Assembly: GCF_013408825.1 (NCBI RefSeq)
Contig: NZ_JACCBZ010000005.1
Location: 1 to 64,000, forward strand
DNA from: Mucilaginibacter tundrae
GTDB lineage: Bacteria > Bacteroidota > Bacteroidia > Sphingobacteriales > Sphingobacteriaceae
DNA length: 64,000 nucleotides
Reading direction: 5' to 3'
The notes below the pieces were generated by a model. It had not been told where the DNA came from, did no database searches, and was given only the letters and a program-made list of their open reading frames with translations. Position 1 is the stretch's first letter. Each line of letters starts with the position of its first letter. Below are positions 1-64,000 of this stretch, one piece after another. A program made the translations under genes and the position numbers.

Positions 1-2
1 CA

Positions 3-263
3 GCGTTTAAAGCTTATATAGGATCTAATACATATTCAGGGTTAAAAAGAACTACAAATTTATTTGTATGTAGTATTTATAAGCACAACGGGGTTGATTA
101 CTTCGGCATAACTGGTAATTTCTTTGAATTAAAGAAGCAGCAGGTTCAAATATCGGATAGTGAAAAACAAAGGATTATAGATAGTGCTAATATGAGTGAT
201 AGTTCGAGGATGAAAGAATATACCCCGCCTTTGCCTAAAGGATATACGGCAGTTAAGAATTAA
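3..263 (+). CDS. C-terminal end of an unrecognised protein (partial, 5' end outside window)
   Basis: The frame starting at base 3 is open for 86 codons to the TAA at 261-263, and no start codon is needed because the window begins inside the gene. The visible part contains a stretch like SIYKHNGVDYFGITGNFFEL, then a polar, lysine-rich tail ending PPLPKGYTAVKN. I do not recognise a family. It is AT-rich, like the next gene 20 bp downstream on the same strand, so the two may be co-transcribed and part of an accessory segment to the left. Coding status is inferred from the open frame and the protein-like composition. Confidence 0.55.
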   Translation, partial: AFKAYIGSNTYSGLKRTTNLFVCSIYKHNGVDYFGITGNFFELKKQQVQISDSEKQRIIDSANMSDSSRMKEYTPPLPKGYTAVKN

Positions 264-283
264 TTATTTATGTTAGCTAAACT

Positions 284-781
284 ATGATTAAAGATTCATC
301 CGGTTTATATTTTACCGTATTAGAAAGATTATATAATAACGGTATCGGTTGTGAAACTGAAATAGCAGATATGTTCTCTAATATAAAAAGTGAGTTATCT
401 TATTCTATAGAACAGCAGATAATAGACTTTCTTAGCCTGCTAAAGAAAAATAAACATATTTTCTTTAGCAGGCATTACGCTGAAGAAAGGGAGGCTTGGG
501 TTATAAAAGCCTCAATAACTATATTAGGATTTGAGTATTATAGAAAATATATTTTGGATAAATCGACCATAAAAAGCCTTAAAAATCAAAGAATTTTCAA
601 TATAATAACTTGTACCACTGCGTTAATAGCTGTTTCTACAACAATTTATACCACAACCCAAAATACTGACCTAAATCAAAAATTGAAAGACCTAAATAAG
701 CAAGTACAACAAATGAAATCATCGGCACACACACCTTATCCCACTCATAAAATTGTCGATACCACTTTAAAAAATCATTAA
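284..781 (+). CDS. Unrecognised single-pass membrane protein with coiled-coil tail
   Basis: A 165-residue protein. The N-terminal ~95 residues are soluble and charged and look like a small alpha-helical domain. One hydrophobic segment lies at about residues 103-122 (IITCTTALIAVSTTIYTTT) and is followed by a short coiled-coil-like stretch (LNQKLKDLNKQVQQMK) and a polar tail. This layout suggests a membrane-anchored protein with the N-terminal domain in the cytoplasm. I recognise no family. It is AT-rich, follows the partial gene by 20 bp, and is convergent with the core-like genes that begin at 844. It could be accessory. Confidence 0.7.
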   Translation: MIKDSSGLYFTVLERLYNNGIGCETEIADMFSNIKSELSYSIEQQIIDFLSLLKKNKHIFFSRHYAEEREAWVIKASITILGFEYYRKYILDKSTIKSLKNQRIFNIITCTTALIAVSTTIYTTTQNTDLNQKLKDLNKQVQQMKSSAHTPYPTHKIVDTTLKNH

Positions 782-843
782 AACTGTTCAGAAGGTATAT
801 ATGCCCTCGAGAGGGGAATTTAAAAAATCACCCTTAAATCCTC

Positions 844-1269
844 TTAATCTTTCACGTAAGGGAAAAATACAAAGTTGGCGCCTTCGGGTACTATTACAAA
901 TACGCACATAAAATCTTCGGGCTTTTTGTAGGTATCGATAAAACGCTGCTTTAATTCTTTTTTGATGATGCCACGTTCCATGAACTCTTCCAGGGTGGAG
1001 GCGTTGATGCTCCAGTCGCTGTTGATGTCGTCCTTATCTAGGATCATCTCGCCAAGGGCAACTTCATGCTGATGAGCTACGAAGATGGGATATCTGGATA
1101 ATCCTTCAACCATAATTTCAATGGCTACTTCGCGGATTGATTCGTTAAACAGCTTCAAATCTATCTCAAGACTTAAAAGCGGGCTTTCCTTATCTTTTCC
1201 ATTGTTATCGTTTAGCAGTTCTTCGGGTTCCATATTATGTTTGTCTGAACCATGATTATGGGGATTCAT
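844..1269 (-). CDS. Conserved hypothetical acidic protein
   Basis: A 141-residue protein. The first ~28 residues are low-complexity and rich in His, Asn and acidic residues. A compact alpha/beta domain follows, with a hydrophobic C-terminal strand (FMCVFVIVPEGANFVFFPYV). No catalytic motif is visible. It lies 21 bp downstream of rlmD on the same strand and is probably its operon partner. I do not know its function; it resembles Bacteroidota-restricted hypothetical proteins found next to rlmD, which is an impression and not a search result. Confidence 0.75.
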   Translation of the reverse strand: MNPHNHGSDKHNMEPEELLNDNNGKDKESPLLSLEIDLKLFNESIREVAIEIMVEGLSRYPIFVAHQHEVALGEMILDKDDINSDWSINASTLEEFMERGIIKKELKQRFIDTYKKPEDFMCVFVIVPEGANFVFFPYVKD

Positions 1270-1290
1270 GGATTTCCTTTATTATCTAAT

Positions 1291-2730
1291 CTAACTATTT
1301 CTAAGCACTAACAATACCACATTTTCTACGTGCTGGGTATGTGGGAACATATCAACTGGTTGTATTTTTGCCGTGTCGTATTTCTCTTTTAATACCAGCA
1401 AATCGCGGGCTTGTGTGGCGGCGTTGCAGCTTACGTATACAATTTTTGGTGCTTCAATTTCCATCAGGCGGGCCACTACATCGGGGTGCATGCCTGCGCG
1501 CGGTGGGTCGGTGATGATGACATCGGGCTTGCCGTGTTCGGCAATAAAATCGGGCACTAAAACATCTTTCATATCACCAGCGTAAAATTTGGTATTGGTG
1601 ATGTTGTTAATGGCGGAGTTTATTTTGGCATCCTCAATAGCGGTTGGCACGTATTCAACCCCAACCACTTCTTTCACCTGCCCGGCTATAAAGTTGGCTA
1701 TTGTTCCGGCTCCGGTGTATAGATCATAAACCAGTTCGTTACCGGTGAAGCCTGCAAAATCGCGGGTTATCTCGTACAGGCGGTGCGCCTGGGCTGAGTT
1801 GGTTTGGTAAAACGACTTGGCGCCTATGCGGAAACGGACAGCATTCCCGCCTTCGCGGCGGACAGGCATTTCTTCGTGAATATATTCCGGGCCTCTGAAG
1901 GCGATAACCTCCTGATCGAAAATGGTGTCGTTCTTTTTTTGGTTAACGATGTAGAGAAGCGATGTGATCTGTAAAAAAGTATCGCCAATAAAATTCATCA
2001 GCTTGCTGATCTCTTCATCGGTAGGGTAGGCGAAAACCACGATCACCATCAGCTCGCCGGTTGATGAGGTGCGGATGATGAGGTTACGCAATGCCCCCGC
2101 GTGGCCTTTCAAATCGTAATAAGAATAGCCCTCGCGTTTAGCAAACTCATCAATACTGTTGCGGATAGCGTTTGATGGATCGGCCTGTAAATAGCAGTGG
2201 TGAACATCCAGAATTTTATCAAATCTGCCGGGGATGTGGAAGCCTAATGCATCCATATTTATGTTGTCCTCAGGTTTGGCTTCGCCATCCATCAGCCAGC
2301 GTTTGTTACTGAAGGTAAACTCCAGTTTATTACGGTAATATTTATCCTCCGGCGAAGCCACAATGGGTAACATCCCGGTTATATCAATTTTAGCGAGGCG
2401 GGTTAACGCGTCTTCAACCGATTTTTGTTTGAATTTTAACTGGGCGTCATAAGTCATGTGCTGCCATTTACAGCCGCCACAGGTGCCAAAATGCTCGCAG
2501 AAAGCCTGCACCCGGTATTCAGATGCTTTTTTGAGGTTGAGGATACGGCCTTCGCCGAAATTCTTTTTGCTGCGATAAACCAACACATCGGCAATATCGC
2601 CCGGGATGGCTTTCTCTACAAAAAGTACAAATTCATCGGTTTTACCTACGCCTTTGCCCTCTTCGGCTATGTCGATTATCTCAACGTCCTCAAAAATTTT
2701 ATCGGGTTTGTTTTTGTTACCTCTGCTCAT
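1291..2730 (-). CDS. rlmD: 23S rRNA (uracil-5-)-methyltransferase RlmD/RumA
   Basis: A 479-residue SAM-dependent RNA methyltransferase of the RumA/TrmA family, which makes m5U in 23S rRNA. An N-terminal TRAM-like RNA-binding domain covers about residues 1-65. The iron-sulfur cluster cysteines are C78, C84 and C87 in CEHFGTCGGCKWQHM, with a fourth near residue 179 (HHCYLQ). The C-terminal Rossmann domain has the SAM loop DLYTGAGTIANF, the DPPRAGMHPDVV motif, and the nucleophile C435 in VYVSCNAATQARDL. Length is normal for the family. Confusion with the RlmC or TrmA branch is possible because the three are close paralogs. The gene reads towards the 844-1269 gene. Confidence 0.93.
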   Translation of the reverse strand: MSRGNKNKPDKIFEDVEIIDIAEEGKGVGKTDEFVLFVEKAIPGDIADVLVYRSKKNFGEGRILNLKKASEYRVQAFCEHFGTCGGCKWQHMTYDAQLKFKQKSVEDALTRLAKIDITGMLPIVASPEDKYYRNKLEFTFSNKRWLMDGEAKPEDNINMDALGFHIPGRFDKILDVHHCYLQADPSNAIRNSIDEFAKREGYSYYDLKGHAGALRNLIIRTSSTGELMVIVVFAYPTDEEISKLMNFIGDTFLQITSLLYIVNQKKNDTIFDQEVIAFRGPEYIHEEMPVRREGGNAVRFRIGAKSFYQTNSAQAHRLYEITRDFAGFTGNELVYDLYTGAGTIANFIAGQVKEVVGVEYVPTAIEDAKINSAINNITNTKFYAGDMKDVLVPDFIAEHGKPDVIITDPPRAGMHPDVVARLMEIEAPKIVYVSCNAATQARDLLVLKEKYDTAKIQPVDMFPHTQHVENVVLLVLRNS

Positions 2731-2943
2731 AAAGCTGCAAAGGTAATATTTTGATATTGATTTCGGATTTGTGAATTGATTAGTGGACGGGTATATGCTC
2801 CTACGTTATAAGTTCCAGCTTAAATAAGCGATTGGTATAAGTAATGGTATGGCTTTTGCTGATAATTGTTTGAACTATTAGCAGCGTCCTCCCATTCTTA
2901 TTCCGTTACTTGTCTTGGTTCAGTATATTTTAGTGCGGAAATT

Positions 2944-3249
2944 ATGCTCTCCTTAACTTATTTTTTATTGCCCGGCCAAACCCGGGATGTTATTGTACAT
3001 GGTGAAACCGGGGTTAAGGTAAACGTTTTCAGGATTGAGAAGGAGCAGTTTGTTCCTCTTATAGACGAACTGCATGTTTTTGGGCGAAATACGAGAGAAT
3101 GGATTGCTTTTGAAACGGCAGGTTGGGACGATAAAAAGCTGGACATAATGAGCGGCGCTATACTTTGGTACACTGAATACAAAGATTGTAAGGATATGCA
3201 ATTAACTTTTACAGATCCAAGGGAGATGTACAGGGTTGCCAGTAATTAA
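2944..3249 (+). CDS. Small hypothetical protein
   Basis: The frame is open from a TTG at 2866, but the first ATG at 2944 (MLSLTYFLLPGQTRDVIVHG) is the more natural start and gives 101 residues. The protein mixes beta-like segments with acidic residues (HVFGRNTREWIAFETAGWDD) and has no clear signal peptide or membrane helix. It ends 8 bp before the convergent gene at 3258-3599. I recognise no family. Minus-strand open frames over the same bases look less protein-like. Confidence 0.55.
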   Translation: MLSLTYFLLPGQTRDVIVHGETGVKVNVFRIEKEQFVPLIDELHVFGRNTREWIAFETAGWDDKKLDIMSGAILWYTEYKDCKDMQLTFTDPREMYRVASN

Positions 3250-3257
3250 ATCGCCGT

Positions 3258-3599
3258 TTAATTCAATTTCCAAAGGCCCGGATTATCGCGCAGGTGGCTT
3301 AGCTTTTCGATAAGTTCATTAACTTCTTCAGCTCTTAAATCGCGTTGGCCATCGGCAGTGTAAGAAAATAAATGCCCTGGTTTCTCAAAAGTTATGTATC
3401 CGTAATAATCAGGATCGGTATTTTTTTCGAGGTGTAGTGTACTCTCTTTGCTACGGCTTAATTGTGGCTCTTTTAAACCATTGTTAAAAAAAACACTATA
3501 TGTATAAGTGATTATAGCATGCCCATCCAAATGTGCTTGTGTATCTGGTATAATCATTAACCTTAATCCATTATCAATGGTTAAAAATATCGGTTTCAT
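3258..3599 (-). CDS. Small conserved protein, paralog of the 8276-8584 protein
   Basis: A 113-residue protein of unknown function that aligns along its whole length with the 102-residue product at 8276-8584. Shared signatures are SKESTLHLE versus SKEGTLHLE, DPDYYGYIT versus DPEYYGFLT, and FSYTADG versus FTYTADG, plus the N-terminal pattern of a hydrophobic strand and LMIIPDTQAHLDG. The C-terminus carries about ten extra residues. The shared motifs support both being real genes. The upstream sequence (3600-3700) is AT-rich and could hold the promoter. The function cannot be guessed from the motifs. Confidence 0.75.
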   Translation of the reverse strand: MKPIFLTIDNGLRLMIIPDTQAHLDGHAIITYTYSVFFNNGLKEPQLSRSKESTLHLEKNTDPDYYGYITFEKPGHLFSYTADGQRDLRAEEVNELIEKLSHLRDNPGLWKLN

Positions 3600-3858
3600 A
3601 TATTATTATTTATATCAATATATCAAAATATGTGCCGATGGATCGTTCCCTTTAGAATCATCCTTTCATCATGAAAAAAGATCCGTATCAATTTGATAGG
3701 CTTTAATAAGATGCCATTCCCCATGAAAAATAAAAACAGCTTTTTAAATGATTTAAAGGCACATTATTAAATATTTTTCATCACAGGCACTCTTTTGGTT
3801 CGTTGCCATTCTGTACCGGGAATAACCCTCCCGGCGATTAATAAATCAACAAAATAAA

Positions 3859-4407
3859 ATGGAAGATGAACGAATAATTGTAAGGTTAGCACAACCTTCA
3901 GACAATGTTTACGCACAACAAATTTCAGAAGAAACCGAACGCTCCGCAATTGCCAGGGGATCAGGTATATCCAAAAGATCATTAGCATCTATCATCGAAA
4001 AAATTAACGCCGGTAAGGCGGTTATGGCCGTATCCAATTGCGGTAACTGGGTTGGTTTTTCTTACATAGAAGTGTGGGACGGCGGCAAATTAGTTTCAAA
4101 CAGTGGTTTGATCGTATCGCCGGCTTATCGAGAAAGAGGTGTGGCTGCAGCTATAAAGGAACAAGTTTTTAACCTCTCGCGCGAGAAATATCCTGAAGCC
4201 GATATTTTCTCTATTACCTCCGGTTTGGCTATTATGAAGTTGAACACACGACTAGGATTTGAGCCGATAACTTATTCCGAGATCACGCATGACGAATCGT
4301 TTTGGGAGGGCTGTAAAAGCTGCGTGAACCACAACATCCTCGAAAGCAAAAACAGGTGTAATTGCCTGTGTACCGCTATGCTGTTTAAACCAATGAACCA
4401 TAATTAA
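3859..4407 (+). CDS. GNAT-family acetyltransferase with Cys-rich tail, arginine-pathway type
   Basis: A 182-residue GNAT N-acyltransferase. The acetyl-CoA loop is visible as PAYRERGVAAAIKEQ (the R/Q-x-x-G-x-G/A region), preceded by a central beta strand (NSGLIVSP). The C-terminal 45 residues carry five cysteines in a C-x2-C...C-x-C-x3-C pattern (GCKSCVNHN, RCNCLCTAM) that could bind a metal. In many Bacteroidota a GNAT protein of this kind opens the arginine cluster as a proposed N-acylglutamate synthase. Here it lies 18 bp before an ArgE-like deacylase, which supports an arginine-related role. The substrate is inferred. Confidence 0.8.
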   Translation: MEDERIIVRLAQPSDNVYAQQISEETERSAIARGSGISKRSLASIIEKINAGKAVMAVSNCGNWVGFSYIEVWDGGKLVSNSGLIVSPAYRERGVAAAIKEQVFNLSREKYPEADIFSITSGLAIMKLNTRLGFEPITYSEITHDESFWEGCKSCVNHNILESKNRCNCLCTAMLFKPMNHN

Positions 4408-4425
4408 TCTTTAAAAAATACCAAC

Positions 4426-5559
4426 ATGTCACTTCAATTAATTGACGAAATTTTAGAAGGCGATCAGCAATTGTCGCATCTTGCTGATGATGCCTTGATG
4501 CTTTTAAAACAATTGATCGCTACGCCTTCATTTAGTGGCGAGGAAGATAAAACCGCTGATTGGATACAGGCGTTTATGGAAAACAGGGACGTGAGCACCC
4601 ATCGGTTTAAAAATAATATCTGGGCGTTTAATAAATATTATGACCCGCAGAAGCCAACCATCCTGTTAAACTCGCACCACGATACCGTAAAACCCAACGA
4701 GGGTTATGCCCGCGACCCATACTCGGCCGATGTACATGATGGCAAGTTATATGGTTTGGGCAGTAATGATGCAGGTGGATGTTTGGTATCGTTACTAGCG
4801 GTATTCAGTTATTTTTATAACAGCGCTAACTTATGTTACAACCTGTGCTTCGCGGCTACTGCTGAAGAAGAAAATACAGGAGACAACGGATTAAAAGTTG
4901 TATTGCCAAAGCTTGGCCACATAGATTTTGCCATTGTTGGCGAACCTACCCAAATGCAGTTAGCAACTGCTGAAATGGGTTGTATGGTACTGGACTGCAC
5001 AGCACACGGTATAGCCGGCCACGCTGCCAGGAATGAGGGTGATAATGCCATTTATAAAGCAATAACAGATATCCAATGGTTTAGGTCGTTCCAATTTCCA
5101 AAACGTTCGGCTTTTATGGGGGATATAAAAATGACAGTTACCAAAATAAGTGCCGGTGTTCAACATAATATCATCCCTTCGGAATGCCATTTTACCGTTG
5201 ATGTGCGCCTAAATGATTGTTATAATGTGGGCGAGGTGTTAGCCATTATAAAAAACCATACCATGAGTGATGTATTCGCAAGGCCGGGGATTGTTAGGCC
5301 TTCCTGTATTGATCAGATCCACCCATTAGTTAGGGCAGGAATAGCGCTCGGAAGAAAAACTTATTTGTCGCCAACCAGTTCTGATCAAGGGTGGCTGGAT
5401 GTACCTTCATTAAAAATGGGCCCGGGCGATTCGGCACGCTCACATATGGCGAATGAATACATTTTTGTGAATGAAATTAAAGATGGCATAAATATATATA
5501 TCAACCTGCTAAAAAGCATGGTGTATTGTTTGATCCATAATCCGGAGAATAACGCTTAA
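4426..5559 (+). CDS. M20 family deacylase, acetyl/succinyl-ornithine deacetylase-like
   Basis: A 377-residue M20 metallopeptidase-family amidohydrolase. Metal and catalytic residues are recognisable: H84/H85-D86 in NSHHDTVKP, D115 in GSNDAGGC, E147-E149 in ATAEEENTG, E173 in VGEPT, and the late His in DSARSHMANEY. A lid domain lies between about residues 180 and 290. It matches ArgE-type enzymes that remove the N-acyl group from N-acylornithine; in Bacteroidota the acyl group can be succinyl. It follows the GNAT gene by 18 bp and very likely shares its transcript. argG, argC, argD, argF and argB are not nearby. A related M20 peptidase role cannot be excluded. Confidence 0.85.
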   Translation: MSLQLIDEILEGDQQLSHLADDALMLLKQLIATPSFSGEEDKTADWIQAFMENRDVSTHRFKNNIWAFNKYYDPQKPTILLNSHHDTVKPNEGYARDPYSADVHDGKLYGLGSNDAGGCLVSLLAVFSYFYNSANLCYNLCFAATAEEENTGDNGLKVVLPKLGHIDFAIVGEPTQMQLATAEMGCMVLDCTAHGIAGHAARNEGDNAIYKAITDIQWFRSFQFPKRSAFMGDIKMTVTKISAGVQHNIIPSECHFTVDVRLNDCYNVGEVLAIIKNHTMSDVFARPGIVRPSCIDQIHPLVRAGIALGRKTYLSPTSSDQGWLDVPSLKMGPGDSARSHMANEYIFVNEIKDGINIYINLLKSMVYCLIHNPENNA

Positions 5560-5731
5560 AAGGCGCACCGTTTATTAGCTGGTTTCAAAGCGTTAAAGTA
5601 GAAACAAATAAATTATTGTTGTTGGCGATACTTTTTGTTCGCCACAACCTGAGATAAGTTTAAACTGGTAAAACAAATTATATTTTTTTCAGTTTTATTT
5701 CTATTTTTCTGCTTGTTTACCGTGTATAACT

Positions 5732-8122
5732 ATGCCAGCCGACAACTCAAATTTAAATGAACTAAAAATTGCTGCCAGTGAACAACGTTTTAGGGCGTTG
5801 GTGACAGCTACCTCGGATGTTATTTATAGTTTAAGTGCCGACTGGGAGGTGATGCGGAAACTGGACGGCCGTGGCTTTTTAAAGGATACAAATGAGCCAA
5901 TAACAGGTTGGCGATCTCAAAATGTGTTCCCTGATGACCTGGAAAAAGTAAATAAGGCTATTGCCGAGGCCATAAAGGAAAAGAAGATATTTCAGATGGA
6001 ACACCGTGTATTGCGGGCAGATGGCACCCCCGGGTGGACGTTTTCGCGGGCGGTTCCCATTTTGGATGATAAAGGAGAAATTATAGAATGGTTCGGTGCT
6101 GCCAGCGACATTACAGAACGTAAACAGGCGGAAGAGGCATTACAGAAAACCAAAGAGCGATCTGAACAACAAAAAAGATTTTACGAAACAATTACTTCGG
6201 GCACTCCCGACCTGATGTATGTGTTTGACCTGCAATACCGTTTTACTTACGCGAATAACGCACTGCTAACGATGTGGGGTAAAACCTGGGATACTGCTAT
6301 TGGCAAAGGTTTATTGGAGAATGGCTACGAACCCTGGCATGCCGAAATGCATGAACGGGAGATTGACCAGGTAAAGGCGACCAAACAACCCATACGTGGC
6401 GAGGTGTCTTTTCCGCATGCTACTTTGGGTAAGCGGGTGTACGATTACATTTTTACGCCAATATTTAATGATCAGGGTGAGGTAGAAGCCGTAGCAGGAA
6501 CAACGCGTGATGTTACCGACCGCACGCAGTGGGAACAAAAATTAAAGCAAAGTTCAGAAGAATTACAAGCTATTAATGAAGAAATGGCCGCTACTAATGA
6601 GGAACTGGCTGCCTCAAACGAAGAATTAACCGCCACTAATGATGAACTGGCCTTTGTTAACCAACAACTGCGGGAAGCCCAGCAAAAAGTTGAGGAGGGA
6701 CAAACGGCACTCCGTTTAGCCATTGATGCAGCTGATTTTGGTACCTGGTTTATCCATTCGGTAACGCGGGAATTTATTACTAATGTCCGCCTCAAAGAAT
6801 TGTTTGGGTATTATCCTGATGAAGACCTATCCATTGAACAGGCGCTGGCGCAGATCACCGATGAATATCGCGGTTATGTGGCGACGAAGCTGGAGAACGC
6901 TATCTATCATAATGGCGATTACGATGTTACTTATCCGGTGATTGGCCTGCATGATAATCGCCTACGTTGGCTACGTGCCATTGGGAACCTGAAAGCTGAC
7001 CCGTCGGGCGCTTTTTCGGCTTTTACCGGGGTGGTTATGGATATCACCGACCAGTATTTAGCTGCTCAAAAAGTGGAGCGTGCCGAAGAAAGCCTGCGTA
7101 TGGCGGTTGATGCCGCCGGATTGGGAACCTATTATATTAATGCTACCGACCGGATATTTTACCCATCGCCAACCTTGAAAAAGTTTTTCGGCTTTAACCC
7201 TAATGAAGAGGTGCCTTATGAAGCCGCCATTAACCAGATCCACCCGGATTATCGCGAAAAGGCTGCCGACATGGTAGAAGCAGCCTTTACTAAGGGCGAA
7301 CGTTTTGATATGGAATACCCTGTGATCGGCTACCACGATGGAAATATCCGCTGGGTGCGCGGCATCGGTACCATGCAACATTATGATGGAAAAGATTTTT
7401 TTACCGGTGTATTGCATGATATTACGGAAAACAAGCAGGACGAAATGCGGAAGAATGATTTTATAGGGATGGTAAGCCATGAGCTTAAAACGCCACTTAC
7501 TTCGCTAAATGCCATTGTACAGGTTGCTAATGCCAAATTAAAAAACAGCGATGACCAGTTTTTGGCCGGGGCAATGAATAAAGCTAATATACAGGTTAAA
7601 CGGATGAGTGCTATGATCAACGGATTCCTGAATATTTCCCGCCTGGAGTCTGGCAAGATCCTGATAGAAAAAAGCGATTTCGATATAGAAGAACTGGTAC
7701 GGGAAATTACCGAGGAACAGGAGTTGAGTGTAACAAGCCATTATATCAGCCTTACTGAATGCGCTCCGATAACTGTTTATGCAGATAGGGATAAGATCAA
7801 TTCTGTAATTTCTAACCTGATCAATAATGCGGTTAAATATTCAGCTAAAGATACTGCGATAAGCATTTCCTGTACAGTTAACAAAAATGAAGTCACAATA
7901 AGTGTAAGAGACGAAGGTATTGGTATCAAACCCACGGATGCGGATAAAATATTTGACCGGTACTATCGTGTAGAGAGCAATAATACCCGCCACATCTCGG
8001 GGTTTGGTATAGGTTTATATCTAAGTGCCGAGATCATCCAACACCACGGCGGCCGAATCTGGTTGGAAAGCGAACCGGGCAAAGGCAGCACTTTTTATTT
8101 TACCTTGCCACTGAAGAATTAA
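5732..8122 (+). CDS. Multi-PAS sensor histidine kinase
   Basis: A 796-residue soluble sensor kinase without membrane helices. Four PAS/PAC units are visible: about 10-135 (ends GAASDITERK), 145-270 (ends AGTTRDVTDR), 330-450 and 450-575, the last two being a clear tandem duplication (RLAIDAADFGTW / RMAVDAAGLGTY). A heptad coiled coil built on EELxATN-like units lies at about 272-320. The HisKA phospho-accepting His is H583 in MVSHELKTPLTS. The ATPase domain shows the N box NLINNAVKYS, G1 DEGIGI and G2 GFGIGLYL. The C-terminus ends normally. No receiver domain is fused; the partner regulator is not adjacent. The signal sensed is unknown. Confidence 0.93.
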   Translation: MPADNSNLNELKIAASEQRFRALVTATSDVIYSLSADWEVMRKLDGRGFLKDTNEPITGWRSQNVFPDDLEKVNKAIAEAIKEKKIFQMEHRVLRADGTPGWTFSRAVPILDDKGEIIEWFGAASDITERKQAEEALQKTKERSEQQKRFYETITSGTPDLMYVFDLQYRFTYANNALLTMWGKTWDTAIGKGLLENGYEPWHAEMHEREIDQVKATKQPIRGEVSFPHATLGKRVYDYIFTPIFNDQGEVEAVAGTTRDVTDRTQWEQKLKQSSEELQAINEEMAATNEELAASNEELTATNDELAFVNQQLREAQQKVEEGQTALRLAIDAADFGTWFIHSVTREFITNVRLKELFGYYPDEDLSIEQALAQITDEYRGYVATKLENAIYHNGDYDVTYPVIGLHDNRLRWLRAIGNLKADPSGAFSAFTGVVMDITDQYLAAQKVERAEESLRMAVDAAGLGTYYINATDRIFYPSPTLKKFFGFNPNEEVPYEAAINQIHPDYREKAADMVEAAFTKGERFDMEYPVIGYHDGNIRWVRGIGTMQHYDGKDFFTGVLHDITENKQDEMRKNDFIGMVSHELKTPLTSLNAIVQVANAKLKNSDDQFLAGAMNKANIQVKRMSAMINGFLNISRLESGKILIEKSDFDIEELVREITEEQELSVTSHYISLTECAPITVYADRDKINSVISNLINNAVKYSAKDTAISISCTVNKNEVTISVRDEGIGIKPTDADKIFDRYYRVESNNTRHISGFGIGLYLSAEIIQHHGGRIWLESEPGKGSTFYFTLPLKN

Positions 8123-8223
8123 GGCGGGGAGATTTTCTTTCATTTTTAATTTGAATACTTCGCAAAAACTTAATCCCAGTGATGGTTTAATAACAAGGTG
8201 ACGCTTTAGTTACAAACAAAAAG

Positions 8224-8275
8224 GGAGTATGCCTGTAGTATTTAAATACTTACTTTCCGATACTCCTCTTTTTTT
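8224..8275 (+). terminator. Hairpin with T-run directly abutting the next start codon
   Basis: GGAGTAT at 8224-8230 pairs with ATACTCC at 8260-8266, and the loop contains a second palindrome (8237-8250). A run TCTTTTTTT then reaches 8275, so the ATG of the next gene follows at once. It looks like an intrinsic terminator for the kinase gene, or an attenuator for the small gene behind it. Confidence 0.6.
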
Positions 8276-8584
8276 ATGGCACCGTTATTTATCTCTTTAG
8301 GCAACTTGTTGCAACTCATGGTCATTCGTGACTCCGAAGCTCATTTAAACGGGCAATCCATTTTAACCAAAACGTATAGCATATTCGCGGATATGGCGCA
8401 GCGCGACCCGCGGCAAAGCAAAAGCAAAGAAGGTACCTTGCATTTGGAGCGAATTGATGACCCAGAGTATTATGGCTTTCTCACGAAGCAAATCTCCAAT
8501 TCATTGTTTACCTATACAGCTGATGGAAAAAAGCAATTGTCGGCAGATGAATTAGCGCAGGTTATAGAACAAATAGCAGATTGA
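8276..8584 (+). CDS. Small conserved protein, paralog of the 3258-3599 protein
   Basis: A 102-residue protein of unknown function, similar end to end to the 113-residue product encoded at 3258-3599. The N-termini align (MAPLFISLGNLLQLMVI and MKPIFLTIDNGLRLMII), which fixes this ATG even though it has no Shine-Dalgarno and sits directly behind a hairpin and T-run. Shared motifs are SKSKEGTLHLE, DPEYYGFLT and FTYTADG. It is followed after a single base by a histidine kinase gene, suggesting translational coupling and a link to signalling, which is inference. Confidence 0.8.
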   Translation: MAPLFISLGNLLQLMVIRDSEAHLNGQSILTKTYSIFADMAQRDPRQSKSKEGTLHLERIDDPEYYGFLTKQISNSLFTYTADGKKQLSADELAQVIEQIAD

Positions 8585-8585
8585 T

Positions 8586-9686
8586 ATGGAAACTAATCAA
8601 TCACTACAAAACGAAATTGCCGCGTTAAAAAAGGAAAATCTGGAGTATAAAGAAAGCCACTCGCGTTTTGAAACGGTGTTTGAAAACTCCAGAATGGGCA
8701 ATAAGATCATTTCTGCCGAACTGAAGATTTTACAGGTTAATCCGGCGATGGTCGCCTTGTTGGGTTATCAGCATAAAGAGGAGATCATCGGTAGTAATAT
8801 TTTTGATTATGCCCCTGATTATTGCCATAAGGATTGGGAAGTGTTACGAAAAAAATTATGGCAAAAAGAGATGCCATCATTTACGCTGGAAACATGCCTG
8901 ATGAAAAAAGATGGCACCTTGATCTGGTGCCAGGTGACTTCCATTCTATTTCCCGACCATGGAAAAACGCTTGGCTACACTATTATTGAAGACATTACCG
9001 AAAAGTATTACCTGAAATTACAAAAAGAAGAATTCATAAGCGTAGCAAGTCACGAGTTAAAAACGCCCGTTACTGTGCTCAGGGCAAATACGCAACTTAT
9101 TGAACGAAAGCTGAAACTTGGCGGCGTAATTACTGCAGACATTATTAAGTTTAATTCGATTGCCGCTAAAAATGTGATCAAGCTTAATCACCTGATTGAT
9201 GATCTGTTGAATTCAACCAGGATTGATCGGGGGGAGCTGGAACTGCACAAAACCATATTTATTTTGTCGGATGTGATTAAGGCTTGTTGTACACACATTA
9301 GGATGGAGGGTAAATATAAGATCATCTATTCCGGCAATCATTTGGTACAGGTTTATGCAGATCAGTTTAAAATAGACCAGGTACTGGTTAACCTGGTGAA
9401 TAACGCGGTGAAGTATGCACCTGAATCATTAGAGATTATTATTCATGCTGAAAAAATAACAGGTTTTACCAAAGTTACGGTAAGTGACAAGGGTCAAGGA
9501 ATTGAGCCCGAACATTTGGCTAAGCTTTTTGACCGTTATTACCGGGCTGATTCTGAAAATCATGCTTCGGGGCTGGGTTTGGGCTTGTATATATCATCGC
9601 AGATCATCAAAAAACACGGTGGTAGTATTGGAGTGGAAAGTATTGTAGGGCATGGTTCGGATTTTTGGTTCACCTTGCCGGATTAA
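8586..9686 (+). CDS. PAS-domain sensor histidine kinase
   Basis: A 366-residue soluble kinase. A short coiled coil occupies about residues 1-22, a single PAS/PAC domain 22-140 (FETVFENSRMGNKI ... TIIEDITEKYY), then HisKA with the phospho-accepting H156 in SVASHELKTPVTVL. The ATPase domain has NLVNNAVKYAPES (N box), SDKGQGI (G1) and GLGLGLYI (G2). It starts one base after the small gene at 8276-8584 and resembles the last third of the large kinase at 5732. No receiver or DNA-binding output is fused. Confidence 0.92.
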   Translation: METNQSLQNEIAALKKENLEYKESHSRFETVFENSRMGNKIISAELKILQVNPAMVALLGYQHKEEIIGSNIFDYAPDYCHKDWEVLRKKLWQKEMPSFTLETCLMKKDGTLIWCQVTSILFPDHGKTLGYTIIEDITEKYYLKLQKEEFISVASHELKTPVTVLRANTQLIERKLKLGGVITADIIKFNSIAAKNVIKLNHLIDDLLNSTRIDRGELELHKTIFILSDVIKACCTHIRMEGKYKIIYSGNHLVQVYADQFKIDQVLVNLVNNAVKYAPESLEIIIHAEKITGFTKVTVSDKGQGIEPEHLAKLFDRYYRADSENHASGLGLGLYISSQIIKKHGGSIGVESIVGHGSDFWFTLPD

Positions 9687-9697
9687 AAGGAAATTTT

Positions 9698-9910
9698 ATG
9701 AAAAATATAAACAGTAAAAAGGAAGAAGAACAACTTAAGAATAAACCTGCGGCAAAGGTTGCCCCGCTAAGTGATGCAACGACAAAACCTATAAATGACG
9801 GGATGAACACACCAGTGCCCGATAAAATAGAACCCCACGTTCGTTCAGCAAGTGAAGCAGCTTTATATAAGCAGGCGGACAACCCGTTGGGTAATCCTGA
9901 TAAAAAATAA
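9698..9910 (+). CDS. Small hydrophilic protein of unknown function
   Basis: A 70-residue, lysine-, proline- and acid-rich protein with no membrane helix and probably disordered. The ATG at 9698 is preferred because an AAGGAAA ribosome-binding site lies just upstream; the frame itself is open from 9665 inside the kinase gene. The C-terminus (YKQADNPLGNPDKK) looks like small stress-associated proteins of Bacteroidota, but I cannot name a family. It sits between a kinase and a DUF892 gene, a setting that suggests stress adaptation (inference). Confidence 0.6.
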   Translation: MKNINSKKEEEQLKNKPAAKVAPLSDATTKPINDGMNTPVPDKIEPHVRSASEAALYKQADNPLGNPDKK

Positions 9911-9951
9911 CACGCGGTCCGCATTAGAGTATTAATTTAATTACCGAAACT

Positions 9952-10476
9952 ATGAAAATGATATCGCCTTATGCCGAAAATTTACCTACGGGAGTATTGC
10001 ATTCAAAAAAATTGATCGCCTTTTTTATCAATCACCTGAACCGTATTTATTGTGCTAAATCGCATCTGCAGAAAAACCTGCCCGAGATGCGCGAACATGC
10101 TCATTTTTCAGATCTGATAAACGCCATAACCGAAACATTGATTGATGTAGAGAAACAAATTTCGAGAATGGACGAGATCTATGCAATATTAGATGTAAGG
10201 CCCGGTTTTGAAGATTGCCTCGGCGTGATCGGCCTGATTGATGATACTTTCAGCGCCATCTCGCAGGAAATAGATGACCCGGAAATGAGTGACTTGTCAA
10301 TACTGTTTTACCTGCAAAATATTGAAGCGATTGAGATGGCTTCATTCAAGATGTTGAACCTGGCTGCACCTAAACTGGGACATAAAGACATTAAGCAGTT
10401 GCTTAAAGAAAACTTTAACGAGGCACAAGAAGATCTGGTGTTGCTGCAGGAGATTACGTCGAAGTATTTGCAATAA
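9952..10476 (+). CDS. DUF892 (YciE/YciF) ferritin-like protein
   Basis: A 174-residue all-helical protein. The pattern FFINHLNRIYCAKSHLQKNLPEM near the N-terminus, followed by helices with EMASFKMLNLAAPKLG and LLKENFNEAQEDL, matches the four-helix ferritin-like DUF892 family, associated with general stress. A usual DUF892 helix carries E-x-x-H metal ligands; here one equivalent position reads IEAIEMASF without the histidine, so metal binding is uncertain. A remnant of a second copy of the gene's 3' end lies about 150 bp downstream (10610-10663). Confidence 0.8.
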   Translation: MKMISPYAENLPTGVLHSKKLIAFFINHLNRIYCAKSHLQKNLPEMREHAHFSDLINAITETLIDVEKQISRMDEIYAILDVRPGFEDCLGVIGLIDDTFSAISQEIDDPEMSDLSILFYLQNIEAIEMASFKMLNLAAPKLGHKDIKQLLKENFNEAQEDLVLLQEITSKYLQ

Positions 10477-10560
10477 TCTTGCCGTATCTCAAAAAATAAA
10501 TCAGTGTTAGTTTTTCAGTTCTCGCAGGGGAACCCTGAGTAATTAATTAACCATTGCTAG

Positions 10561-10596
10561 GAAAACTAAAGCTTTCACGAGGAAGCTTTAGTTTTC
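10561..10596. terminator. Strong hairpin, probable bidirectional terminator
   Basis: A perfect 14-bp stem (GAAAACTAAAGCTT with its complement, extended by two further pairs) closes a four-base loop at 10577-10580. Stretches of A on one side and T on the other allow termination in both directions, after the DUF892 gene and possibly after the convergent monooxygenase gene. The arms carry no codons of either gene. Confidence 0.6.
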
Positions 10597-10609
10597 TGCA
10601 AGGTTACAG

Positions 10610-10663
10610 ATCTCGCAAGATCGGGTATTGCTACAAGAGATTACTTCGAAGTATCTTCAGTAA
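10610..10663 (+). pseudogene. 3'-tail remnant of a second DUF892 gene
   Basis: Frame 10610-10663 reads ISQDRVLLQEITSKYLQ-stop. The intact gene upstream ends AQEDLVLLQEITSKYLQ-stop. The eleven C-terminal residues are identical, while several codons differ synonymously (CAG/CAA, ACG/ACT, TTG/CTT, CAA/CAG). This looks like the tail of an older paralog whose body was deleted, not a recent copy. The rest of the paralog is absent; the terminator hairpin at 10561 occupies the space upstream. Confidence 0.65.
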
Positions 10664-10736
10664 TGGTATGGTTTGCTTTTTATGTTATCGCAAAACGTCA
10701 CTTTCTTTTGGCTGTTTGTTTTTTCAATGAACGTCA

Positions 10737-11891
10737 TCATTCCGGGTGTGGGCCGCTGATGATGCTTATCATATAATCTATCGCATCGGGCGAGTGTAGG
10801 GTGGCTGTTGATTCCAGGGTTTGGGCGGCGGTTTTGGATGCGCGTTTACGCATTTGGGTTTCAAAAGCGGCTATGGCTGATTGGGTATCAATATAGTTAT
10901 CGCTCAGTAAACATTCAGCTAATTCAACGGCGTCCAGCATGGCCATGTTTACGCCTTCGCCGGCGTAGGGCGGCATCAGGTGGGCGGCATCGCCCAGCAT
11001 AGTGAGGTTGTGCAGGGCTTCCCAGGTTTGGTTGACCGGCATGCAGTATTGGGGGCGGGGAATAAAATATTCGGTGTTTTCAAATAGTTCCTGCCATATT
11101 TCAGCCCAACCATTGTACTCCTGTTTAAACCAGGCGAGTACCTGTGCCTTATCGTTAAAATCAATACCACTTTCTTTTGCCCAGTTTTCGGTTGAATTAA
11201 AGCCCGGGTAAAATGCTAAACTGCCATCACCTTTAGAACTTACGATCAAAGATTTTGAATCGCTCATGGCAAATATTTTGCCGCCGTTTAACAGTTTAAA
11301 TATTTTCGGACTGGCTACTTCAGCATTGTAAACCGCGCCTTCAATGGCGGTCATACCTGCAAAGAAGGGTTGGATAGGTGTAATATATGGGCGGATCTTC
11401 GAGTTAGCGCCATCGGCACCGATTACAATATCAGCGATAGCCGAAGTCCCGTTTTTGAAATGGAGCTTCCAGCCGTTTCCTTCGGGACTTAACGAAGAGA
11501 AATTGCTATCCCATACCACGGTATCGGGCTGTAATGATTCCAACAGGATTTTGCGAAGCGGCCCACGGTCAATTTCGGGGCGTTTGGTTTCTTCGCGCGG
11601 GGTAGCCTCATCGTCCCATAAAATATATGCGTTTTTATCCGTAATACGCAGGGCATCCGCACCGGGGCGGTAGTTGGCGTTAAAGGCATCCATCAATCCG
11701 GCTTTTTGCAGCGCCAGCAAACCAGATTCTTCGTGCAGATCGAGTGTGGCGCCTTGTACACGGGCATCTTTATTGATGTCGCGGTCATATACTTTTACGA
11801 TGGCACCATTTAGTTGCAGCAAGCGGGCAAGGGGTAAGCCGCCGGGGCCACCGCCTACTATGGCTATTGTTTTATGTTGGATGGAGTTCAT
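10737..11891 (-). CDS. FAD-dependent monooxygenase of the Tet(X)-like group
   Basis: A 384-residue class A flavoprotein monooxygenase. The FAD Rossmann motif IVGGGPGGLPLARLL is at residues 11-25, ARVQGATLDLH matches Tet(X) ARIFGGTLDLH, and GDAAHLMPPYAGEGVN starts at residue 300 (Tet(X) has GDAAHLMPPFAGQGVN). Length equals that of Tet(X). Aligned against the Tet(X) sequence I remember, the tetracycline-contact residues Q192, R213 and H234 are replaced by Glu, Lys and Ala, so the substrate is probably different. A TetR gene lies 5 bp upstream on the same strand and likely controls it. Confidence 0.88.
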   Translation of the reverse strand: MNSIQHKTIAIVGGGPGGLPLARLLQLNGAIVKVYDRDINKDARVQGATLDLHEESGLLALQKAGLMDAFNANYRPGADALRITDKNAYILWDDEATPREETKRPEIDRGPLRKILLESLQPDTVVWDSNFSSLSPEGNGWKLHFKNGTSAIADIVIGADGANSKIRPYITPIQPFFAGMTAIEGAVYNAEVASPKIFKLLNGGKIFAMSDSKSLIVSSKGDGSLAFYPGFNSTENWAKESGIDFNDKAQVLAWFKQEYNGWAEIWQELFENTEYFIPRPQYCMPVNQTWEALHNLTMLGDAAHLMPPYAGEGVNMAMLDAVELAECLLSDNYIDTQSAIAAFETQMRKRASKTAAQTLESTATLHSPDAIDYMISIISGPHPE

Positions 11892-11896
11892 GACCT

Positions 11897-12502
11897 TTAA
11901 TTTTTAGGTATGAGGATGCCTTGGGTTACCGCCTCGCAGCAGGCTAATATAGTTTCGGGAGTGATGATCTGTTGAGGGCGGGTTCGGTGGTCGAAATATT
12001 CGGCAACCAGGTCGAGTATGGGCGAAAATAGCAGTGCCCGTTGTACCTCTTGCGGAAAATCTTTAATGATTCCTGCATCTACATTCAATTTCAAAAACTG
12101 AAGTATTGGCGAGAAGAAATCCCCCTCTTTAATATTCTTTTGCTGATAGGCGCGATTTAATAGGGGCGATGCTTTACCATGTTGGATCAGCGCGAAGGCA
12201 TGCCGGTTTTTGGTGAAGTAATCAAAACCGTTCAGCCAAAGTTTTTGTACACCTTCGGCGAAGGGCATGGTGGGGTCGAAATTCTTTAATACAGCCTTTT
12301 CGTAGGCGCCTAGTACTTCTTCAACAAAAAGCTTTACCAGCAGGTCTTCCTTATTCTCGTACTTAATGTAAATGGTACGGGGCGAAATGCCTGCCGCTTT
12401 AGCCAGTTTTTGCATGCTGAGGTTTTCAAGGCCTTCATCGGCGATGATCTGCAGGGCGATGCTGCGTATAGCTTCTTCTTTTATTAGGTTTTTGGGGCGC
12501 AT
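11897..12502 (-). CDS. TetR/AcrR-family repressor
   Basis: A 201-residue regulator starting at the ATG at 12502 (MRPKNLIKEE); the frame is open 60 bases further up, but that extension crosses the promoter-like boxes. The N-terminal helix-turn-helix is clear: AKAAGISPRTIYIKYENKEDLLVKLF at about residues 34-60. The C-terminal ligand-binding domain is divergent, as is normal. It is followed after 5 bp by the flavin monooxygenase gene, so it probably represses its own operon through the palindrome at 12516-12535. Confidence 0.88.
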   Translation of the reverse strand: MRPKNLIKEEAIRSIALQIIADEGLENLSMQKLAKAAGISPRTIYIKYENKEDLLVKLFVEEVLGAYEKAVLKNFDPTMPFAEGVQKLWLNGFDYFTKNRHAFALIQHGKASPLLNRAYQQKNIKEGDFFSPILQFLKLNVDAGIIKDFPQEVQRALLFSPILDLVAEYFDHRTRPQQIITPETILACCEAVTQGILIPKN

Positions 12503-12506
12503 GGTG

Positions 12507-12538
12507 TGAAAGTAAGTAAATGTTTGTTTATTTACAAA
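12507..12538 (-). promoter_or_regulatory. Candidate promoter with TetR operator between its boxes
   Basis: On the minus strand TTTG (12538-12535) and TACTTTCA (12514-12507) resemble the Bacteroidota -33 TTTG and -7 TAnnTTTG boxes, about 20 bp apart. Between them GTAAAT and ATTTAC form an inverted repeat with an 8-bp spacer (12516-12535). A repressor bound there would block the promoter. The start codon is only four bases further, so the mRNA would be nearly leaderless. Confidence 0.45.
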
Positions 12539-12742
12539 TATTTGATGGGTGTACTCGATCAATATTTCTTAACTGTTTATTTATTAGCTTTTTATATTTA
12601 CCTATGGCGAAAACGTTATCGTAAGTATTGTCGTGTTAATTATAGGTTTTTCTTATTACGAATCCTACATTAGTATATAAACCAATTATCGGCTGCAGCC
12701 CCTAAGTAAGTATTTCATTTATAAACCAATAACCATTAAACC

Positions 12743-13939
12743 ATGAAAATTAAAAAATTTCGTACCGGGATTGCTATTGCCTTAGGTCTGCTATTCAGCT
12801 TGTTTTTATATGAGTGTAAAAAATCGGCACAGCCGGTTAGCAATACCTTAAACCCAGCATCAAAAACTACCCCTATTAAAGCTGCAGCCAATGCCAGCGG
12901 ATTTATACACCCCGGCATTTTAAATACCCAGCAAACGCTGGACTATGTTGCCAACCAGGCCAACACCGGCGACGCGGGCCGTTTAGCTGCATACCAGTAT
13001 GTGCTTAATTATTGCAATACCCATAGCCCGAGCGGTAATTACAAGGCTACCGTAGGTGTGGCGGGCGGCGTAACCACGCCTGATGAGATCAGCTTTAAGG
13101 GTGATGCTTTACTGTGCTATGCGCTGGCGCTGCGCTGGAGTAAAACCGGCACTGCATCTTACGCCACTACCGTAAAGCAAATGCTTGATGGCTGGGCCAA
13201 TGCCTTCCAAAATTTTAGTGTTACCGGCGATAACCCTAACCAGGCTTACCTGGAAGCATCATGGGCCGCGCCTACCTTCGCGGCAGCTGCCGAAATCATC
13301 AAATATTACCAGCCTGCTACTGGCGCAGCTGGCGGGTGGACAACTGCTGAAAACACTCAGTTTGTGAACTTCCTGAATAATATGAAGAACAATTACATCA
13401 ATAACGCCACCAATCCGGGGTATAACAATAACTGGAACATTTCGGAAGGATGGGCCAAGATTGCCATTGGTGTTTTTGAGGATGACCAAACTGTTTACCA
13501 GGCCGGGATAACTGTAATTGATAATGTATTGCCGTTGGATATCGCGTCTGACGGATCAATGAACGGCGAGGTTTGCGGATCGCATGACGATTATGTGCAT
13601 TTTCAGTATTCGCTTACCGGGTTGAGCTATGCGGCAAATACCTGCGGTATACAGGGTAACTTATCTATTTATTCGGCTAACAGCAGCAGGCTGCTGAGCG
13701 GGTACGATTATCAGTATGAGCTGATGATCGGAACCGTATCGCCGCCATGCACGCCAAAAGGCAGCCCGACTGCCGAGATATGGCCGGGCATTGAAGTGGC
13801 GAACCGCCATTACAACACCGCGCAAACCAATTACATTGCCAGTAAGTATAGCCCCGACAGCGATGGCTTACCGGGTGGTGACATCGGCTTTTTGTGCTGG
13901 ACGAATTATACACATAATAACGTACCGACAACGTTTTAG
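12743..13939 (+). CDS. Alginate-lyase-like lipoprotein (polysaccharide lyase fold)
   Basis: A 398-residue exported protein. A type II signal peptide ends at C25 (FSLFLYEC-KK), so a lipoprotein is expected. The mature part begins FIHPGILNTQQTLDYV, a pattern typical of the (alpha/alpha)n-toroid alginate-lyase superfamily, and continues with helical repeats (DALLCYALALRW, AYLEASWAAPTFAAAAEI) and NWNISEGWAKIAIG. SHDDYVHFQYSLTGL probably forms part of the active site with His and Tyr. Assignment to a single PL family, such as PL5 or PL38, is not possible by eye. No SusC/SusD pair is adjacent. Confidence 0.7.
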   Translation: MKIKKFRTGIAIALGLLFSLFLYECKKSAQPVSNTLNPASKTTPIKAAANASGFIHPGILNTQQTLDYVANQANTGDAGRLAAYQYVLNYCNTHSPSGNYKATVGVAGGVTTPDEISFKGDALLCYALALRWSKTGTASYATTVKQMLDGWANAFQNFSVTGDNPNQAYLEASWAAPTFAAAAEIIKYYQPATGAAGGWTTAENTQFVNFLNNMKNNYINNATNPGYNNNWNISEGWAKIAIGVFEDDQTVYQAGITVIDNVLPLDIASDGSMNGEVCGSHDDYVHFQYSLTGLSYAANTCGIQGNLSIYSANSSRLLSGYDYQYELMIGTVSPPCTPKGSPTAEIWPGIEVANRHYNTAQTNYIASKYSPDSDGLPGGDIGFLCWTNYTHNNVPTTF

Positions 13940-13972
13940 GAACATTGCTAAAATGCTGGAAGTTTAAGGGAA

Positions 13973-13998
13973 AGGGCTGAGCGATCAGTCCTTTTTTT
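13973..13998 (+). terminator. Intrinsic terminator after the lyase gene
   Basis: AGGGCTGA pairs with TCAGTCCT across a GCGA tetraloop (one G-T pair), followed by a run of T. It lies about 33 bp behind the stop codon of the lipoprotein gene. Confidence 0.7.
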
Positions 13999-14047
13999 GT
14001 TTGGATGAAAAGCTTGGTAAGGAAGTCGGATACTTCCGTTGTCTGTA

Positions 14048-14084
14048 GATTTAAGAGCGCTACGCTGAACTATTAAACCAGTGG
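14048..14084. repeat. Fragment of the 48178-48349 palindromic element
   Basis: Bases 14048-14084 (GATTTAAGAGCGCTACGCTG through CCAGTGG) match the right arm of the element at 48316-48349 with a few substitutions. The partner arm is missing, so this is a half element. The remainder of the 342-bp intergenic stretch 13940-14281 shows a terminator and nothing else that I can name. Confidence 0.55.
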
Positions 14085-14281
14085 AGGGCGGTAGACGGAT
14101 CTAAAAAACAAATCCTCCCAGTTATCGCCTTTACGTTTATGCTTCGGCTATACTTAACATGACAGTCGCGATGGCGAACTTAGTGAGCCGACGCTTTTAA
14201 TGCTTAAAGTTAATACGATAGATATTAAATTAAATTTTGAACCGTTCTATAGTTTCGTAATTAAGCCTCAACCTGGAAACA

Positions 14282-15040
14282 TTGGAAACAAAAATATTTT
14301 ATACCCTAAAACTATTGCTGCTGATCGCATTATTTGTATTGACAGGTAAAAGCGGTTACGCACAGGCTAAATTTGGCGGGCGGATATTTGAGAACCACAC
14401 ACGGATACCGCTAGGCGGCATTGTTGTGGAAAATTTAACCTCGCACGAGAAAACGCTATCAGATGCTAACGGAATATTTGTTATTGGCGCAAAAGTTAGC
14501 GACCTGCTTTTGTTTAGCTCACCAGCTTATCAAAACGACACTCTGTACATCGCCAACCTTAACTACTTGTATGTATTCCTTAATTTGAGAAGCAGAAGCT
14601 TGGACGAGGTTAAGGTAACGCAGTCGGAAATTAAAATAGGTAAGCTTACATTGCCACCCACTACAGGGCCGCTTAATAGCCACACTGTACTATACCAAAC
14701 TGACGCCGCTATGCAAAATAATGTAGGCGGCGTAAAAATTATGCTAAATGACTCGAAAGGCTATCAAAAGAAAAAGTTAAAGAACCAGCAGATCGCTATT
14801 GATGAAGCGGAGAAGGACAGGATAGCCAAGATATTCAGCGCTGAAAATATACAGCAGTATGTGCCTATAAAAGGGCAAGAACTTCAAAATTTTATTATAC
14901 TCTATATTCCTGACCTTAAGACTTATAACAGCAGTAAGTTTAATTTGATACTGTACCTGTCGTCTTCTTACAAAGAGTTTTGCAAGATCCCGGTTGAGAA
15001 GCGGCAATCAGCGGATTTTTTAAAGATTAGTAGTAAGTAG
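14282..15040 (+). CDS. Secreted protein with carboxypeptidase-like regulatory domain
   Basis: A 252-residue protein starting at a TTG with GGAAAC upstream. A signal peptide covers residues 1-28 (LLLLIALFVLTGKSGYAQA). Residues 30-105 form a carboxypeptidase-D-like or transthyretin-like beta domain (GGRIFENHTRIPLGGIVVENL ... SDANGIFVIGAKVSDLLLFSS), as seen in many Bacteroidota exported proteins. The C-terminal half is lysine-rich and unclassified (IAKIFSAENIQQYVP). Probably periplasmic or surface-attached; function unknown. Confidence 0.75.
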   Translation: METKIFYTLKLLLLIALFVLTGKSGYAQAKFGGRIFENHTRIPLGGIVVENLTSHEKTLSDANGIFVIGAKVSDLLLFSSPAYQNDTLYIANLNYLYVFLNLRSRSLDEVKVTQSEIKIGKLTLPPTTGPLNSHTVLYQTDAAMQNNVGGVKIMLNDSKGYQKKKLKNQQIAIDEAEKDRIAKIFSAENIQQYVPIKGQELQNFIILYIPDLKTYNSSKFNLILYLSSSYKEFCKIPVEKRQSADFLKISSK

Positions 15041-15119
15041 GTTGGATAAAGGTTTCGTGGAGATTGTTTCGGAGTGGAACAGTTTAGTACATGCATGGAA
15101 TCAAAAAGGAGTAATTTTA

Positions 15120-15345
15120 GCGCCCAAAAGCTATAAATTTTGATGAAAAATGACCAAAAAACAATGAAAAACAGATGTTTTTTGGTGTTTTTGAGGGCTA
15201 TTTTTGGCGTTTTTTGGGTTAAAGCGGGCGTTTTTTGATTGTAATATCGGCCTTTTTAGGTGTTTTTCGGGCGTTTTTGGGACGAAAAGTGTGCCAACTG
15301 TACCATGTTGTTTCATGTGTTTCGTGGTACAGTACAGTGGGCTAT
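15120..15345 (-). repeat. 220-bp dispersed intergenic element, copy 1
   Basis: The minus-strand sequence begins directly behind the stop codon of the thioesterase gene at 15346 and is clearly related, largely without gaps, to 37599-37818, which sits directly behind the stop codon of a plus-strand glycosyltransferase gene. Shared parts include a start rich in GTACTGTACCACG and ACACATGAAACA, then TGGTACA, CCTAAAAAGGCCG, and an end containing CTATAA-AGCTTTT-like sequence. The body is a striking run of A/C-rich tracts. Short open frames here are interrupted in one copy, so I treat it as non-coding. Confidence 0.75.
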
Positions 15346-15732
15346 TTAGTTGATAATTTTTACTGGCTTTTTATTTTCGTCGATAGCTACGAGGGCGAAG
15401 CTGCCGTGTACGGCGAGTTCGCGGCCTTCGGCATACATTTGCTCAATGTAGATCTCGACGGTTACCTTTAGGCTGGTGTTGCCTACATGGGTTACGCGGG
15501 CTACCAACTCCACAAATGTACCGGCAGGGATGGGCTTTTTGAAGTCTATCTTGTCGCTGCTTACAGTAACCATTACCTGCCTGCTGAAGCGGGTTGCCGC
15601 TATAAAGGCCACTTCGTCCATCATGCGCATTGCTTCGCCACCAAACAGGGTATCATAATGGTTGGTGGTATTTGGGAAAACGGTTTTAAAAATGCGGGTT
15701 TCGGACGCGTTGATTCTTTCTTCTAAAGTCAT
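15346..15732 (-). CDS. Acyl-CoA thioesterase, hotdog fold (YciA/ACOT-like)
   Basis: A 128-residue single hotdog-domain protein. The signature NHYDTLFGGEAMRMMDEVAFIAATR at residues 23-47 matches the YciA/cytosolic acyl-CoA hydrolase group, where the Asp before the long helix (MDEVA) is catalytic. SSDKIDFKKPIPAGTFVEL forms the central strand region. It would hydrolyse acyl-CoA thioesters in the cytoplasm; chain-length preference cannot be read from sequence. It lies downstream of metE on the same strand but is separated by a strong terminator, so it is probably transcribed alone. Confidence 0.88.
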   Translation of the reverse strand: MTLEERINASETRIFKTVFPNTTNHYDTLFGGEAMRMMDEVAFIAATRFSRQVMVTVSSDKIDFKKPIPAGTFVELVARVTHVGNTSLKVTVEIYIEQMYAEGRELAVHGSFALVAIDENKKPVKIIN

Positions 15733-15742
15733 GTTACAAGTT

Positions 15743-15774
15743 TAATAAAACAGGCAGGGATTTCCCTGCCTGTT
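15743..15774 (-). terminator. Intrinsic terminator after metE
   Basis: AACAGGCAGGGA pairs with TCCCTGCCTGTT (15749-15774), and on the minus strand a TTTTATT stretch follows. It lies between the metE stop and the thioesterase start. Confidence 0.85.
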
Positions 15775-15783
15775 GGTGTTTAT

Positions 15784-18105
15784 TTAGCTAATAGTTTCGG
15801 TAACAGCGGCGCGCATTTCTTTGGCGGCGGATACCATTTCGATAAGGGCGCGTTTAGTTTCGTCCCAGCCGCGGGTTTTGAGGCCGCAATCCGGGTTTAC
15901 CCAAAGCTGCTGATCTGGGATAACGGCTTTGGCTTTTTTAAGCAAGTCGACCATCTCTGCCGAGTTGGGCACACGCGGCGAGTGGATGTCATATACACCC
16001 GGGCCAATTTCGTTAGGGTATTTGAAGTCGGCGAAAACGTCCAACAATTCCATTTGCGAGCGGGAGGTTTCGATGGTGATCACATCGGCATCCATGTCGG
16101 CGATGTTCTGGATGATGTCGTTAAACTCGGAGTAGCACATGTGGGTGTGGATCTGGGTATCATCCTGCACACCGCTGGCGGAAATACGGAAGGCTTTCAC
16201 CGCCCAGTCGAGGTAAGCTGCCCAATCCTGTTTACGTAGGGGTAGGCCCTCTCGAATAGCGGGCTCATCGATCTGGATGATCTTGATACCTGCGGTTTCT
16301 AGATCCACCACCTCATCACGGATGGCTAAAGCGATTTGAGTGCAGGTTTCTGAACGAGGCTGGTCATTACGCACAAACGACCATTGCAGAATGGTTACCG
16401 GGCCGGTTAACATACCCTTCATCCATTTATCAGTCAGCGACTGCGCATACGCCGACCATTTAACGGTCATAGCCTCTGGGCGCGATATATCGCCGTAAAT
16501 AATTGGTGGCTTTACACAGCGGGTGCCGTAGCTTTGTACCCAACCATTAGCGGTAAAGGTAAAGCCGGCTAATTGTTCGCCGAAATACTCCACCATATCG
16601 TTACGCTCGAACTCGCCGTGTACTAAAACATCAAGATCGATCTTTTCCTGCCATTTTACGGCCTTTTGGGTTTCTTCTTCGATGAGTTTGTTGTATTCTG
16701 CTTCGGTGATGTCGCCTTTTTTCAATTGGGCACGCCAGCTACGCACTTCCTTAGTTTGCGGGAATGAGCCAATAGTGGTAGTGGCAAACAAAGGCAGGTT
16801 TAACAACCGCTGCTGTAACTGTTTACGTACCGGGAAGGTGTTTAAGCGGCTTGCATCAGCCTTAGTTATTTTGCTCAAGCGATCTTTTACTGCAGGGTTA
16901 TGTATCAGGGTTGAATTCCTGCGGGTAATGTTAGCATACTGATTTTCGGCCAATTGATATTGGTGGCTAACGCCAGAGTTTTCGCCTGCAAGGTGTTTAA
17001 GGGTTACTATTTCACTAACCTTTTGTTTAGCGAAGGCAAGCCATTGTTTAATTTCGGGGATTAAAACCGTCTCGTTAGTTTCGTTTTTTAAATCGCATGG
17101 CGAGTGGATCAATGAGCATGATGGCGCTATCCAAACACGCTCATCTCCCAATTTTTCTTTTACCTTTTTGATGATAGCAAGCGAAGCTTCGAAATCATTT
17201 TTCCAAATGTTACGGCCATCAACCAAACCTAATGAAAGGATGGTGTCGGCATGCAAATGAGTAATAACTTCATTTAACTGCTGTGGTGAACGCACTAAAT
17301 CAATGTGCAGGGCGTCAACTGGTAACGAGGTTGCCAGTTCGGTATTGTTGCCTAAACGATCAAAATAAGTAGACAGAACGAATTTAAGTTGTGGGAATGT
17401 TTTTCGTAGGTATTTGTAGGTGTCGCGGTAAACTTGTTGGGTTTTTTCGTCCAGATCTAAAGCCAGGAAAGGCTCGTCAAACTGGATCCACTCGGCTTTA
17501 AGGTCTTGTAGTTTTTTTAGGATGTCCACATACACCGGCAGTAGATTTTTGATCAGGTCGATCTTATCAAAACCAATCTGTTTCTCTTTACCCAGTAACA
17601 AGTAGGTTATCGGGCCGATCAGTACTGGTTTGGTGATAATGCCTAATTGCTTAGCCTCGTAAAATTCGTCGATTATTTTGGTGTTGAACAGCTTGAATTG
17701 CTGATCCTTATAAAACTCAGGCACTATATAATGGTAATTAGTATCAAACCATTTGGTCATTTCCATGGCAGTAATGTCCAGTCCATCTTTTTGATAGCCG
17801 CGGGCCATGGCAAAGTACAGGTCAAGCTCGGTATTGCCTTTGGAGTGTATAACGTCATAATAACGCTGCGGTATAGCGCTAAACATTAGCGAATGATCCA
17901 ATACATGGTCATAAAACGAAAAGTCGTTTGATGGGATCAAATCGATACCTGCATCTTTTTGTATCTGCCAGTTTTCATGGCGGATGTTTTTTCCTACCTG
18001 CAATACATTACTGTACGCGGTTTTGCCTGCCCAATAGTTTTCGCAGACTTTTTTTAGCTCACGCTGACTACCAATGCGCGGGTAGCCCAAATTTTGTGTT
18101 AGCAT
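15784..18105 (-). CDS. metE: Cobalamin-independent methionine synthase MetE
   Basis: A 773-residue enzyme that methylates homocysteine to methionine from 5-methyltetrahydrofolate polyglutamate without B12. The duplicated MetE architecture is intact: an N-terminal barrel starting NLGYPRIGSQRELKK and a C-terminal catalytic barrel starting TTTIGSFPQTKEVR near residue 440. Zinc ligands are visible as H655 and C657 in HTHMCYSEF, and C740 in NPDCGLKTRGW. A cobalamin riboswitch lies about 190 bp upstream on the same strand, so expression should fall when B12 is present. Length is normal for the family. Confidence 0.97.
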   Translation of the reverse strand: MLTQNLGYPRIGSQRELKKVCENYWAGKTAYSNVLQVGKNIRHENWQIQKDAGIDLIPSNDFSFYDHVLDHSLMFSAIPQRYYDVIHSKGNTELDLYFAMARGYQKDGLDITAMEMTKWFDTNYHYIVPEFYKDQQFKLFNTKIIDEFYEAKQLGIITKPVLIGPITYLLLGKEKQIGFDKIDLIKNLLPVYVDILKKLQDLKAEWIQFDEPFLALDLDEKTQQVYRDTYKYLRKTFPQLKFVLSTYFDRLGNNTELATSLPVDALHIDLVRSPQQLNEVITHLHADTILSLGLVDGRNIWKNDFEASLAIIKKVKEKLGDERVWIAPSCSLIHSPCDLKNETNETVLIPEIKQWLAFAKQKVSEIVTLKHLAGENSGVSHQYQLAENQYANITRRNSTLIHNPAVKDRLSKITKADASRLNTFPVRKQLQQRLLNLPLFATTTIGSFPQTKEVRSWRAQLKKGDITEAEYNKLIEEETQKAVKWQEKIDLDVLVHGEFERNDMVEYFGEQLAGFTFTANGWVQSYGTRCVKPPIIYGDISRPEAMTVKWSAYAQSLTDKWMKGMLTGPVTILQWSFVRNDQPRSETCTQIALAIRDEVVDLETAGIKIIQIDEPAIREGLPLRKQDWAAYLDWAVKAFRISASGVQDDTQIHTHMCYSEFNDIIQNIADMDADVITIETSRSQMELLDVFADFKYPNEIGPGVYDIHSPRVPNSAEMVDLLKKAKAVIPDQQLWVNPDCGLKTRGWDETKRALIEMVSAAKEMRAAVTETIS

Positions 18106-18294
18106 TTCTTTTAATTGATTAAATAAATTAAATCGGTTAAAAGCCCTTTAGCTAAACTTCAATAAAATGCTTGCGGATGAAAAGGAGTGGAGAGAAAATG
18201 GAGCGGGAGCAGGGCCACAATGCCCTAACAACGCATAAAAAACCATAACCTGACCAAAAAGCTTCATATCGCGAAAGCATTGTCAATTCAGTAT

Positions 18295-18455
18295 ATGGCA
18301 GGTCTCCTGACTTTGTAACAGCTTTTGCCGCCCTTCCCATGCGTTATTTAACGAACAGTGGACATTATTGGCAAAAACCTTTTGTGTTACTTACAGTTGC
18401 GCGACAGCTCGTGATTTGCACACGATTCCCTATTAATCTACAATTAAATAAAACC
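18295..18455 (-). ncRNA. Cobalamin riboswitch upstream of metE
   Basis: Read on the minus strand, the conserved cobalamin-aptamer blocks appear in order: AATAGGGAATCGTGTGCAAA, CACGAGCTGTCGCGCAACTG TAA, the ...CACTG block, ATGGGAAGGGCGG, and the B12 box AGTCAGGAGACCTGCC (plus-strand 18297-18314). The order and spacing fit the class. The stretch between it and metE (18106-18290) contains a small AGGGCATTGTGGCCCT hairpin but no clear terminator, so control may be at translation. The remaining upstream part 18456-18782 shows only a short CCTGCCTGCGGCAGG palindrome. Confidence 0.95.
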
Positions 18456-18782
18456 TATACCGGTTGATGAAGAAATAAAGTAAAGAACTTACATCGGTGT
18501 AAAGATAGGGAATAAGAACGAGTTTATGTGGATTGATTCGGGCATTCCGCTTATAGAAGCTGGCGTGCTTGCTGAACCACGTCCATCTCCCTCGGATTAA
18601 ACACCTGCCTGCGGCAGGTAGGCTTCCAACTTTAATGCAGAAACCGCGTTTTTTTATAAATAACCATTACATTTTAGTTAAATTGCACTAGATAATTAAA
18701 TATAACAGCAAATATCTATGTAGTAATTGCGTTAATTGAAGCTGCAGCACAATAAATTCAGCAGAAATTAGTCTATTAATTA

Positions 18783-19169
18783 ATGATTAACAGTATGATA
18801 AAAAAGACGGTGCTAATTATTGAAGACGATCCTGATATTTTGGAAACGATCGAGCTGATCTTGTCGGGCATGAATATCCATGTAATGAGCGCCCCTGAAG
18901 CACTGGAAACCAACGAGATTTATGCGCTGGCGCCTGATCTTATTATCTTGGATCATTGGTTGCACAAAAAACTGGGTGGCGACCTGTGCCTCGCGCTTAA
19001 AACAGATCCTCATACAAAAAAGATCCCTATTATTATGATGTCGGCGGATTTGAATATTGCTAATGTTGCCCGTTACAGCCTCGCCGATGCTTACCTGGCT
19101 AAACCATTTGATATAGATGAATTGGTAAATCTTACACATAAGTATTTAGGCGAGAATGTGAACGCTTGA
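18783..19169 (+). CDS. Single-domain response regulator
   Basis: A 128-residue receiver domain without an output domain. Acidic pocket residues lie in LIIEDDPDI, the phospho-accepting Asp is D57 in LIILDHWL, the conserved Ser/Thr is in IIMMSADL and the Lys in YLAKPFDIDEL. A second in-frame ATG at 18795 (MIKKTVLII) is an equally plausible start. No kinase is adjacent; it could serve one of the orphan PAS kinases at 5.7-9.7 kb, which is speculation. It is preceded by a 300-bp AT-rich intergenic region. Confidence 0.9.
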   Translation: MINSMIKKTVLIIEDDPDILETIELILSGMNIHVMSAPEALETNEIYALAPDLIILDHWLHKKLGGDLCLALKTDPHTKKIPIIMMSADLNIANVARYSLADAYLAKPFDIDELVNLTHKYLGENVNA

Positions 19170-19190
19170 ATAAACAGCAACCAAATAACA

Positions 19191-19532
19191 TTATGTACTT
19201 ATTAAAGGTAAATCCTGATAATAAGGTGAATTATCTTGAACCATTAATGGCTGTGCCGGATAATACCGCCCAAGTATTAGGAGGCAAAACGTAACACCGG
19301 GCGATAAATTGACAAAATAATAAAAGCCATCATTTCCGGTTATAGCAAAGCCTACATCATCCCACCTTTGAGCTTGTATATTCCAGAATAACAAGTCAAC
19401 CCTGGTTTGTTGTAATGGATAATTCTGCCCGTTATAATTTCTTATAAGCTGTCCCCTAAGATTGGTAGCCTCAACGATTCTGCTACTTAATATTAACGTA
19501 ATAAAAAGTATAAAAATGAATGTTCTTTTCAT
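19191..19532 (-). CDS. Small secreted protein of unknown function
   Basis: A 113-residue protein with a signal peptide at residues 1-22 (FIFILFITLILSSRIVEA). The mature part has the look of a small beta-sandwich of the prealbumin or carboxypeptidase-regulatory type (LRGQLIRNYNGQNYPLQQTRVDLL ... ITGNDGFYYFVNLSPG). It lies 17 bp downstream of the next membrane-protein gene on the same strand, so the two are probably one operon. I cannot name a function. Confidence 0.6.
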   Translation of the reverse strand: MKRTFIFILFITLILSSRIVEATNLRGQLIRNYNGQNYPLQQTRVDLLFWNIQAQRWDDVGFAITGNDGFYYFVNLSPGVTFCLLILGRYYPAQPLMVQDNSPYYQDLPLIST

Positions 19533-19549
19533 TATTTAAGAGAATTAGA

Positions 19550-20251
19550 TTACAACTTGATTTTAGGTGCATTAGATTTAATACCATGTACAGCAGGTGG
19601 AGTTTTTAATGCATTTGAACTGGTAATCATCTGAATTTGATTTGTGCTTGTTTTTAGGTTTTTATAGTTATTGCTGTTTTGTTTCATTAAAACACTATTA
19701 ACACGAATTATTCTATTTTCAACATCTCTTTCGGTAGAGTCGACATTGAATTTAGCAGAACCAAATCCATTATTTAAAACCAGCATTCCTGAAAAATTCC
19801 CTTTTTCGCTTTCAACAACATCATTGTCAACGTAAAATATGATTTCTTTTGTAGCTAAATCACACTTGAGTGTTTTGGGATAGCAGACTATTGAATCCTG
19901 GTTTATAATTTTTTCATAGGCGGGATCATCGGCCTCATGTGTAGAGTCGAGCATCAATTTTACATTACACTCAACCTTCCAAGGGGAATTATTGATCCTG
20001 TCCTGCAAAATTTTTACCTGGTCAATATTGTCGGTTATAAAATTGGCCTTTAAATATAAAGCGGCAAATAATACAATATACATCGCCGAAGCACCAGTCG
20101 CGTTGATTTTAAAGCCTGTAAAATTCCCATTGGCCAAAAAAGCGTCTTTTGGGGCAATCAGGTAAAGCAATACCGCGGGAATTAACGGGATGAGGAAAAT
20201 TAGACTTATACAAAAAAGTTTGTACAGAGGATCCCAATCAATGTTTTGCAT
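19550..20251 (-). CDS. Membrane protein of unknown function
   Basis: A 233-residue protein with two N-terminal hydrophobic segments at about 12-31 (FCISLIFLIPLIPAVLLYLI) and 50-66 (ASAMYIVLFAALYL). The C-terminal ~165 residues are extracytoplasmic or cytoplasmic, beta-rich, with acidic patches (KCDLATKEIIFYVDNDVVESEKG). The predicted fold is unclear. It overlaps no other gene and precedes the small secreted protein by 17 bp on the same strand. AT-rich relative to metE and pheS. Confidence 0.65.
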   Translation of the reverse strand: MQNIDWDPLYKLFCISLIFLIPLIPAVLLYLIAPKDAFLANGNFTGFKINATGASAMYIVLFAALYLKANFITDNIDQVKILQDRINNSPWKVECNVKLMLDSTHEADDPAYEKIINQDSIVCYPKTLKCDLATKEIIFYVDNDVVESEKGNFSGMLVLNNGFGSAKFNVDSTERDVENRIIRVNSVLMKQNSNNYKNLKTSTNQIQMITSSNALKTPPAVHGIKSNAPKIKL

Positions 20252-20334
20252 ATACTGTGATAATAAGGTTGAATAAATATATGTACAAAAAGAATAATTT
20301 GCAAATTAATTATTACATTATCAGTTGGTTGTGA

Positions 20335-20487
20335 TTTTTTGGTGTCGGCGATGTACTATATAATAATTGGGCCTATGATGCACATCTTGACGATAAACGA
20401 CCAGACTTGCACTTATGTGAGTTAGGGATATCAGCAAATACAGGCCAATCTGCCTTAGCTCGGGCCATGATTAATGCATGTGCATAA
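20335..20487 (+). other. Open segment resembling a gene end, in a 311-bp gap
   Basis: Bases 20335-20487 are open behind a TGA and read GVGDVLYNNWAYDAHLDDKR and on to ISANTGQSALARAMINACA-stop, without a good start codon. The composition is protein-like, but no family is recognised and 50 codons can be open by chance. The rest of 20252-20562 shows nothing I can name. Confidence 0.2.
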
Positions 20488-20562
20488 ATAAACTACAGCC
20501 AGGCTCGAAGGCAGCGCTATAAATATTAATTGTGCTCAGTATGATAGCTCACTTTATAAAGT

Positions 20563-21573
20563 TTAAACTGCTAAAGCAGCTATCAGTTCATCGGCTTCAT
20601 CAACCGTCATTACAATTTGATTGGTCGTGATATTCTTACGGTACAATCTTTCTATTTGTAGCGGTTCGGAAAAATTGAAGAGTATGTTTACACGGTTTTT
20701 CATCAATCCGCCATTGAAGCAGGCATGGACAGCTTCAAAACTGTCGGTTACTTTTTGGATGGAGGTAATGTTACTTACGTCAACCAATGCGCGCCAGCGG
20801 AGGCCCGTGCGGAGTAAGATCTGATTTTTCAGAATAAGAACCGGATTTTGGATGATGGCGGTGAAATCGCCAATAAGAAACAAGATTCCATATATGCTTA
20901 GGATAGTTATAATGATAGCGGCAATATGACTGTAATGATTCAGAAATAGATGAAAGGCTATTAATTCTATTGCGCAAGCAAAAATAATCACCCCAAATAG
21001 ACTGGCATAGGCGATTTCACGGTGAATGCTGAAGCGGCGGGATGCGGCTATCGGCTGCTGTTTTTTCCAGAAGAAAAGTCCGAAGCGAAGTATAGTCAAT
21101 TCCGAAGCGATGATCTTTATCGCGGTGGTATCGCCCATAATAATTGATATGCTTTTATGCAAGTTGTAAGCTATATCGGGTAAGGTGGCCTCCAACCGGC
21201 GGTATTCGGCCCTGATGTGCCTGATTTTGCTGAGCGTATAAATAAGCCAAGCCAGTTCGGGGAGGGCAATTAATTCGCGGAGCTGCAAAATATAGTGGCG
21301 CTGGTGGGTGGGCAGGATAAGGTATGCTACCGTGCAACAGCAGGTGATGACCAGTAAAATACTCCACTTACGCAATCTAAGCGGACGGAGTACCAAAAAA
21401 TACCATGTTACCGGGAAGGTAATAACCATATCGAACAAGAAACCACCAGCTACAGCATCCTGGTGAAGTGGGGCGGCTTTGTGCATAAGGAATAATCCGA
21501 TTGCAAGGATACAAAACGCGGTTAATAAAGCGAACCAAATGTTTTTGTGGATGGCGGCAGGCGATAGTGTCAT
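20563..21573 (-). CDS. Multi-pass membrane protein of unknown function
   Basis: A 336-residue protein with hydrophobic segments at about 12-30, 43-62, 71-87, 190-212 and 216-240. The loop between the third and fourth contains YRRLEATLPDIAYNLHKSISIIMGDTTAIK, and the C-terminal ~90 residues are a soluble domain resembling a PH-like fold (NQILLRTGLRWRALVDVSNI). I do not recognise the family. The upstream region (21597-21646) carries a hairpin motif that recurs at 37943-37992, which may be its promoter control site. The TetR gene upstream starts at 22500 and is separated by a small plus-strand gene. Confidence 0.75.
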   Translation of the reverse strand: MTLSPAAIHKNIWFALLTAFCILAIGLFLMHKAAPLHQDAVAGGFLFDMVITFPVTWYFLVLRPLRLRKWSILLVITCCCTVAYLILPTHQRHYILQLRELIALPELAWLIYTLSKIRHIRAEYRRLEATLPDIAYNLHKSISIIMGDTTAIKIIASELTILRFGLFFWKKQQPIAASRRFSIHREIAYASLFGVIIFACAIELIAFHLFLNHYSHIAAIIITILSIYGILFLIGDFTAIIQNPVLILKNQILLRTGLRWRALVDVSNITSIQKVTDSFEAVHACFNGGLMKNRVNILFNFSEPLQIERLYRKNITTNQIVMTVDEADELIAALAV

Positions 21574-21596
21574 GTGGTGATTGTTTCGGTACCTCC

Positions 21597-21646
21597 AAAT
21601 TTCGGGAATTAAATTGATAATAGTGCTGACACCATTTTGTCAGCAG
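21597..21646 (-). promoter_or_regulatory. 50-bp upstream motif with CTGACA/TGTCAG hairpin, copy A
   Basis: The minus strand from 21646 to 21597 starts CTGCTGACAAAATGGTGTCA and ends TTCCCGAAATTT. It aligns without gaps to 37943-37992 at about 40 of 50 positions. It ends 23 bp before the ATG of the membrane protein gene. The inverted repeat CTGACA-N6-TGTCAG looks like an operator or an RNA hairpin; it might be a promoter-region binding site (inference). Confidence 0.45.
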
Positions 21647-21777
21647 AGGAATTATTTGATTAATAAACCACTTAGATAGAAAGTAAATTAACTTGTAATT
21701 AAAACAAAGAATATGATTTCGTTGTAATAATAAAGAATATGAAAAAGGATTACTAATTATAAAACCGATCACATTGT

Positions 21778-21894
21778 ATGAAGAAGAAAAAAGAAGTTTC
21801 GCTGCTGGGCGCGCTGGTTATTTGCGCCATAACTCTTGCTGTATATCAACTACTAAAACTTAATGATCAGAAAGAATCTGAGTTAAAGACGTAA
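21778..21894 (+). CDS. 38-residue single-pass membrane protein
   Basis: ATG at 21778 reads MKKKKEVSLLGALVICAITL and on to a polar tail ELKT-stop at 21892-21894. The positive N-terminus followed by one hydrophobic helix (SLLGALVICAITLAVYQLL) is typical of small membrane proteins. It lies between two divergently placed minus-strand genes with its own 5' space. The function is unknown; whether it is translated is inferred from the composition. Confidence 0.5.
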   Translation: MKKKKEVSLLGALVICAITLAVYQLLKLNDQKESELKT

Positions 21895-21918
21895 TTAGCA
21901 TTAAAGGTATGCCGTAAC

Positions 21919-22500
21919 CTAAATAGTTATAGCGGCTTTAACTAGGTAAGGAAGGATCTCTTTTTGAAAGGATACGAAGTTTTTGCGTATATCCGAATCG
22001 CTAACTGACGTGAAAGCGAAGCTAAAAACAATACTCTTACTGCATTTAACCAAAAAACGCAGTTTTTGTAGGTATGCTTCGTGTTTGCGGATGCCGTTTA
22101 GCTGCGAGAAGGCATGGATCAGCAGATCCTCCAATTCATTTGATAATCTTTTAAGGAACTCCTGAGAGTTGGTGGATTCGCGGATGAAATCCCAGCCTAT
22201 AAATTCGTTGCAGATGGTATAAGAAAGGCGGCAGGTCTTCATAATAAGGTTGTTAAGCTGTGCCTCTTCGCCCATATCGGCATTGTTAACATGTATCAAG
22301 TCGTCGACACTTACTTTGATATAGTCCATAAGCAGGGCATGCAAAACGGCCTCTTTACTATCAAAATACTTGTAAATGGTGGCTTTTGCAATTTTGGCCT
22401 TCTTAGCTATCTCGTTAACGCTGGTCTTATGGTAACCGAACTTTCGAAACAGGTCCTGAGCGGCCCGTTTAATACTTTCCTTTATTTTATCAGCTTCCAT
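21919..22500 (-). CDS. TetR/AcrR-family transcriptional regulator
   Basis: A 193-residue regulator. The N-terminal helix-turn-helix is clear: FRKFGYHKTSVNEIAKKAKIAKATIYKYFDSKEAVLHALL at about residues 18-57. The C-terminal domain is of the usual unclassified helical type. It lies 3 bp from the lipoprotein gene at 22504-22917 and reads in the same direction downstream of pheS, so it could be transcribed from the pheS promoter. Its targets are unknown; the nearby membrane protein genes are candidates. Confidence 0.88.
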   Translation of the reverse strand: MEADKIKESIKRAAQDLFRKFGYHKTSVNEIAKKAKIAKATIYKYFDSKEAVLHALLMDYIKVSVDDLIHVNNADMGEEAQLNNLIMKTCRLSYTICNEFIGWDFIRESTNSQEFLKRLSNELEDLLIHAFSQLNGIRKHEAYLQKLRFLVKCSKSIVFSFAFTSVSDSDIRKNFVSFQKEILPYLVKAAITI

Positions 22501-22503
22501 GCA

Positions 22504-22917
22504 TCAGTTTGATACAAATATCTCATAATTAGCGACAGTTACATAATATGATTTAAGTGAGTACGTTGCAGGGCCCTTAACCGGGCCACCATCAGCTAAT
22601 GAAAACTTTGACCCGCTACAAGGGTCAGTAACAGTTAAATGGTCTGAATCAAGCGTTACCGCGCATTTGTTTTCAGGTTTGTAGCTGCTGCAACGATCAT
22701 AGGCCGCATAACTTCCATCTGGTTCGTGGTATAAAATTACACCCGCAACACCATAGCCACTAAGTAATACAACACCGCCGCCAGCAGTAAGCCCGGCTAA
22801 GCGCGGGTCTGTTAAAGGGTACTCGAAATTTACGGCCACATTAGGAATAGGGTCGGAATTTTTGCCGCATGACGAAAATAGAACTGCTATAGCTGCGAAG
22901 GTGTAAATTAACTTCAT
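22504..22917 (-). CDS. Lipoprotein with degenerate Rieske-like domain
   Basis: A 137-residue exported lipoprotein, signal peptide with lipobox LFSSC (C17). The C-terminal half matches the Rieske fold: DRCSSYKPENKC followed by VTDPCSGSKFSLADGGPVKGPA. A functional Rieske protein has C-x-H and C-x-x-H ligands (as in CPCHGS). Here the positions read C-S-S and D-P-C-S, so both histidines and one cysteine are lost and a [2Fe-2S] cluster is unlikely. It overlaps pheS by 4 bp (22914-22917), implying translational coupling. Confidence 0.75.
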   Translation of the reverse strand: MKLIYTFAAIAVLFSSCGKNSDPIPNVAVNFEYPLTDPRLAGLTAGGGVVLLSGYGVAGVILYHEPDGSYAAYDRCSSYKPENKCAVTLDSDHLTVTDPCSGSKFSLADGGPVKGPATYSLKSYYVTVANYEIFVSN

Positions 22918-23948
22918 ATTATCTCTGTTTGGAATTGTTTTAAGAAACGAACGTCGTTCTCAGAGAATAAACGCAAATCACGTATCACATATTTTAAGTT
23001 GGCAATTCTTTCTATACCCATACCGAAAGCAAAGCCGGTGAATTTCTTACTGTCTATTCCGCAGTTTTCCAATACATTAGGGTCAACCATACCACAGCCT
23101 AATATTTCTACCCAACCGGTGTATTTACACATGTTACATCCAGAGCCTTTACAAATGGTGCATGAAATATCCATTTCTGCCGATGGTTCAGTAAACGGGA
23201 AATATGATGGCCTGAAACGAACTTTAGTGCCCTCGCCATAAAGTTCCTGTACAAAGTGATATAGTGTTTGTTTTAAATCAGCAAATGACACATTTTCATC
23301 TACATACAAACCTTCTACCTGGTGAAAAAAGCAATGCGCCCGTGCAGATATCGCCTCGTTACGGTAAACCCTGCCCGGCATAATGGCGCGGAAAGGTGGT
23401 TTGCCCATCTCCATCATGCGCACCTGTACCGATGAGGTATGTGTACGTAAAGCGATATCATCCTGCCCGCTGTTCTTTTTGATAAAGAAGGTATCCTGCA
23501 TATCACGTGCCGGGTGTTCTTCAGGGAAGTTTAGCGCAGAGAAGTTATGCCAGTCATCCTCAATTTCAGGCCCTTCGGCTACAACGAAACCTAATCTTTT
23601 ATAAATATCGATGATCTCGTTACGCACCAAAGTAAGCGGGTGACGAGAGCCAAGGTTTAAACCATCACCGGGAAGGGTAAGGTCGATGTCTGATTTTGAA
23701 GTTGCGACTTCGGACGTCAGATTTTCCTTCAGGTCATTGTATTTTGCCTCCGCCAGTTGCTTAAATTGATTAAGCACTTTACCGAAAATGCGTTTTTCTT
23801 CAGGCCCAACGGTTTTGAATTCTTCGAACAGATCTTTGATCAATCCTTTGGTACCTAAAAATTTGATGCGGAAAGTTTCCAACTCATCAGCATTAGCCGG
23901 TGAAAAAGCGTTGATCTCGGCAGCATATTGGTCTATTTTTTCTTGCAT
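22914..23948 (-). CDS. pheS: Phenylalanyl-tRNA synthetase alpha subunit
   Basis: A 344-residue class II aminoacyl-tRNA synthetase subunit that charges tRNA-Phe with PheT. An N-terminal coiled coil covers residues 1-85. The catalytic core follows: GSRHPLTLVRNEI, ARDMQDTFF, motif 2 LPFRAIMPGRVYRNEAISARAHCFFHQVEG (here PPFRAIMP), and motif 3 GFAFGMGIERIANLKY. A Cys-rich insert CTICKGSGCNMCKYTGW, common in Bacteroidota PheS, is present. pheT is not adjacent, which is usual in this phylum. The stop overlaps the Rieske-like lipoprotein start by 4 bp. Confidence 0.97.
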   Translation of the reverse strand: MQEKIDQYAAEINAFSPANADELETFRIKFLGTKGLIKDLFEEFKTVGPEEKRIFGKVLNQFKQLAEAKYNDLKENLTSEVATSKSDIDLTLPGDGLNLGSRHPLTLVRNEIIDIYKRLGFVVAEGPEIEDDWHNFSALNFPEEHPARDMQDTFFIKKNSGQDDIALRTHTSSVQVRMMEMGKPPFRAIMPGRVYRNEAISARAHCFFHQVEGLYVDENVSFADLKQTLYHFVQELYGEGTKVRFRPSYFPFTEPSAEMDISCTICKGSGCNMCKYTGWVEILGCGMVDPNVLENCGIDSKKFTGFAFGMGIERIANLKYVIRDLRLFSENDVRFLKQFQTEII

Positions 23949-23962
23949 TGTCTATTCAAATA

Positions 23963-25153
23963 TTATTTTAAAACCCCTAACTCTTTACCTACTTTGCTAA
24001 ATGCAGCAATGGCTTTATCTAAATGCCCCTGTTCATGCGCGGCAGATATTTGTACACGTATACGTGCCTTTCCTTGTGGTACTACCGGATAGTAAAACCC
24101 GATAACGTAAATACCTTCATCCAACATTTTAGCGGCAAATTCCTGCGCTAATTTAGCATCATAAAGCATAACCGGCACAATAGGGTGTACACCCGGTTTG
24201 ATATCAAAGCCCGCTTCCGTCATTTTTTGGCGGAAATAAAGGGTGTTTTTTTCCAGTTTATCACGAAGATCTGTGGTTTCGCTCAGTATATTCAAAACCG
24301 CGATAGAAGCACCGGTAATTGCCGGTGCAAGCGTATTTGAGAATAAATAAGGGCGTGAGCGCTGGCGCAGCATATCTATAATTTCTTTTCTGCCTGAGGT
24401 AAAACCACCGGATGCACCACCTAAAGCCTTACCTAAAGTGCCTGTGATAATGTCGATTTTACCCATTACATGATGATACTCATGCGTACCACGGCCTGTT
24501 TTACCCATAAAGCCCGAGCAATGGCTCTCATCTATCATCACCAAAGCATTGTATTTTTCAGCCAGTTCGCAAATTTTATCCAGTTGCGCGATGGTACCAT
24601 CCATGCTGAATGCACCATCGGTAACAATAATACGATGGCGGCAATCAGCCGTTATTTTCAACTTTTCTTCCAGATCGGCCATGTCATCGTGTTTATAACG
24701 CTGGCGCTGGGCCTTGCATAAACGTACACCATCAATGATAGACGCGTGGTTCAATTCGTCAGATATGATAGCATCCTGCTCATTGAATAAAGGTTCAAAA
24801 ACACCGCCATTGGCATCAAATGCCGCGGCGTACAGTATGGTATCTTCAGTGCCCAAAAAATCGGCTATCTTTTGTTCCAGTTCTTTGTGAATATCCTGCG
24901 TACCGCAAATAAAACGTACCGATGAAAGGCCGTATCCATGCGTATCCATTACAGCTTTAGCCGCTTCAATCACTTTCGGGCTCGATGAGAGGCCCAGGTA
25001 ATTGTTCGCGCAAAAATTTATCACTTCTTTACCGCCTTGTACCGTAATGTCGGCACCCTGTGGCGAAGTAATGATGCGTTCGCGTTTATATAGCCCGGCT
25101 TTTTCTATCTCGGCAAGTTCTTGCTGTAAAACCGGTTTTAATGTGTTGAACAT
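23963..25153 (-). CDS. kbl: Glycine C-acetyltransferase (2-amino-3-ketobutyrate CoA ligase)
   Basis: A 396-residue PLP-dependent alpha-oxoamine synthase. The ATG at 25153 ([18 protein letters not shown]) matches the family start; the frame is open 60 bases further. The PLP lysine is K242 in [14 protein letters not shown]; other signatures are [26 protein letters not shown] and [20 protein letters not shown]. It cleaves 2-amino-3-oxobutyrate with CoA to glycine and acetyl-CoA in threonine breakdown. The other enzyme of the route, tdh, is not adjacent. The length is normal, and SPT or BioF is less likely because the sequence follows KBL throughout. Confidence 0.95.
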
Positions 25154-25280
25154 AATAAATTTATAAGAGCGCAAAATTAAACATAAACCCGCAAAACGCC
25201 AGTTTAAATTCACCTTAAAAAATATATTATGTACTTAATCAAACATTTATAGCAATAAAACCATTTTATGAGGGACTACC

Positions 25281-27782
25281 ATGAAGAAACAATTACTATT
25301 TATTTTTATAACGCTCCTTACTTTTAAGGCGTCAGCCCAACAATATATCCTTTCGGGCAGGGTAAGTGATGCTCAAAATCATCCTATATCTTTTACTTCG
25401 GTTTATATACGCAACACCACCTATGGCGCAACTGCTAATGAAAGCGGTAATTATCAGTTTAGGTTAAACCCTGGCACTTATCATGTAATATACCGTTTTG
25501 TTGGCTATAAAGAGCTTATTGAAACTGTAACCATTGTTAATCATGATGTACAGCATAATGTGCAGATGGAGGACGAAGTTTTTAAGTTAAAAACTGTAAT
25601 AGTACAAGGCAAACGCCTTAAAACCGATACCGCGGCAGACGACATTATGCGCCAGGTGATAGCCAAACGTGAATATTATTTAAACCAGGTTCAGGAATAT
25701 TCGGTAGCGGCTTACGTTAAAGGGGTGCAACGCTTATTGGGTGCGCCAAAAGCGTTTATGGGCAGGCAAGTGCGTAACACGCTCGATCTGGATTCGCTGG
25801 GCCGAGGTATTTTGTTTCAAACAGAGGCTATATCTACTTTTGATTTTCAGCAGCCAAATAGGGTAAAGGAAATTACCATAGCAACCAAAACAATTGGTTT
25901 AAACCCAACATTTGGTTTTAATAAAGCATCAGATCTGCAGGTTAATTTTTATAAAAATATATTTCATATAAACGGCGTAAGCGACCATGGCTTTGTATCG
26001 CCCGTGGCTTATAATGGGCTTAAATATTATAGATACAAATTGATTGGTACCACTAACGAAAATGGGCATGTGATTGATAAGATACAGGTTGCGCCAAGAT
26101 TGGATCATTCAGCTACATTTAAAGGCAATATTTATATTTTGGAGGGCGATTGGCGTATTTACAGCGTTGATTTGATGCTGACTAACAGGGATAATGGCCT
26201 TAGTTTTATTGATACATTGCAGATCAGTCAGCAATATATTCCTATAACTGATAGCGTTTGGGAACCGGTATCGGCACAGTACGCTTTCTCGGGCAAAGTA
26301 TTAGGTTTTGATTTTGGAGGATACTATGACGCTATTTATAATAACTATAATTTGAAGCCTAATTTTCCCGACCATTACTTCACCGGCGAGATCTTAAAAT
26401 ATGATACTGCATCTAATTCAAAAGATTCTGCTTATTGGGCAACTAAGCGCCCAATTCCATTAACACGACAAGAGGCGCGAGATTATTATAAAAAAGATAG
26501 CGTAAGCAGAGTTAAAAGATCGCAGGCGTATTTGGATTCTGCCCAGCATTCTAATAACAGGCTGCTTGTTTTGCCTTACCTCATATTCGGGCATAGCTCT
26601 ACGTACAAAAACGGTCGTGATTCCATTTATTTGTATCCTTTTATCCAAACATTTTTTTATAACACGGTAGAGGGTTATGGTTTAAATCTTGAAGCTAAAT
26701 ACACGCACAAAATTAACGATTTTCAGTCGTGGGATGCTACGCCGGATGTTCGTTACGGATTTGCCAACAAAATATTTACGGCCAATATAAATGGAGATTA
26801 TAACTACGACCCATTTCATAACGCCAAGTTTTTTGGTGGTTTTGGCAGCGATATATTGGATTTAAATGATGTTGGCACAAGGTCTTTGTATTTTAATACC
26901 ATTAGTACCTTATTTAGCGAGCGCAACTACGTGAAATATTATAAATCTACCTATGGTAACTTCGGCTATCAGCGTGAACTTGCCAATGGTGTTTTATGGA
27001 CAGCGAGTTTAAGTTATGCCGACCGTTTGCAATTGTATAATACATCATTTAATCATGTGGAAACTTTTAGCAATAGGCAATACACCTCCAATAACCCGTT
27101 AAAATCAGATGTCCCGGGCGTGCCCGATGCACCGGCTGATGATCATTCAGTATTGTTTCCCGAAAACCAGGCGCTTACATTTTTCACGTCATTTAGGTTG
27201 ACGTTTGATCAGCAATATATCACTACGCCAACACAGAAGATCGATCTGCCATCAAAATACCCGGTTGTTACTGTAAGTTATCGCCAGGGTATAAATAACC
27301 TGTTAGGCTCTGATGTCGATTATAGTTTCGGGTCATTAAATATCGCCCAAAACGCTATCCCTATAGGAGTGTTTGGGTATTCATCATTCTCGGTTACGGC
27401 TGGAGATTTTTTCAATAACAGCAAAATTTATTTCCCGGATTATAACCACTTTTTAGGTAACCAAGGTACTACCTTCGATCCTACTTATGTAGGCAGTTTC
27501 CACTTCCTGCCTTTCTATACGTTCAGTACTGATAATGCATTCCTGGAAGCGCATTACCAGCACAATTTCTCAGGTGTATTGCTAAATAATATTCCGTTTT
27601 TACGTAAATTGAAGTTAGAGGAAATTGTAGGTGCCAACTATTTAACCGAAAAAGGCCAGCTGAATTACTCCGAGTTTTATGTAGGCTTACAGCGGTTGAT
27701 CTTCCGTATAGATTACGGCGTATCATACGAAGGAAGCCAGAAATACATACAGGGAGTTAGGATATTTTATGGTATAAGGTAA
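25281..27782 (+). CDS. DUF5686-type outer-membrane protein with carboxypeptidase-like domain
   Basis: An 833-residue exported protein with signal peptide 1-19 (LFIFITLLTFKASAQ). Residues 20-105 form a carboxypeptidase regulatory-like domain (ILSGRVSDAQNHPISFTSVY ... YRFVGYKELIETV). The long rest follows the DUF5686/OmpA-like barrel pattern: alternating aromatic strands and a C-terminal strand ending GVRIFYGIR. Bacteroidota often carry several such proteins, suggested to act at the outer membrane; no ligand is known. It stands alone with its own 5' region and is divergent from kbl. Confidence 0.85.
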   Translation: MKKQLLFIFITLLTFKASAQQYILSGRVSDAQNHPISFTSVYIRNTTYGATANESGNYQFRLNPGTYHVIYRFVGYKELIETVTIVNHDVQHNVQMEDEVFKLKTVIVQGKRLKTDTAADDIMRQVIAKREYYLNQVQEYSVAAYVKGVQRLLGAPKAFMGRQVRNTLDLDSLGRGILFQTEAISTFDFQQPNRVKEITIATKTIGLNPTFGFNKASDLQVNFYKNIFHINGVSDHGFVSPVAYNGLKYYRYKLIGTTNENGHVIDKIQVAPRLDHSATFKGNIYILEGDWRIYSVDLMLTNRDNGLSFIDTLQISQQYIPITDSVWEPVSAQYAFSGKVLGFDFGGYYDAIYNNYNLKPNFPDHYFTGEILKYDTASNSKDSAYWATKRPIPLTRQEARDYYKKDSVSRVKRSQAYLDSAQHSNNRLLVLPYLIFGHSSTYKNGRDSIYLYPFIQTFFYNTVEGYGLNLEAKYTHKINDFQSWDATPDVRYGFANKIFTANINGDYNYDPFHNAKFFGGFGSDILDLNDVGTRSLYFNTISTLFSERNYVKYYKSTYGNFGYQRELANGVLWTASLSYADRLQLYNTSFNHVETFSNRQYTSNNPLKSDVPGVPDAPADDHSVLFPENQALTFFTSFRLTFDQQYITTPTQKIDLPSKYPVVTVSYRQGINNLLGSDVDYSFGSLNIAQNAIPIGVFGYSSFSVTAGDFFNNSKIYFPDYNHFLGNQGTTFDPTYVGSFHFLPFYTFSTDNAFLEAHYQHNFSGVLLNNIPFLRKLKLEEIVGANYLTEKGQLNYSEFYVGLQRLIFRIDYGVSYEGSQKYIQGVRIFYGIR

Positions 27783-27864
27783 TCTTAACCATGATTTAGT
27801 ACACTAAAGGATTTTCATGATTTAGAAATTTTCAACTAAACTCAAATCTCTAATCACAAATAAC

Positions 27865-27872
27865 TAAATTTG
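27865..27872 (+). promoter_or_regulatory. Candidate -7 box of the trhO promoter
   Basis: TAAATTTG matches the Bacteroidota -7 consensus TAnnTTTG, about 40 bp upstream of the trhO start at 27912. A matching TTTG -33 box is not obvious, so confidence is modest. Confidence 0.35.
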
Positions 27873-27911
27873 CACTTCATTTAACACCGTTTGCAGCGGC
27901 ATCAATGGATT

Positions 27912-28868
27912 ATGACAAAGTATAAAACACTACTCTATTATTGTTATTCAACAATAGCGGATGCGGAGCAATTTGCTGCCGATCATCTGAAATTTTGCAA
28001 ATCTCTTGGGTTAACCGGGCGTATTATTGTGGCTGAGGAAGGCCTTAATGGTACTGTATCAGGCGAGGCTAATGCTTGTGAGCAATATATGAGCACTTTA
28101 CATGCCGACCCTCGTTTTTTTAATATTGATTTTAAGGTTGATGAGGTAGAAACCCCATCATTTGTGAAAATGCATGTGCGTTATAAATCTGAGATCGTGC
28201 ATTCAGGGTTACGTAATCCTGAGATTATCGACCCAAAAACAAAAACCGGCAAGCATCTTGATCCTGTTGAATTTATGGAGATGAAAGATCGTGATGATGT
28301 TATTGTGCTGGATGTACGCTCAAACTACGAGCACAACTTAGGTAAATTTAGCAATGCGATAACGTTGGATATTGAGAATTTTCGCGATTTCCCGGCAATG
28401 ATTAATGAGCTTGCTCAGTATAAAGACAAAAAAATATTAACCTACTGTACCGGCGGCATCAAATGTGAAAAAGCATCAGCACTGTTACTGCACGAGGGTT
28501 TTACAGATGTTTACCAATTACATGGAGGCATCATAAAATATGGTAAAGAAGCTGGCGGTAAGGATTTTGAAGGTAAATGCTATGTGTTTGATAATCGTTT
28601 ATCGGTTGACGTAAATAGCGTTAATCCGGTGGTAATATCAAAATGCTATAACTGCGGTAACACTACAGATAAGATGATCAACTGCGCCAACCCTGAGTGC
28701 AACGAGCATTTTACCCAATGCGATGAGTGCGGTACAAAAATGGATGGCTGCTGTAGTGATGCCTGCCAAAACCATCCGCGTAAGCGTGTTTATGATGGTA
28801 CCGGTTACTATGTAAAGGTGCCTCAGCCGGTTAATGTGGCTAAAAAAGAACCGAAACTGCAGGATTAA
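27912..28868 (+). CDS. trhO: tRNA uridine(34) hydroxylase TrhO (rhodanese-like, UPF0176)
   Basis: A 318-residue protein starting at the ATG at 27912 (MTKYKTLLYYCYS); the frame is open seven codons earlier. An N-terminal ferredoxin-like domain (GRIIVAEEGLNGTVSGE) precedes a rhodanese domain with the catalytic C179 in ILTYCTGGIKCEKAS and DVRSNYEH. A Cys-rich tail follows (CYNCGNTTDKMINCANPEC ... CDECGTKMDGCC), as in long TrhO proteins. The enzyme makes 5-hydroxyuridine at the tRNA wobble position using oxygen. It is transcribed alone from its own promoter. Confidence 0.93.
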   Translation: MTKYKTLLYYCYSTIADAEQFAADHLKFCKSLGLTGRIIVAEEGLNGTVSGEANACEQYMSTLHADPRFFNIDFKVDEVETPSFVKMHVRYKSEIVHSGLRNPEIIDPKTKTGKHLDPVEFMEMKDRDDVIVLDVRSNYEHNLGKFSNAITLDIENFRDFPAMINELAQYKDKKILTYCTGGIKCEKASALLLHEGFTDVYQLHGGIIKYGKEAGGKDFEGKCYVFDNRLSVDVNSVNPVVISKCYNCGNTTDKMINCANPECNEHFTQCDECGTKMDGCCSDACQNHPRKRVYDGTGYYVKVPQPVNVAKKEPKLQD

Positions 28869-28962
28869 AAATTATATTTACGGTAATTTAAAAACATCTT
28901 TCATTCGGCGTCGTTAAATAGTCGGCTAGAAAGAGATAATTGCCATAATTAAATTTATCCGC

Positions 28963-29757
28963 ATGCACAAAAAAATTAGCGCCCTAATCCTCCTCCTCAT
29001 ACTTTTTATTTTCCCATTCTTATCTCAGGCACAGTTAAGCAAACCAAATTATGAGCGAGGTATGTATACCACTAAAGGCGATACTTTACCTTATCGTATC
29101 TTATTTCCAGAAGGCTTTGATCCTACAAAAAAATATCCGTTAATTATTGTACTTCATGGCGCTGGTGAACGTGGCAACGATAACCAGGCGCAATTAAGAA
29201 ATGGTTCAGCCTTGTTTTTAAAACCGGATGTGCGTGAGCAGTTTCCTGCAATTGTGATATTCCCGCAATGCCCGGCAAATGGTTTTTGGTCAAATGTGAT
29301 TGTCCATCCAGATTCTAGTGGATATAAATTTACCTTTCAAACCGATGCTAAACCAACTAGCGCTATGTCGGCGCTGATGGGAATGGTGGCTGAGTTTTTA
29401 GATAAACCTTTTGTAAATAAACACCAGGTATATATTGGCGGCCTTTCTATGGGTGGCATGGGTACATTCGAGATCATTGGCCGCGAGCCAAATGTTTTTG
29501 CCGCAGCGTTTGCTATTTGCGGTGGCGATAATACCCTCAACGCGAAAAAATACGCTAAAAAAGTACCGCTGTGGATCTTCCATGGTGAAAAGGATAAAAC
29601 AGTTTCTGCCGATCACTCCATTGTGATGGTTGATGCTATTAAAGCAGCCGGCGGGAATCCTAAATTTACTCTTTATCCTAACGACGACCATGATAGTTGG
29701 GATGACGCGTTTAATGAACCGGAATTATTGCCATGGTTGTTTTCGCATAGCAAATAA
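28963..29757 (+). CDS. Secreted alpha/beta-hydrolase (esterase/peptidase-like)
   Basis: A 264-residue exported hydrolase with signal peptide 1-24 (LLLILFIFPFLSQAQ). The oxyanion region is LIIVLHGAGERGND, the nucleophile S162 lies in IGGLSMGGMG, the acid is in HGEKDKTVSAD and the His in NDDHDSWDDAF. The set matches the dienelactone-hydrolase/prolyl-oligopeptidase type esterases of Bacteroidota, where phospholipase or carbohydrate-esterase roles occur. The substrate is not visible. It follows trhO by about 95 bp and probably has its own promoter. Confidence 0.85.
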   Translation: MHKKISALILLLILFIFPFLSQAQLSKPNYERGMYTTKGDTLPYRILFPEGFDPTKKYPLIIVLHGAGERGNDNQAQLRNGSALFLKPDVREQFPAIVIFPQCPANGFWSNVIVHPDSSGYKFTFQTDAKPTSAMSALMGMVAEFLDKPFVNKHQVYIGGLSMGGMGTFEIIGREPNVFAAAFAICGGDNTLNAKKYAKKVPLWIFHGEKDKTVSADHSIVMVDAIKAAGGNPKFTLYPNDDHDSWDDAFNEPELLPWLFSHSK

Positions 29758-29854
29758 TGCTATTGTACTCAAACACCATTTTTTTACCTAATATTTGTAA
29801 GGTTGTGATGCAGTTGCCGACTAAGCAGTGTCACAACATTATGATATTAATTAA

Positions 29855-30424
29855 ATGAGCGCCGAAAGCAATCAATTAGATCCGCATACGTGGGTAAAAT
29901 CGCATGCCGATTACTTGTATGCCTATGCCATAAAACGAATTGCAGACGAAGAGCAAGCCAAGGATTTGGTACAGGAAACTTTTTTGGCTGCCTTAGAAAG
30001 GGTAGACAGGTTTGAAGGTAAAAGCTCTGAACGTACCTGGTTAACCGCTATACTTAAAAATAAAATAATAGATGTTTATCGCAAAAAATCTTCAGGCTTA
30101 AGGAAAGATGTGCAGGCAGCTGAGCATGAACAGGAGGATTTTTTTGAGCAAGACGATGGCCATTGGCGTACAGCCCATGCACCACAAACTTTCGGCATTG
30201 AGGATGTAGATCATTTAGGCAAAAAGGAGTTTAATAATATACTGCAAATGTGTTTGCAAAAGTTGCCGGCGCTATGGATGGCAGTCTTCACTATGAAACA
30301 TATGGATGATGCCGATACTACACTGATTTGTTCTGAACTAAAGGTAACTCAATCAAATTTTTGGGTGATCATTCATCGTACCAAGCTTAATCTGCGGGCA
30401 TGTCTTCAACGTAATTGGGAATAA
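29855..30424 (+). CDS. ECF-type RNA polymerase sigma factor
   Basis: A 189-residue sigma-70 family factor of ECF type. Region 2 is YLYAYAIKRIADEEQAKDLVQETFLAALER ... TWLTAILKNKIIDVYRKK; region 4 is LPALWMAVFTMKHMDDADTTLICSELKVTQSNFWVIIHRTKLNLR. There is no sigma region 1 or 3. The next gene, 9 bp downstream, is a small protein with a zinc-binding anti-sigma motif, so the pair is probably a sigma/anti-sigma unit. Confidence 0.92.
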   Translation: MSAESNQLDPHTWVKSHADYLYAYAIKRIADEEQAKDLVQETFLAALERVDRFEGKSSERTWLTAILKNKIIDVYRKKSSGLRKDVQAAEHEQEDFFEQDDGHWRTAHAPQTFGIEDVDHLGKKEFNNILQMCLQKLPALWMAVFTMKHMDDADTTLICSELKVTQSNFWVIIHRTKLNLRACLQRNWE

Positions 30425-30433
30425 TTTTAAGCT

Positions 30434-30709
30434 ATGAGCCAGTTAAAAAGGATACAATACAATTGTAAAAAGGCCACATTTCTTATCGAAAAGAAAATGC
30501 TGGGCCGTATTACTTTTCGCGAATATATAGAACTGCGTATACACCTGCTGGGCTGTTCCGTTTGCCGTATATATGGCAAGCAAAGCCGTATTATAAATGA
30601 TATGGTCCGCCAGCTTTTTAAAAGCTCGATGCCGGGCGAATCAAAGCTCGATGAAAACTTCAAAAAAGAGTTGCAGGAGCGTATAGAGATCGAGCTAAAT
30701 AAAAATTAA
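30434..30709 (+). CDS. Small ZAS-type anti-sigma factor
   Basis: A 91-residue cytoplasmic protein. The zinc-binding anti-sigma (ZAS) motif H-x3-C-x2-C is present as HLLGCSVC at about residues 37-44, with an upstream Cys in YNCKKATFLIEKK. There is no transmembrane helix, so it would be a soluble anti-sigma factor. It starts 9 bp after the sigma gene and probably binds that sigma factor, releasing it on stress such as oxidation (inference from the ZAS family). Confidence 0.82.
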   Translation: MSQLKRIQYNCKKATFLIEKKMLGRITFREYIELRIHLLGCSVCRIYGKQSRIINDMVRQLFKSSMPGESKLDENFKKELQERIEIELNKN

Positions 30710-30771
30710 ATAAGCTGTAAGGTTTGTAAGTTGAGGGCGACTAAGCGTGTAAATATCAAAAGATAAAACAC

Positions 30772-30999
30772 ATGAAAACCAACGTAAAAAAAACATTATT
30801 ATCAGTAGCCGCTATGGCAATTCTTTCACTTTGTTTAACTATTACTGCTAATGCATCAGCAGTACATACAGTTGCTGCCAGCGATACCGGCAAAATGAGT
30901 AAGATGAGCAAAATGAGCAAGCCTTCAAAGATGAAAGCTAAAAAGGCTGACAAGATGAGCAAAATGAGTAAGGATAGCTCAAAAATGTCGAAAATGTAG
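30772..30999 (+). CDS. Secreted Lys-Met-Ser repeat protein (MxKDx-like)
   Basis: A 75-residue exported protein. The signal peptide (MAILSLCLTITANASA) is followed by a low-complexity tail made of KMS units: KMSKMSKMSK, then KMKAKKADKMSKMSK, SSKMSKM. It resembles the small Met/Lys repeat proteins called penta-MxKDx in other phyla, whose function is unknown; metal binding by methionine is a possibility. It follows the sigma/anti-sigma pair and is closed by a terminator at 31018, so it is a likely target of that sigma factor. Confidence 0.75.
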   Translation: MKTNVKKTLLSVAAMAILSLCLTITANASAVHTVAASDTGKMSKMSKMSKPSKMKAKKADKMSKMSKDSSKMSKM

Positions 31000-31017
31000 G
31001 GTTGTTGTTTAAAGATG

Positions 31018-31049
31018 AAGAGGGTGGATTAATTCCCCCTCTTTGTTTT
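31018..31049 (+). terminator. Intrinsic terminator after the KMS-repeat gene
   Basis: AAGAGGG-GG pairs with CC-CCCTCTT around ATTAATT (31018-31043), followed by TGTTTTA. It lies about 20 bp after the stop codon. Confidence 0.75.
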
Positions 31050-31088
31050 ATATTTGTGATCACCCCCTGATTGCAATCATTATCACCC

Positions 31089-31598
31089 ATGAAAAAAATA
31101 CTTTTTTTATTTCTAATATGCAGCGCTAATATTTCATTCGCGCAGCAAACAGAAACCCAGACACATCAATTTACCATAACAGGCAAGGTTAAAACCATTT
31201 CCGTTATTACCATGGATTCGCTTAATAGTTATCCGCTTAAAACTATAGGTAATATTAAAGTAACTGACCATACCGGCGCTTTTAAACACCAGGATGACCA
31301 GCTAAAGGGTGTTTTGTTAAAGGATATCCTCAACCATTCGCAATGGTTGCTTACGCCGCATTTATTCAGCAGCATGTACTTTACCTGCGTGGGTGCCGAT
31401 GGCTATAAAGTTGTTTACTCATGGAATGAATTATTCAATACCGAAATAGGGGATAACGTTTATATTATTTTGGAGAAGAATGGCATTAAAGCCGATAAAC
31501 TAAGCAGCAGTATCCAAATGGTATCCATGCTCGATTATAAAACAGGAAGAAGGTACTTGCATAATCTGGATAAAATTGTGGTGAGTATTGCGGAGTAA
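31089..31598 (+). CDS. Exported molybdopterin-domain-like protein
   Basis: A 169-residue exported protein starting at the ATG at 31089 (MKKILFLFLICSANISFAQQ, signal peptide). The mature part follows the oxidoreductase molybdopterin-binding (SUOX-type) fold: IKVTDHTGAFKHQDDQLKGVLLKDIL ... FTCVGADGYKVVYSWNELFN ... GDNVYIILEKNGIKADKLSSSIQMVS. The single Cys in FTCVGADG is at the position where SUOX enzymes often hold the cofactor, but this short domain may not bind it. The modABC molybdate transporter lies 0.75 kb downstream, which fits a molybdenum link. Confidence 0.7.
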   Translation: MKKILFLFLICSANISFAQQTETQTHQFTITGKVKTISVITMDSLNSYPLKTIGNIKVTDHTGAFKHQDDQLKGVLLKDILNHSQWLLTPHLFSSMYFTCVGADGYKVVYSWNELFNTEIGDNVYIILEKNGIKADKLSSSIQMVSMLDYKTGRRYLHNLDKIVVSIAE

Positions 31599-31649
31599 AC
31601 TTGATCTGTAAGGGTATGCGGTTACATCCGACTAAGTAATAAAAATGTT

Positions 31650-32231
31650 ATGAAAAAAATATTACTAATTGTTGTTGCTGCATTTCTCTGTTTAAATGTA
31701 GTAGCCCAAACCGGTTTAAAAAAGGGTGAAGTTGCCCCGGCATTTACAGCGGTTGATAACACTGGGGAAGTTCTTAATCTTAAAACATTATTAAAAAAGC
31801 ACAAAGCCGTAGTGCTATTTTTTTATCGTGGGCAATGGTGTCCATATTGTAACAAGCAAATTAGTCATTTACAGGATTCATTGCAGCTATTAACGGCAAA
31901 AGGTGTTTATGTTATTGGTGTTACCTCTGAAACAGGTGAGAATATCAGCAAAACAGTTGATAAAACGCACGCCTCGTTCTCTATCATTCAAGATAAGAAC
32001 TACACCATTATGAAAGCTTACCAGGTTAATTATGTAGTTGATGGTGCGATGCTGGCCAAACTAAAAAATTATGGAGTCGATCTGGAAAAGAACAATGGTA
32101 ATACAGATCACGTTTTACCAGTGCCGGCAACTTATATAATTGATAGTTCAGGTAAAATTATTTACGCTCATGTAGACAAAGATTATACTAAACGCCCACC
32201 GGTTAGTGATTTATTGAAAGCGTTGAATTAA
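31650..32231 (+). CDS. Exported peroxiredoxin-like thiol protein
   Basis: A 193-residue thioredoxin-fold protein with signal peptide 1-19 (LIVVAAFLCLNVVAQT). The mature part opens LKKGEVAPAFTAVDNTGEVLNL, typical of AhpC/TSA and TlpA-like proteins. The active site RGQWCPYCNKQ gives C64 and C67, a C-P-Y-C pair. It would reduce peroxides or disulphides in the periplasm. It follows the molybdopterin-domain gene by about 50 bp and may be co-transcribed. Confidence 0.87.
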   Translation: MKKILLIVVAAFLCLNVVAQTGLKKGEVAPAFTAVDNTGEVLNLKTLLKKHKAVVLFFYRGQWCPYCNKQISHLQDSLQLLTAKGVYVIGVTSETGENISKTVDKTHASFSIIQDKNYTIMKAYQVNYVVDGAMLAKLKNYGVDLEKNNGNTDHVLPVPATYIIDSSGKIIYAHVDKDYTKRPPVSDLLKALN

Positions 32232-32250
32232 AACTAAAACGTTAACTCTT

Positions 32251-32341
32251 TTGTCATTTCGACCAGAGGGAGAAATCTTCTATAACTTGCAAAGCGAATA
32301 TGCCGGGTGCAGAAGATTTCTCCCTCTGGTCGAAATGACAA
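32251..32341. repeat. 91-bp palindromic element with perfect 31-bp arms, copy 1
   Basis: Arms 32251-32281 and 32311-32341 are perfect inverted repeats (starting TTGTCATTTCGACCAGAGGG). The 29-bp centre resembles that of the second copy at 59527-59617, which is also 91 bp long. It lies in the convergent gap between the peroxiredoxin and modC. The long palindrome could end transcription in both directions. Confidence 0.85.
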
Positions 32342-32351
32342 TAAGGTTGTT

Positions 32352-32978
32352 TTACCTCTCTGTATCTATCTCTAACTCTCCATCACACAACCCATCCAGT
32401 TCTTGCGGATTATGGGTGACAATCAAAACAGTCAATCCTAATTCTGCAAATAAAACTTCCAGCTCGTCAATTAAAACCCGTTTCATTTCATGATCGAGTG
32501 CAGAAAATGGCTCATCCATCAACAATAATTTAGGTTTGATAGCGAGGGCACGCAGGATTGCTAAGCGTTGTTGTTGCCCGCCGGATAGGTGTTCTGGTTT
32601 ATGGGTGGTTAATGTTTCCAGTTTGCCGATTGTCAGCAACCGATCAATCCATTCTTCATCCTTCGTGGCATATTCCAAATGCTCACGCACCGTCATGTTG
32701 GGGAATAGGGCATAGTTTTGAAATACAAAGCCAACCATTCTTTTTTGGGGCGATAGTGAGATTTTGGTCGAGATATCTAACCAGGTAATGTCATCAATTT
32801 TAATAATACCTTTTTCGGGAGTTATCAGTCCGGCTATGATTTTTAAAAGCGTTGTTTTCCCCGCGCCGGATGGCCCGTGAATTTTGGTGATACTACCATC
32901 AGCAAATTCCCGGTTAACCTTTAACCATTGCTGCCCGCTGTAAGCTTTTAGTTTTTTTTCTATATTGATAGATATCAT
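32352..32978 (-). CDS. modC: Molybdate ABC transporter ATP-binding protein ModC
   Basis: A 208-residue ABC ATPase. Walker A is GPSGAGKTT at 35-43, the signature is LSGGQQQR, Walker B is LLLMDEPFSALD, and the switch His is VTHNP. It lacks the C-terminal molybdate-binding Mop domain of E. coli ModC, which is common in short forms. It overlaps modB by 4 bp (32975-32978). In the cell it would power molybdate uptake with ModB and ModA. Confidence 0.92.
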   Translation of the reverse strand: MISINIEKKLKAYSGQQWLKVNREFADGSITKIHGPSGAGKTTLLKIIAGLITPEKGIIKIDDITWLDISTKISLSPQKRMVGFVFQNYALFPNMTVREHLEYATKDEEWIDRLLTIGKLETLTTHKPEHLSGGQQQRLAILRALAIKPKLLLMDEPFSALDHEMKRVLIDELEVLFAELGLTVLIVTHNPQELDGLCDGELEIDTER

Positions 32979-33646
32979 TCCAGCGGGCTTTTAACTTGTG
33001 TTTTGTTAAAGATGAATACACCTATCACTAAAACAAAAGTGATAAAAAATAAGATAAGGGAATAAGTATTTGCGGCCGAATAATCCATGTTCTCTACTGA
33101 ATCATAAACCGCAATGGACGCTACCCGTGTAATGCCGGGGATGTTGCCGCCTATCATCAACACTACACCAAATTCGCCCAGCGTATGCGCGAACGTGAGC
33201 ACCATAGCCGTAAATAATGATGGTTTGATGTTAGGTAATAACACACGAAGAAAAGTTTGACGTTCGCTTTTACCTAATGTGTATGATGCTTGGGCAAGTG
33301 ATGAAGGCAATTGTTGCAACGCTGATTTTATGGGCCCCATCATAAACGGCATGCTATAAATGACGGAAGCAAGCACCAACCCCTGGAAAGAAAATACAAA
33401 CTGTAAATCGAAGGTTTCATACAGCCACTTGCCAAGCCCATGCTGCGGACTGAAAGCCAGCAACAAATAAAACCCCAATACCGATGGCGGCAAAACCAAA
33501 GGCATGGTAATTATCGCTTCAATTATTATTTTAAAGAATGAACGCCCTTTTGATAACCACCGGGCCAGCGGCAGGCAGATCAATAGCAGTAATATAGTAG
33601 TAATACTTGCCAGCCTTAGTGTGAGCCAAATCGGGGTTAAATCCAT
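32975..33646 (-). CDS. modB: Molybdate ABC transporter permease ModB
   Basis: A 223-residue inner-membrane permease with about five helices; the EAA-like cytoplasmic loop is seen as ALQQLPSSLAQASYTLGKSERQTFLRVLLPNIKP. It carries the ModB signature PLVLPPSVLGFYLL and GEFGVVLMIGGNIPG. It overlaps modC by 4 bp and modA by 1 bp, which implies tight translational coupling. Confidence 0.93.
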   Translation of the reverse strand: MDLTPIWLTLRLASITTILLLLICLPLARWLSKGRSFFKIIIEAIITMPLVLPPSVLGFYLLLAFSPQHGLGKWLYETFDLQFVFSFQGLVLASVIYSMPFMMGPIKSALQQLPSSLAQASYTLGKSERQTFLRVLLPNIKPSLFTAMVLTFAHTLGEFGVVLMIGGNIPGITRVASIAVYDSVENMDYSAANTYSLILFFITFVLVIGVFIFNKTQVKSPLE

Positions 33647-34416
33647 TACTCCACAATATATCCATATTCCTTAAATATGCGTTTGGCATCAGCACTCAAA
33701 ATAAATTGGTAAAATTTTTCAGCGTTAGGGTTGCCTTCACCATGTTTTAATACCACAATGCCTTGTTCAATAGGTGAGTAGGTTTTTGGGTCGATGGCTT
33801 TCCAATAAATTTTTTGCTTGCCTTCCAAATCCTTTACCAAAGCCTGGGTAGTGAAGCCAACATCAACCGAACCCGTGGTGATATAAGTATTCACCTGCGA
33901 TATGCTTTCGCCTATAACGATCTTGCTATGTATCTCGCTCAAAATTCCTTTCAGTTTTAACGTTTCAGTAGCAGCTTTACCGTAAGGGGCAATAGTCGGG
34001 TTGGCAATCGCCACCTTCTTTATAGCCGGGGTAAGCAGCATACGTTCCCAATTATCAAATTCAATATCCTTGTTACTGCAAATAATTAAACTCCCTTTTG
34101 CATAAACAACAGGTTTTTTAGATGCAAAACCGGTGGTGTATAATTTCTGTGGGAAATCCATATCGGCGGATAAAAAAACATCAAATGGCGCGCCGTTACT
34201 TATCTGGGTGGTCAAATTGCCGGATGAACCTACAATTGGTTCCACAACAACACCTGTTTTTTTAGTGAATTCAGCTCCTAATACTTTTATTACGGATTGC
34301 AGATTAGCGGCCGCGGCAACTTTTAAAGTCTGCGCAAATGTCGATGCCGGAATTAGCAGGCAACTCAACGCTAAAGTGAGTTGTATATGTAATTTTAGTT
34401 TCGTTAAAATCTTCAT
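33646..34416 (-). CDS. modA: Molybdate-binding periplasmic protein ModA
   Basis: A 256-residue solute-binding protein with signal peptide 1-27 (LALSCLLIPASTFAQT). The mature part starts LKVAAAANLQSVIKVLG and carries the ligand-pocket pieces GSSGNLTTQISNGAPFDVFLSAD, characteristic of ModA. It ends one base into modB. The operon order modA-modB-modC reads right to left. No ModE or molybdopterin operon is next to it. Confidence 0.93.
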   Translation of the reverse strand: MKILTKLKLHIQLTLALSCLLIPASTFAQTLKVAAAANLQSVIKVLGAEFTKKTGVVVEPIVGSSGNLTTQISNGAPFDVFLSADMDFPQKLYTTGFASKKPVVYAKGSLIICSNKDIEFDNWERMLLTPAIKKVAIANPTIAPYGKAATETLKLKGILSEIHSKIVIGESISQVNTYITTGSVDVGFTTQALVKDLEGKQKIYWKAIDPKTYSPIEQGIVVLKHGEGNPNAEKFYQFILSADAKRIFKEYGYIVE

Positions 34417-34559
34417 CTTATAGGTATTGTAAATTAATGCTAATATAAATACTAAGCGTTGTATTTTAATAAGTATTTCGCTATGTGTCGACCAAGATTA
34501 ATAACTACCATTAAAACAAAAATGTTCTAACATTGTAAATAATCTAATCAACAAAGCTC

Positions 34560-35405
34560 ATGAAAAAACTCATCCTCTTCGCGTTTATTATTTGTAGTAG
34601 TGCCATGGCATTTGGCCAAAGTAATATGGCATGTTGCAGCAAACAATCAGCCACAAAACAATTTGCTATGCTGGCAAATGATAAAAGGTTTGTGATGTCG
34701 CATCCGCAGCCAAAAACTATCCATTTTCAAAGTAGTATAGGTAAAGCCATAACTTATAGTACACCAGACGGCAAAACGGCCGATGCTTACGAGTTTAAAG
34801 CAAAAACGCCTACCAATAACTATATTTTAGTGGTGCACGAGTTTTTTGGGTTGAATGATTTTGTGAAGAAGGAGTCTGAAGAAATCTACAACGATTTAGG
34901 TAACGTAAACATCATCGACCTTGATTTATACGATGGCAAAGTTACCGCCGATCGTACCGAAGCCGCTAAACTAATGCAGGAAGTGAAGGACGATCGTGCT
35001 ATTGCTATAATAAAAGGAGCTATAGCTTACGTTGGCCCTAAAGCGCATATTGCTACTTTAGGCTGGTGCTTTGGTGGCGGCTGGAGCTTGCAGGCAAGTT
35101 TGCTAGCCGGTAACCAAGCCGTAGCGTGTGTTATGTTTTATGGTATGCCTGAGCAGGATGTTAATAAACTTAGAACCTTGCATACTGATGTATTGGGTAA
35201 TTTTGGCAATCAAGATGCATGGATCAATCCAAAGGTTGTCGCCAAATTTGCTGCTGACATGAAAACGGCCGGTAAAAAACTGTATCTGCATCAATACGAT
35301 GCCGGGCACGGTTTTGCCAATCCGAGCAGCCCAAGCGCCAATAGCGCCGCCGCGGCTGATGCATATAAAAACACTATTATTTTTTATAAGGCGCGATTAA
35401 AATAA
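34560..35405 (+). CDS. Exported dienelactone hydrolase-family protein
   Basis: A 281-residue exported protein with signal peptide 1-19 (LFAFIICSSAMAFGQ). The alpha/beta-hydrolase core has the Cys nucleophile C170 in LGWCFGGGWS, typical of dienelactone hydrolases, plus GNFGNQDAWI (acid) and HQYDAGHGFANP (His). The gene stands alone, followed by a strong terminator at 35416. The substrate is unknown; a role in small-ester hydrolysis is inferred from the family. Confidence 0.87.
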   Translation: MKKLILFAFIICSSAMAFGQSNMACCSKQSATKQFAMLANDKRFVMSHPQPKTIHFQSSIGKAITYSTPDGKTADAYEFKAKTPTNNYILVVHEFFGLNDFVKKESEEIYNDLGNVNIIDLDLYDGKVTADRTEAAKLMQEVKDDRAIAIIKGAIAYVGPKAHIATLGWCFGGGWSLQASLLAGNQAVACVMFYGMPEQDVNKLRTLHTDVLGNFGNQDAWINPKVVAKFAADMKTAGKKLYLHQYDAGHGFANPSSPSANSAAAADAYKNTIIFYKARLK

Positions 35406-35415
35406 TCTCGCTCAT

Positions 35416-35473
35416 AGTTGATGGTTCATAGCAATAGCCTTTCGGGTTATGGACTATGAACCATCAACTTTTT
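35416..35473 (+). terminator. Intrinsic terminator after the dienelactone hydrolase gene
   Basis: A perfect 16-bp stem (AGTTGATGGTTCATAG at 35416-35431 with its complement at 35454-35469) is followed by TTTTTG. The loop contains CCTTTCGGG, a second small hairpin. Confidence 0.8.
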
Positions 35474-35504
35474 GTAACATTGCAAAAAAAAACATACATA
35501 CCCC

Positions 35505-36482
35505 TTGTTAACCAAAGCAGCTAAAAAAATATTTTCTCTCCTGATCAAAGTCGGGGTGCTGGGTTTGGCTCTGGTTTACATCTACCACCAGTTTATTGAA
35601 AAAGGTGATAGCTTAAAACGTTTTCAGCAACTGGTTAATCATATCAGTCAGCAACAAGTTATTATCACTATGTCGGCAATTGTGTTGCTGATGCTGATAA
35701 ACTGGATACTTGAATCCATTAAGTGGAAATACCTGATCAACAGGGTGCAGAAAATATCCGTTTGGCAATCCATCGAAGCTGTTTTTTGCGGGCTAACCTG
35801 GGCCATATTTACCCCCAACCGACTTGGCGAATATGCGGGCCGGGTATTATTCTTGCCCAACCGTAAACGTATACATGGCGTGTTTGCCATGGCTGTAGGC
35901 GCATTTGGTCAAAGCGTAATAACTAATGTACTCGGCGCGTGCGCGCTGATGTGGTACCTGTATACCTACTCGCATTTAAATATCTATATCTACATCTGGA
36001 TATTTGTTTCAGCTATTATTTTTATGGTGTTTTTCCTGGTATTGTTTTTCCATATCCAGTGGATTGTAAAGCTGCTGGATTACATCCCCTATGTAAAAAA
36101 ATATCATCGCTTTTTCGATATCATGGGCCGATATACCAAGCCCGAGTTATTTAAAATAATGGGCTTTTGTATGGCAAGGTTCGCCGTATTTTCATTTCAA
36201 TATTACTTGGTGATACACCTGCTGATACCCGAAATGCCTGTGGTTAAAATGATGCTAATGGTGCTCATACTGTTCTTTGTACAATCCGCCTTGCCATCCC
36301 TGGATTTGCTGGATGTCGGCGTACGCAGCGCTACCGCGAGCGTGCTTTTCGCGCATATTACTACCCAGGCGTTGGCTGTTGTGGCGGCAGTTTCATCAAT
36401 TTGGCTAATAAATTTAATTATTCCCGCTATTTTAGGCTCCGTATTTGTTTTTAAACTGAAATTCTTTGATCGTAACGTATAG
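35505..36482 (+). CDS. Flippase-like / lysylphosphatidylglycerol synthase TM-domain protein
   Basis: A 325-residue protein with about eight membrane helices of the UPF0104/LPG_synthase_TM family. It starts at a TTG (MLTKAAKKIFSLL). Visible parts are the family regions WAIFTPNRLGEYAGRVLF and PSLDLLDVGVRSAT. Such proteins often act as lipid or glycolipid flippases or as part of envelope assembly. The last 17 bases overlap the glycosyltransferase gene, which supports a shared role in making and moving a glycolipid (inference). Confidence 0.82.
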   Translation: MLTKAAKKIFSLLIKVGVLGLALVYIYHQFIEKGDSLKRFQQLVNHISQQQVIITMSAIVLLMLINWILESIKWKYLINRVQKISVWQSIEAVFCGLTWAIFTPNRLGEYAGRVLFLPNRKRIHGVFAMAVGAFGQSVITNVLGACALMWYLYTYSHLNIYIYIWIFVSAIIFMVFFLVLFFHIQWIVKLLDYIPYVKKYHRFFDIMGRYTKPELFKIMGFCMARFAVFSFQYYLVIHLLIPEMPVVKMMLMVLILFFVQSALPSLDLLDVGVRSATASVLFAHITTQALAVVAAVSSIWLINLIIPAILGSVFVFKLKFFDRNV

Positions 36483-37596
36483 TATTATTTCCTTATCGCT
36501 AACCGGCTTGTACCTGTTAGTGCTTATTTATTTGATAAAAGGGTGGTCGAATTTAAAACGACCTAAACTGGTTGCAGTCGATTTTAAAACCAAAGTAACC
36601 GTACTCATCGCCGCCCGTAACGAGGAGGAGAAGATAGCCCTAACCATCAACGATATCTTAGCACAGGACTATCCCAAACACCTCATGGAAGTCATCATAG
36701 TTGATGACCACTCTACCGACCGCACAGCAGAGATCATCCGCAGCTACGCCCCGCAAGGCATCAAGCTGTTGCAGCTGAATGAGGATAAACCGCTCAACTC
36801 CTACAAGAAGAAAGCCATTGCAGAGGCCATCAACCTGTCAACCGGTGAGCTGATGGTTGCCACCGATGCCGATTGCCGCATGGGGCCGCAGTGGTTATCA
36901 TCCATTGTGAACTATTACGAAACCCGTAACCCAGTGATGATCTCATCCCCGGTAACGTATTTTGAGGAGAAAAGCCTGTTCGAGAACCTGCAAACCTTAG
37001 AGTTCGGTTACCTGGTAGCTATGGGTGCATCATTCATTGGTAACCATAAGGCATCTACCTGTAATGGCGCCAATTTCGCTTACCGTAAGGATGTATTTTA
37101 CGAGGTAGGCGGCTTCAAGGGAATAGACGAACTAGCATCCGGAGATGATGAACTACTACTCCAAAAGGTAGCCGAGAAATATGCCGATAGAATAGCCTTC
37201 CTAAAGTTACCCGAAGCCATTGTATACACCCACGCCAAGGCAAATATGAAGGAATTCCTGAACCAGCGCCGACGTTGGGCATCCAAATCAACCAAGTATA
37301 AAGACAAAAAAATCGTAGCCCTTGCCGTTGGGATCTGGCTGTTTAATGTGCTGATACTGGTAAACGGTATACTAAGCTTTTTTGATGTCAGGTTCTTCTA
37401 CCTGTTCCTTCTGCAATATGGGTTGAAGTTCATCTTCGAGGCCATATTCCTGCTGCCGGTAACCGCGTTTTTTAAGCGCAGGGAGTTGATATGGCTGCTA
37501 TTCCTGCTATCGCCCATTCACATTGTTTACTTTGTATATGTAGGCTTAATTGGCAACACCAAAAAGTACGTTTGGAAGGGCAGGACGGTTAGGTAA
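36466..37596 (+). CDS. Membrane-anchored family 2 glycosyltransferase
   Basis: A 376-residue GT2 enzyme that starts at a TTG inside the preceding gene. Helix at residues 4-24, then the GT-A domain: VTVLIAARNEEEKIALT, VDDHSTDR, TDADC (metal-binding DxD-like), and the acceptor QRRRWASKSTK. Three helices follow in the C-terminal ~100 residues. The arrangement resembles processive or lipid-anchored transferases. The donor and acceptor are not visible. A dispersed 220-bp repeat starts 2 bp after its stop codon. Confidence 0.87.
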   Translation: MIVTYSIISLSLTGLYLLVLIYLIKGWSNLKRPKLVAVDFKTKVTVLIAARNEEEKIALTINDILAQDYPKHLMEVIIVDDHSTDRTAEIIRSYAPQGIKLLQLNEDKPLNSYKKKAIAEAINLSTGELMVATDADCRMGPQWLSSIVNYYETRNPVMISSPVTYFEEKSLFENLQTLEFGYLVAMGASFIGNHKASTCNGANFAYRKDVFYEVGGFKGIDELASGDDELLLQKVAEKYADRIAFLKLPEAIVYTHAKANMKEFLNQRRRWASKSTKYKDKKIVALAVGIWLFNVLILVNGILSFFDVRFFYLFLLQYGLKFIFEAIFLLPVTAFFKRRELIWLLFLLSPIHIVYFVYVGLIGNTKKYVWKGRTVR

Positions 37597-37598
37597 CC

Positions 37599-37818
37599 CA
37601 ACCGTACTGTACCACGGTACACATGAAACAGTTGGTACATTTGGTACACTTTAAGCCCCAAAAATGCCCTAAAAACCCCTAAAAAGGCCGTTTTTACATG
37701 CCAAATTGAGCCGTTTTTACCCCCAAAACGCCCAAAACATGCCCTACAAACACCAAAAAACACCCATTTTTTACTGTTTTTATGCCATTTTTTAACAAAA
37801 ATTATAGCTTTTTACCCA
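37599..37818 (+). repeat. 220-bp dispersed intergenic element, copy 2
   Basis: This copy is directly behind the stop codon at 37596. It starts with GTAACCCAACCGTACTGTAC, carries the inverted repeat GTACC-AC-GGTAC, ACACATGAAACAGTTGGTAC, then C/A-rich tracts and CCTAAAAAGGCCG, and ends ATTATAGCTTTTTACCC. Copy 1 is at 15120-15345 on the other strand. In both cases the repeat has the same orientation relative to the gene it follows. In the same 564-bp gap lie copy B of the 50-bp motif (37943-37992) and then AT-rich sequence with nothing else I can name. Confidence 0.75.
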
Positions 37819-37942
37819 TAAAAGAAGGCTATTTTGTTGCGTTTTTGCGTGTTTGTGTTTCACGCAAATCATCACGCAAATCAGTTTCAACCACCCGGTA
37901 AGGAGGGCTTTACCATGCAGGCAACGACCCTGTAACCCCAGT

Positions 37943-37992
37943 CTACTGACAAAACAGTGTCAGCACTTATTGCAATCCACTTCCCGAAATTT
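37943..37992 (+). promoter_or_regulatory. 50-bp motif with CTGACA/TGTCAG hairpin, copy B
   Basis: Reads CTACTGACAAAACAGTGTCA through CTTCCCGAAATTT and aligns gap-free with copy A upstream of a membrane protein gene (21597-21646). In copy A an ATG follows 23 bp after the motif, whereas here the AT-rich island follows and the next start is at 38161. The original downstream gene may have been displaced by the island (inference). Confidence 0.45.
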
Positions 37993-38160
37993 GTAATACC
38001 AAATCATTCATTAAAACAAGAAAAATATATTTATTCGATTATAATTAGCTAATCCTATATTATCAAAACAATTTTGTTGTGTCAACTCTTTTATAAATAA
38101 AAATTTATACTACTTTTGAATTTATTACTATAATTCAGAAGGCTATCCAAACAAAAAAGA

Positions 38161-38607
38161 ATGATACCGCCATTTAACGAAAATTCATTTTTACCACCTG
38201 GTATTCATTCCGCTACCTTAATTGAATTTAAAGAAAGATTTGTTTATGGTGTAAAAAGACCAATAATCTTTGAAGGACTACTAAGATTAATATCAGATTT
38301 GAAAGAAATTGGTTGTAATGTAGTTTACGTTGATGGGAGCTATGTTTCTTCGAAGGAAAGGCCGAATGATGTAGATGTTTGTTGGGAGTTAACTGATGAC
38401 CCCGCATTTATGCTTTATGCAAAGCAAAAACATCCAATTTTATTTATGATGAAGGGAAAAAGACCAGAGCAGCAGCATAAATATTGTGCGGATGTATTTC
38501 CTGCAAACATTAAAGAAGGTGCGTCTGGAATAATGTTTCTAGATTATTTTCAAAGAATAAGAAATACAAACGAGCCTAAAGGAATTATAAAAATCGAATT
38601 AATATGA
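38161..38607 (+). CDS. DUF6932 family nucleotidyltransferase-like protein
   Basis: A 148-residue protein. It opens MIPPFNENSFLPPGIHSATL and runs VVYVDGSYVSSKERPNDVDV, then FLDYFQRIRN and EPKGIIKIEL, matching DUF6932 from memory. The GS...S-x3-PNDVDV arrangement resembles the nucleotidyltransferase core GS-x10-DxD, as in MNT/AbiEii-type toxins or antitoxins. It starts a three-gene operon; its stop overlaps the next gene by 4 bp (38604-38607). AT-rich, with short AT-rich upstream DNA. Confidence 0.75.
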   Translation: MIPPFNENSFLPPGIHSATLIEFKERFVYGVKRPIIFEGLLRLISDLKEIGCNVVYVDGSYVSSKERPNDVDVCWELTDDPAFMLYAKQKHPILFMMKGKRPEQQHKYCADVFPANIKEGASGIMFLDYFQRIRNTNEPKGIIKIELI

Positions 38608-39134
38608 TAAAGAACGCAAAACAGGCAGGTGTAGCAAAATTACATTTGCAAGCAATGGAAAAAGAAAGGGAGGATATGGTTAAGAACCATAACACTATCT
38701 CTAAAATATCTTTGGAATTAGCTTTAGACTCTTTTGATGGATTAATAGAAGATTTAAAAGAAGAGCTTAATGATTATGAGCAATTAATTTCTCAAGGATT
38801 CCATTGTTTTAAAAACAAATCATTGGATAATTTATCTGAGATTATTATTTCTAGTAGAATAGCACAAAATATCTCACAGAAACAATTAGCTAATGCTATT
38901 GGGATAAAAGAACAGCAAATTCAACGTTATGAATTGAATGATTACGAAAGTGCATCTTTGCCTAGGTTGCAAGAAATTTGTGATGCTTTAAATTTAAATT
39001 TAAGTTTCGTTGATATCCATATATTAGGAAAACAGCCTAATTTTCTTCTTCCTCCTAATGTAAAACCAGATGATGTAGAAATGGCTGAATCAAAAATTAA
39101 AGGAGATTGCTCATTGTATCTATTTAACACATGA
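38604..39134 (+). CDS. XRE-type helix-turn-helix protein
   Basis: A 176-residue protein. The N-terminal ~80 residues are helical and charged (AKLHLQAMEKEREDMVKNH) and unclassified. A canonical XRE-type HTH lies at about 82-138: RIAQNISQKQLANAIGIKEQQIQRYELNDYESASLPRLQEICDALN. The C-terminal tail is short and polar. It overlaps both neighbours by 4 bp, so the three genes are one transcript. It may act as operon repressor or antitoxin partner of the DUF6932 protein (inference). Confidence 0.82.
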   Translation: MIKNAKQAGVAKLHLQAMEKEREDMVKNHNTISKISLELALDSFDGLIEDLKEELNDYEQLISQGFHCFKNKSLDNLSEIIISSRIAQNISQKQLANAIGIKEQQIQRYELNDYESASLPRLQEICDALNLNLSFVDIHILGKQPNFLLPPNVKPDDVEMAESKIKGDCSLYLFNT

Positions 39135-40789
39135 AAACTATAACATTTTATTCCTATAAAGGAGGAGTAGGTAGATCATTAACGCTTGCAAATATTGCTA
39201 TGCGTCTTTCTCAACTAAAGAAAACAGTTTGTGTAGTTGATTTTGATTTAGATGCTCCTGGACTGAGATTTAAATTCACAAATGATTACCTTTTAGAAGA
39301 TAATGAAAAAAAAGGATTAGTAGATTATATCTATCAATTTTCACAAGAAGGTGAATTGCCTGAAAATATTAGTGATTTCACTAATAAGTTAATACCTAAA
39401 AACGTCAATTCCGAGCCAATAATTTTTATATCTGCTGGTAATATTAACTCTTCTGATTATTGGAAAAAATTATCCATGATTAGATGGGCTGATATGTTTT
39501 ATTCTAAACATGGGCACGGTATTAAATTTTTTTTAGATCTAAAGGCAAAAATAGAAAAAGAATTTCAGCCCGATTATTTGCTAATTGATTCAAGAACAGG
39601 TATCACAGATATATCAGGAATTACGCTAAGAATTTTAGCTGATGAAATAATAATTTTAGCAGTAAACAACAAAGAAAATATCTTTGGCACAAAGAAAATT
39701 CTACAAAGCTTTATTAATGAATCTTATATATCAAAAAAGAAAATAAAGCTAAGATTTGTATTAACACGACTTCCGTACTCCGAATCAACTCAAGATAAAG
39801 AAAAAGAATTTCAAGTAATTCAAAGTGTCAAAAAAGAATTGCAAGATGTCTATAATGAAAAAGAACTTGATTTTTTTGTTATACATGCTGATAAAGACTT
39901 GGGGGAAAAGGAAAGTTTAGTTTTGGGTAGCAGTATTGATGAAAAAGCTAGGTTACTTTTCAACAAAAAACAACATGAAACAGAAACAATGTTATCAAGA
40001 GATTATTTGACCCTATTTGATAAAATAACAGAAGGAGATTTATTCCAAGAAGCACATTTATTAAAGATAAAGGAAGCTGAAGAAGAGTTTGCTAATGCGA
40101 TGAATCAAAAAGACCTTACTAAAAAATTAGTTTATTTAAATAAAGTAATTAAACTTGACAGTAACAATTATCGTTACTTAATTGAACGAGGAACGCTTTT
40201 TTGGACACTAGAAATGACCCAAGAGGCAATAGACGATTTTCTTGATGCATTAAAACTTAAAAATAGTGATCTTTATGCTCAGTATGCATTGGGATTACTA
40301 AGTATTAAAAGTAAGGAATATGAAAATGCAGTTAAATATCTTACACCTATTATTCAAATCTTACCCGAGGCAGCTTCTTATAAAGCATACGCATTAAGAA
40401 AGCTAAATCGGAACAAAGAAGCATTAGATTTTTTGAATCAATTTTTAGGTGAACATCCAGATATGGATACTGCTTTAAATTCACGAGCAGACTTATTAAG
40501 AATAAATGGTGATTTTGACAATGCATTAAAAGATATTTACAAAGCTATTGAGTTAAATCCTAGTGAACCAATGTTTATTGCAACCTTAGCAGAAATACGT
40601 GCAAGTTCAAAAGATATTGAAGGGTTTTATTTAAGCTTAACAATTGCATTATCTAAAGGTCTTACTGCACTACAAATGTCCGCAGCAAAAGAAGTTTATG
40701 AGATGTTTATTAATGATAAACGATTTCTTGAGTTGATGGGTAAGTATCAAATTGATGTTAACAGTGTATTTTCCATAAAGGAATCATAA
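39131..40789 (+). CDS. KGGVGR-variant ParA/MinD-like ATPase fused to TPR repeats
   Basis: A 552-residue protein. Residues 1-290 are a MinD/ParA-type ATPase with the deviant P-loop K10-GGVGRS-16, in which the usual KGG-x-GK[ST] lysine is Arg. Other signatures are VVDFDLDAPG (35-44) and YLLIDSRTGITDISG. Residues ~300-545 form helical TPR-like repeats (AEEEFANAMNQKDLTKKLVYLNKVI, ERGTLFWTLEMTQEAIDDF, AYALRKLNRNKEALDFL, LLRINGDFDNALKDIYKAI). KGGVGR-variant ATPases are known from predicted conflict systems, and the fusion suggests a signal-sensing scaffold. It is the last gene of the operon. Confidence 0.82.
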   Translation: MKTITFYSYKGGVGRSLTLANIAMRLSQLKKTVCVVDFDLDAPGLRFKFTNDYLLEDNEKKGLVDYIYQFSQEGELPENISDFTNKLIPKNVNSEPIIFISAGNINSSDYWKKLSMIRWADMFYSKHGHGIKFFLDLKAKIEKEFQPDYLLIDSRTGITDISGITLRILADEIIILAVNNKENIFGTKKILQSFINESYISKKKIKLRFVLTRLPYSESTQDKEKEFQVIQSVKKELQDVYNEKELDFFVIHADKDLGEKESLVLGSSIDEKARLLFNKKQHETETMLSRDYLTLFDKITEGDLFQEAHLLKIKEAEEEFANAMNQKDLTKKLVYLNKVIKLDSNNYRYLIERGTLFWTLEMTQEAIDDFLDALKLKNSDLYAQYALGLLSIKSKEYENAVKYLTPIIQILPEAASYKAYALRKLNRNKEALDFLNQFLGEHPDMDTALNSRADLLRINGDFDNALKDIYKAIELNPSEPMFIATLAEIRASSKDIEGFYLSLTIALSKGLTALQMSAAKEVYEMFINDKRFLELMGKYQIDVNSVFSIKES

Positions 40790-40802
40790 CCCACTCCGCC
40801 TG

Positions 40803-40890
40803 TTCAAGCGTCCACGCTTAAACCGATAAGTTGAATTTACTTAAGCGCGGACGCTTACAACCAAAAGCATTCAAGTGTTGACGCTTGAAT
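40803..40890. repeat. Three consecutive short palindromes behind the island
   Basis: TTCAAGCGTCCACGCTTAA (40803-40821), CTTAAGCGCGGACGCTTAC (40840-40858) and ATTCAAGTGTTGACGCTTGA (40869-40888, extends to 40890) are variants of AAGCG-N4-CGCTT. They lie just after the ATPase stop at 40789. They could be binding sites, RNA hairpins or an element end. Confidence 0.65.
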
Positions 40891-40926
40891 GTGCTTTATT
40901 TGTGCAACCCTTGCTTTGTGTTTCCC

Positions 40927-40955
40927 ACCTCTTTATCGCGTAGCGAAAAAGAGGT
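40927..40955. repeat. Short inverted repeats upstream of the permease gene
   Basis: ACCTCTTTATCGCG and CGAAAAAGAGGT form an imperfect hairpin; CCAGCGAAGCGTAGCTGG follows directly as a second one (to about 40976). No coding sequence is visible between 40790 and 41034. Confidence 0.5.
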
Positions 40956-41034
40956 CAGCCAGCGAAGCGTAGCTGGGTGAGTCAAAAATTTTCCATTCGC
41001 CACATCCCAATTAAAATCATGAAATTAGTGGCTA

Positions 41035-42192
41035 ATGCCCGAGCTCACCCCATCCCAACGCACCTGGAAAATATTTAAACGCAACAGATCCGCCATGGCT
41101 GGTTTGGTGTTTATCATCATCACCGCGTTGGTTGCCATATTGGGCTACCTCATCATGCCCGATTCCACGCCCGATGCCAATAACATGGCTATCCAGCTCA
41201 GCCTCAAAAAACCGGGATCAAAATTTATGTTCCTCAATATCCGTAAACCGGAACCGGTGGATACCGTCGGCATCTTCACCAAAATCATATCCGGACAAGC
41301 CGGCTTCTACCGCCAGGTGCCCATAACGGGTTACTACTTCGTTAAAGATTCCATCTACGTCAAACAATACATCGGCGATGAAGATAAGCCCGAAAAAAAA
41401 GCATATAGTATTTTTGAAGTCGCCACCGGGCGAAAGCAGGCATCTACCCAAATAAGCAACCTATCAACATTAAAAAAGCAAATCGTCACTAAGCAGATCA
41501 CAAGTAAAACCTTCTGGCTCGGCACCGATATTTATGGTCGCGATATGCTGAGCAGGCTGTTGCTCGGCACACGGGTATCTTTAGCTGTCGGCTTAATGTC
41601 AGTGCTCATCAGCATGCTGCTGGGGGTAAGCATCGGCGCGGTCGCTGGTTATTTTGGCGGTTGGCTGGATGCAGCGTTAAGCTGGCTCATGAATATACTT
41701 TGGGCATTACCCGCCTTGCTGCTGGTAATCGCCATATCCTTCGCGTTAGGCAAGGGTTTATGGGAAATTTTTGTAGCCGTAGGCCTGTCCATGTGGGTTG
41801 AGGTGGCGCGACTGGTACGGGGACAAGTGATCAGCTTAAAACAAGTGGAATATATTGAGGCGGCGCGGTCAATGGGTTTTGGCGATGCCCGTATCATCAT
41901 CAGGCATATCCTGCCTAATATCATCGGGCCAATACTGGTGCTGGCGGCATCAAATTTCGCCACAGCCATATTGCTCGAGGCCGGGTTGAGCTTCCTGGGT
42001 TTCGGGGCGCAGCCACCAATGCCAACATGGGGCAGCATGATAAGGGAAAATTACGCCTATATTGTAATGGATGCGGCGTATTTAGCAGTGATGCCGGGGC
42101 TGGCTATTATGTTTTTAGTTTATTCTTTTAACCTGGTAACCACTGGTTTGCGCGATGCTTTTGATATTAAATCTCAAAATACACGAATTTGA
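41035..42192 (+). CDS. ABC transporter permease of OppC/DppC type
   Basis: A 385-residue inner-membrane permease. A first helix at about residues 20-42 (AMAGLVFIIITALVAILGYLI) is followed by a ~115-residue extracytoplasmic loop. The binding-protein-dependent permease domain runs from about 155 with DIYGRDMLSRLLLGTRVSLAVG, and the EAA loop is YIEAARSMGFGDARIIIRHILPNI. GFGAQPPMPTWGSMIREN is typical of OppC. No ATPase, partner permease or binding protein is adjacent, so it is an orphan and its substrate is unknown. Confidence 0.88.
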   Translation: MPELTPSQRTWKIFKRNRSAMAGLVFIIITALVAILGYLIMPDSTPDANNMAIQLSLKKPGSKFMFLNIRKPEPVDTVGIFTKIISGQAGFYRQVPITGYYFVKDSIYVKQYIGDEDKPEKKAYSIFEVATGRKQASTQISNLSTLKKQIVTKQITSKTFWLGTDIYGRDMLSRLLLGTRVSLAVGLMSVLISMLLGVSIGAVAGYFGGWLDAALSWLMNILWALPALLLVIAISFALGKGLWEIFVAVGLSMWVEVARLVRGQVISLKQVEYIEAARSMGFGDARIIIRHILPNIIGPILVLAASNFATAILLEAGLSFLGFGAQPPMPTWGSMIRENYAYIVMDAAYLAVMPGLAIMFLVYSFNLVTTGLRDAFDIKSQNTRI

Positions 42193-42388
42193 AAATTATT
42201 CTTTATTTTAGGCTGTTCTGTTTACAAACTATATGATTTTTAACCCCTGCGCTTCTTTACAGCTAAAATTAAAAAACGAATTGAGGCTTTTATCAATTTT
42301 TAACGATCTGTCAACGGTACCTTTGGCTGGTGATTTATTGATCACAGGGATGCCTCAAAATTCAAACCTTATCTATCCTGCCCAATAA

Positions 42389-43624
42389 ATGCAAAATATC
42401 GATAAGTCTGGCGAAGATGAACTGATCAGGTTGCTGCTAAAAAGGCAATCAGAATTAAACTCACTGCTCGAAGTAACCAGGGCCATCAATAAAAATATAG
42501 CTACACCTGTATTGGTGCAAATGCTCGAGGTTATTTTGCAGAGTTACCTGCAGGTAGGCAAATTCAGGTTTTTGATAGAGGATGACGAAAACTTTATTTG
42601 CATAGCCAAATATGGGGGCACTATTGAGCCGGTAAGCGTATTGCACCGCATTTGTACCGATCTTAGCAAATTTAAAGTCGCTACTCCCGTAGCCAATCAT
42701 TCCGACCCGATACTAAAAACATACGATTACTTTATCCCCATCTACCATAAAACTAAGGCGCTGGCGTATGCCTTTATAGGCGATTTCAACAGCTCGCCTG
42801 AGATGCTTAACAACGACCTTAACTTTATACAAACCCTTATAAACGTGGTGCTGGTTGCGCTTGAAAACAAACGCTTGTTTAGGGAGCGTTTACAAACAGA
42901 ACGTTTTGAGCGTGAGATGGAACTTGCTGTAGAGGTGCAGAACATGCTGGTGCCCATCAGGATCCATAAGGATGATGGGGTTGAGATTGATGCCCGGTAT
43001 TTACCGCACCAAAATATAGGCGGCGATTATTTCGACTTTATCCGCCTTAACGAGGATGAATTCATCTGGTGCATAGCCGATGTTTCGGGCAAAGGAATTT
43101 CGGCGGCACTGCTTATGGCTAACTTCCAGGCCAGCTTGCATGCCTGGGCCACGGTTGAAAGCGACCTGACCAATATTATTGAACGCCTTAATAAAATTGT
43201 ACTCAACAATACCAAAGGCGAGCGCTTTATTACGCTCTTCCTGGCCAAATACAACCAAAAAACTCGCTTGCTTAACTATATAAACGCGGGCCATAATCCG
43301 GCAATCCTATTTTCAAATGGCGAAGCCATCCCGCTTAAGTTAGGTACTACGATGATTGGTGCTTTTGAAGAGCTGCCGTTCCTCAACCAGGGAGAAATCG
43401 ATATTGACCCCGGTAGTTTGATATTCAATTACACCGATGGCCTGATGGACTATGAATCACAAGGCCCCAAAAGCTGGAACGAGGAAAAGTTGCGAAAATT
43501 TGTACTACAACATGGTAACGATTCACCCGACAGTTTCAATCAAACCCTGCTCGATCATGTTGCCCACCTAACCAAAGGAAAGGCTATTGATGATATTACC
43601 TTGCTAACACTGCGAATATTTTAA
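42389..43624 (+). CDS. PP2C-type SpoIIE/RsbU serine phosphatase with GAF-like domain
   Basis: A 411-residue protein. Residues 15-165 form a GAF-like sensor; a coiled coil (LFRERLQTERFEREMELAVEVQNMLVP) links it to the phosphatase domain at about 195-410. Motifs with metal-binding Asp are GGDYFDFI, WCIADVSGKGISAALLMA, and LIFNYTDGLMD. The enzyme would dephosphorylate a Ser/Thr in an anti-anti-sigma-like partner, but no STAS or HPK gene is nearby. It has its own 5' region. Confidence 0.92.
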   Translation: MQNIDKSGEDELIRLLLKRQSELNSLLEVTRAINKNIATPVLVQMLEVILQSYLQVGKFRFLIEDDENFICIAKYGGTIEPVSVLHRICTDLSKFKVATPVANHSDPILKTYDYFIPIYHKTKALAYAFIGDFNSSPEMLNNDLNFIQTLINVVLVALENKRLFRERLQTERFEREMELAVEVQNMLVPIRIHKDDGVEIDARYLPHQNIGGDYFDFIRLNEDEFIWCIADVSGKGISAALLMANFQASLHAWATVESDLTNIIERLNKIVLNNTKGERFITLFLAKYNQKTRLLNYINAGHNPAILFSNGEAIPLKLGTTMIGAFEELPFLNQGEIDIDPGSLIFNYTDGLMDYESQGPKSWNEEKLRKFVLQHGNDSPDSFNQTLLDHVAHLTKGKAIDDITLLTLRIF

Positions 43625-43730
43625 GGGCGTTACCTCCGGCCCGCGCTATCCGCTCATACTACACAGGGCATTAGCCACAGGCCGGTACCCGCTACTATCG
43701 CTAACGCGGAAAACTAAACGTAGGGGTGGT

Positions 43731-43757
43731 TGTCATACTGAGCGTAGTCGAAGTATG
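43731..43757. repeat. Short CATACT...AGTATG palindrome in a gene-free stretch
   Basis: TGTCATACTGAGCGTAGTCG plus AAGTATG resembles a half of common Bacteroidota dispersed repeats. CATACT and AGTATG can pair. The rest of 43625-43846 has no visible gene or terminator that I can name. Confidence 0.4.
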
Positions 43758-43846
43758 TGCGCAAAAGCCGCAATTTCCCCACATCTTTTCCACACCCCTA
43801 AATCCTCAATTTAAAAAACCGGATATTTGAATAAATTTAACGCCCA

Positions 43847-44455
43847 ATGTTATTAGCCCGGTACCAGTTTGATCTACTTGAAGCAGGATGCGACGAAGCA
43901 GGCCGTGGCTGCCTTGCCGGGCCGGTATTTGCCGCGGCAGTGATCCTTCCGCATAACTTCAAGCACAAATTGCTTAATGATTCCAAGCAATTACCCGAGG
44001 ATATACGCTACAAGCTTCGTAAAGAGATAGAAAAAAAAGCCATCGCTTACGCCGTAGCCTCGGTTGATAATGTAGAGATAGACGAGATCAACATCCTGAA
44101 CGCTTCTTTTTTAGCCATGCACCGCGCCCTTGATAAACTGCATTTAAAGCCTGAGTTTTTAATTATCGACGGTAACCGCTTTAATAAATACCGGGATATG
44201 CCGCATCAATGTATTGTAGAGGGCGATGCCAAATATTTAAGTATCGCGGCGGCATCAATATTAGCTAAAACCTATCGCGATGATTACATGAAGCAAATTG
44301 CCGAAGAACATCCTGAATACAACTGGCACACCAATAAAGGTTATCCCACTATAAAACACCGTAATACCGTGCTCGAATTAGGTTTTACGCCATACCATCG
44401 CCGCACCTTTACGGTAACCAAACCACAATTAACTATTTTTCAGGAGGGACTTTGA
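43847..44455 (+). CDS. rnhB: Ribonuclease HII
   Basis: A 202-residue RNase HII. The N-terminal signature [20 protein letters not shown] has the catalytic D16 and E17; a further Asp is in FLIIDGNRF and in AKTYRDDYM. It cleaves RNA in RNA-DNA hybrids and at single ribonucleotides. The length and motif order fit the family. It lies 44 bp before the glycosyltransferase gene on the same strand. Confidence 0.95.
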
Positions 44456-44498
44456 TATAGTCTTTACAGATGGTATTTTTGTTGGAAACCAATTAAGT

Positions 44499-45707
44499 TT
44501 GAAGATACTCATTTTAGCTCACCGTGTTCCATTTCCGCAAAATGGCGGATACCCTATTGTGGTATACAATACCATTAAAGGCCTTGTTAACCTGGGTCAC
44601 GAGGTATCGCTGGTGGCGTTAAATTCCAAAAAAAATTACCACGAACAGCCTGACGATGAGGTGATAAGCAAGATAAACTATCGTGCTTATGATATAGATA
44701 CAAGTGTATCGGTTTTTGATGTCGCTGTCAACCTGTTCAGCAAAACATCTTTCAATATTGATAAGTATTACGATGCCGAATTTGAGCGCCAGCTAACGCG
44801 TGAGGTGCGTATAAATAACTATGATATTGTGCAGTTTGATGGGTTGATGGTATCGTTATATTTAAACGCGGTTCGTAAAAATTGCAACTCAAAACTCGTT
44901 TACCGGGCGCATAATATCGAGAACCAGGTATGGTTGCGTTTGGCCGGCCAAAAAGCCGACCCCTTTAAAAAGTCGTACCTGAAAATGCATGCCAAGCGCA
45001 TTAAAAATTATGAGCTGGAGCAATTGAATAAGGTAGATTCAATTATAGTATTTACCGAGCAGGATAAAGCCACCATGTTATCCTATGGCACAAAAACAAC
45101 CATAGATGTATTGCCCGTAGGCTTAAATCTTGATCAGTACAAACCCGACTATACAAAAACAGAAGTGCCAAGCCTGTTTTTTTTAGGTTCGCTGGATTGG
45201 CTGCCTAGCCGTGAGGGCATTGAATGGTTCCTGGAAAATTTTCATAAAGAACTGACCAATGGCGATCTGCCCGTAAAGTTTTATGTGGCAGGTAATGATA
45301 TCCCCGAGCGCTTTGATGATTATGAAGTGATGGGTAAGATCTTTATTCCCGGCGAGGTTGACGATGCGCTCGAGTTTGTAAATAGTAAATCAATAATGAT
45401 CGTTCCGCTGTTATCCAGCGGAGGGGTGAGGGTTAAGATTGTTGAGGGAATGGCTATGGAAAAATGCATCATCTCCACATCGCTTGGCGCCGAAGGGATC
45501 AATTTTACAGACGGTACGAATATATTAATAGCTAACAACGCCGACGAGTTTTATGATGCGATAAAGCGCTGTATAACCGACGAAGAGTTTTGCCGCAAAG
45601 TTGGTTTGAACGCCCGCGAGCTTATAGAGCAGCAACACGATATAAATGTAGTTACTAATAAGCTTTTTAATATATATGAACGTTTGTTGCCTGTTGGAGC
45701 AAGCTAA
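44499..45707 (+). CDS. Family 4 (GT-B) glycosyltransferase
   Basis: A 402-residue GT-B enzyme starting at TTG. The N-terminal domain begins MKILILAHRVPFPQNGGYPI, and the C-terminal donor domain carries SLFFLGSLDWLPSREG, VAGNDIPERF and VPLLSSGGVRVKIVEGMAMEKCIISTSLGAEGI with the usual E-x7-E-like region. It would add a sugar in envelope or exopolysaccharide synthesis. Donor and acceptor cannot be read from the sequence. It is downstream of rnhB and upstream of gcvT. Confidence 0.87.
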   Translation: MKILILAHRVPFPQNGGYPIVVYNTIKGLVNLGHEVSLVALNSKKNYHEQPDDEVISKINYRAYDIDTSVSVFDVAVNLFSKTSFNIDKYYDAEFERQLTREVRINNYDIVQFDGLMVSLYLNAVRKNCNSKLVYRAHNIENQVWLRLAGQKADPFKKSYLKMHAKRIKNYELEQLNKVDSIIVFTEQDKATMLSYGTKTTIDVLPVGLNLDQYKPDYTKTEVPSLFFLGSLDWLPSREGIEWFLENFHKELTNGDLPVKFYVAGNDIPERFDDYEVMGKIFIPGEVDDALEFVNSKSIMIVPLLSSGGVRVKIVEGMAMEKCIISTSLGAEGINFTDGTNILIANNADEFYDAIKRCITDEEFCRKVGLNARELIEQQHDINVVTNKLFNIYERLLPVGAS

Positions 45708-45713
45708 TTTTAT

Positions 45714-45721
45714 TACTTTTG
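45714..45721 (+). promoter_or_regulatory. Candidate -7 box of the gcvT promoter
   Basis: TACTTTTG fits TAnnTTTG and lies 20 bp before the gcvT ATG at 45741, just behind the stop of the glycosyltransferase gene. No clean TTTG -33 box was found at 17-19 bp. Confidence 0.4.
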
Positions 45722-45740
45722 ACGGCAATTGACCCAATTC

Positions 45741-46820
45741 ATGAAAAATACCGCATTAACTGATATTCATATAAAAGCAGGTGCCAAAATTGTACCCTTT
45801 GCCGGTTACAATATGCCTGTACAATACGCCGGAATTAACGCTGAACACGAAACCGTACGCAAAGCCGTAGGTGTGTTTGATGTAAGCCACATGGGCGAAT
45901 TTATCCTCAAAGGCGAACACGCTATAGACCTGATACAAAAAGTAAGCAGTAACGATGCTACCAAGCTTTATGATGGCAAAGTGCAATACTCTTGCCTGCC
46001 AAATGAAGATGGCGGTATAGTCGACGATTTGCTGGTTTACCGCATCGACGAAAAAACCTACATGCTGGTGGTTAACGCGTCAAATATTGATAAAGATTGG
46101 GATTGGATCTCCAAATACAATACATGGGGCGTGGATATGAAAAATATTTCCGATCGCACATCATTATTAGCCATCCAAGGCCCGAAAGCGGCCGAAGCTT
46201 TGCAAAGCCTTACCGATATCGACCTGCCATCAATGGAATATTATACCTTTAAAAAAGGCAAGTTCGCGGGTATTGACAATGTAGTTGTTTCGGCAACAGG
46301 TTATACCGGTGCAGGCGGTTTTGAGGTTTATTTTGATAATGAACATGCAGAACATATCTGGGACGCCATATTTAAAGCAGGCGAACCTTTTGGCATAAAA
46401 CCAATTGGCTTAGGCGCACGTGATACCCTGCGTTTGGAAATGGGTTTCTGTTTATATGGCAATGATATTAACGATACCACATCGCCGTTAGAGGCTGGTT
46501 TAGGCTGGGTAACTAAATTCACTAAGGATTTTGTTAACTCAGATGCTTTGCAGGCGCAAAAACAACAAGGCGTAAGCAAAAAGCTGGTTGGTTTTGAAAT
46601 GATAGACCGCGGTATCCCCCGCCACGATTACGAAATTGTTGATGCCGATGGAAATAATATCGGTACAGTAACTTCAGGTACACAATCGCCATCATTACAA
46701 AAAGCAATTGGCATGGGCTACATAAAAAACGAGTTCGCCAAAGAAGGATCTGAGATCTTCATCAGCATCCGTGATAATAAAGTTAAGGCAAAAGTGGTTA
46801 AGCCACCTTTTTATAAATAA
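45741..46820 (+). CDS. gcvT: Glycine cleavage system T protein (aminomethyltransferase)
   Basis: A 359-residue T protein. The ATG at 45741 ([20 protein letters not shown]) is preferred over an in-frame TTG at 45729. Signature residues are [54 protein letters not shown] and [13 protein letters not shown]. It transfers the methylene group from aminomethyl-lipoyl-H protein to tetrahydrofolate. gcvH and gcvP are not adjacent, as is usual in this phylum. Confidence 0.96.
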
Positions 46821-46828
46821 CCCTCTAG

Positions 46829-46906
46829 CCCCCTGCAGGGGGAACAAATATTTATTATGAAAGATCTTATTACTACGCAAACTCCCCCTTCAGGGGGCCG
46901 GGGGGT
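46829..46906. repeat. C/G-rich palindromic repeat crossing the comB start
   Basis: CCCCCTGCAGGGGG (46829-46842) lies before the comB ATG and ACTCCCCCTTCAGGGGGCCG (46881-46900, running on to 46906) lies inside the reading frame. This pair resembles a dispersed Bacteroidota intergenic repeat with CCCCCT-AGGGGG cores. The second block is translated as TPPSGGRG near the N-terminus of ComB. Confidence 0.65.
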
Positions 46907-47609
46907 CGACGTTTGCCTAACTCCCGCGCTTATCCCTCTTTTTGATGTAGAAAACTATATTGTAGTAATTATAGATATTTTCAGGGCCACATCATCCATC
47001 TGTTACGGTATCGAAAACGGCGCCGAAGCCATCATCCCGGTATCGGAAGTTGAAGAATGCCTGGCTTATCAGGATAAATTCGCCGATTACCTGTTAGCCG
47101 CCGAACGCAATGGCGAAGTAGTAGCAGGGTTCGATTTTGGAAATTCACCATTTTCTTACACAAAAGAAAAAGTATCGGGCAAAACCATTGTATTAACCAC
47201 TACCAATGGTACCCATGCCTTGCAACGATCTATCAAAGCAAAAAAAATAATCATTGGCTCGTTCCTTAATCTTACCTCGGTTTGCAACTGGCTGAAAGAT
47301 CAGCAGGAAGATATATTGCTGGTTTGCGCCGGATGGAAAAATAATTTTAATCTGGAAGATACATTGTTTGCAGGTGCGGTAGCTGATCAATTAAAACCAG
47401 CCGGTTTTATATTGGATGACGCTGCTATCGCTGCTTATGATCTTTTCCAGATCGGTAAAAATGATATTTCAGCTTATCTCAAAAAAACGTCCCACAGCGA
47501 ACGACTCAAAGCCTTAGGCATTGAAGCAGATATTGAATTTTGTTTGCAAACGGATTTAACAACTGCTATACCGATTTTGGAGGGGAATAAGCTGGTGAAG
47601 CTGATATAG
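46857..47609 (+). CDS. comB: 2-phosphosulfolactate phosphatase ComB-like
   Basis: A 250-residue ComB-family protein. The core starts DVCLTPALIPLFDVENYIVV and continues IIDIFRATSSICYGIENGA, SPFSYTKEKVSGKTIVLTTTNGTHAL, CAGWKNNFNLEDTLFAGAVAD. In coenzyme M synthesis the enzyme dephosphorylates 2-phosphosulfolactate; in Bacteroidota it may serve sulfonate metabolism or another phosphatase role. Residues 9-16 are encoded by a repeat inserted in the frame, which lengthens the N-terminus relative to usual ComB. It lies 36 bp after gcvT. Confidence 0.9.
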   Translation: MKDLITTQTPPSGGRGVDVCLTPALIPLFDVENYIVVIIDIFRATSSICYGIENGAEAIIPVSEVEECLAYQDKFADYLLAAERNGEVVAGFDFGNSPFSYTKEKVSGKTIVLTTTNGTHALQRSIKAKKIIIGSFLNLTSVCNWLKDQQEDILLVCAGWKNNFNLEDTLFAGAVADQLKPAGFILDDAAIAAYDLFQIGKNDISAYLKKTSHSERLKALGIEADIEFCLQTDLTTAIPILEGNKLVKLI

Positions 47610-47649
47610 TAGCTTTTGTATTTGTATTGAAAAATATGTAAATTTGAGT

Positions 47650-47856
47650 ATGAACGAAATATTTTTTTTAGTTGAGGAAGCTTTGGAAGGCGGTTACACC
47701 GCAAAAGCTATCGGTGAATCTATATTTACTGAAGCTGAAACACTTAACGAGTTAAAAGTAAATATTCGCGAAGCGGTTCATTGTCATTTTGATGATGATA
47801 AATTACCTAAAATTATTCGCTTGCATTTAGTAAAGGAAGAGGTTATTGCGGTATAA
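47650..47856 (+). CDS. hicB: HicB-like antitoxin
   Basis: A 68-residue protein; ATG at 47650 (MNEIFFLVEEALEGGYTAKA) is taken over an in-frame TTG at 47644. The sequence carries IGESIFTEAETLNELKVNIREAVHCHF, as in short HicB or DUF1902-type partial RNase-H-fold domains. It is followed after 35 bp by hicA, and the antitoxin-first order is common in this phylum. It would neutralise HicA and repress the operon. Confidence 0.82.
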   Translation: MNEIFFLVEEALEGGYTAKAIGESIFTEAETLNELKVNIREAVHCHFDDDKLPKIIRLHLVKEEVIAV

Positions 47857-47891
47857 ATCCATTTACAGTATAAAGAATTTCTTCTTCATAA

Positions 47892-48137
47892 ATGAAAACT
47901 CCAAGGAACTTATCCGCCTATGATCTAATTAAAGTATTACTGAAATATGGATACCAGGTTACCCGCCAAAAAGGTAGCCATATTCGTTTAACATTGCATT
48001 CGGAAAAAGGTGACCATCATGTTACTATACCCAATCATGATCCTTTAAAATTGGGAACCTTGTCTTCTATCTTAACAGATGTTGCAGAATACCTAAATGT
48101 TGATAAAGAAGAAATTTTGAGCAAACTATGGCAATAG
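47892..48137 (+). CDS. hicA: HicA-type mRNA interferase toxin
   Basis: An 81-residue protein of the HicA dsRBD-like fold. The sequence VLLKYGYQVTRQKGSHIRL carries the catalytic H30 within the G-S-H motif, and HHVTIPNHDPLKLGTLSSIL follows the family pattern. It would cleave mRNA when released from HicB. It is next to its antitoxin gene and precedes a palindromic element at 48178. Confidence 0.9.
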   Translation: MKTPRNLSAYDLIKVLLKYGYQVTRQKGSHIRLTLHSEKGDHHVTIPNHDPLKLGTLSSILTDVAEYLNVDKEEILSKLWQ

Positions 48138-48177
48138 ATACCTTAATAATTTAGCGAAGAATTTAAAGTCTACTTTT

Positions 48178-48349
48178 ACTGGTTTAAGAGTTAGCGCAGC
48201 GCTCTTAAATCAAATTAGAAAATGAAGGACTCTGTCCGGGTAAAGACCGCGGTATTTATTGCACCGGAAAGCTTTTGGTTTCATACGCCAGACGTAGTCT
48301 TTTGATTTCATACAGGATTTAAGAGCGCTGCGCTAACTCTTAAACCAGT
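48178..48349. repeat. 172-bp element with perfect 34-bp inverted-repeat ends
   Basis: The arms 48178-48211 (ACTGGTTTAAGAGTTAGCGC ...) and 48316-48349 (GATTTAAGAGCGCTGCGCTA ...) are perfect inverted repeats. The interior has a direct repeat TTTTGGTTTCATAC/TTTTGATTTCATAC. A half copy lies at 14048-14084. No open frame is carried, so this is a MITE-like element. Confidence 0.8.
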
Positions 48350-48393
48350 GGGGGATGTTTTAGAAATGGACGTGAAAGATTTTCTATAACTTT

Positions 48394-48417
48394 AAGCCAC
48401 CTAACAAGTGGCTTTTT
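48394..48417 (+). terminator. Terminator-like hairpin upstream of the next small gene
   Basis: AAGCCAC pairs with GTGGCTT, followed by TTTT. An almost identical hairpin lies at 61604-61628 in front of the GIY-YIG gene. Confidence 0.65.
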
Positions 48418-48433
48418 AGTTTTAATTAGCCTT

Positions 48434-48742
48434 ATGAATCACTCACCAATGAAAAGAGTAATTGTCATTTATGCATTAATTAAGCGCCTTTTAACATATA
48501 TTTTTTATGGTAGTAGTATTGATAAACTTCTTTTTTGGAGGAAAGTAAATTCTTATGTTATTATAATAGGTACATGCCAATTCATTATATACTTATTTTA
48601 CAGAAGTTATATTATACAAAACTATAGGGGTTTAGCAATGATTTTACTCATATCATTAATGGTAATAATGTTTGTAAGCCAATTTATGAGTTGGGTAATG
48701 AAACGCAGAATGCATAATAAAATCAAAAAACCTTTGGTGTAA
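48434..48742 (+). CDS. Small membrane protein of unknown function
   Basis: A 102-residue protein with two hydrophobic segments at about 40-58 (VIIIGTCQFIIYLFYRSY) and 64-82 (LAMILLISLMVIMFVSQFM), and a basic tail. The start could be residue 1 or the Met at residue 6 (48449). It is AT-rich relative to its surroundings and may be a recent arrival. No family is recognised. Confidence 0.55.
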   Translation: MNHSPMKRVIVIYALIKRLLTYIFYGSSIDKLLFWRKVNSYVIIIGTCQFIIYLFYRSYIIQNYRGLAMILLISLMVIMFVSQFMSWVMKRRMHNKIKKPLV

Positions 48743-48888
48743 GAAAAGTATATCATTGTAAATCACCTATCATGGCCTAACACGTATATAGTCTCCTTTC
48801 AAGTCAAAAGAAGTAGCCCCCGCGGCAATGAGCGGGACGATAATTTCATGATACCATAAATACTTTTAAAACCACTAACTTTACCCTT

Positions 48889-49419
48889 GTGAGCATAACC
48901 AAAGAGCATAAGCGCCTCAACACGATATTTGATAACTATCGTGCCTGGATTGATTCTATCCCTGATGATCAATTCGACCAAACCCCGCCACACGGCGGCT
49001 GGAGCTATGCCGAAGTTTACTCGCATATTATGCAGGCTACCATGGCATCAACCATAGCACTGGAACGTTGTACCCACGAATCTGATAAACCCAAAACAGG
49101 CGATGCTACCTTGTTAGGTAAAATGGTATTGCTTTTTGGTCGTTTCCCACCAATCAAAATAAGAGAGCCCCAATCGGTCAGCTCAAAAATGCCCGCGGTA
49201 AAAATCAGTAAGGAAGAAGCCCGCAACCTCATCATCAAATGCCGCAAGCGTATGGATGAAATGGTGCCTTTTACTTCTGATAAATTAGCTATACGCAGGG
49301 TTAAACATCCCCGTCTGGGCATGTTTACTGCCGCGCAGTGGTTTAAATTTATCCGCATCCACCTGGCTCATCATCTAAAACAACTCGATCGCATAAAAAA
49401 AGATTTTTCAACAAGCTAA
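48889..49419 (+). CDS. DinB-like metal-dependent protein
   Basis: A 176-residue four-helix DinB/YfiT-type protein starting at GTG (48889). His-rich positions fit the DinB metal triad: YSHIMQATM (residue ~50) and IHLAHHLKQLDRI (residues ~158-164). DinB-family proteins include thiol transferases such as bacillithiol transferases. The function here is open. It precedes two small genes with their own promoter. Confidence 0.75.
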   Translation: MSITKEHKRLNTIFDNYRAWIDSIPDDQFDQTPPHGGWSYAEVYSHIMQATMASTIALERCTHESDKPKTGDATLLGKMVLLFGRFPPIKIREPQSVSSKMPAVKISKEEARNLIIKCRKRMDEMVPFTSDKLAIRRVKHPRLGMFTAAQWFKFIRIHLAHHLKQLDRIKKDFSTS

Positions 49420-49467
49420 ACCATTGATATTTAACGAAGTCTTAACACTATAGTAACTTATCAATTT

Positions 49468-49475
49468 TACCTTTG
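49468..49475 (+). promoter_or_regulatory. Candidate -7 box for the 36-residue gene
   Basis: TACCTTTG matches TAnnTTTG exactly and lies 15 bp before the ATG at 49491. This supports transcription of the small gene behind it. Confidence 0.4.
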
Positions 49476-49490
49476 TCAAAAGCTTTAGTG

Positions 49491-49601
49491 ATGGATTTTG
49501 AATATTCATATATGGTTGTTGTAGCAATGCTTGCTTTGCTCGCCGTTTTCTACTTCAGCCCTTACGAACTAAAAGTTAGTGAAGAAGAAGACAACGAATA
49601 A
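49491..49601 (+). CDS. 36-residue membrane protein
   Basis: ATG at 49491 reads MDFEYSYMVVVAMLALLAVF and ends in an acidic tail EEEDNE-stop at 49599-49601. The hydrophobic helix (MVVVAMLALLAVFYF) with acidic tail is like small membrane proteins in other bacteria. A promoter-like TACCTTTG lies 15 bp upstream. The function is unknown. Confidence 0.5.
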   Translation: MDFEYSYMVVVAMLALLAVFYFSPYELKVSEEEDNE

Positions 49602-49673
49602 CAGTTGGCTTAACTCACCAAACATCATTTATCGGTACAAATTACCGGAAGGAACTTTAACCCCCAAACTTTC

Positions 49674-50528
49674 ATGGCAAAACGCGAAGTTGATATTGTA
49701 GTGATATCGGATGTGCATTTAGGTACCTATGGGTGCCATGCAAAAGAACTGCTTAAGTACTTAAAAAGCATCAAACCAAAAATGCTGATCCTGAACGGCG
49801 ATATCATAGATATCTGGCAGTTTAGTAAGTCATATTGGCCCGAAGCGCACATGAAGGTGATCCGCCGTATATTAAAGTTCGTTACCGATGGCGTCCCGGT
49901 TTATTACCTAACCGGTAACCACGATGAAATGCTGCGTAAGTTTGCCGATTTCAATATGGGTTCGTTCCAGCTGTTAAATAAAATAGTCCTGAACATCGAT
50001 GGCAAAAAAGCTTGGATCTTTCATGGTGATGTATTTGATGTTACCATGCAGCACTCCAAATGGCTGGCAAAATTGGGCGCGGTGGGATATGATACCCTTA
50101 TCATGATCAATAATTTTACCAACTGGTGCTTAACCACCGTGGGTCGCGAGAAGATGAGCTTCTCCAAAAAAGTAAAAGCTAAATTTAAGGATGCCGTAAA
50201 ATTCATTAACCAATTTGAGCAAACGGCTGCCGATCTGGCTGTAGACAAAAACTACCAATATGTGATTTGCGGTCACATTCACCAGGCGGAGATCAGGAAG
50301 ATAGAATCGACTGAAAAAAGTGGCAGTGTGATATATCTAAATTCAGGCGATTGGGTAGAAAGCTTAACTGCCCTTGAATACCACGATAAGCAATGGAAAA
50401 TATTTAATTACAGGCCAGAGGACTTTATTAAAGACGAAAACGAGGATGATAAAACCGATGCGGAAGACCTGGATGCCAAGCTTGATGTAAAAAGTTTATT
50501 GGAACGATTCAGGCAGGAACCATCGTAA
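49674..50528 (+). CDS. UDP-2,3-diacylglucosamine diphosphatase-like phosphoesterase (LpxH-like)
   Basis: A 284-residue calcineurin-type metallophosphoesterase. Motif order ISDVHLGTYG, LNGDIIDIWQF, LTGNHDEMLRKF, IFHGDVFDV and ICGHIHQAEI, then LNSGDWVES matches the LpxH/UDP-diacylglucosamine hydrolase family of lipid A synthesis. The C-terminus has an acidic tail of unknown use. It stands alone; an exact role is inferred, since Bacteroidota LpxH-like enzymes may act on other substrates. Confidence 0.87.
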   Translation: MAKREVDIVVISDVHLGTYGCHAKELLKYLKSIKPKMLILNGDIIDIWQFSKSYWPEAHMKVIRRILKFVTDGVPVYYLTGNHDEMLRKFADFNMGSFQLLNKIVLNIDGKKAWIFHGDVFDVTMQHSKWLAKLGAVGYDTLIMINNFTNWCLTTVGREKMSFSKKVKAKFKDAVKFINQFEQTAADLAVDKNYQYVICGHIHQAEIRKIESTEKSGSVIYLNSGDWVESLTALEYHDKQWKIFNYRPEDFIKDENEDDKTDAEDLDAKLDVKSLLERFRQEPS

Positions 50529-50533
50529 GATTA

Positions 50534-50985
50534 TTAATCTTCGGGTACGCCAATAGTATTTCTCAAACTTTCAGAATGAATATCTATAGGAATCTTTCTT
50601 GCATTTAGGTCATCAATAAATAATTGCCAGTCCTTTGTATCTAATGATGCAGCGCTAACAGGAATTGATCGCTTATCTCCACTTATAATTTTTACTCGTG
50701 CTTTTGACGATGATTTACCACTTGTGTTTAGAATTGGACTTGTGTTATCTCACTCTGCTGATAACGAAAGTTTAAGAAAGGAATTATATAATTTTTTATG
50801 ATCAATTCGTTCTCGGTCAATTCAAAATAAAAAGCCTGGCCCGAAGTAATAAAAATAGCCATCAACAATGGAATAAAAAAAGGGAAATTTTCGGACTTGT
50901 AAAAACTCAATACTCCGCCTAATAAAAGAATAATTACTGCAAAAAGATTATTTGAATTAAATAGTTTGTCACCTGAGTAAGTCAT
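50534..50985 (-). pseudogene. Frameshifted gene for a small membrane/PH-like protein
   Basis: The 85-residue frame from 50985 (MTYSGDKLFNSNNLFAVIIL ...) holds two hydrophobic helices and ends EITQVQF-stop. A -1 shift continues without a gap as LNTSGKSSSKARVKIISGDK and on to LRNTIGVPED-stop at 50534-50536, giving one 150-residue protein. The join falls in a CAATTCTAAACAC stretch. A sequencing error, a recent mutation or a real pseudogene are all possible. The 85-residue part alone lacks the typical C-terminal strand. Confidence 0.7.
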
Positions 50986-51213
50986 TCGGATATATTATTG
51001 TGATAATATTTAATTCGCACAATATAAAGAATAAAATGCTAATGGCGATGTATACTCAAGAGGTATTATCGCTTAGTTATTTTGGCTAAAGCCACAAAAA
51101 TGTTTGATTATTACCGTCAGCTAAAGCAGACGGCAATGAATTGCAATTAATTATTGTCGTCATTTGCCTCAGTCATAACAAATACTTGCTCTTTTACCGT
51201 TAGGTAAGTAGAC

Positions 51214-51315
51214 AGTAATAAATTACAATTAATCATTGCCGTTGGCTTCAGCCAACGGATAGGCAGTAATAAATTACAATTAATCATTGCCGTTGGCTTC
51301 AGCCAACGGATAGGC
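51214..51315. repeat. Two perfect tandem copies of a 51-bp palindrome-bearing unit
   Basis: Unit 51214-51264 and its exact repeat 51265-51315 each contain CCGTTGGCTTCAGCCAACGG, a perfect hairpin, embedded in AT-rich sequence. Degenerate relatives flank it on both sides (for example CCGTCAGCTAAAGCAGACGG near 51115). The gap 50986-51424 holds no gene that I can support. Confidence 0.85.
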
Positions 51316-51424
51316 AACAATAAATTCCGGCTTTAGCCAAAAATTAGCGACAATTTTGATTTGCGCCATTTTGAATTTGCCTCATGCCATTTTTTGTTAC
51401 TAACTTGAGCGCGCATTTGTCAGC

Positions 51425-52408
51425 ATGAAAATACTATACGCTATACAGGGTACAGGCAACGGCCACATCAGTCGCGCGCGCGAAATTGTGCCGCTTTTGC
51501 AACAATATGGCGACCTTGATCTGTTAGTTAGCGGTACACAGGCCGAGGTTAGTTTGGCGCAGCCCCTCAAGTATAAATTTCATGGGTTTAGCTTTGTTTT
51601 CGGCACTAAAGGCGGGGTTGATAATTGGGCCACATTTAAAATAATGAACCTGCCACAGCTATGGCGTGATATGCATAGCCTGCCCTTAAAAGATTACGAC
51701 CTTATTATTAATGATTTTGAACCGGTAAGTGCCTGGGCATGCAAGCTGCAAAAGATACCATCGGTATCATTAAGTCATCAATGTTCGTTTATATCACCAA
51801 ATACGCCACGTCCGCAAAAATGGAACTACGCCGAGTGGCTGTTTAAATATTATTCGCCAACTACATATCATATAGGTTTTCATTTTGAGCGTTATGCCGA
51901 TTTTATCCATACCCCGGTTATTCGCAGCGAGATCCGTAATATGGAAACATCAAACAAAGGGCATTATACTGTTTATCTGCCCGCGTATGATGATAAAACA
52001 TTGCTTAATTACCTGGGTAAAACAGATGTGGAATGGCACATCTTCTCCAAACGACAAAAAGAAGCAACCCGCATAGGCAACGTGCATATCTGCCCGGTAA
52101 ATAACCAGGAGTTTAATAAAAGCCTGGCCAGTTGTGCGGGGTTGTTAACCGGTGGCGGTTTTGAAGGCCCTGCGGAAGCCTTATTCCTGCAAAAAAAGGT
52201 ACTGATGATACCTATGACAGGCCAGTACGAACAACGCTGTAACGCCCTTTCGGCATCAAAACTAGGTGTACCTGTTATTAACGAAATTGATGCGAGTTTC
52301 AACAAACACATTACCAATTGGCTCAATGATGATAAAATAATACAAGTAAATTTCCCGGACGAAACTGCAGCGATAGTGGATGATTTGGTAAAGAGCTACA
52401 CTAGATAA
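51425..52408 (+). CDS. MJ1255/VC2487-family glycosyltransferase
   Basis: A 327-residue GT-B-like protein opening MKILYAIQGTGNGHISRARE, the diagnostic start of the family that also includes UDP-GlcNAc-type transferases. The donor part carries LLTGGGFEGPAEALFLQKKVLMIPMTGQYEQRCNA. The acceptor is unknown; in other bacteria these are thought to modify envelope glycans. It lies behind the tandem repeats and stands alone. Confidence 0.85.
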   Translation: MKILYAIQGTGNGHISRAREIVPLLQQYGDLDLLVSGTQAEVSLAQPLKYKFHGFSFVFGTKGGVDNWATFKIMNLPQLWRDMHSLPLKDYDLIINDFEPVSAWACKLQKIPSVSLSHQCSFISPNTPRPQKWNYAEWLFKYYSPTTYHIGFHFERYADFIHTPVIRSEIRNMETSNKGHYTVYLPAYDDKTLLNYLGKTDVEWHIFSKRQKEATRIGNVHICPVNNQEFNKSLASCAGLLTGGGFEGPAEALFLQKKVLMIPMTGQYEQRCNALSASKLGVPVINEIDASFNKHITNWLNDDKIIQVNFPDETAAIVDDLVKSYTR

Positions 52409-52417
52409 TTCCCCTGA

Positions 52418-52762
52418 ATGAGATATATCACATCAATAAAATTACTTACATCAATTAAGAGTAGCTTTGATGGCAGAATGAAGTTTACTTACGATTTAGT
52501 AAAGCCAAATAAGTATGAGTTAAAGATACACGATTCTGTTACCAATCAATTACGCACCATTAGTTTCAGCCTAAAAAAAGGATTAAAGAGAATTGTTGAA
52601 GTCAAATTTAGATGCCAGGGATTTCGTATTAATTTTCCATTGATCAAAAATGTGGAAAGCTTTACCTTTGATATATATGATTTTGCAATGATGATAGAAC
52701 ATGGAATCAACATGGACGAAAAATCTTCCAATAATGGATTGAATTTGGATGTTGAATTTTAA
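52418..52762 (+). CDS. Small hypothetical protein
   Basis: A 114-residue AT-rich frame that starts 9 bp after the preceding glycosyltransferase stop. It has beta-type patterning (MKFTYDLVKPNKYELKIHDS, KRIVEVKFRCQGFRINF) and no signal peptide. No family is recognised. It could be co-transcribed with the glycosyltransferase. Confidence 0.5.
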   Translation: MRYITSIKLLTSIKSSFDGRMKFTYDLVKPNKYELKIHDSVTNQLRTISFSLKKGLKRIVEVKFRCQGFRINFPLIKNVESFTFDIYDFAMMIEHGINMDEKSSNNGLNLDVEF

Positions 52763-52851
52763 TGTTTGAAGAAATAAATCCAAGCTAAAACATTAACCAT
52801 ATTTTACCTTAAGCGGTTTTTCTGCTAATATTGCTCCCTTAACAACAATAT

Positions 52852-53844
52852 TTGATGATCAGTATCTTCAGGAGGTTTAATCCGCTTAACGCTTTATGGC
52901 TGGTAATACTATTAGTTGTACTGCGTATTGGCTATTTATACAATGCGCCTGCAAATATTGATTTTACATTTGTTGAAACCTTTGCCCGCACATTAGTGCC
53001 TTTAGCCTACGAGCATATGTTTTCGCCTGGCATTAACATATTTATAGCCGGGATATTGGTATTTATGCAAGCGCTGTTGCTTAACTTTTTAGTAAACAGG
53101 TATAATTTATTAGGCAAGTCAACTTTTTTGCCGGCATTAATGTATATAACCGTATCTGGCTTATTTACACCGTTTTTGGTTTTAAGTCCGCCATTGATCT
53201 GCAACTTCCTGGTAATATGGATGCTGTATAAGCTGTTTGATCTGTACAAAGGTGAAAGCGCCCTATCCACCACTTATGATCTGGGCATGATAGTGGCCAT
53301 CGGCACGCTGATTTATTTCCCGTTCATCTTTTTTTTCCTGGTGATATGGATAGCGCTCATCATCTTCAGGCCATTTAACTGGCGCGAGTGGATTGCCGGT
53401 ATTATTGGTTATGCTACGGTGTTTTTCTTTTTAGCAGTATACTATTACCTGCATAACCAGTTTAGTGAGTTTTATAAAATATGGCTGCCATTGGGTACAA
53501 GGTTCCCTAATCGTATAAATATAACCAACTATTATAACTACCTGGTACTAATTCCGGTAATAGTAATATTGGGCTTATGTTTTGTGAAACTGAGGCAAAA
53601 CTTCTTTAAAAGTTACGTGCAGATACGTAAATCCTTTCAGCTACTATTTTTTATTTTTATGGTTGCCGGCTTATCATTTTATGTGCGGGCGCAGTTTAAT
53701 TTAAATCATTTTTTATTGTGCGCCATACCTGCCGCGGTGTTTTTTGCCTACTACTTTTTGCATGGCACCAGTAAATGGTTTTACGAAACTTTATATCTTT
53801 TGCTGTTTATCAGCATCATATACTTCCAGTTTAACACTTTTTAA
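52852..53844 (+). CDS. DUF6427-type multi-pass membrane protein
   Basis: A 330-residue protein with about ten hydrophobic segments (for example LNALWLVILLVVLRIGYLY near 12-30 and LYLLLFISIIYFQF at the end). The Bacteroidota pattern MISIFRRFNPLNALWLVIL at the start and FRPFNWREWIAGIIGY in the middle fit DUF6427. It is 45 bp upstream of purQ. No function is known for the family. Confidence 0.8.
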   Translation: MMISIFRRFNPLNALWLVILLVVLRIGYLYNAPANIDFTFVETFARTLVPLAYEHMFSPGINIFIAGILVFMQALLLNFLVNRYNLLGKSTFLPALMYITVSGLFTPFLVLSPPLICNFLVIWMLYKLFDLYKGESALSTTYDLGMIVAIGTLIYFPFIFFFLVIWIALIIFRPFNWREWIAGIIGYATVFFFLAVYYYLHNQFSEFYKIWLPLGTRFPNRINITNYYNYLVLIPVIVILGLCFVKLRQNFFKSYVQIRKSFQLLFFIFMVAGLSFYVRAQFNLNHFLLCAIPAAVFFAYYFLHGTSKWFYETLYLLLFISIIYFQFNTF

Positions 53845-53877
53845 CTATTAAATTCGTTCATATTTCAGCTGTTATAT

Positions 53878-53885
53878 TAGTTTTG
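53878..53885 (+). promoter_or_regulatory. Candidate -7 box of the purQ promoter
   Basis: TAGTTTTG fits TAnnTTTG and lies 4 bp before the purQ ATG, which would give a leaderless or very short leader mRNA. Confidence 0.35.
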
Positions 53886-53889
53886 TAGC

Positions 53890-54582
53890 ATGAAGTTTGG
53901 AGTAGTAATTTTTCCTGGGTCCAACTGCGACGAGGATATCATTTATACATTAGAGCGATTAACTGGCCAGCCGGTAGTAAAACTATGGCATAAAGACCAT
54001 GATTTGCAGGGTGTTGACTTTATAGTTTTGCCGGGAGGTTTTTCCTTTGGCGATTATTTACGCTCAGGCGCTATCGCCCGTTTCTCACCTATAATGACCG
54101 AGGTTATCAAGTTTGCCGAAAACGGTGGCTATGTGCTGGGCATTTGTAATGGTTTCCAGGTACTAACCGAAGCAGGTTTATTGCCGGGAGCGCTTTTGCA
54201 CAACCAAAACCGCAAATTTATTTGCCGTAACATCTATCTTAAAGCCGAAACTTCAAACTCGTTACTTACCGCGCAGATCGATCCGCAAAGGGCGCTTAAA
54301 ATCCCTATTGCCCACGGTGAAGGAAATTATTTTGCTGATGCGGATGTGTTGCAAAGCTTAAAAGATAACGACCAGATATTATTCAGGTATTGTGATGATT
54401 CAGCTTTAGTTACCGCTGATGCAAACCCGAATGGTTCTTTAGAGAATATCGCGGGTGTTTGTAATATCAAACGTAATGTGTTTGGCTTAATGCCCCATCC
54501 TGAACGTGCTGCCGACAGCTTGTTAGGCAACGAAGATGGTTTAGCTATTTTCGAATCTATATTGGCATTGGTTAAGGCCTAA
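53890..54582 (+). CDS. purQ: Phosphoribosylformylglycinamidine synthase subunit PurQ
   Basis: A 230-residue class I glutamine amidotransferase. The nucleophile C86 lies in LGICNGFQVL, the oxyanion strand starts MKFGVVIFPGSNCDED, and the catalytic His/Glu are in GLMPHPERAAD. It supplies ammonia for the purine step FGAR to FGAM with PurS and PurL. The stop codon overlaps the coaX start by 1 bp, so the two are coupled. Confidence 0.95.
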   Translation: MKFGVVIFPGSNCDEDIIYTLERLTGQPVVKLWHKDHDLQGVDFIVLPGGFSFGDYLRSGAIARFSPIMTEVIKFAENGGYVLGICNGFQVLTEAGLLPGALLHNQNRKFICRNIYLKAETSNSLLTAQIDPQRALKIPIAHGEGNYFADADVLQSLKDNDQILFRYCDDSALVTADANPNGSLENIAGVCNIKRNVFGLMPHPERAADSLLGNEDGLAIFESILALVKA

Positions 54583-55322
54583 TGGCAAACCTGGTTATTG
54601 ATATAGGTAATACTAATACAAAAATTGCTGTTTTTGAGCAGGATGAATTAGTACATATCACTCATTATCAAGATCAGGATATAAAAATTCAGGACATACT
54701 GGTTGAATATAATATTAGTAAAGCCATTATATCTACGGTAAAAAATGACCATACAGGTTGGGAATCGGTATTAAAGGAAAAAATCAAAGTGACCTATTTT
54801 AATACCGGAATGACCACAGGTATCAAAAATCATTATCTTACCCCAAAAACCTTAGGACCCGATCGGTTGGCTGGTGTTATAGGCGCTGCTTATGCCTACC
54901 CGGGTCAAAATAATTTGGTGATAGATGGCGGAACCTGTATAACCTATGATTTTGTAGATAGTGATTTAAATTATTCAGGCGGTAGTATATCACCGGGATT
55001 AAAAATGCGTTATAAAGCATTAAATTATTATACCGCTGCTTTACCTGTTGTTAATGAGGATAGCACCTTTAACAATATCAGTGGTAATAATACCCAAAGC
55101 GCTATAACATCGGGCGTTCAAAACGGCATAAAATATGAGCTTGAAGGTTTTATAACGAGCTATAAACAAGATAAAAACGAACTTAATATTATACTAACAG
55201 GAGGCGACAGTATTTTTTTTGATACCCTATTAAAAAATAGCATCTTTGCCCCCTATATTAAAAATGAGCCCTACCTGGTTCTTAAAGGATTAAACGCAGC
55301 CATAACAAAGCATAATGATTAA
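54582..55322 (+). CDS. coaX: Type III pantothenate kinase
   Basis: A 246-residue ASKHA-fold kinase that makes 4'-phosphopantothenate, the first CoA step. ATP-binding MANLVIDIGNTNTKIAVFEQ and the pantothenate part GPDRLAGVIGAAYAYPG, NNLVIDGGTCITYDFVD, GGSISPGLKMRYKALN match CoaX. It overlaps purQ by 1 bp and the outer-membrane gene by 8 bp. A C-terminal TGGDS loop is present. Confidence 0.95.
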   Translation: MANLVIDIGNTNTKIAVFEQDELVHITHYQDQDIKIQDILVEYNISKAIISTVKNDHTGWESVLKEKIKVTYFNTGMTTGIKNHYLTPKTLGPDRLAGVIGAAYAYPGQNNLVIDGGTCITYDFVDSDLNYSGGSISPGLKMRYKALNYYTAALPVVNEDSTFNNISGNNTQSAITSGVQNGIKYELEGFITSYKQDKNELNIILTGGDSIFFDTLLKNSIFAPYIKNEPYLVLKGLNAAITKHND

Positions 55323-56658
55323 ATTTACTAAACTATTTATAACATTTTTACTTGCTCTTACAGTTTTCCAGGCAAGGTCACAATCAACAGGCACTACCAG
55401 TACTACCAGTTCGCCCTATTCGCAATTTGGTATCGGTAACCTTGATCGGTTGGCATTACCACAAACCTTAGGTATGGGTGGCCTTGGCGCTGCAATAAAT
55501 AACTTTAGTGGTTACTATAATTTAAACCCGGTAAACCCGGCAAGTTATGGCAGCCTGCGTTTAACAATTATTGATATTGGCATATATGGTAACACTACTA
55601 CCCTTAGCCAAAGCGGCCAGCCAAGCCAAACTAATGGCAATTTCAGGTTAGACCATGTTGCCTTTGCATTCCCGATAACCAAAAAATCAGCTATCAGCTT
55701 TGGCTTACAGCCATATAGCGAAATGGGCTATAGCTATCAAACAACAAAAAAGAATTTCGGCACAGGCAACGTTATTGATACTAATGCTGTTAATAATTTA
55801 TACAGCGGCCAGGGAAACTTATCAAAGGCCTATATCGGCTACGGTTTCGGGATAGGTAAACATTTATTATTAGGGGCCAATGCATCCTACATTTTTGGCA
55901 ACCTGAATCAATATGCTTCAACAGAAATGCCAACCTTAAGCAGCGCGGTAGACTCTCGTGTTCAAGATACTTACGCCATTCGTGGTGCAAGCTATGATAT
56001 AGGCGCCCAGTATACTATTGATTTTAGTGATACCAAACATTTAATATTAGGTTACTCTGCTACATTAAGCTCTAATTTAAACAGTCAGCATACAAACATC
56101 GTGAGCCAATATACTTATGATGGTAGCGGAAATGAAAATGTGGCTTCTGATACACTTACAGAAACAAAAGATCCTAAAGCAAAATTGCATTTGCCATATA
56201 TAGGCCGTTATGGTTTAACGTTTATAAGTGATAATAAATTTTTGATCGGGGCTGAATTCAGCCAGGGTAACTGGTCGCAATTAAACATACCGGGTGTAAC
56301 AAACCAGGAGTATCAAAATAGCCGGACTTACAATTTAGGTGGACAGTTTACGCCCGATGCTAATGCCTTATCAAACTATTGGGCAACGGTTGATTATCGT
56401 TTAGGGGTTATATATGATCAGTCATACGTTGATGTACAAACAGGCAACTCTAGCACCAATATTACCGATAAAGCAATCACCATTGGTTTGGGCCTTCCGT
56501 TAAGGCCGGGTAATGCCAGTTATTATAAAATAAATTTTGCTGCCGAAATAGGTACACGTGGCACCGAAGCTAACGGCCTTGTAAAAGAAAATTATGTTAA
56601 TTTTCATTTATCATTCTCGCTTAACGATAGGTGGTTCACCAAATACAAACTTGATTAA
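55315..56658 (+). CDS. Outer-membrane beta-barrel protein
   Basis: A 447-residue exported protein with signal peptide 1-22 (FITFLLALTVFQARSQ). The mature part is Ser/Thr/Asn-rich with many amphipathic strands and aromatic girdles (LDHVAFAFPITKKSAISFGL, YIGYGFGIGKHLLLGANASYI), and a C-terminal barrel strand ending RWFTKYKLD. The architecture resembles FadL/OmpP1-like channels, but the exact family is not clear. It overlaps coaX by 8 bp and precedes lptC by 6 bp, so it may be part of an envelope operon. Confidence 0.75.
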   Translation: MIKFTKLFITFLLALTVFQARSQSTGTTSTTSSPYSQFGIGNLDRLALPQTLGMGGLGAAINNFSGYYNLNPVNPASYGSLRLTIIDIGIYGNTTTLSQSGQPSQTNGNFRLDHVAFAFPITKKSAISFGLQPYSEMGYSYQTTKKNFGTGNVIDTNAVNNLYSGQGNLSKAYIGYGFGIGKHLLLGANASYIFGNLNQYASTEMPTLSSAVDSRVQDTYAIRGASYDIGAQYTIDFSDTKHLILGYSATLSSNLNSQHTNIVSQYTYDGSGNENVASDTLTETKDPKAKLHLPYIGRYGLTFISDNKFLIGAEFSQGNWSQLNIPGVTNQEYQNSRTYNLGGQFTPDANALSNYWATVDYRLGVIYDQSYVDVQTGNSSTNITDKAITIGLGLPLRPGNASYYKINFAAEIGTRGTEANGLVKENYVNFHLSFSLNDRWFTKYKLD

Positions 56659-56664
56659 TCAAAC

Positions 56665-57246
56665 ATGTTGGGTCGGGCAAAACTTCTGTCAAAATTATTT
56701 TGGCCGGCTATTGTAACAGGTATCGTGCTGTTTTCGGCCTGTGAAAATGATATCAATAAAATACGCGAGCTATCAGCAAACCAGGTTAATACCGATGTTG
56801 ATACCATACACGGTGTTGATATAATTTACAGCGATTCCGCGAAAGTGCGTTTTCGGGTATTAGCTCCTTTGTTATTGCAGTACCAGGGTAAAAAGCCTTA
56901 TAACCTGATGCCCAAGACTGTTAATGTTATTTTCTTTAATAAAGAGGATATGACCCAAATGGGCACTTTAACAGCTGATACAGCTATACAAAGCGGGGAT
57001 GGTAATAAATTGGAGTTCCATAAAAATGTGGTTGCCAAAAATGCAAAAGGCGAAACCTTTAAATCAGACGAGCTGATCTGGGATAAAAGCTCCAAAACCA
57101 TGTACTCCAACAAAGTGGTGCAGATCAAAATGGCCAATGGGGATATCATGAATGGTACCGGGTTTAAAAGCGACCAAACACTGGCTCATTGGACCATGAC
57201 ACAGTCAACCGGGATATTTAATGTAACTGATGCGCCAACGCAATAA
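56665..57246 (+). CDS. lptC: LPS export protein LptC
   Basis: A 193-residue exported protein with an N-terminal signal and lipobox-like FSAC (C26). The LptC/OstA-like fold is visible: IYSDSAKVRFRVLAPLLLQYQ, VIFFNKEDMTQMGTLTADTAI, DGNKLEFHKNVVAKNAKGETF, LIWDKSSKTMYSNKVVQI. It links the inner-membrane LptBFG to LptA in LPS transport. It is 6 bp after the outer-membrane gene. No lptB or lptA is next to it. Confidence 0.87.
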   Translation: MLGRAKLLSKLFWPAIVTGIVLFSACENDINKIRELSANQVNTDVDTIHGVDIIYSDSAKVRFRVLAPLLLQYQGKKPYNLMPKTVNVIFFNKEDMTQMGTLTADTAIQSGDGNKLEFHKNVVAKNAKGETFKSDELIWDKSSKTMYSNKVVQIKMANGDIMNGTGFKSDQTLAHWTMTQSTGIFNVTDAPTQ

Positions 57247-57347
57247 TTCACAGCTTTTTGACTATTTTTTTTTCTATTAAAAAATTTTACTAAAAGTTGT
57301 ATCTTGCGCCTCTTTTTTGAGTACTATTAATATTATATAATTTTTTT

Positions 57348-59453
57348 ATGGGAATAATGGGTTTTTTGCGCAACCGGATGGGGATGATACTAGTCATCGT
57401 TATTGGTTTTGCAATGTTTGCTTTCATCGCAGGCGAGGTTATACATTATGGCGGTTCGTTTTTTCATGGTGACAACACCGAGATGGGCGAAATTAATGGC
57501 GAAAAGATCGCTGTTGATGAGTTTAATAAACGGGTTGACCAAAATACGGCCAACTTCCAGGCGCAATCTCACCAAACTGAGATGACACCGCAAATCACCA
57601 GCTATATACAGGAATCAACCTGGAGCCAGGAAGTAAATGAAAAGATCCTGAACGCGGAAATGGACAAATTAGGTTTAGTTGTGGGCGATGATGAACAGCG
57701 TTCATTGATCCAGGGCGATAATCCAAGCCCGCAAATTGTACAGGCATTCGGAAACCCGCAAACAGGCCAGGTGGATAGGGCGAAGCTTAATAATTTTTTA
57801 AGTAATATTTCAGCGGCTAAAAACGATGATCCTATGCTGCTTCGATGGAACGAATTTGTTGATCATATTGTTGACGATAAACGTACCGAAAAGTATTTGG
57901 CGTTAGTATCAAATGGCTTATACGTAAACGCGCTTGATGCACAGGATGATTACGAAGCTAAAAATAAACTGGTTAATTTTAAATATGTAAAATTGGATTA
58001 TGCATCAATACCCGACAGTAAGGTTACGGTAACTGATGATGATTACGAGAATTACTATAACGACCATAAAGGTGAATTCAAAAATCCTGAAGAAAACAGG
58101 AGCATTGAATACGTTGTGTTTAACGCGGCTCCATCAAAAGATGATTCGGCTGTTGTAAAAGCACAGGTTGATAAATTGGCACCTGCATTTAAAGCCAGCA
58201 CTAATGATTCGCTTTTTGTTGAAGTAAATGCCGATACAAAAGCACCACTTGCTTTCCAGCGTAAAGGTCAGCTCGATCCAAAAATAGATTCTATCATGTT
58301 TGGCGCTGCTAAGGGCTTTGTTTATGGCCCTTACTTATCAGGTAACAGCTACAAGCTTTCTAAATTGGTTGATGAGCAAGTAGGCCCCGATTCGGTAAAA
58401 GCAAGGCACATCCTGTTGCCAATTACCAGCAGCCCTGAAAAAACATTGGCAACTGCCGATTCAATCAAAAAATTGATTCAAAGCGGTAAATCATTTGCTG
58501 ATTTAGCTAAGACTTATTCAGCTGATAAAGGATCTGCCGATAAAGGTGGCGAACTTGGGATGTTTGGCCGTGGCAGCATGGTGCCCGCGTTTGAGGATGC
58601 CGTTTTTGAAGGTAAAAAAGGCGATATAAAAATTGTTACCTCACAATACGGTGTGCATATTATCGATATTGAAGATCAAAAAGGCTCATCAAAAGTAGTT
58701 AAGGTTGCTACAGTAGATAAATTATTAACGGCAAGTTCAGCAACGCAATCGGCAGCTTACAGCAAAGCTCAGGCATTCCTGGGTACATTAACTGGCGATA
58801 ATTTTGACGAACAAGCAAATAAAGCAGGTTTAAAAGTTGTTCAGGCTCCTGATTTAAACCCGATAGCATCAACATTTAATACAATAACCAGCGGCCGCGA
58901 AATTGTACGCTGGGCTTATAAAGCAAGCACTGGCGATTTCTCTGACCAGGTATTTACCAGCGGCGACCAGTATGTAGTAGCTCGTTTAACACAAATTAAC
59001 CCTAAAGGTACTTTGCCTTTAAGCGCTGTTAAAAAGCAAATTGCACCACAGGTACTGCTTGCTGTTAAAGGCAAAATGCTTGCTGATAAACTACAATCAG
59101 CGGTTAGTGGCGCATCTAACATAAACCAGGTAGCGCAAAAAGCAGGCTCAACAGTTAATCCTATCCAGAATATAGTTTTTGCTAACCCGGTAATCCCTGG
59201 TTCATCGGCAGAATATAAATTAATAGGGACTGTATTTGGTTCACAGCCGGGCAAACTATCTGCACCGGTTATTGGCCAGGCAGGCGTTTATGTGTTTACA
59301 GTTGATAATTTTATTAAACCCGCGCCACTTGCAAATGCCTTAAGGCAAAAACAGGAACTAGGCCAGGCTTTATTGCAACGCTCACAACAAAGTATTTTGG
59401 AAGCGCTGAAAGATAAGGCGAATGTAAAAGATTACAGAGTTAAGTTCTTATAA
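57348..59453 (+). CDS. PpiD/SurA-like membrane-anchored peptidyl-prolyl isomerase
   Basis: A 701-residue foldase. An N-terminal transmembrane anchor covers about 10-30 (MGMILVIVIGFAMFAFIAGEV), the SurA-like chaperone part follows (residues 40-220), and the PPIC/parvulin domain lies near 350-445 (VKARHILLPITSSPEKTL, GGELGMFGRGSMVPAFEDAVF, SQYGVHIIDIED). A C-terminal second parvulin-like region is less well conserved. It would help outer-membrane protein folding in the periplasm. A strong terminator follows. Confidence 0.9.
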   Translation: MGIMGFLRNRMGMILVIVIGFAMFAFIAGEVIHYGGSFFHGDNTEMGEINGEKIAVDEFNKRVDQNTANFQAQSHQTEMTPQITSYIQESTWSQEVNEKILNAEMDKLGLVVGDDEQRSLIQGDNPSPQIVQAFGNPQTGQVDRAKLNNFLSNISAAKNDDPMLLRWNEFVDHIVDDKRTEKYLALVSNGLYVNALDAQDDYEAKNKLVNFKYVKLDYASIPDSKVTVTDDDYENYYNDHKGEFKNPEENRSIEYVVFNAAPSKDDSAVVKAQVDKLAPAFKASTNDSLFVEVNADTKAPLAFQRKGQLDPKIDSIMFGAAKGFVYGPYLSGNSYKLSKLVDEQVGPDSVKARHILLPITSSPEKTLATADSIKKLIQSGKSFADLAKTYSADKGSADKGGELGMFGRGSMVPAFEDAVFEGKKGDIKIVTSQYGVHIIDIEDQKGSSKVVKVATVDKLLTASSATQSAAYSKAQAFLGTLTGDNFDEQANKAGLKVVQAPDLNPIASTFNTITSGREIVRWAYKASTGDFSDQVFTSGDQYVVARLTQINPKGTLPLSAVKKQIAPQVLLAVKGKMLADKLQSAVSGASNINQVAQKAGSTVNPIQNIVFANPVIPGSSAEYKLIGTVFGSQPGKLSAPVIGQAGVYVFTVDNFIKPAPLANALRQKQELGQALLQRSQQSILEALKDKANVKDYRVKFL

Positions 59454-59475
59454 CCAAATTAAAAGTAATTTTGTA

Positions 59476-59511
59476 TCCGGGATCAGCGTTAAAGCTTTTC
59501 CCGGATTTTTT
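59476..59511 (+). terminator. Intrinsic terminator after the PpiD-like gene
   Basis: TCCGGG (59476-59481) pairs with CCCGGA (59500-59505), followed by TTTTTT. The loop contains a second short palindrome. Confidence 0.75.
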
Positions 59512-59526
59512 ATTTAAGAGGATAGA

Positions 59527-59617
59527 TTGTCATCTCGACCGGAGGGGAGATGTCTTCTACAACTAGCATATCGAATTACAGGGCGAAGAAGATTTCTCCT
59601 TGCAGTCGAAATGACAG
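59527..59617. repeat. 91-bp palindromic element, copy 2
   Basis: Arms 59527-59558 and 59587-59617 are imperfect inverted repeats; length and centre match the perfect copy at 32251-32341. It sits between the PpiD-like gene and the DUF2480 gene. Confidence 0.8.
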
Positions 59618-59642
59618 GTGTAGAACCAAATAAATTAACATT

Positions 59643-60158
59643 ATGGACATTCAGGAAAATATAATCAATAAAGTAGCGCAAAGCGGTTTGGTAACGCTTG
59701 ATCCTGCATCTTTTTATCCGCAAGGCGAACGTGTGTTGTATGATATTAAAGATAACCTGTACATGGAGCTTATCCTGCGCGAAAAGGATTTTCGCGAGTT
59801 TGTAAAAGCGCACGACTGGGCTCAATATGCCGGTAAAAACGTAGCCATAACCTGTACTGCCGATGCCATTGTACCGGCCTGGGCATATATGTTAATTGCA
59901 AACCGGTTAGCACCATATGCTAACGAGGTTGTTTTTGGTGATTTAGAGCTGTTAGAAACCGTTTTATTCATAAAAGGTATATCTGGCGCTGATCTGGAAC
60001 AATATCGCGACCAGCGCATCGTTTTAAAGGGCTGTGGCGATATACCTGTACCGGTATCAGCCTATGTTGAACTGACCAAAAAATTAACGCCTATAGCCAA
60101 GAGCCTGATGTTTGGCGAACCTTGCTCTACAGTTCCTATTTATAAAAGGAAAGATTAG
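59643..60158 (+). CDS. DUF2480 family protein
   Basis: A 171-residue cytoplasmic protein of the Bacteroidota DUF2480 family: MDIQENIINKVAQSGLVTLD at the start and CTADAIVPAWAYMLIANRL in the middle. The second half repeats an ISGADLEQYRDQRIVLKGCG and VPVSAYVELTKKLTPIA pattern like the first. The function is unknown. It precedes a DUF3108 gene, often its neighbour in this phylum. Confidence 0.85.
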   Translation: MDIQENIINKVAQSGLVTLDPASFYPQGERVLYDIKDNLYMELILREKDFREFVKAHDWAQYAGKNVAITCTADAIVPAWAYMLIANRLAPYANEVVFGDLELLETVLFIKGISGADLEQYRDQRIVLKGCGDIPVPVSAYVELTKKLTPIAKSLMFGEPCSTVPIYKRKD

Positions 60159-60224
60159 TCTTGAGTCGAATGTCTTGAGTCAAATTATCAGGCTTTCAGA
60201 CTTATTAGACTATTATCACCTATA

Positions 60225-61001
60225 ATGAAAAAATACCTTCTAACCCTACTATTGATCATCAGCTGCGTATGCCTTAAAGCGCAGGAATTAACCATGGTTA
60301 ACGAGCCCGTTTTTAAAGTAGGTGAACAATTAAGCTATCGTTTAAAATACGGTTTTTTTACTGCCGCCGAGGCCGACCTTAAGGTTGAAAATACTGATAT
60401 CAAATACGACGGACATCCTGCTTATCATATTGTAGTTGAAGGTAAAACCGCCGGTTCATTTGATGTTTTTTATAAGGTACGTAACCGCTACGAGAGTTAC
60501 GTAGATCAGAAAACCTTATTGCCTTACTATTATGCCGAGAACCGCCACGAAGGCAGCTGGAACCACAGCGATAAGGTGACTTTTAATCATGAAACTGATA
60601 AGATAACGGCTAACAAAGGTACTTATCCGTATACAGGCAAGGTATTTGATTTTGTATCGGCTTATTATTTTGCCCGCACCATTGACATATCAAAAATGCA
60701 TGTGGGCGATAAATTTGAGTTGAAGTATTTTTTGGATGATGGTATAAACTCGTTAGGGATCACTTATGTAGGTAAGGAAAGGGTAACTTGCTCAATGGGT
60801 ACATTTAATTGCCTTAAGTTTAATCCAACTATTATTCCCGGCCGTATATTTAAAAAGAATAGTAAGCTATATTTGTGGATTACTGATGATGATAACCGGA
60901 TACCTGTAAAGGCGCAGGTTGAAGTTATTTTAGGCAGTATAACAATGGATCTGACGGGAGCCAAAGGGCTTAAATTTCCGTTAAATGCAATAAAGAATTA
61001 A
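60225..61001 (+). CDS. DUF3108 domain exported protein
   Basis: A 258-residue exported protein with signal peptide 1-19 (LLTLLLIISCVCLKAQ). The DUF3108 core follows: FKVGEQLSYRLKYGFFTAAE, KTAGSFDVFYKVRNRYESYVD, FVSAYYFARTIDISKMHVGD, and VKAQVEVILGSITMDLTGAKG. The fold resembles LolA-like barrels, so an envelope role is likely. It is 2 bp before a DUF3109 gene, implying coupling. Confidence 0.88.
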   Translation: MKKYLLTLLLIISCVCLKAQELTMVNEPVFKVGEQLSYRLKYGFFTAAEADLKVENTDIKYDGHPAYHIVVEGKTAGSFDVFYKVRNRYESYVDQKTLLPYYYAENRHEGSWNHSDKVTFNHETDKITANKGTYPYTGKVFDFVSAYYFARTIDISKMHVGDKFELKYFLDDGINSLGITYVGKERVTCSMGTFNCLKFNPTIIPGRIFKKNSKLYLWITDDDNRIPVKAQVEVILGSITMDLTGAKGLKFPLNAIKN

Positions 61002-61003
61002 TT

Positions 61004-61570
61004 ATGATGATTGAAGTAGGGAGTGTTTTGGTGCACGAGGATGTAGTGAAGAATAACTTTGTGTGTAATTTAAATAAATGCAAAGGCGCTTGTTGCCTTG
61101 AAGGCGACTCGGGCGCGCCGTTAAATGCAGACGAACTGGATATATTAAAAGAGATCTATCCGAAGGTAAAACCCTACATGAACGCCAAAGGAATCGCGAC
61201 TATCGAAAGAGTGGGTACCCACGTTACCGATTTCGAAGGCGATTACACTACACCATGCGTTGATGTAAATAAAGAATGCGCCTATGTAATATTCGAGAAC
61301 GGCATTACCAAATGCGCTATCGAAAAAGCTTACGAGAACGGCGATATCACCTGGAAAAAACCAATCTCCTGTCATCTATATCCCATCCGAATCACCAAAT
61401 ACCCGGAGTTTGATGTGCTGAATTATGACCGTTGGAGCATTTGCAGCCCGGCATGTACTTTTGGTGATGAATTACAGGTACGCGTACATGAATTCCTGAA
61501 AAATCCACTCATTCGTAAATACGGCGAAGAATGGTATGAGGAATTGGAGGACGCTGTAGCGAATTTGTAG
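61004..61570 (+). CDS. DUF3109 family Cys-rich protein
   Basis: A 188-residue protein with many cysteines: VCNLNKCKGACCLEGDSG, TPCVDVNKECAYV, TKCAIEKAY, SCHLYPIRITKYPEFDVLNY, ICSPACTFGD. The C-x3-C-x3-CC pattern resembles YkgJ/DUF3109-type zinc or iron-sulfur binding proteins. It is coupled to the DUF3108 gene (2 bp). A role as a metal-binding enzyme is inferred; no catalytic residue is obvious. Confidence 0.87.
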   Translation: MMIEVGSVLVHEDVVKNNFVCNLNKCKGACCLEGDSGAPLNADELDILKEIYPKVKPYMNAKGIATIERVGTHVTDFEGDYTTPCVDVNKECAYVIFENGITKCAIEKAYENGDITWKKPISCHLYPIRITKYPEFDVLNYDRWSICSPACTFGDELQVRVHEFLKNPLIRKYGEEWYEELEDAVANL

Positions 61571-61580
61571 GAAGAATTAA

Positions 61581-61943
<363 letters not shown>

Positions 61944-61986
61944 ATCTCTAATATTGTAATATACTTACCGTGGTATAATATTATTA

Positions 61987-63123
61987 ATGAAAACAGCGCT
62001 GATAACAGGTATTACCGGGCAGGATGGTGCATATTTAGCTGAGTTTTTGCTGAAGAAAGGCTACATGGTGCACGGTATCAAGCGCAGGTCATCTTCATTC
62101 AATACAGATCGTATTGATCATTTATACCACGATCCGCATGAGCCTAATGTTAAATTCAAGCTGCATTACGGTGATTTGACGGATTCTACCAACCTGGTCA
62201 GGCTCATACAGGAAATTCAGCCCGATGAGATCTATAACCTCGCCGCCCAAAGTCACGTTATGGTAAGCTTTGACACCCCCGAATACACCGCTAACGCAGA
62301 CGGGATAGGGGTATTAAGGATATTGGAGGCAGTTCGTATATTAGGCTTAAGCAACAAAACAAGAATCTACCAGGCCTCCACATCCGAGCTTTATGGCTTG
62401 GTACAACAAGTGCCGCAAAGCGAAACCACGCCGTTTTACCCGCGCTCGCCGTATGCTGTAGCTAAAATGTACGGCTACTGGATCATCGTAAATTATCGCG
62501 AAGCATATAATATTTACGCTTGCAATGGCATACTCTTTAACCATGAAAGCCCTGTACGCGGCGAAACCTTCGTTACCCGCAAAATTACCCGTGCCGTATC
62601 AAAAATAGCTTTAGGCTTGCAGGATGTATTGTACCTCGGCAACCTATCCGCGCAACGTGATTGGGGCCATGCCAAAGATTATGTGGAAGCCATGTGGCTG
62701 ATGCTGCAACAGGATAAAGCCGAGGACTTTGTAATAGCCACCGGCATCACTACCACCGTTAGGGAGTTTATAAAAATGGCCTTTTTAGAGCTGGGTATCG
62801 AGGTTGAGTTCAGCGGTAAGGATCAAAACGAAAAAGGAGTTATTATAGATATTGACGAACAAAAAGTTCAGGAATTAGGTTTAAACCCTGACGCCTTAAG
62901 GTTTGGCCAAACCGTAGTAAAGATCGACCCGAAATATTTTAGACCAACCGAAGTTGATTTGTTAATCGGCGATGCATCAAAGGCAAAACAAAAGTTAGGC
63001 TGGCAACCCAAATATAGTTTGCAGGCTTTAGTGAGCGATATGGTAAAGTCGGATCTCCACCTCGTTAAAAGAGACGACTATCTAAAAAAAGGTGGTTATA
63101 AAATGCTTAATTACTTTGAATAA
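61987..63123 (+). CDS. gmd: GDP-mannose 4,6-dehydratase
   Basis: A 378-residue short-chain dehydrogenase. NAD(P) motif [16 protein letters not shown] at residues 7-22, Thr/Ser and Tyr-x3-Lys region ASTSELYG and [27 protein letters not shown] and [14 protein letters not shown]. It converts GDP-mannose to GDP-4-keto-6-deoxymannose, the first step to GDP-fucose or rhamnose-type sugars for envelope glycans. The partner wcaG/fcl gene is not within this window. Confidence 0.96.
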
Positions 63124-63190
63124 AGTATTATTTATTAGTGAGTTGCTGTTGAAACTACTTAACTAAATCAACCACTCACCAATCAACCAA

Positions 63191-64000
63191 TTACGAAGCA
63201 ATCGTATGTGCCTTACGTTTGCCCGCCATGTTTTTAACCTGTGCGGCAATTGCCTGGGCATCATAACCGCATTCGGCCCATAACTCAGGCTGTTCACCGT
63301 GCTCAATCACATGGTCAGGGATTCCTAAGCGTACTACATCAGCTTTATATTTGTGGTCAGCCATAAATTCAAGTATCGCGCTGCCCATGCCGCCTTCCAG
63401 GCAACCATCCTCAACGGTAATTACTTTGCTGAATTTCTTGAAAACATCATGTAGCAAAGCTTCGTCCAGCGGTTTTACAAAGCGCAGGTCATAATGCGCG
63501 GGATAATAACCCTCGGCGTTTAAGTCGGCATTAGCTTTTACTACTTCATTACCAATCGTTCCTATAGTTAGGATGGCAACTTCTTCGCCATCGCATACTT
63601 TACGGCCTTTACCAACAGGTATAGCTTTCATTGGGCGCTGCCAATCAACCATAACACCATTGCCACGCGGGTAACGTATTACAAACGGCCCCATATCATC
63701 CTGTTGCGCGGTAAACATCAGGTTGCGTAGTTCTTCCTCATTCATTGGCGCGGATACCGTCATATTCGGGATGCACCGCATATAAGCCAGATCATAAGCG
63801 CCATGATGCGTTGGCCCATCGGCACCGGCTATCCCGGCACGGTCAAGGCAAAAAACAACATTTAATTTTTGTATAGCCACATCATGTATCACCTGGTCAT
63901 ACGCCCTTTGCATAAAGCTGGAGTATATATTGCAAAACGGGATCAATCCCTGCGAGGCTAATCCGGCAGAAAACGTTACCGCGTGCTGTTCGGCAATACC
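63191..64000 (-). CDS. dxs: 1-deoxy-D-xylulose-5-phosphate synthase, C-terminal part (runs off window)
   Basis: The frame is open from the right edge (64000) to a stop at 63191, 269 codons. At the edge it reads [18 protein letters not shown], containing the catalytic Glu that activates thiamine diphosphate in transketolase-like enzymes. [24 protein letters not shown] and [10 protein letters not shown], then [11 protein letters not shown] of the C-terminal domain, match DXS. It makes DXP for isoprenoid synthesis. The N-terminal half lies outside the window. Confidence 0.93.

Follow-up and report, generated by a model that had tools for sequence, protein, structure and literature searches.

What are the three genes that lie between positions 38161 and 40789 of the window, the stretch of 64,000 nucleotides of DNA from the soil bacterium Mucilaginibacter tundrae analysed here, and do they act together? 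They are consecutive, all on the + strand, and are joined by two ATGA overlaps: gene A (38161-38607, 148 aa) encodes a DUF6932 protein resembling minimal nucleotidyltransferases (NTases), gene B (38604-39134, 176 aa) an XRE helix-turn-helix (HTH) protein that is a putative antitoxin and autorepressor, and gene C (39131-40789, 552 aa) a MinD/ParA-like KGGVGR ATPase with a TPR superhelix. The 4-bp overlaps, the AT-richness and the three family calls of the sequence-only reading were all confirmed, the calls by matches to PF22014, HTH_3, and NF047398 together with TPR families. We think it probable that the trio is a mobile tripartite module of toxin-antitoxin (TA) type, in which an ATPase replaces the chaperone of TAC systems, and that it may have a role in defence. 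The observed basis of this reading consists of gene order, recurrence, swaps of partners, predicted folds, conserved NTase acids, and similarity between antitoxin tails.

The GC content of positions 38001-40000 is 0.29, as compared to 0.433 and 0.493 in the kilobases flanking the island, and the flanking genes are adjacent, without the island, at the same site in six of the seven relatives compared. The low GC and this island-free site with joined flanking genes suggest that the trio is a mobile set. Repeats had been described on both sides; this held downstream, where three palindromic copies of CAAGCGTnnACGCTT, a repeat dispersed in the genome, occupy 40805-40887 (no strand assigned). These copies give six strand-matches, a number reached in 1 of 100 shuffles, and pieces of the same stretch match 10 further places in the genome. 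Upstream, on the other hand, the repeats are short and weak, and a matched pair of border repeats, sought on both sides of the trio, was not found. Ahead of gene A, TACTTTTG (38111-38118, + strand) is a candidate Bacteroidota -7 element, proposed by comparing its letters with TAnnTTTG, which we take to be the consensus.

Gene A matches the DUF6932 family over profile positions 1-142 of 142 (PF22014, E 3.2e-39, 135 bits with a gathering score of 27), and it also matches the PADLOC model PDC-M63A (E 7.9e-16). Its AlphaFold2 model (mean pLDDT 93) has HEPN-MNT complexes, an MNT antitoxin, and AadA-type NTases as top structural matches. The NTase signature G59-S60-x9-D70-x-D72 (38335-38376, + strand), with D111 as the third acid, is strongly conserved: G59, S60, and D70 are found in 57/57, position 72 is aspartate in 55 cases and glutamate in the other 2, position 111 is glutamate in 41 and aspartate in 16, and the triad is acidic throughout in all 57. 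From the fold model and the acid triad, A is predicted to be a minimal Pol-beta nucleotidyltransferase. A CD-NTase is unlikely by size, and MNT and AadA types head the structural matches. Relatives of A are carried by plasmids (matches in 36 of 72,556 records), and no C-domain was seen beside them at the 7 of these 36 places that were opened, in fetched stretches of at most 5 kb per side. None of the 50,697 phage records searched matched A at an E threshold of 0.01, and the DNA of one DUF6932-Beta locus likewise had no phage match.

Gene C exceeds the cut-off of the NCBIfam family NF047398, “KGGVGR-motif variant AAA ATPase” (E 4.8e-48, 164 bits, cut-off 90), and matches PADLOC PDC-M28B (E 7.5e-28). 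MinD/FlhG and TPR folds are among the leading structural matches of its model (pLDDT 88), which places the TPR superhelix at residues ~307-540 (40049-40750, + strand). The KGGVGR motif (39158-39175, + strand) keeps the signature lysine and replaces the P-loop lysine by arginine; this residue, R15, is present in 59 of 60 aligned rows, the remaining one having a gap, and the canonical KGGVGK P-loop of partition ParA is not present in C. Columns conserved to at least 80% number 11 of 70 in TPR1-2, 1 of 68 in TPR3-4, and 25 of 68 in TPR5-6. C matches families of MinD/ParA type and TPR families, and SecB was absent among the 23 Pfam families matched up to E 1. No ParB family was found in A, in B, or in the two Pfam-scanned genes per side, none of which is a partition gene. 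A plain partitioning protein, a possibility raised by the sequence-only reading, is ruled out by motif, architecture, and neighbours. Six plasmid records match C, in the ATPase domain only.

The trio recurs elsewhere. Genes A, B, and C are found in the same order in seven distinct Bacteroidota genomes (that of the window, L032, L037, L064, L071, L093, and L204), which include Mucilaginibacter, Pedobacter, and Psychroserpens; the frame called for A in L064 is a short one of 113 aa. Because of this recurrence, the order is no chance arrangement. Neither of the two outcomes that the sequence-only reading had named as refuting it, homologues that do not occur together and a plain partitioning ATPase, was obtained. 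Over 15 pairs of trios, identities correlate most between B and C (0.67), followed by A and B (0.54) and A and C (0.35). Conflict-type genes neighbour two of the trios: in M. oryzae these are multiubiquitin/E1-like pairs, and in Pedobacter arcticus an FRG gene together with a weak Mrr-like match below the cut-off.

The pair A-B is widespread: across many phyla, 77 of 80 loci have an XRE gene directly after DUF6932. The gene after the pair is interchangeable. Among the matches listed in a search of 399 family genomes, with at most six best candidates per genome scored in the genomes listed, C-type ATPases occupy six places in five genomes, and all six lie behind a TA-like pair: five behind A-B and one behind HigB-HigA. 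At the latter, HigB (PF09907, E 1.2e-17) is followed by a 174-aa HigA-like protein and then by an ATPase that shares 35% identity with C across residues 1-543; the swap in front of C is one case, since C-linked HigBA is found at one locus only. The reciprocal swap is seen at L017, where DUF6932 comes first, followed by an XRE-M78 protein (PADLOC PD-Lambda-2_B, E 7e-88) and a Beta protein (PD-Lambda-2_C, E 1e-40). Taken together, these two swaps hint at what A-B is. A search of 395 genomes of the phylum with whole C returned only the genome of the window, with the best three candidates per genome scored, and it was thinly scored because the TPRs crowd the first look. With residues 1-255, and up to six best candidates per genome scored, 2 of the 395 genomes were found, the second being TIR-linked; 15 genomes around the second yielded no further case.

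Gene B carries HTH_3 at residues 85-134 (E 6.9e-11), behind an N-terminal region that looks helical. Pfam reveals no catalytic domain in B, the M78 peptidase of PD-lambda-2B is absent, and none of the PDC-M63 models of PADLOC matches. Its C-terminal extension (residues ~141-176; 39024-39131, + strand) is a candidate docking tail for C by profile similarity. When 14 B tails (C linkage verified for 7) were compared with 35 tails of the HigA family (verified for 1, the one C-linked HigA found), the profiles matched with a probability of 65 and a score of 21.4, and none of 200 column shuffles scored as well. In a leave-one-out tail HMM, three of five C-linked B proteins scored far above all 72 others, while that of L032 (6.4) was barely above the best unlinked B (5.7) and that of L071 (1.4) below it; 17 of the 72 unlinked B proteins scored above 0. 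The C-linked HigA tail reached 1.0 bit against the B-tail HMM. A KGGVGR ATPase was also present at only one of the 30 HigA loci examined, and a tail of the C-linked type was absent from 12 other HigA ends read. The tails of C-linked antitoxins of both kinds appear to share a weak but significant profile similarity; taken sequence for sequence, the likeness is weak.

If the trio is a tripartite module, A, a minimal nucleotidyltransferase, would stand where other modules have a HigB-type toxin, and B would correspond to HigA as the XRE antitoxin and autorepressor. C would be the third component, with the part that the SecB-like chaperone has in TAC systems. In a healthy cell, the C-terminal TPRs of C would hold the tail of B, stabilising B and preserving its complex with A. 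Were C disturbed by infection, or absent altogether, the tail would be exposed and B lost, and the freed A would transfer a nucleotide to an essential target, perhaps tRNA, the ribosome or a protein, whereupon growth would stop. The trio may in this manner let cells shut down on viral attack. There are precedents in TAC systems, where a C-terminal extension of the antitoxin makes it depend on the chaperone, according to PMC6377645, and where HigA-HigC is broken by a phage lambda tail protein, according to PMC11980606. The three-component conflict system proposed earlier gains support from gene order and swaps, with phage defence as its conjectural part. The earlier claim that the HTH protein controls expression probably understates B, which occupies the antitoxin slot. 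A bolder and more doubtful proposal, which we regard as possible, is that KGGVGR-TPR ATPases define a new class of tripartite TA modules as their third component. Unrelated antitoxins (XRE beside the DUF6932 NTase, HigA beside HigB) would have independently gained a similar tail that makes them dependent on the ATPase, and the nucleotide state of the ATPase, or its capture by a phage product, would decide whether the toxin is freed, an “ATPase addiction” analogous to the chaperone addiction of TAC systems.

The polarity of A and B could be the opposite one, because PD-lambda-2B is toxic alone and PD-lambda-2A, which is not, rescues it, as stated in PMC9519451. B would then be harmful and A would neutralise it, possibly by nucleotidylating B as MNT antitoxins AMPylate HEPN toxins, with C as a defence-specific third part. 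The leading structural matches of A do include chains of HEPN-MNT complexes, one of them titled as a mono-AMPylated HEPN toxin; however, we consider this reversal unlikely, since B has neither the M78 peptidase nor a Pfam catalytic domain and the first gene of the HigBA-C locus matches the HigB toxin family. Moreover, the MNT is the reported toxin of the S. suis Xre-MNT pair in PMC8406773, although it was toxic when exported to the periplasm but not when cytoplasmic.

Less likely still, A may be an effector recruited by C, which would act as an ATP-dependent sensor or oligomer, B being only a transcriptional regulator. TIR genes, a common effector type, precede KGGVGR ATPases at L151 and L198 (a third case, L152, is below the TIR_2 cut-off), and C matches PDC-M28B. 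HTH-peptidase control exists in some CBASS operons, which is a parallel for such an arrangement. It is rather improbable that the trio is a selfish module for its own stability, in which a ParA-like ATPase helps a TA pair to persist and has no anti-phage role: A has relatives on plasmids, and deletion of PDC-M63AB, a related pair named by PADLOC, gave no evidence of defence in one strain, E. coli NILS69 (PMC12409345), but the P-loop of C is altered, C carries a TPR domain, the scanned neighbours include no partition gene, plasmid records match C no further than the ATPase domain, and two trios have conflict-type neighbours.

In TAC systems, the third protein can make a TA pair respond to phage infection. 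If a MinD/ParA-type ATPase acts likewise, as in the tripartite module that we prefer, this would give a role to DUF6932 and to KGGVGR ATPases, an NCBI family so far named by motif only, and would represent a second, independent way to couple toxins to a sensor. In the open-licence PMC literature no paper was found on “DUF6932”, “KGGVGR” or “Gop-beta-cll”, PDC-M63 and PDC-M28 led to PMC12409345, and the papers listed for MinD-like or ParA-like ATPases with defence terms show nothing on the trio; the terms “MinD”, “ParA”, “nucleotidyltransferase”, and “HigB” are absent from the main text of DefensePredictor (PMC13092281). The earlier statement that no characterised system has this exact set holds in that literature, but A already matches PDC-M63A and close analogues, PD-lambda-2 and TAC, are characterised.

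Compared with known systems, the trio shares A with PDC-M63AB, whereas that candidate consists of two genes and B matches none of its models. It shares C with PDC-M28 through PDC-M28B, whereas the partners differ and the window's C has no M28C match, which L153 has within the same protein. HEPN-MNT and Xre-MNT pairs are likewise small modules, with two genes of which one encodes a minimal Pol-beta NTase, and the partner in S. suis is an Xre protein (PMC8406773); unlike in HEPN-MNT, no HEPN gene was called beside A, and the likeness of DUF6932 to those MNTs was seen at the level of the predicted fold. PD-lambda-2 likewise combines toxin-like and XRE antitoxin-like genes with a third gene, which is needed for its defence, and DUF6932 fills the first place of the otherwise PD-lambda-2-like locus L017, the validated system having a HigB-like first gene. 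Membership of the window's trio was rejected, as B and C match neither PADLOC model, unlike the L017 proteins; A is not HigB-like, B has no M78 peptidase, and C is not a Beta protein. The likeness to type II TA systems is positional and comes from the one locus where a HigB-HigA pair, in the position of A-B, precedes a C-type ATPase. TAC systems (HigBAC, MqsRAC, CmdTAC) differ in that the trio's third gene encodes a KGGVGR MinD-like ATPase with TPRs and no SecB-like chaperone, and that a DUF6932 NTase holds the toxin slot. They resemble the trio in having a toxin, an HTH antitoxin, and a conserved third gene beside which TA pairs are interchangeable, and they act in abortive phage defence in the cases tested, as described in PMC9519451. 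In TAC systems, a C-terminal extension of the antitoxin is tied to the third gene and confers dependence on the chaperone; the tails of B and of the C-linked HigA recall it and may confer a similar dependence on C.

The trio lies on the forward strand of the window and comprises A (38161-38607), an NTase-like gene that matches PF22014 (DUF6932) over its full length; B (38604-39134), whose product has an XRE-type HTH (residues 85-134); and C (39131-40789), whose product exceeds the NF047398 cut-off (KGGVGR-motif variant AAA ATPase) and carries TPRs C-terminal to that match. These profile matches agree with the families assigned by the sequence-only reading, and the gene coordinates bear out the ATGA overlap that it described at both the A/B and B/C joints. 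The stretch is AT-rich, as claimed (GC 0.29), and the proposed replacement of the P-loop lysine of C by arginine is seen in 59 of 60 aligned rows, the other having a gap; the signature lysine is retained in the aligned KGGVGR rows. In the predicted structure of C (pLDDT 88), a MinD-like domain is accompanied by a TPR superhelix. In PADLOC, whose models cover defence proteins both known and candidate, A matched PDC-M63A (E 7.9e-16) and C matched PDC-M28B (E 7.5e-28), both candidate families only.

The trio is an insertion. Its low-GC stretch is bounded upstream by a gene for a family 2 glycosyltransferase and downstream by one for an OppC-type permease. The downstream permease was matched in 26 of 41 genomes of the genus, the window's genome included, and seven of the other permease sites were compared with that of the window. 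Six have the glycosyltransferase match followed by the permease match across a gap of 63-270 bases, with the trio absent; the seventh, from the closest relative, likewise lacks A, B, and C; there, different genes adjoin the permease, and the upstream genes lie beyond the stretch examined. None of the scanned genes on either side of the trio matched recombinase families. Repeats had been reported on both sides of the trio; the downstream part stands, as three palindromic repeats of the form CAAGCGTnnACGCTT at 40805-40887, and no matched upstream border was found. Elsewhere in the genome, 10 places match pieces of the downstream repeat stretch, which is thus probably a dispersed repeat.

A and B form a widespread pair. 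A scan of 84,980 species, with one genome each, gave 381 relatives of A, and the best 80 of these loci come, by record titles, from Cyanobacteria, Acidobacteria, Chloroflexi, Proteobacteria, Actinobacteria, Planctomycetota, Bacteroidota, and others. A B-related XRE gene lies immediately 3' of A in 77 of these 80 loci, and in the remaining three the available sequence stops within 470 bases. C comes next in five of the 77 A-B loci, so the three genes do occur together in other genomes. The others have a long B (a frame of at least 400 residues) with a Beta protein (6), a long B without it (15), or a shorter B without C (51). Some long B proteins carry an M78 (ImmA/IrrE) peptidase match. Among the few loci examined behind long B, a DUF6932 gene and a long XRE gene head a similar set in L022, L023, L069, L079, and L096: a first gene of ~200 aa, two of ~340 and 410-440 aa, and one of ~180 aa, the first and the last of these being annotated in L022 as DUF4186 and ASCH, respectively. 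The set also includes a small kinase-like gene at the loci where one was observed. In Sphingobacteriaceae, another DUF6932 lineage (L014, L015, L019, L020) is partnered by a protein of 96-99 aa that is not XRE. On Acinetobacter pittii plasmid pNDM-AP_882 (L025), a DUF6932 gene and an XRE-ImmA/IrrE gene are flanked by Tn7-like tnsD/tnsE on one side and, on the other, by an IS30 element that lies upstream of blaNDM-1.

KGGVGR proteins above the cut-off occur in five of 201 genomes of the family, at six places, of which three are trios and two adjoin a TIR gene; the TIR_2 match is above cut-off in the window's own genome (G000:C2) and below it in G021. The former (L151:5065-7727) has a second KGGVGR ATPase, fused to a GH25 domain, whose gene overlaps the TIR gene; a KGGVGR gene follows the weaker TIR match in G021 (L152) and a TIR gene in G476 (L198). 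When 399 family genomes were searched with the ATPase domain of C at E 1e-25, scoring the best six candidates or fewer per genome, at least six places in at least five genomes were found among the matches listed, and A-B precedes the ATPase at five of these six. The sixth place belongs to a genome with a trio as well; upstream of its ATPase (35% identity to C over residues 1 to 543) lie HigB (PF09907, E 1.2e-17) and a protein of 174 residues, labelled HigA-like from its position after HigB and the database names of two homologues. The Pfam HTH match of this protein itself is weak (E 0.12).

Elsewhere, on plasmids of Rhizobium and Massilia and on two viral contigs (L129:2971-5360, L130:2940-5360, L116, L117, L119), an MqsA-family antitoxin has a KGGVGR ATPase immediately 3' of it, the MqsA label resting on annotation or a match above the Pfam cut-off, with that in L119 below it. 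The small upstream genes (~120-128 aa) of L117, L119, L129, and L130 matched no Pfam family. KGGVGR-domain proteins were also seen in L153, L124, L126, L127, and L128, long in all but the last; that of L153 also matches PDC-M28C, and L124 begins within the gene. A 149-167-aa gene, HEPN-like by eye, precedes the KGGVGR-domain gene in L153, L126, L127, and L128, and in L153 this gene matched no Pfam or PADLOC family.

The main ground for regarding A-B as a toxin-antitoxin-type pair, with C as an added third component, is that DUF6932 and HigB exchange places in two systems. In one, the HigB-HigA-ATPase locus, HigB holds the slot that DUF6932 holds in the trio. In the other, tested PD-lambda-2 has a HigB-like first gene (PMC9519451), whereas DUF6932 stands in that slot at L017. 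There, as at L018 and on two rhizobial plasmids, an XRE protein and a Beta protein come after DUF6932. The L017 XRE protein carries an M78 match and matches PADLOC PD-Lambda-2_B (E 7e-88), the Beta protein matches PD-Lambda-2_C (E 1e-40), and the first gene matches PDC-M63A alone in PADLOC. The same order is seen at L017:9153-12549, L018, L026, L027, L057, L074, L075, L084, L089, and L095, most with a convergent sce7726-type gene; L017 was scanned as PD-lambda-2-like with cll.

Antitoxins with a C-type ATPase gene behind them carry a C-terminal extension, or tail. All seven C-linked B proteins extend ~35-50 residues beyond the HTH, and 15 unlinked B in the same alignment have earlier ends or different tails. 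The C-linked HigA (L205) likewise has an extension, and most of 48 HigA homologues from a protein search have a similar ending (...RG-[AST]-L...), with an unrelated one in seven. Profiles of 14 B tails and 35 HigA tails (34 of the homologues plus L205, leaving out the seven with other endings and seven short or differing), in which C linkage was verified for 7 and 1, respectively, matched in two runs with probabilities of 56 and 65 and scores of 21.9 and 21.4; unrelated tail sets, used as controls in four comparisons, gave 5.9 to 15.3, and none of 200 column-shuffled profiles exceeded 15.6. Single-sequence scores are weak, with 1.0 bit for the C-linked HigA tail. In leave-one-out scoring against 72 unlinked B (best 5.7), L093 (50.5), L064 (35.7), and L037 (29.3) stand out, L032 (6.4) hardly does, and L071 (1.4) is not distinct. 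HigA relatives occur in 123 of 351 family genomes; one of 30 loci examined also has a KGGVGR ATPase, and that HigA has the tail. Among 12 other HigA ends, 10 belong to open frames that stop at 121-145 residues; the remaining two have the unrelated ending, and one of these two loci stops 415 bases past the HigA match. HigA homologues in L208 and L209 have a different C-terminal extension, the KGGVGR ATPase being absent from the stretch examined. In C, columns conserved at ≥80% number 25 of 68 in TPR5-6, 11 of 70 in TPR1-2, and 1 of 68 in TPR3-4, and therefore TPR5-6 is, judged from conservation, the likeliest docking place for the tail.

We propose that C would hold the tail of B, that infection or loss of C would let the tail go, and that A might then nucleotidylate an essential target. 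The roles of A and B could also be reversed, as PD-lambda-2B is reported to be toxic alone and rescued by PD-lambda-2A (PMC9519451). Phage defence by the trio is plausible, judging from its neighbours and from analogous systems. Conflict-type neighbours are multiubiquitin and E1-like genes in M. oryzae and an FRG gene with a weak Mrr-like match in Pedobacter arcticus. In M. oryzae (L012:1954-9080), a gene pair flanks the trio on each side; the two pairs resemble each other and point in opposite directions. One pair was identified as multiubiquitin and E1-like (DUF6791-ThiF), and a DUF6527 gene lies on the opposite side. Among analogous systems, the HigA-HigC contact is described as disrupted by a phage lambda tail protein, which triggers HigB (PMC11980606). 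In contrast, PDC-M63AB, a pair that bears the name of the same PADLOC family as A, is reported to have given no evidence of defence when examined in one strain of E. coli (PMC12409345).

Our results reveal a recurring, mobile three-gene set, which we infer to be a new variant of tripartite toxin-antitoxin modules. In TAC systems, as described in PMC6377645 and PMC5105189, a SecB-like chaperone protects the antitoxin of a toxin-antitoxin pair, and the chaperone dependency comes from a C-terminal extension of the antitoxin. The layout of the trio is alike, but the slot of the TAC chaperone is held by an ATPase, C.
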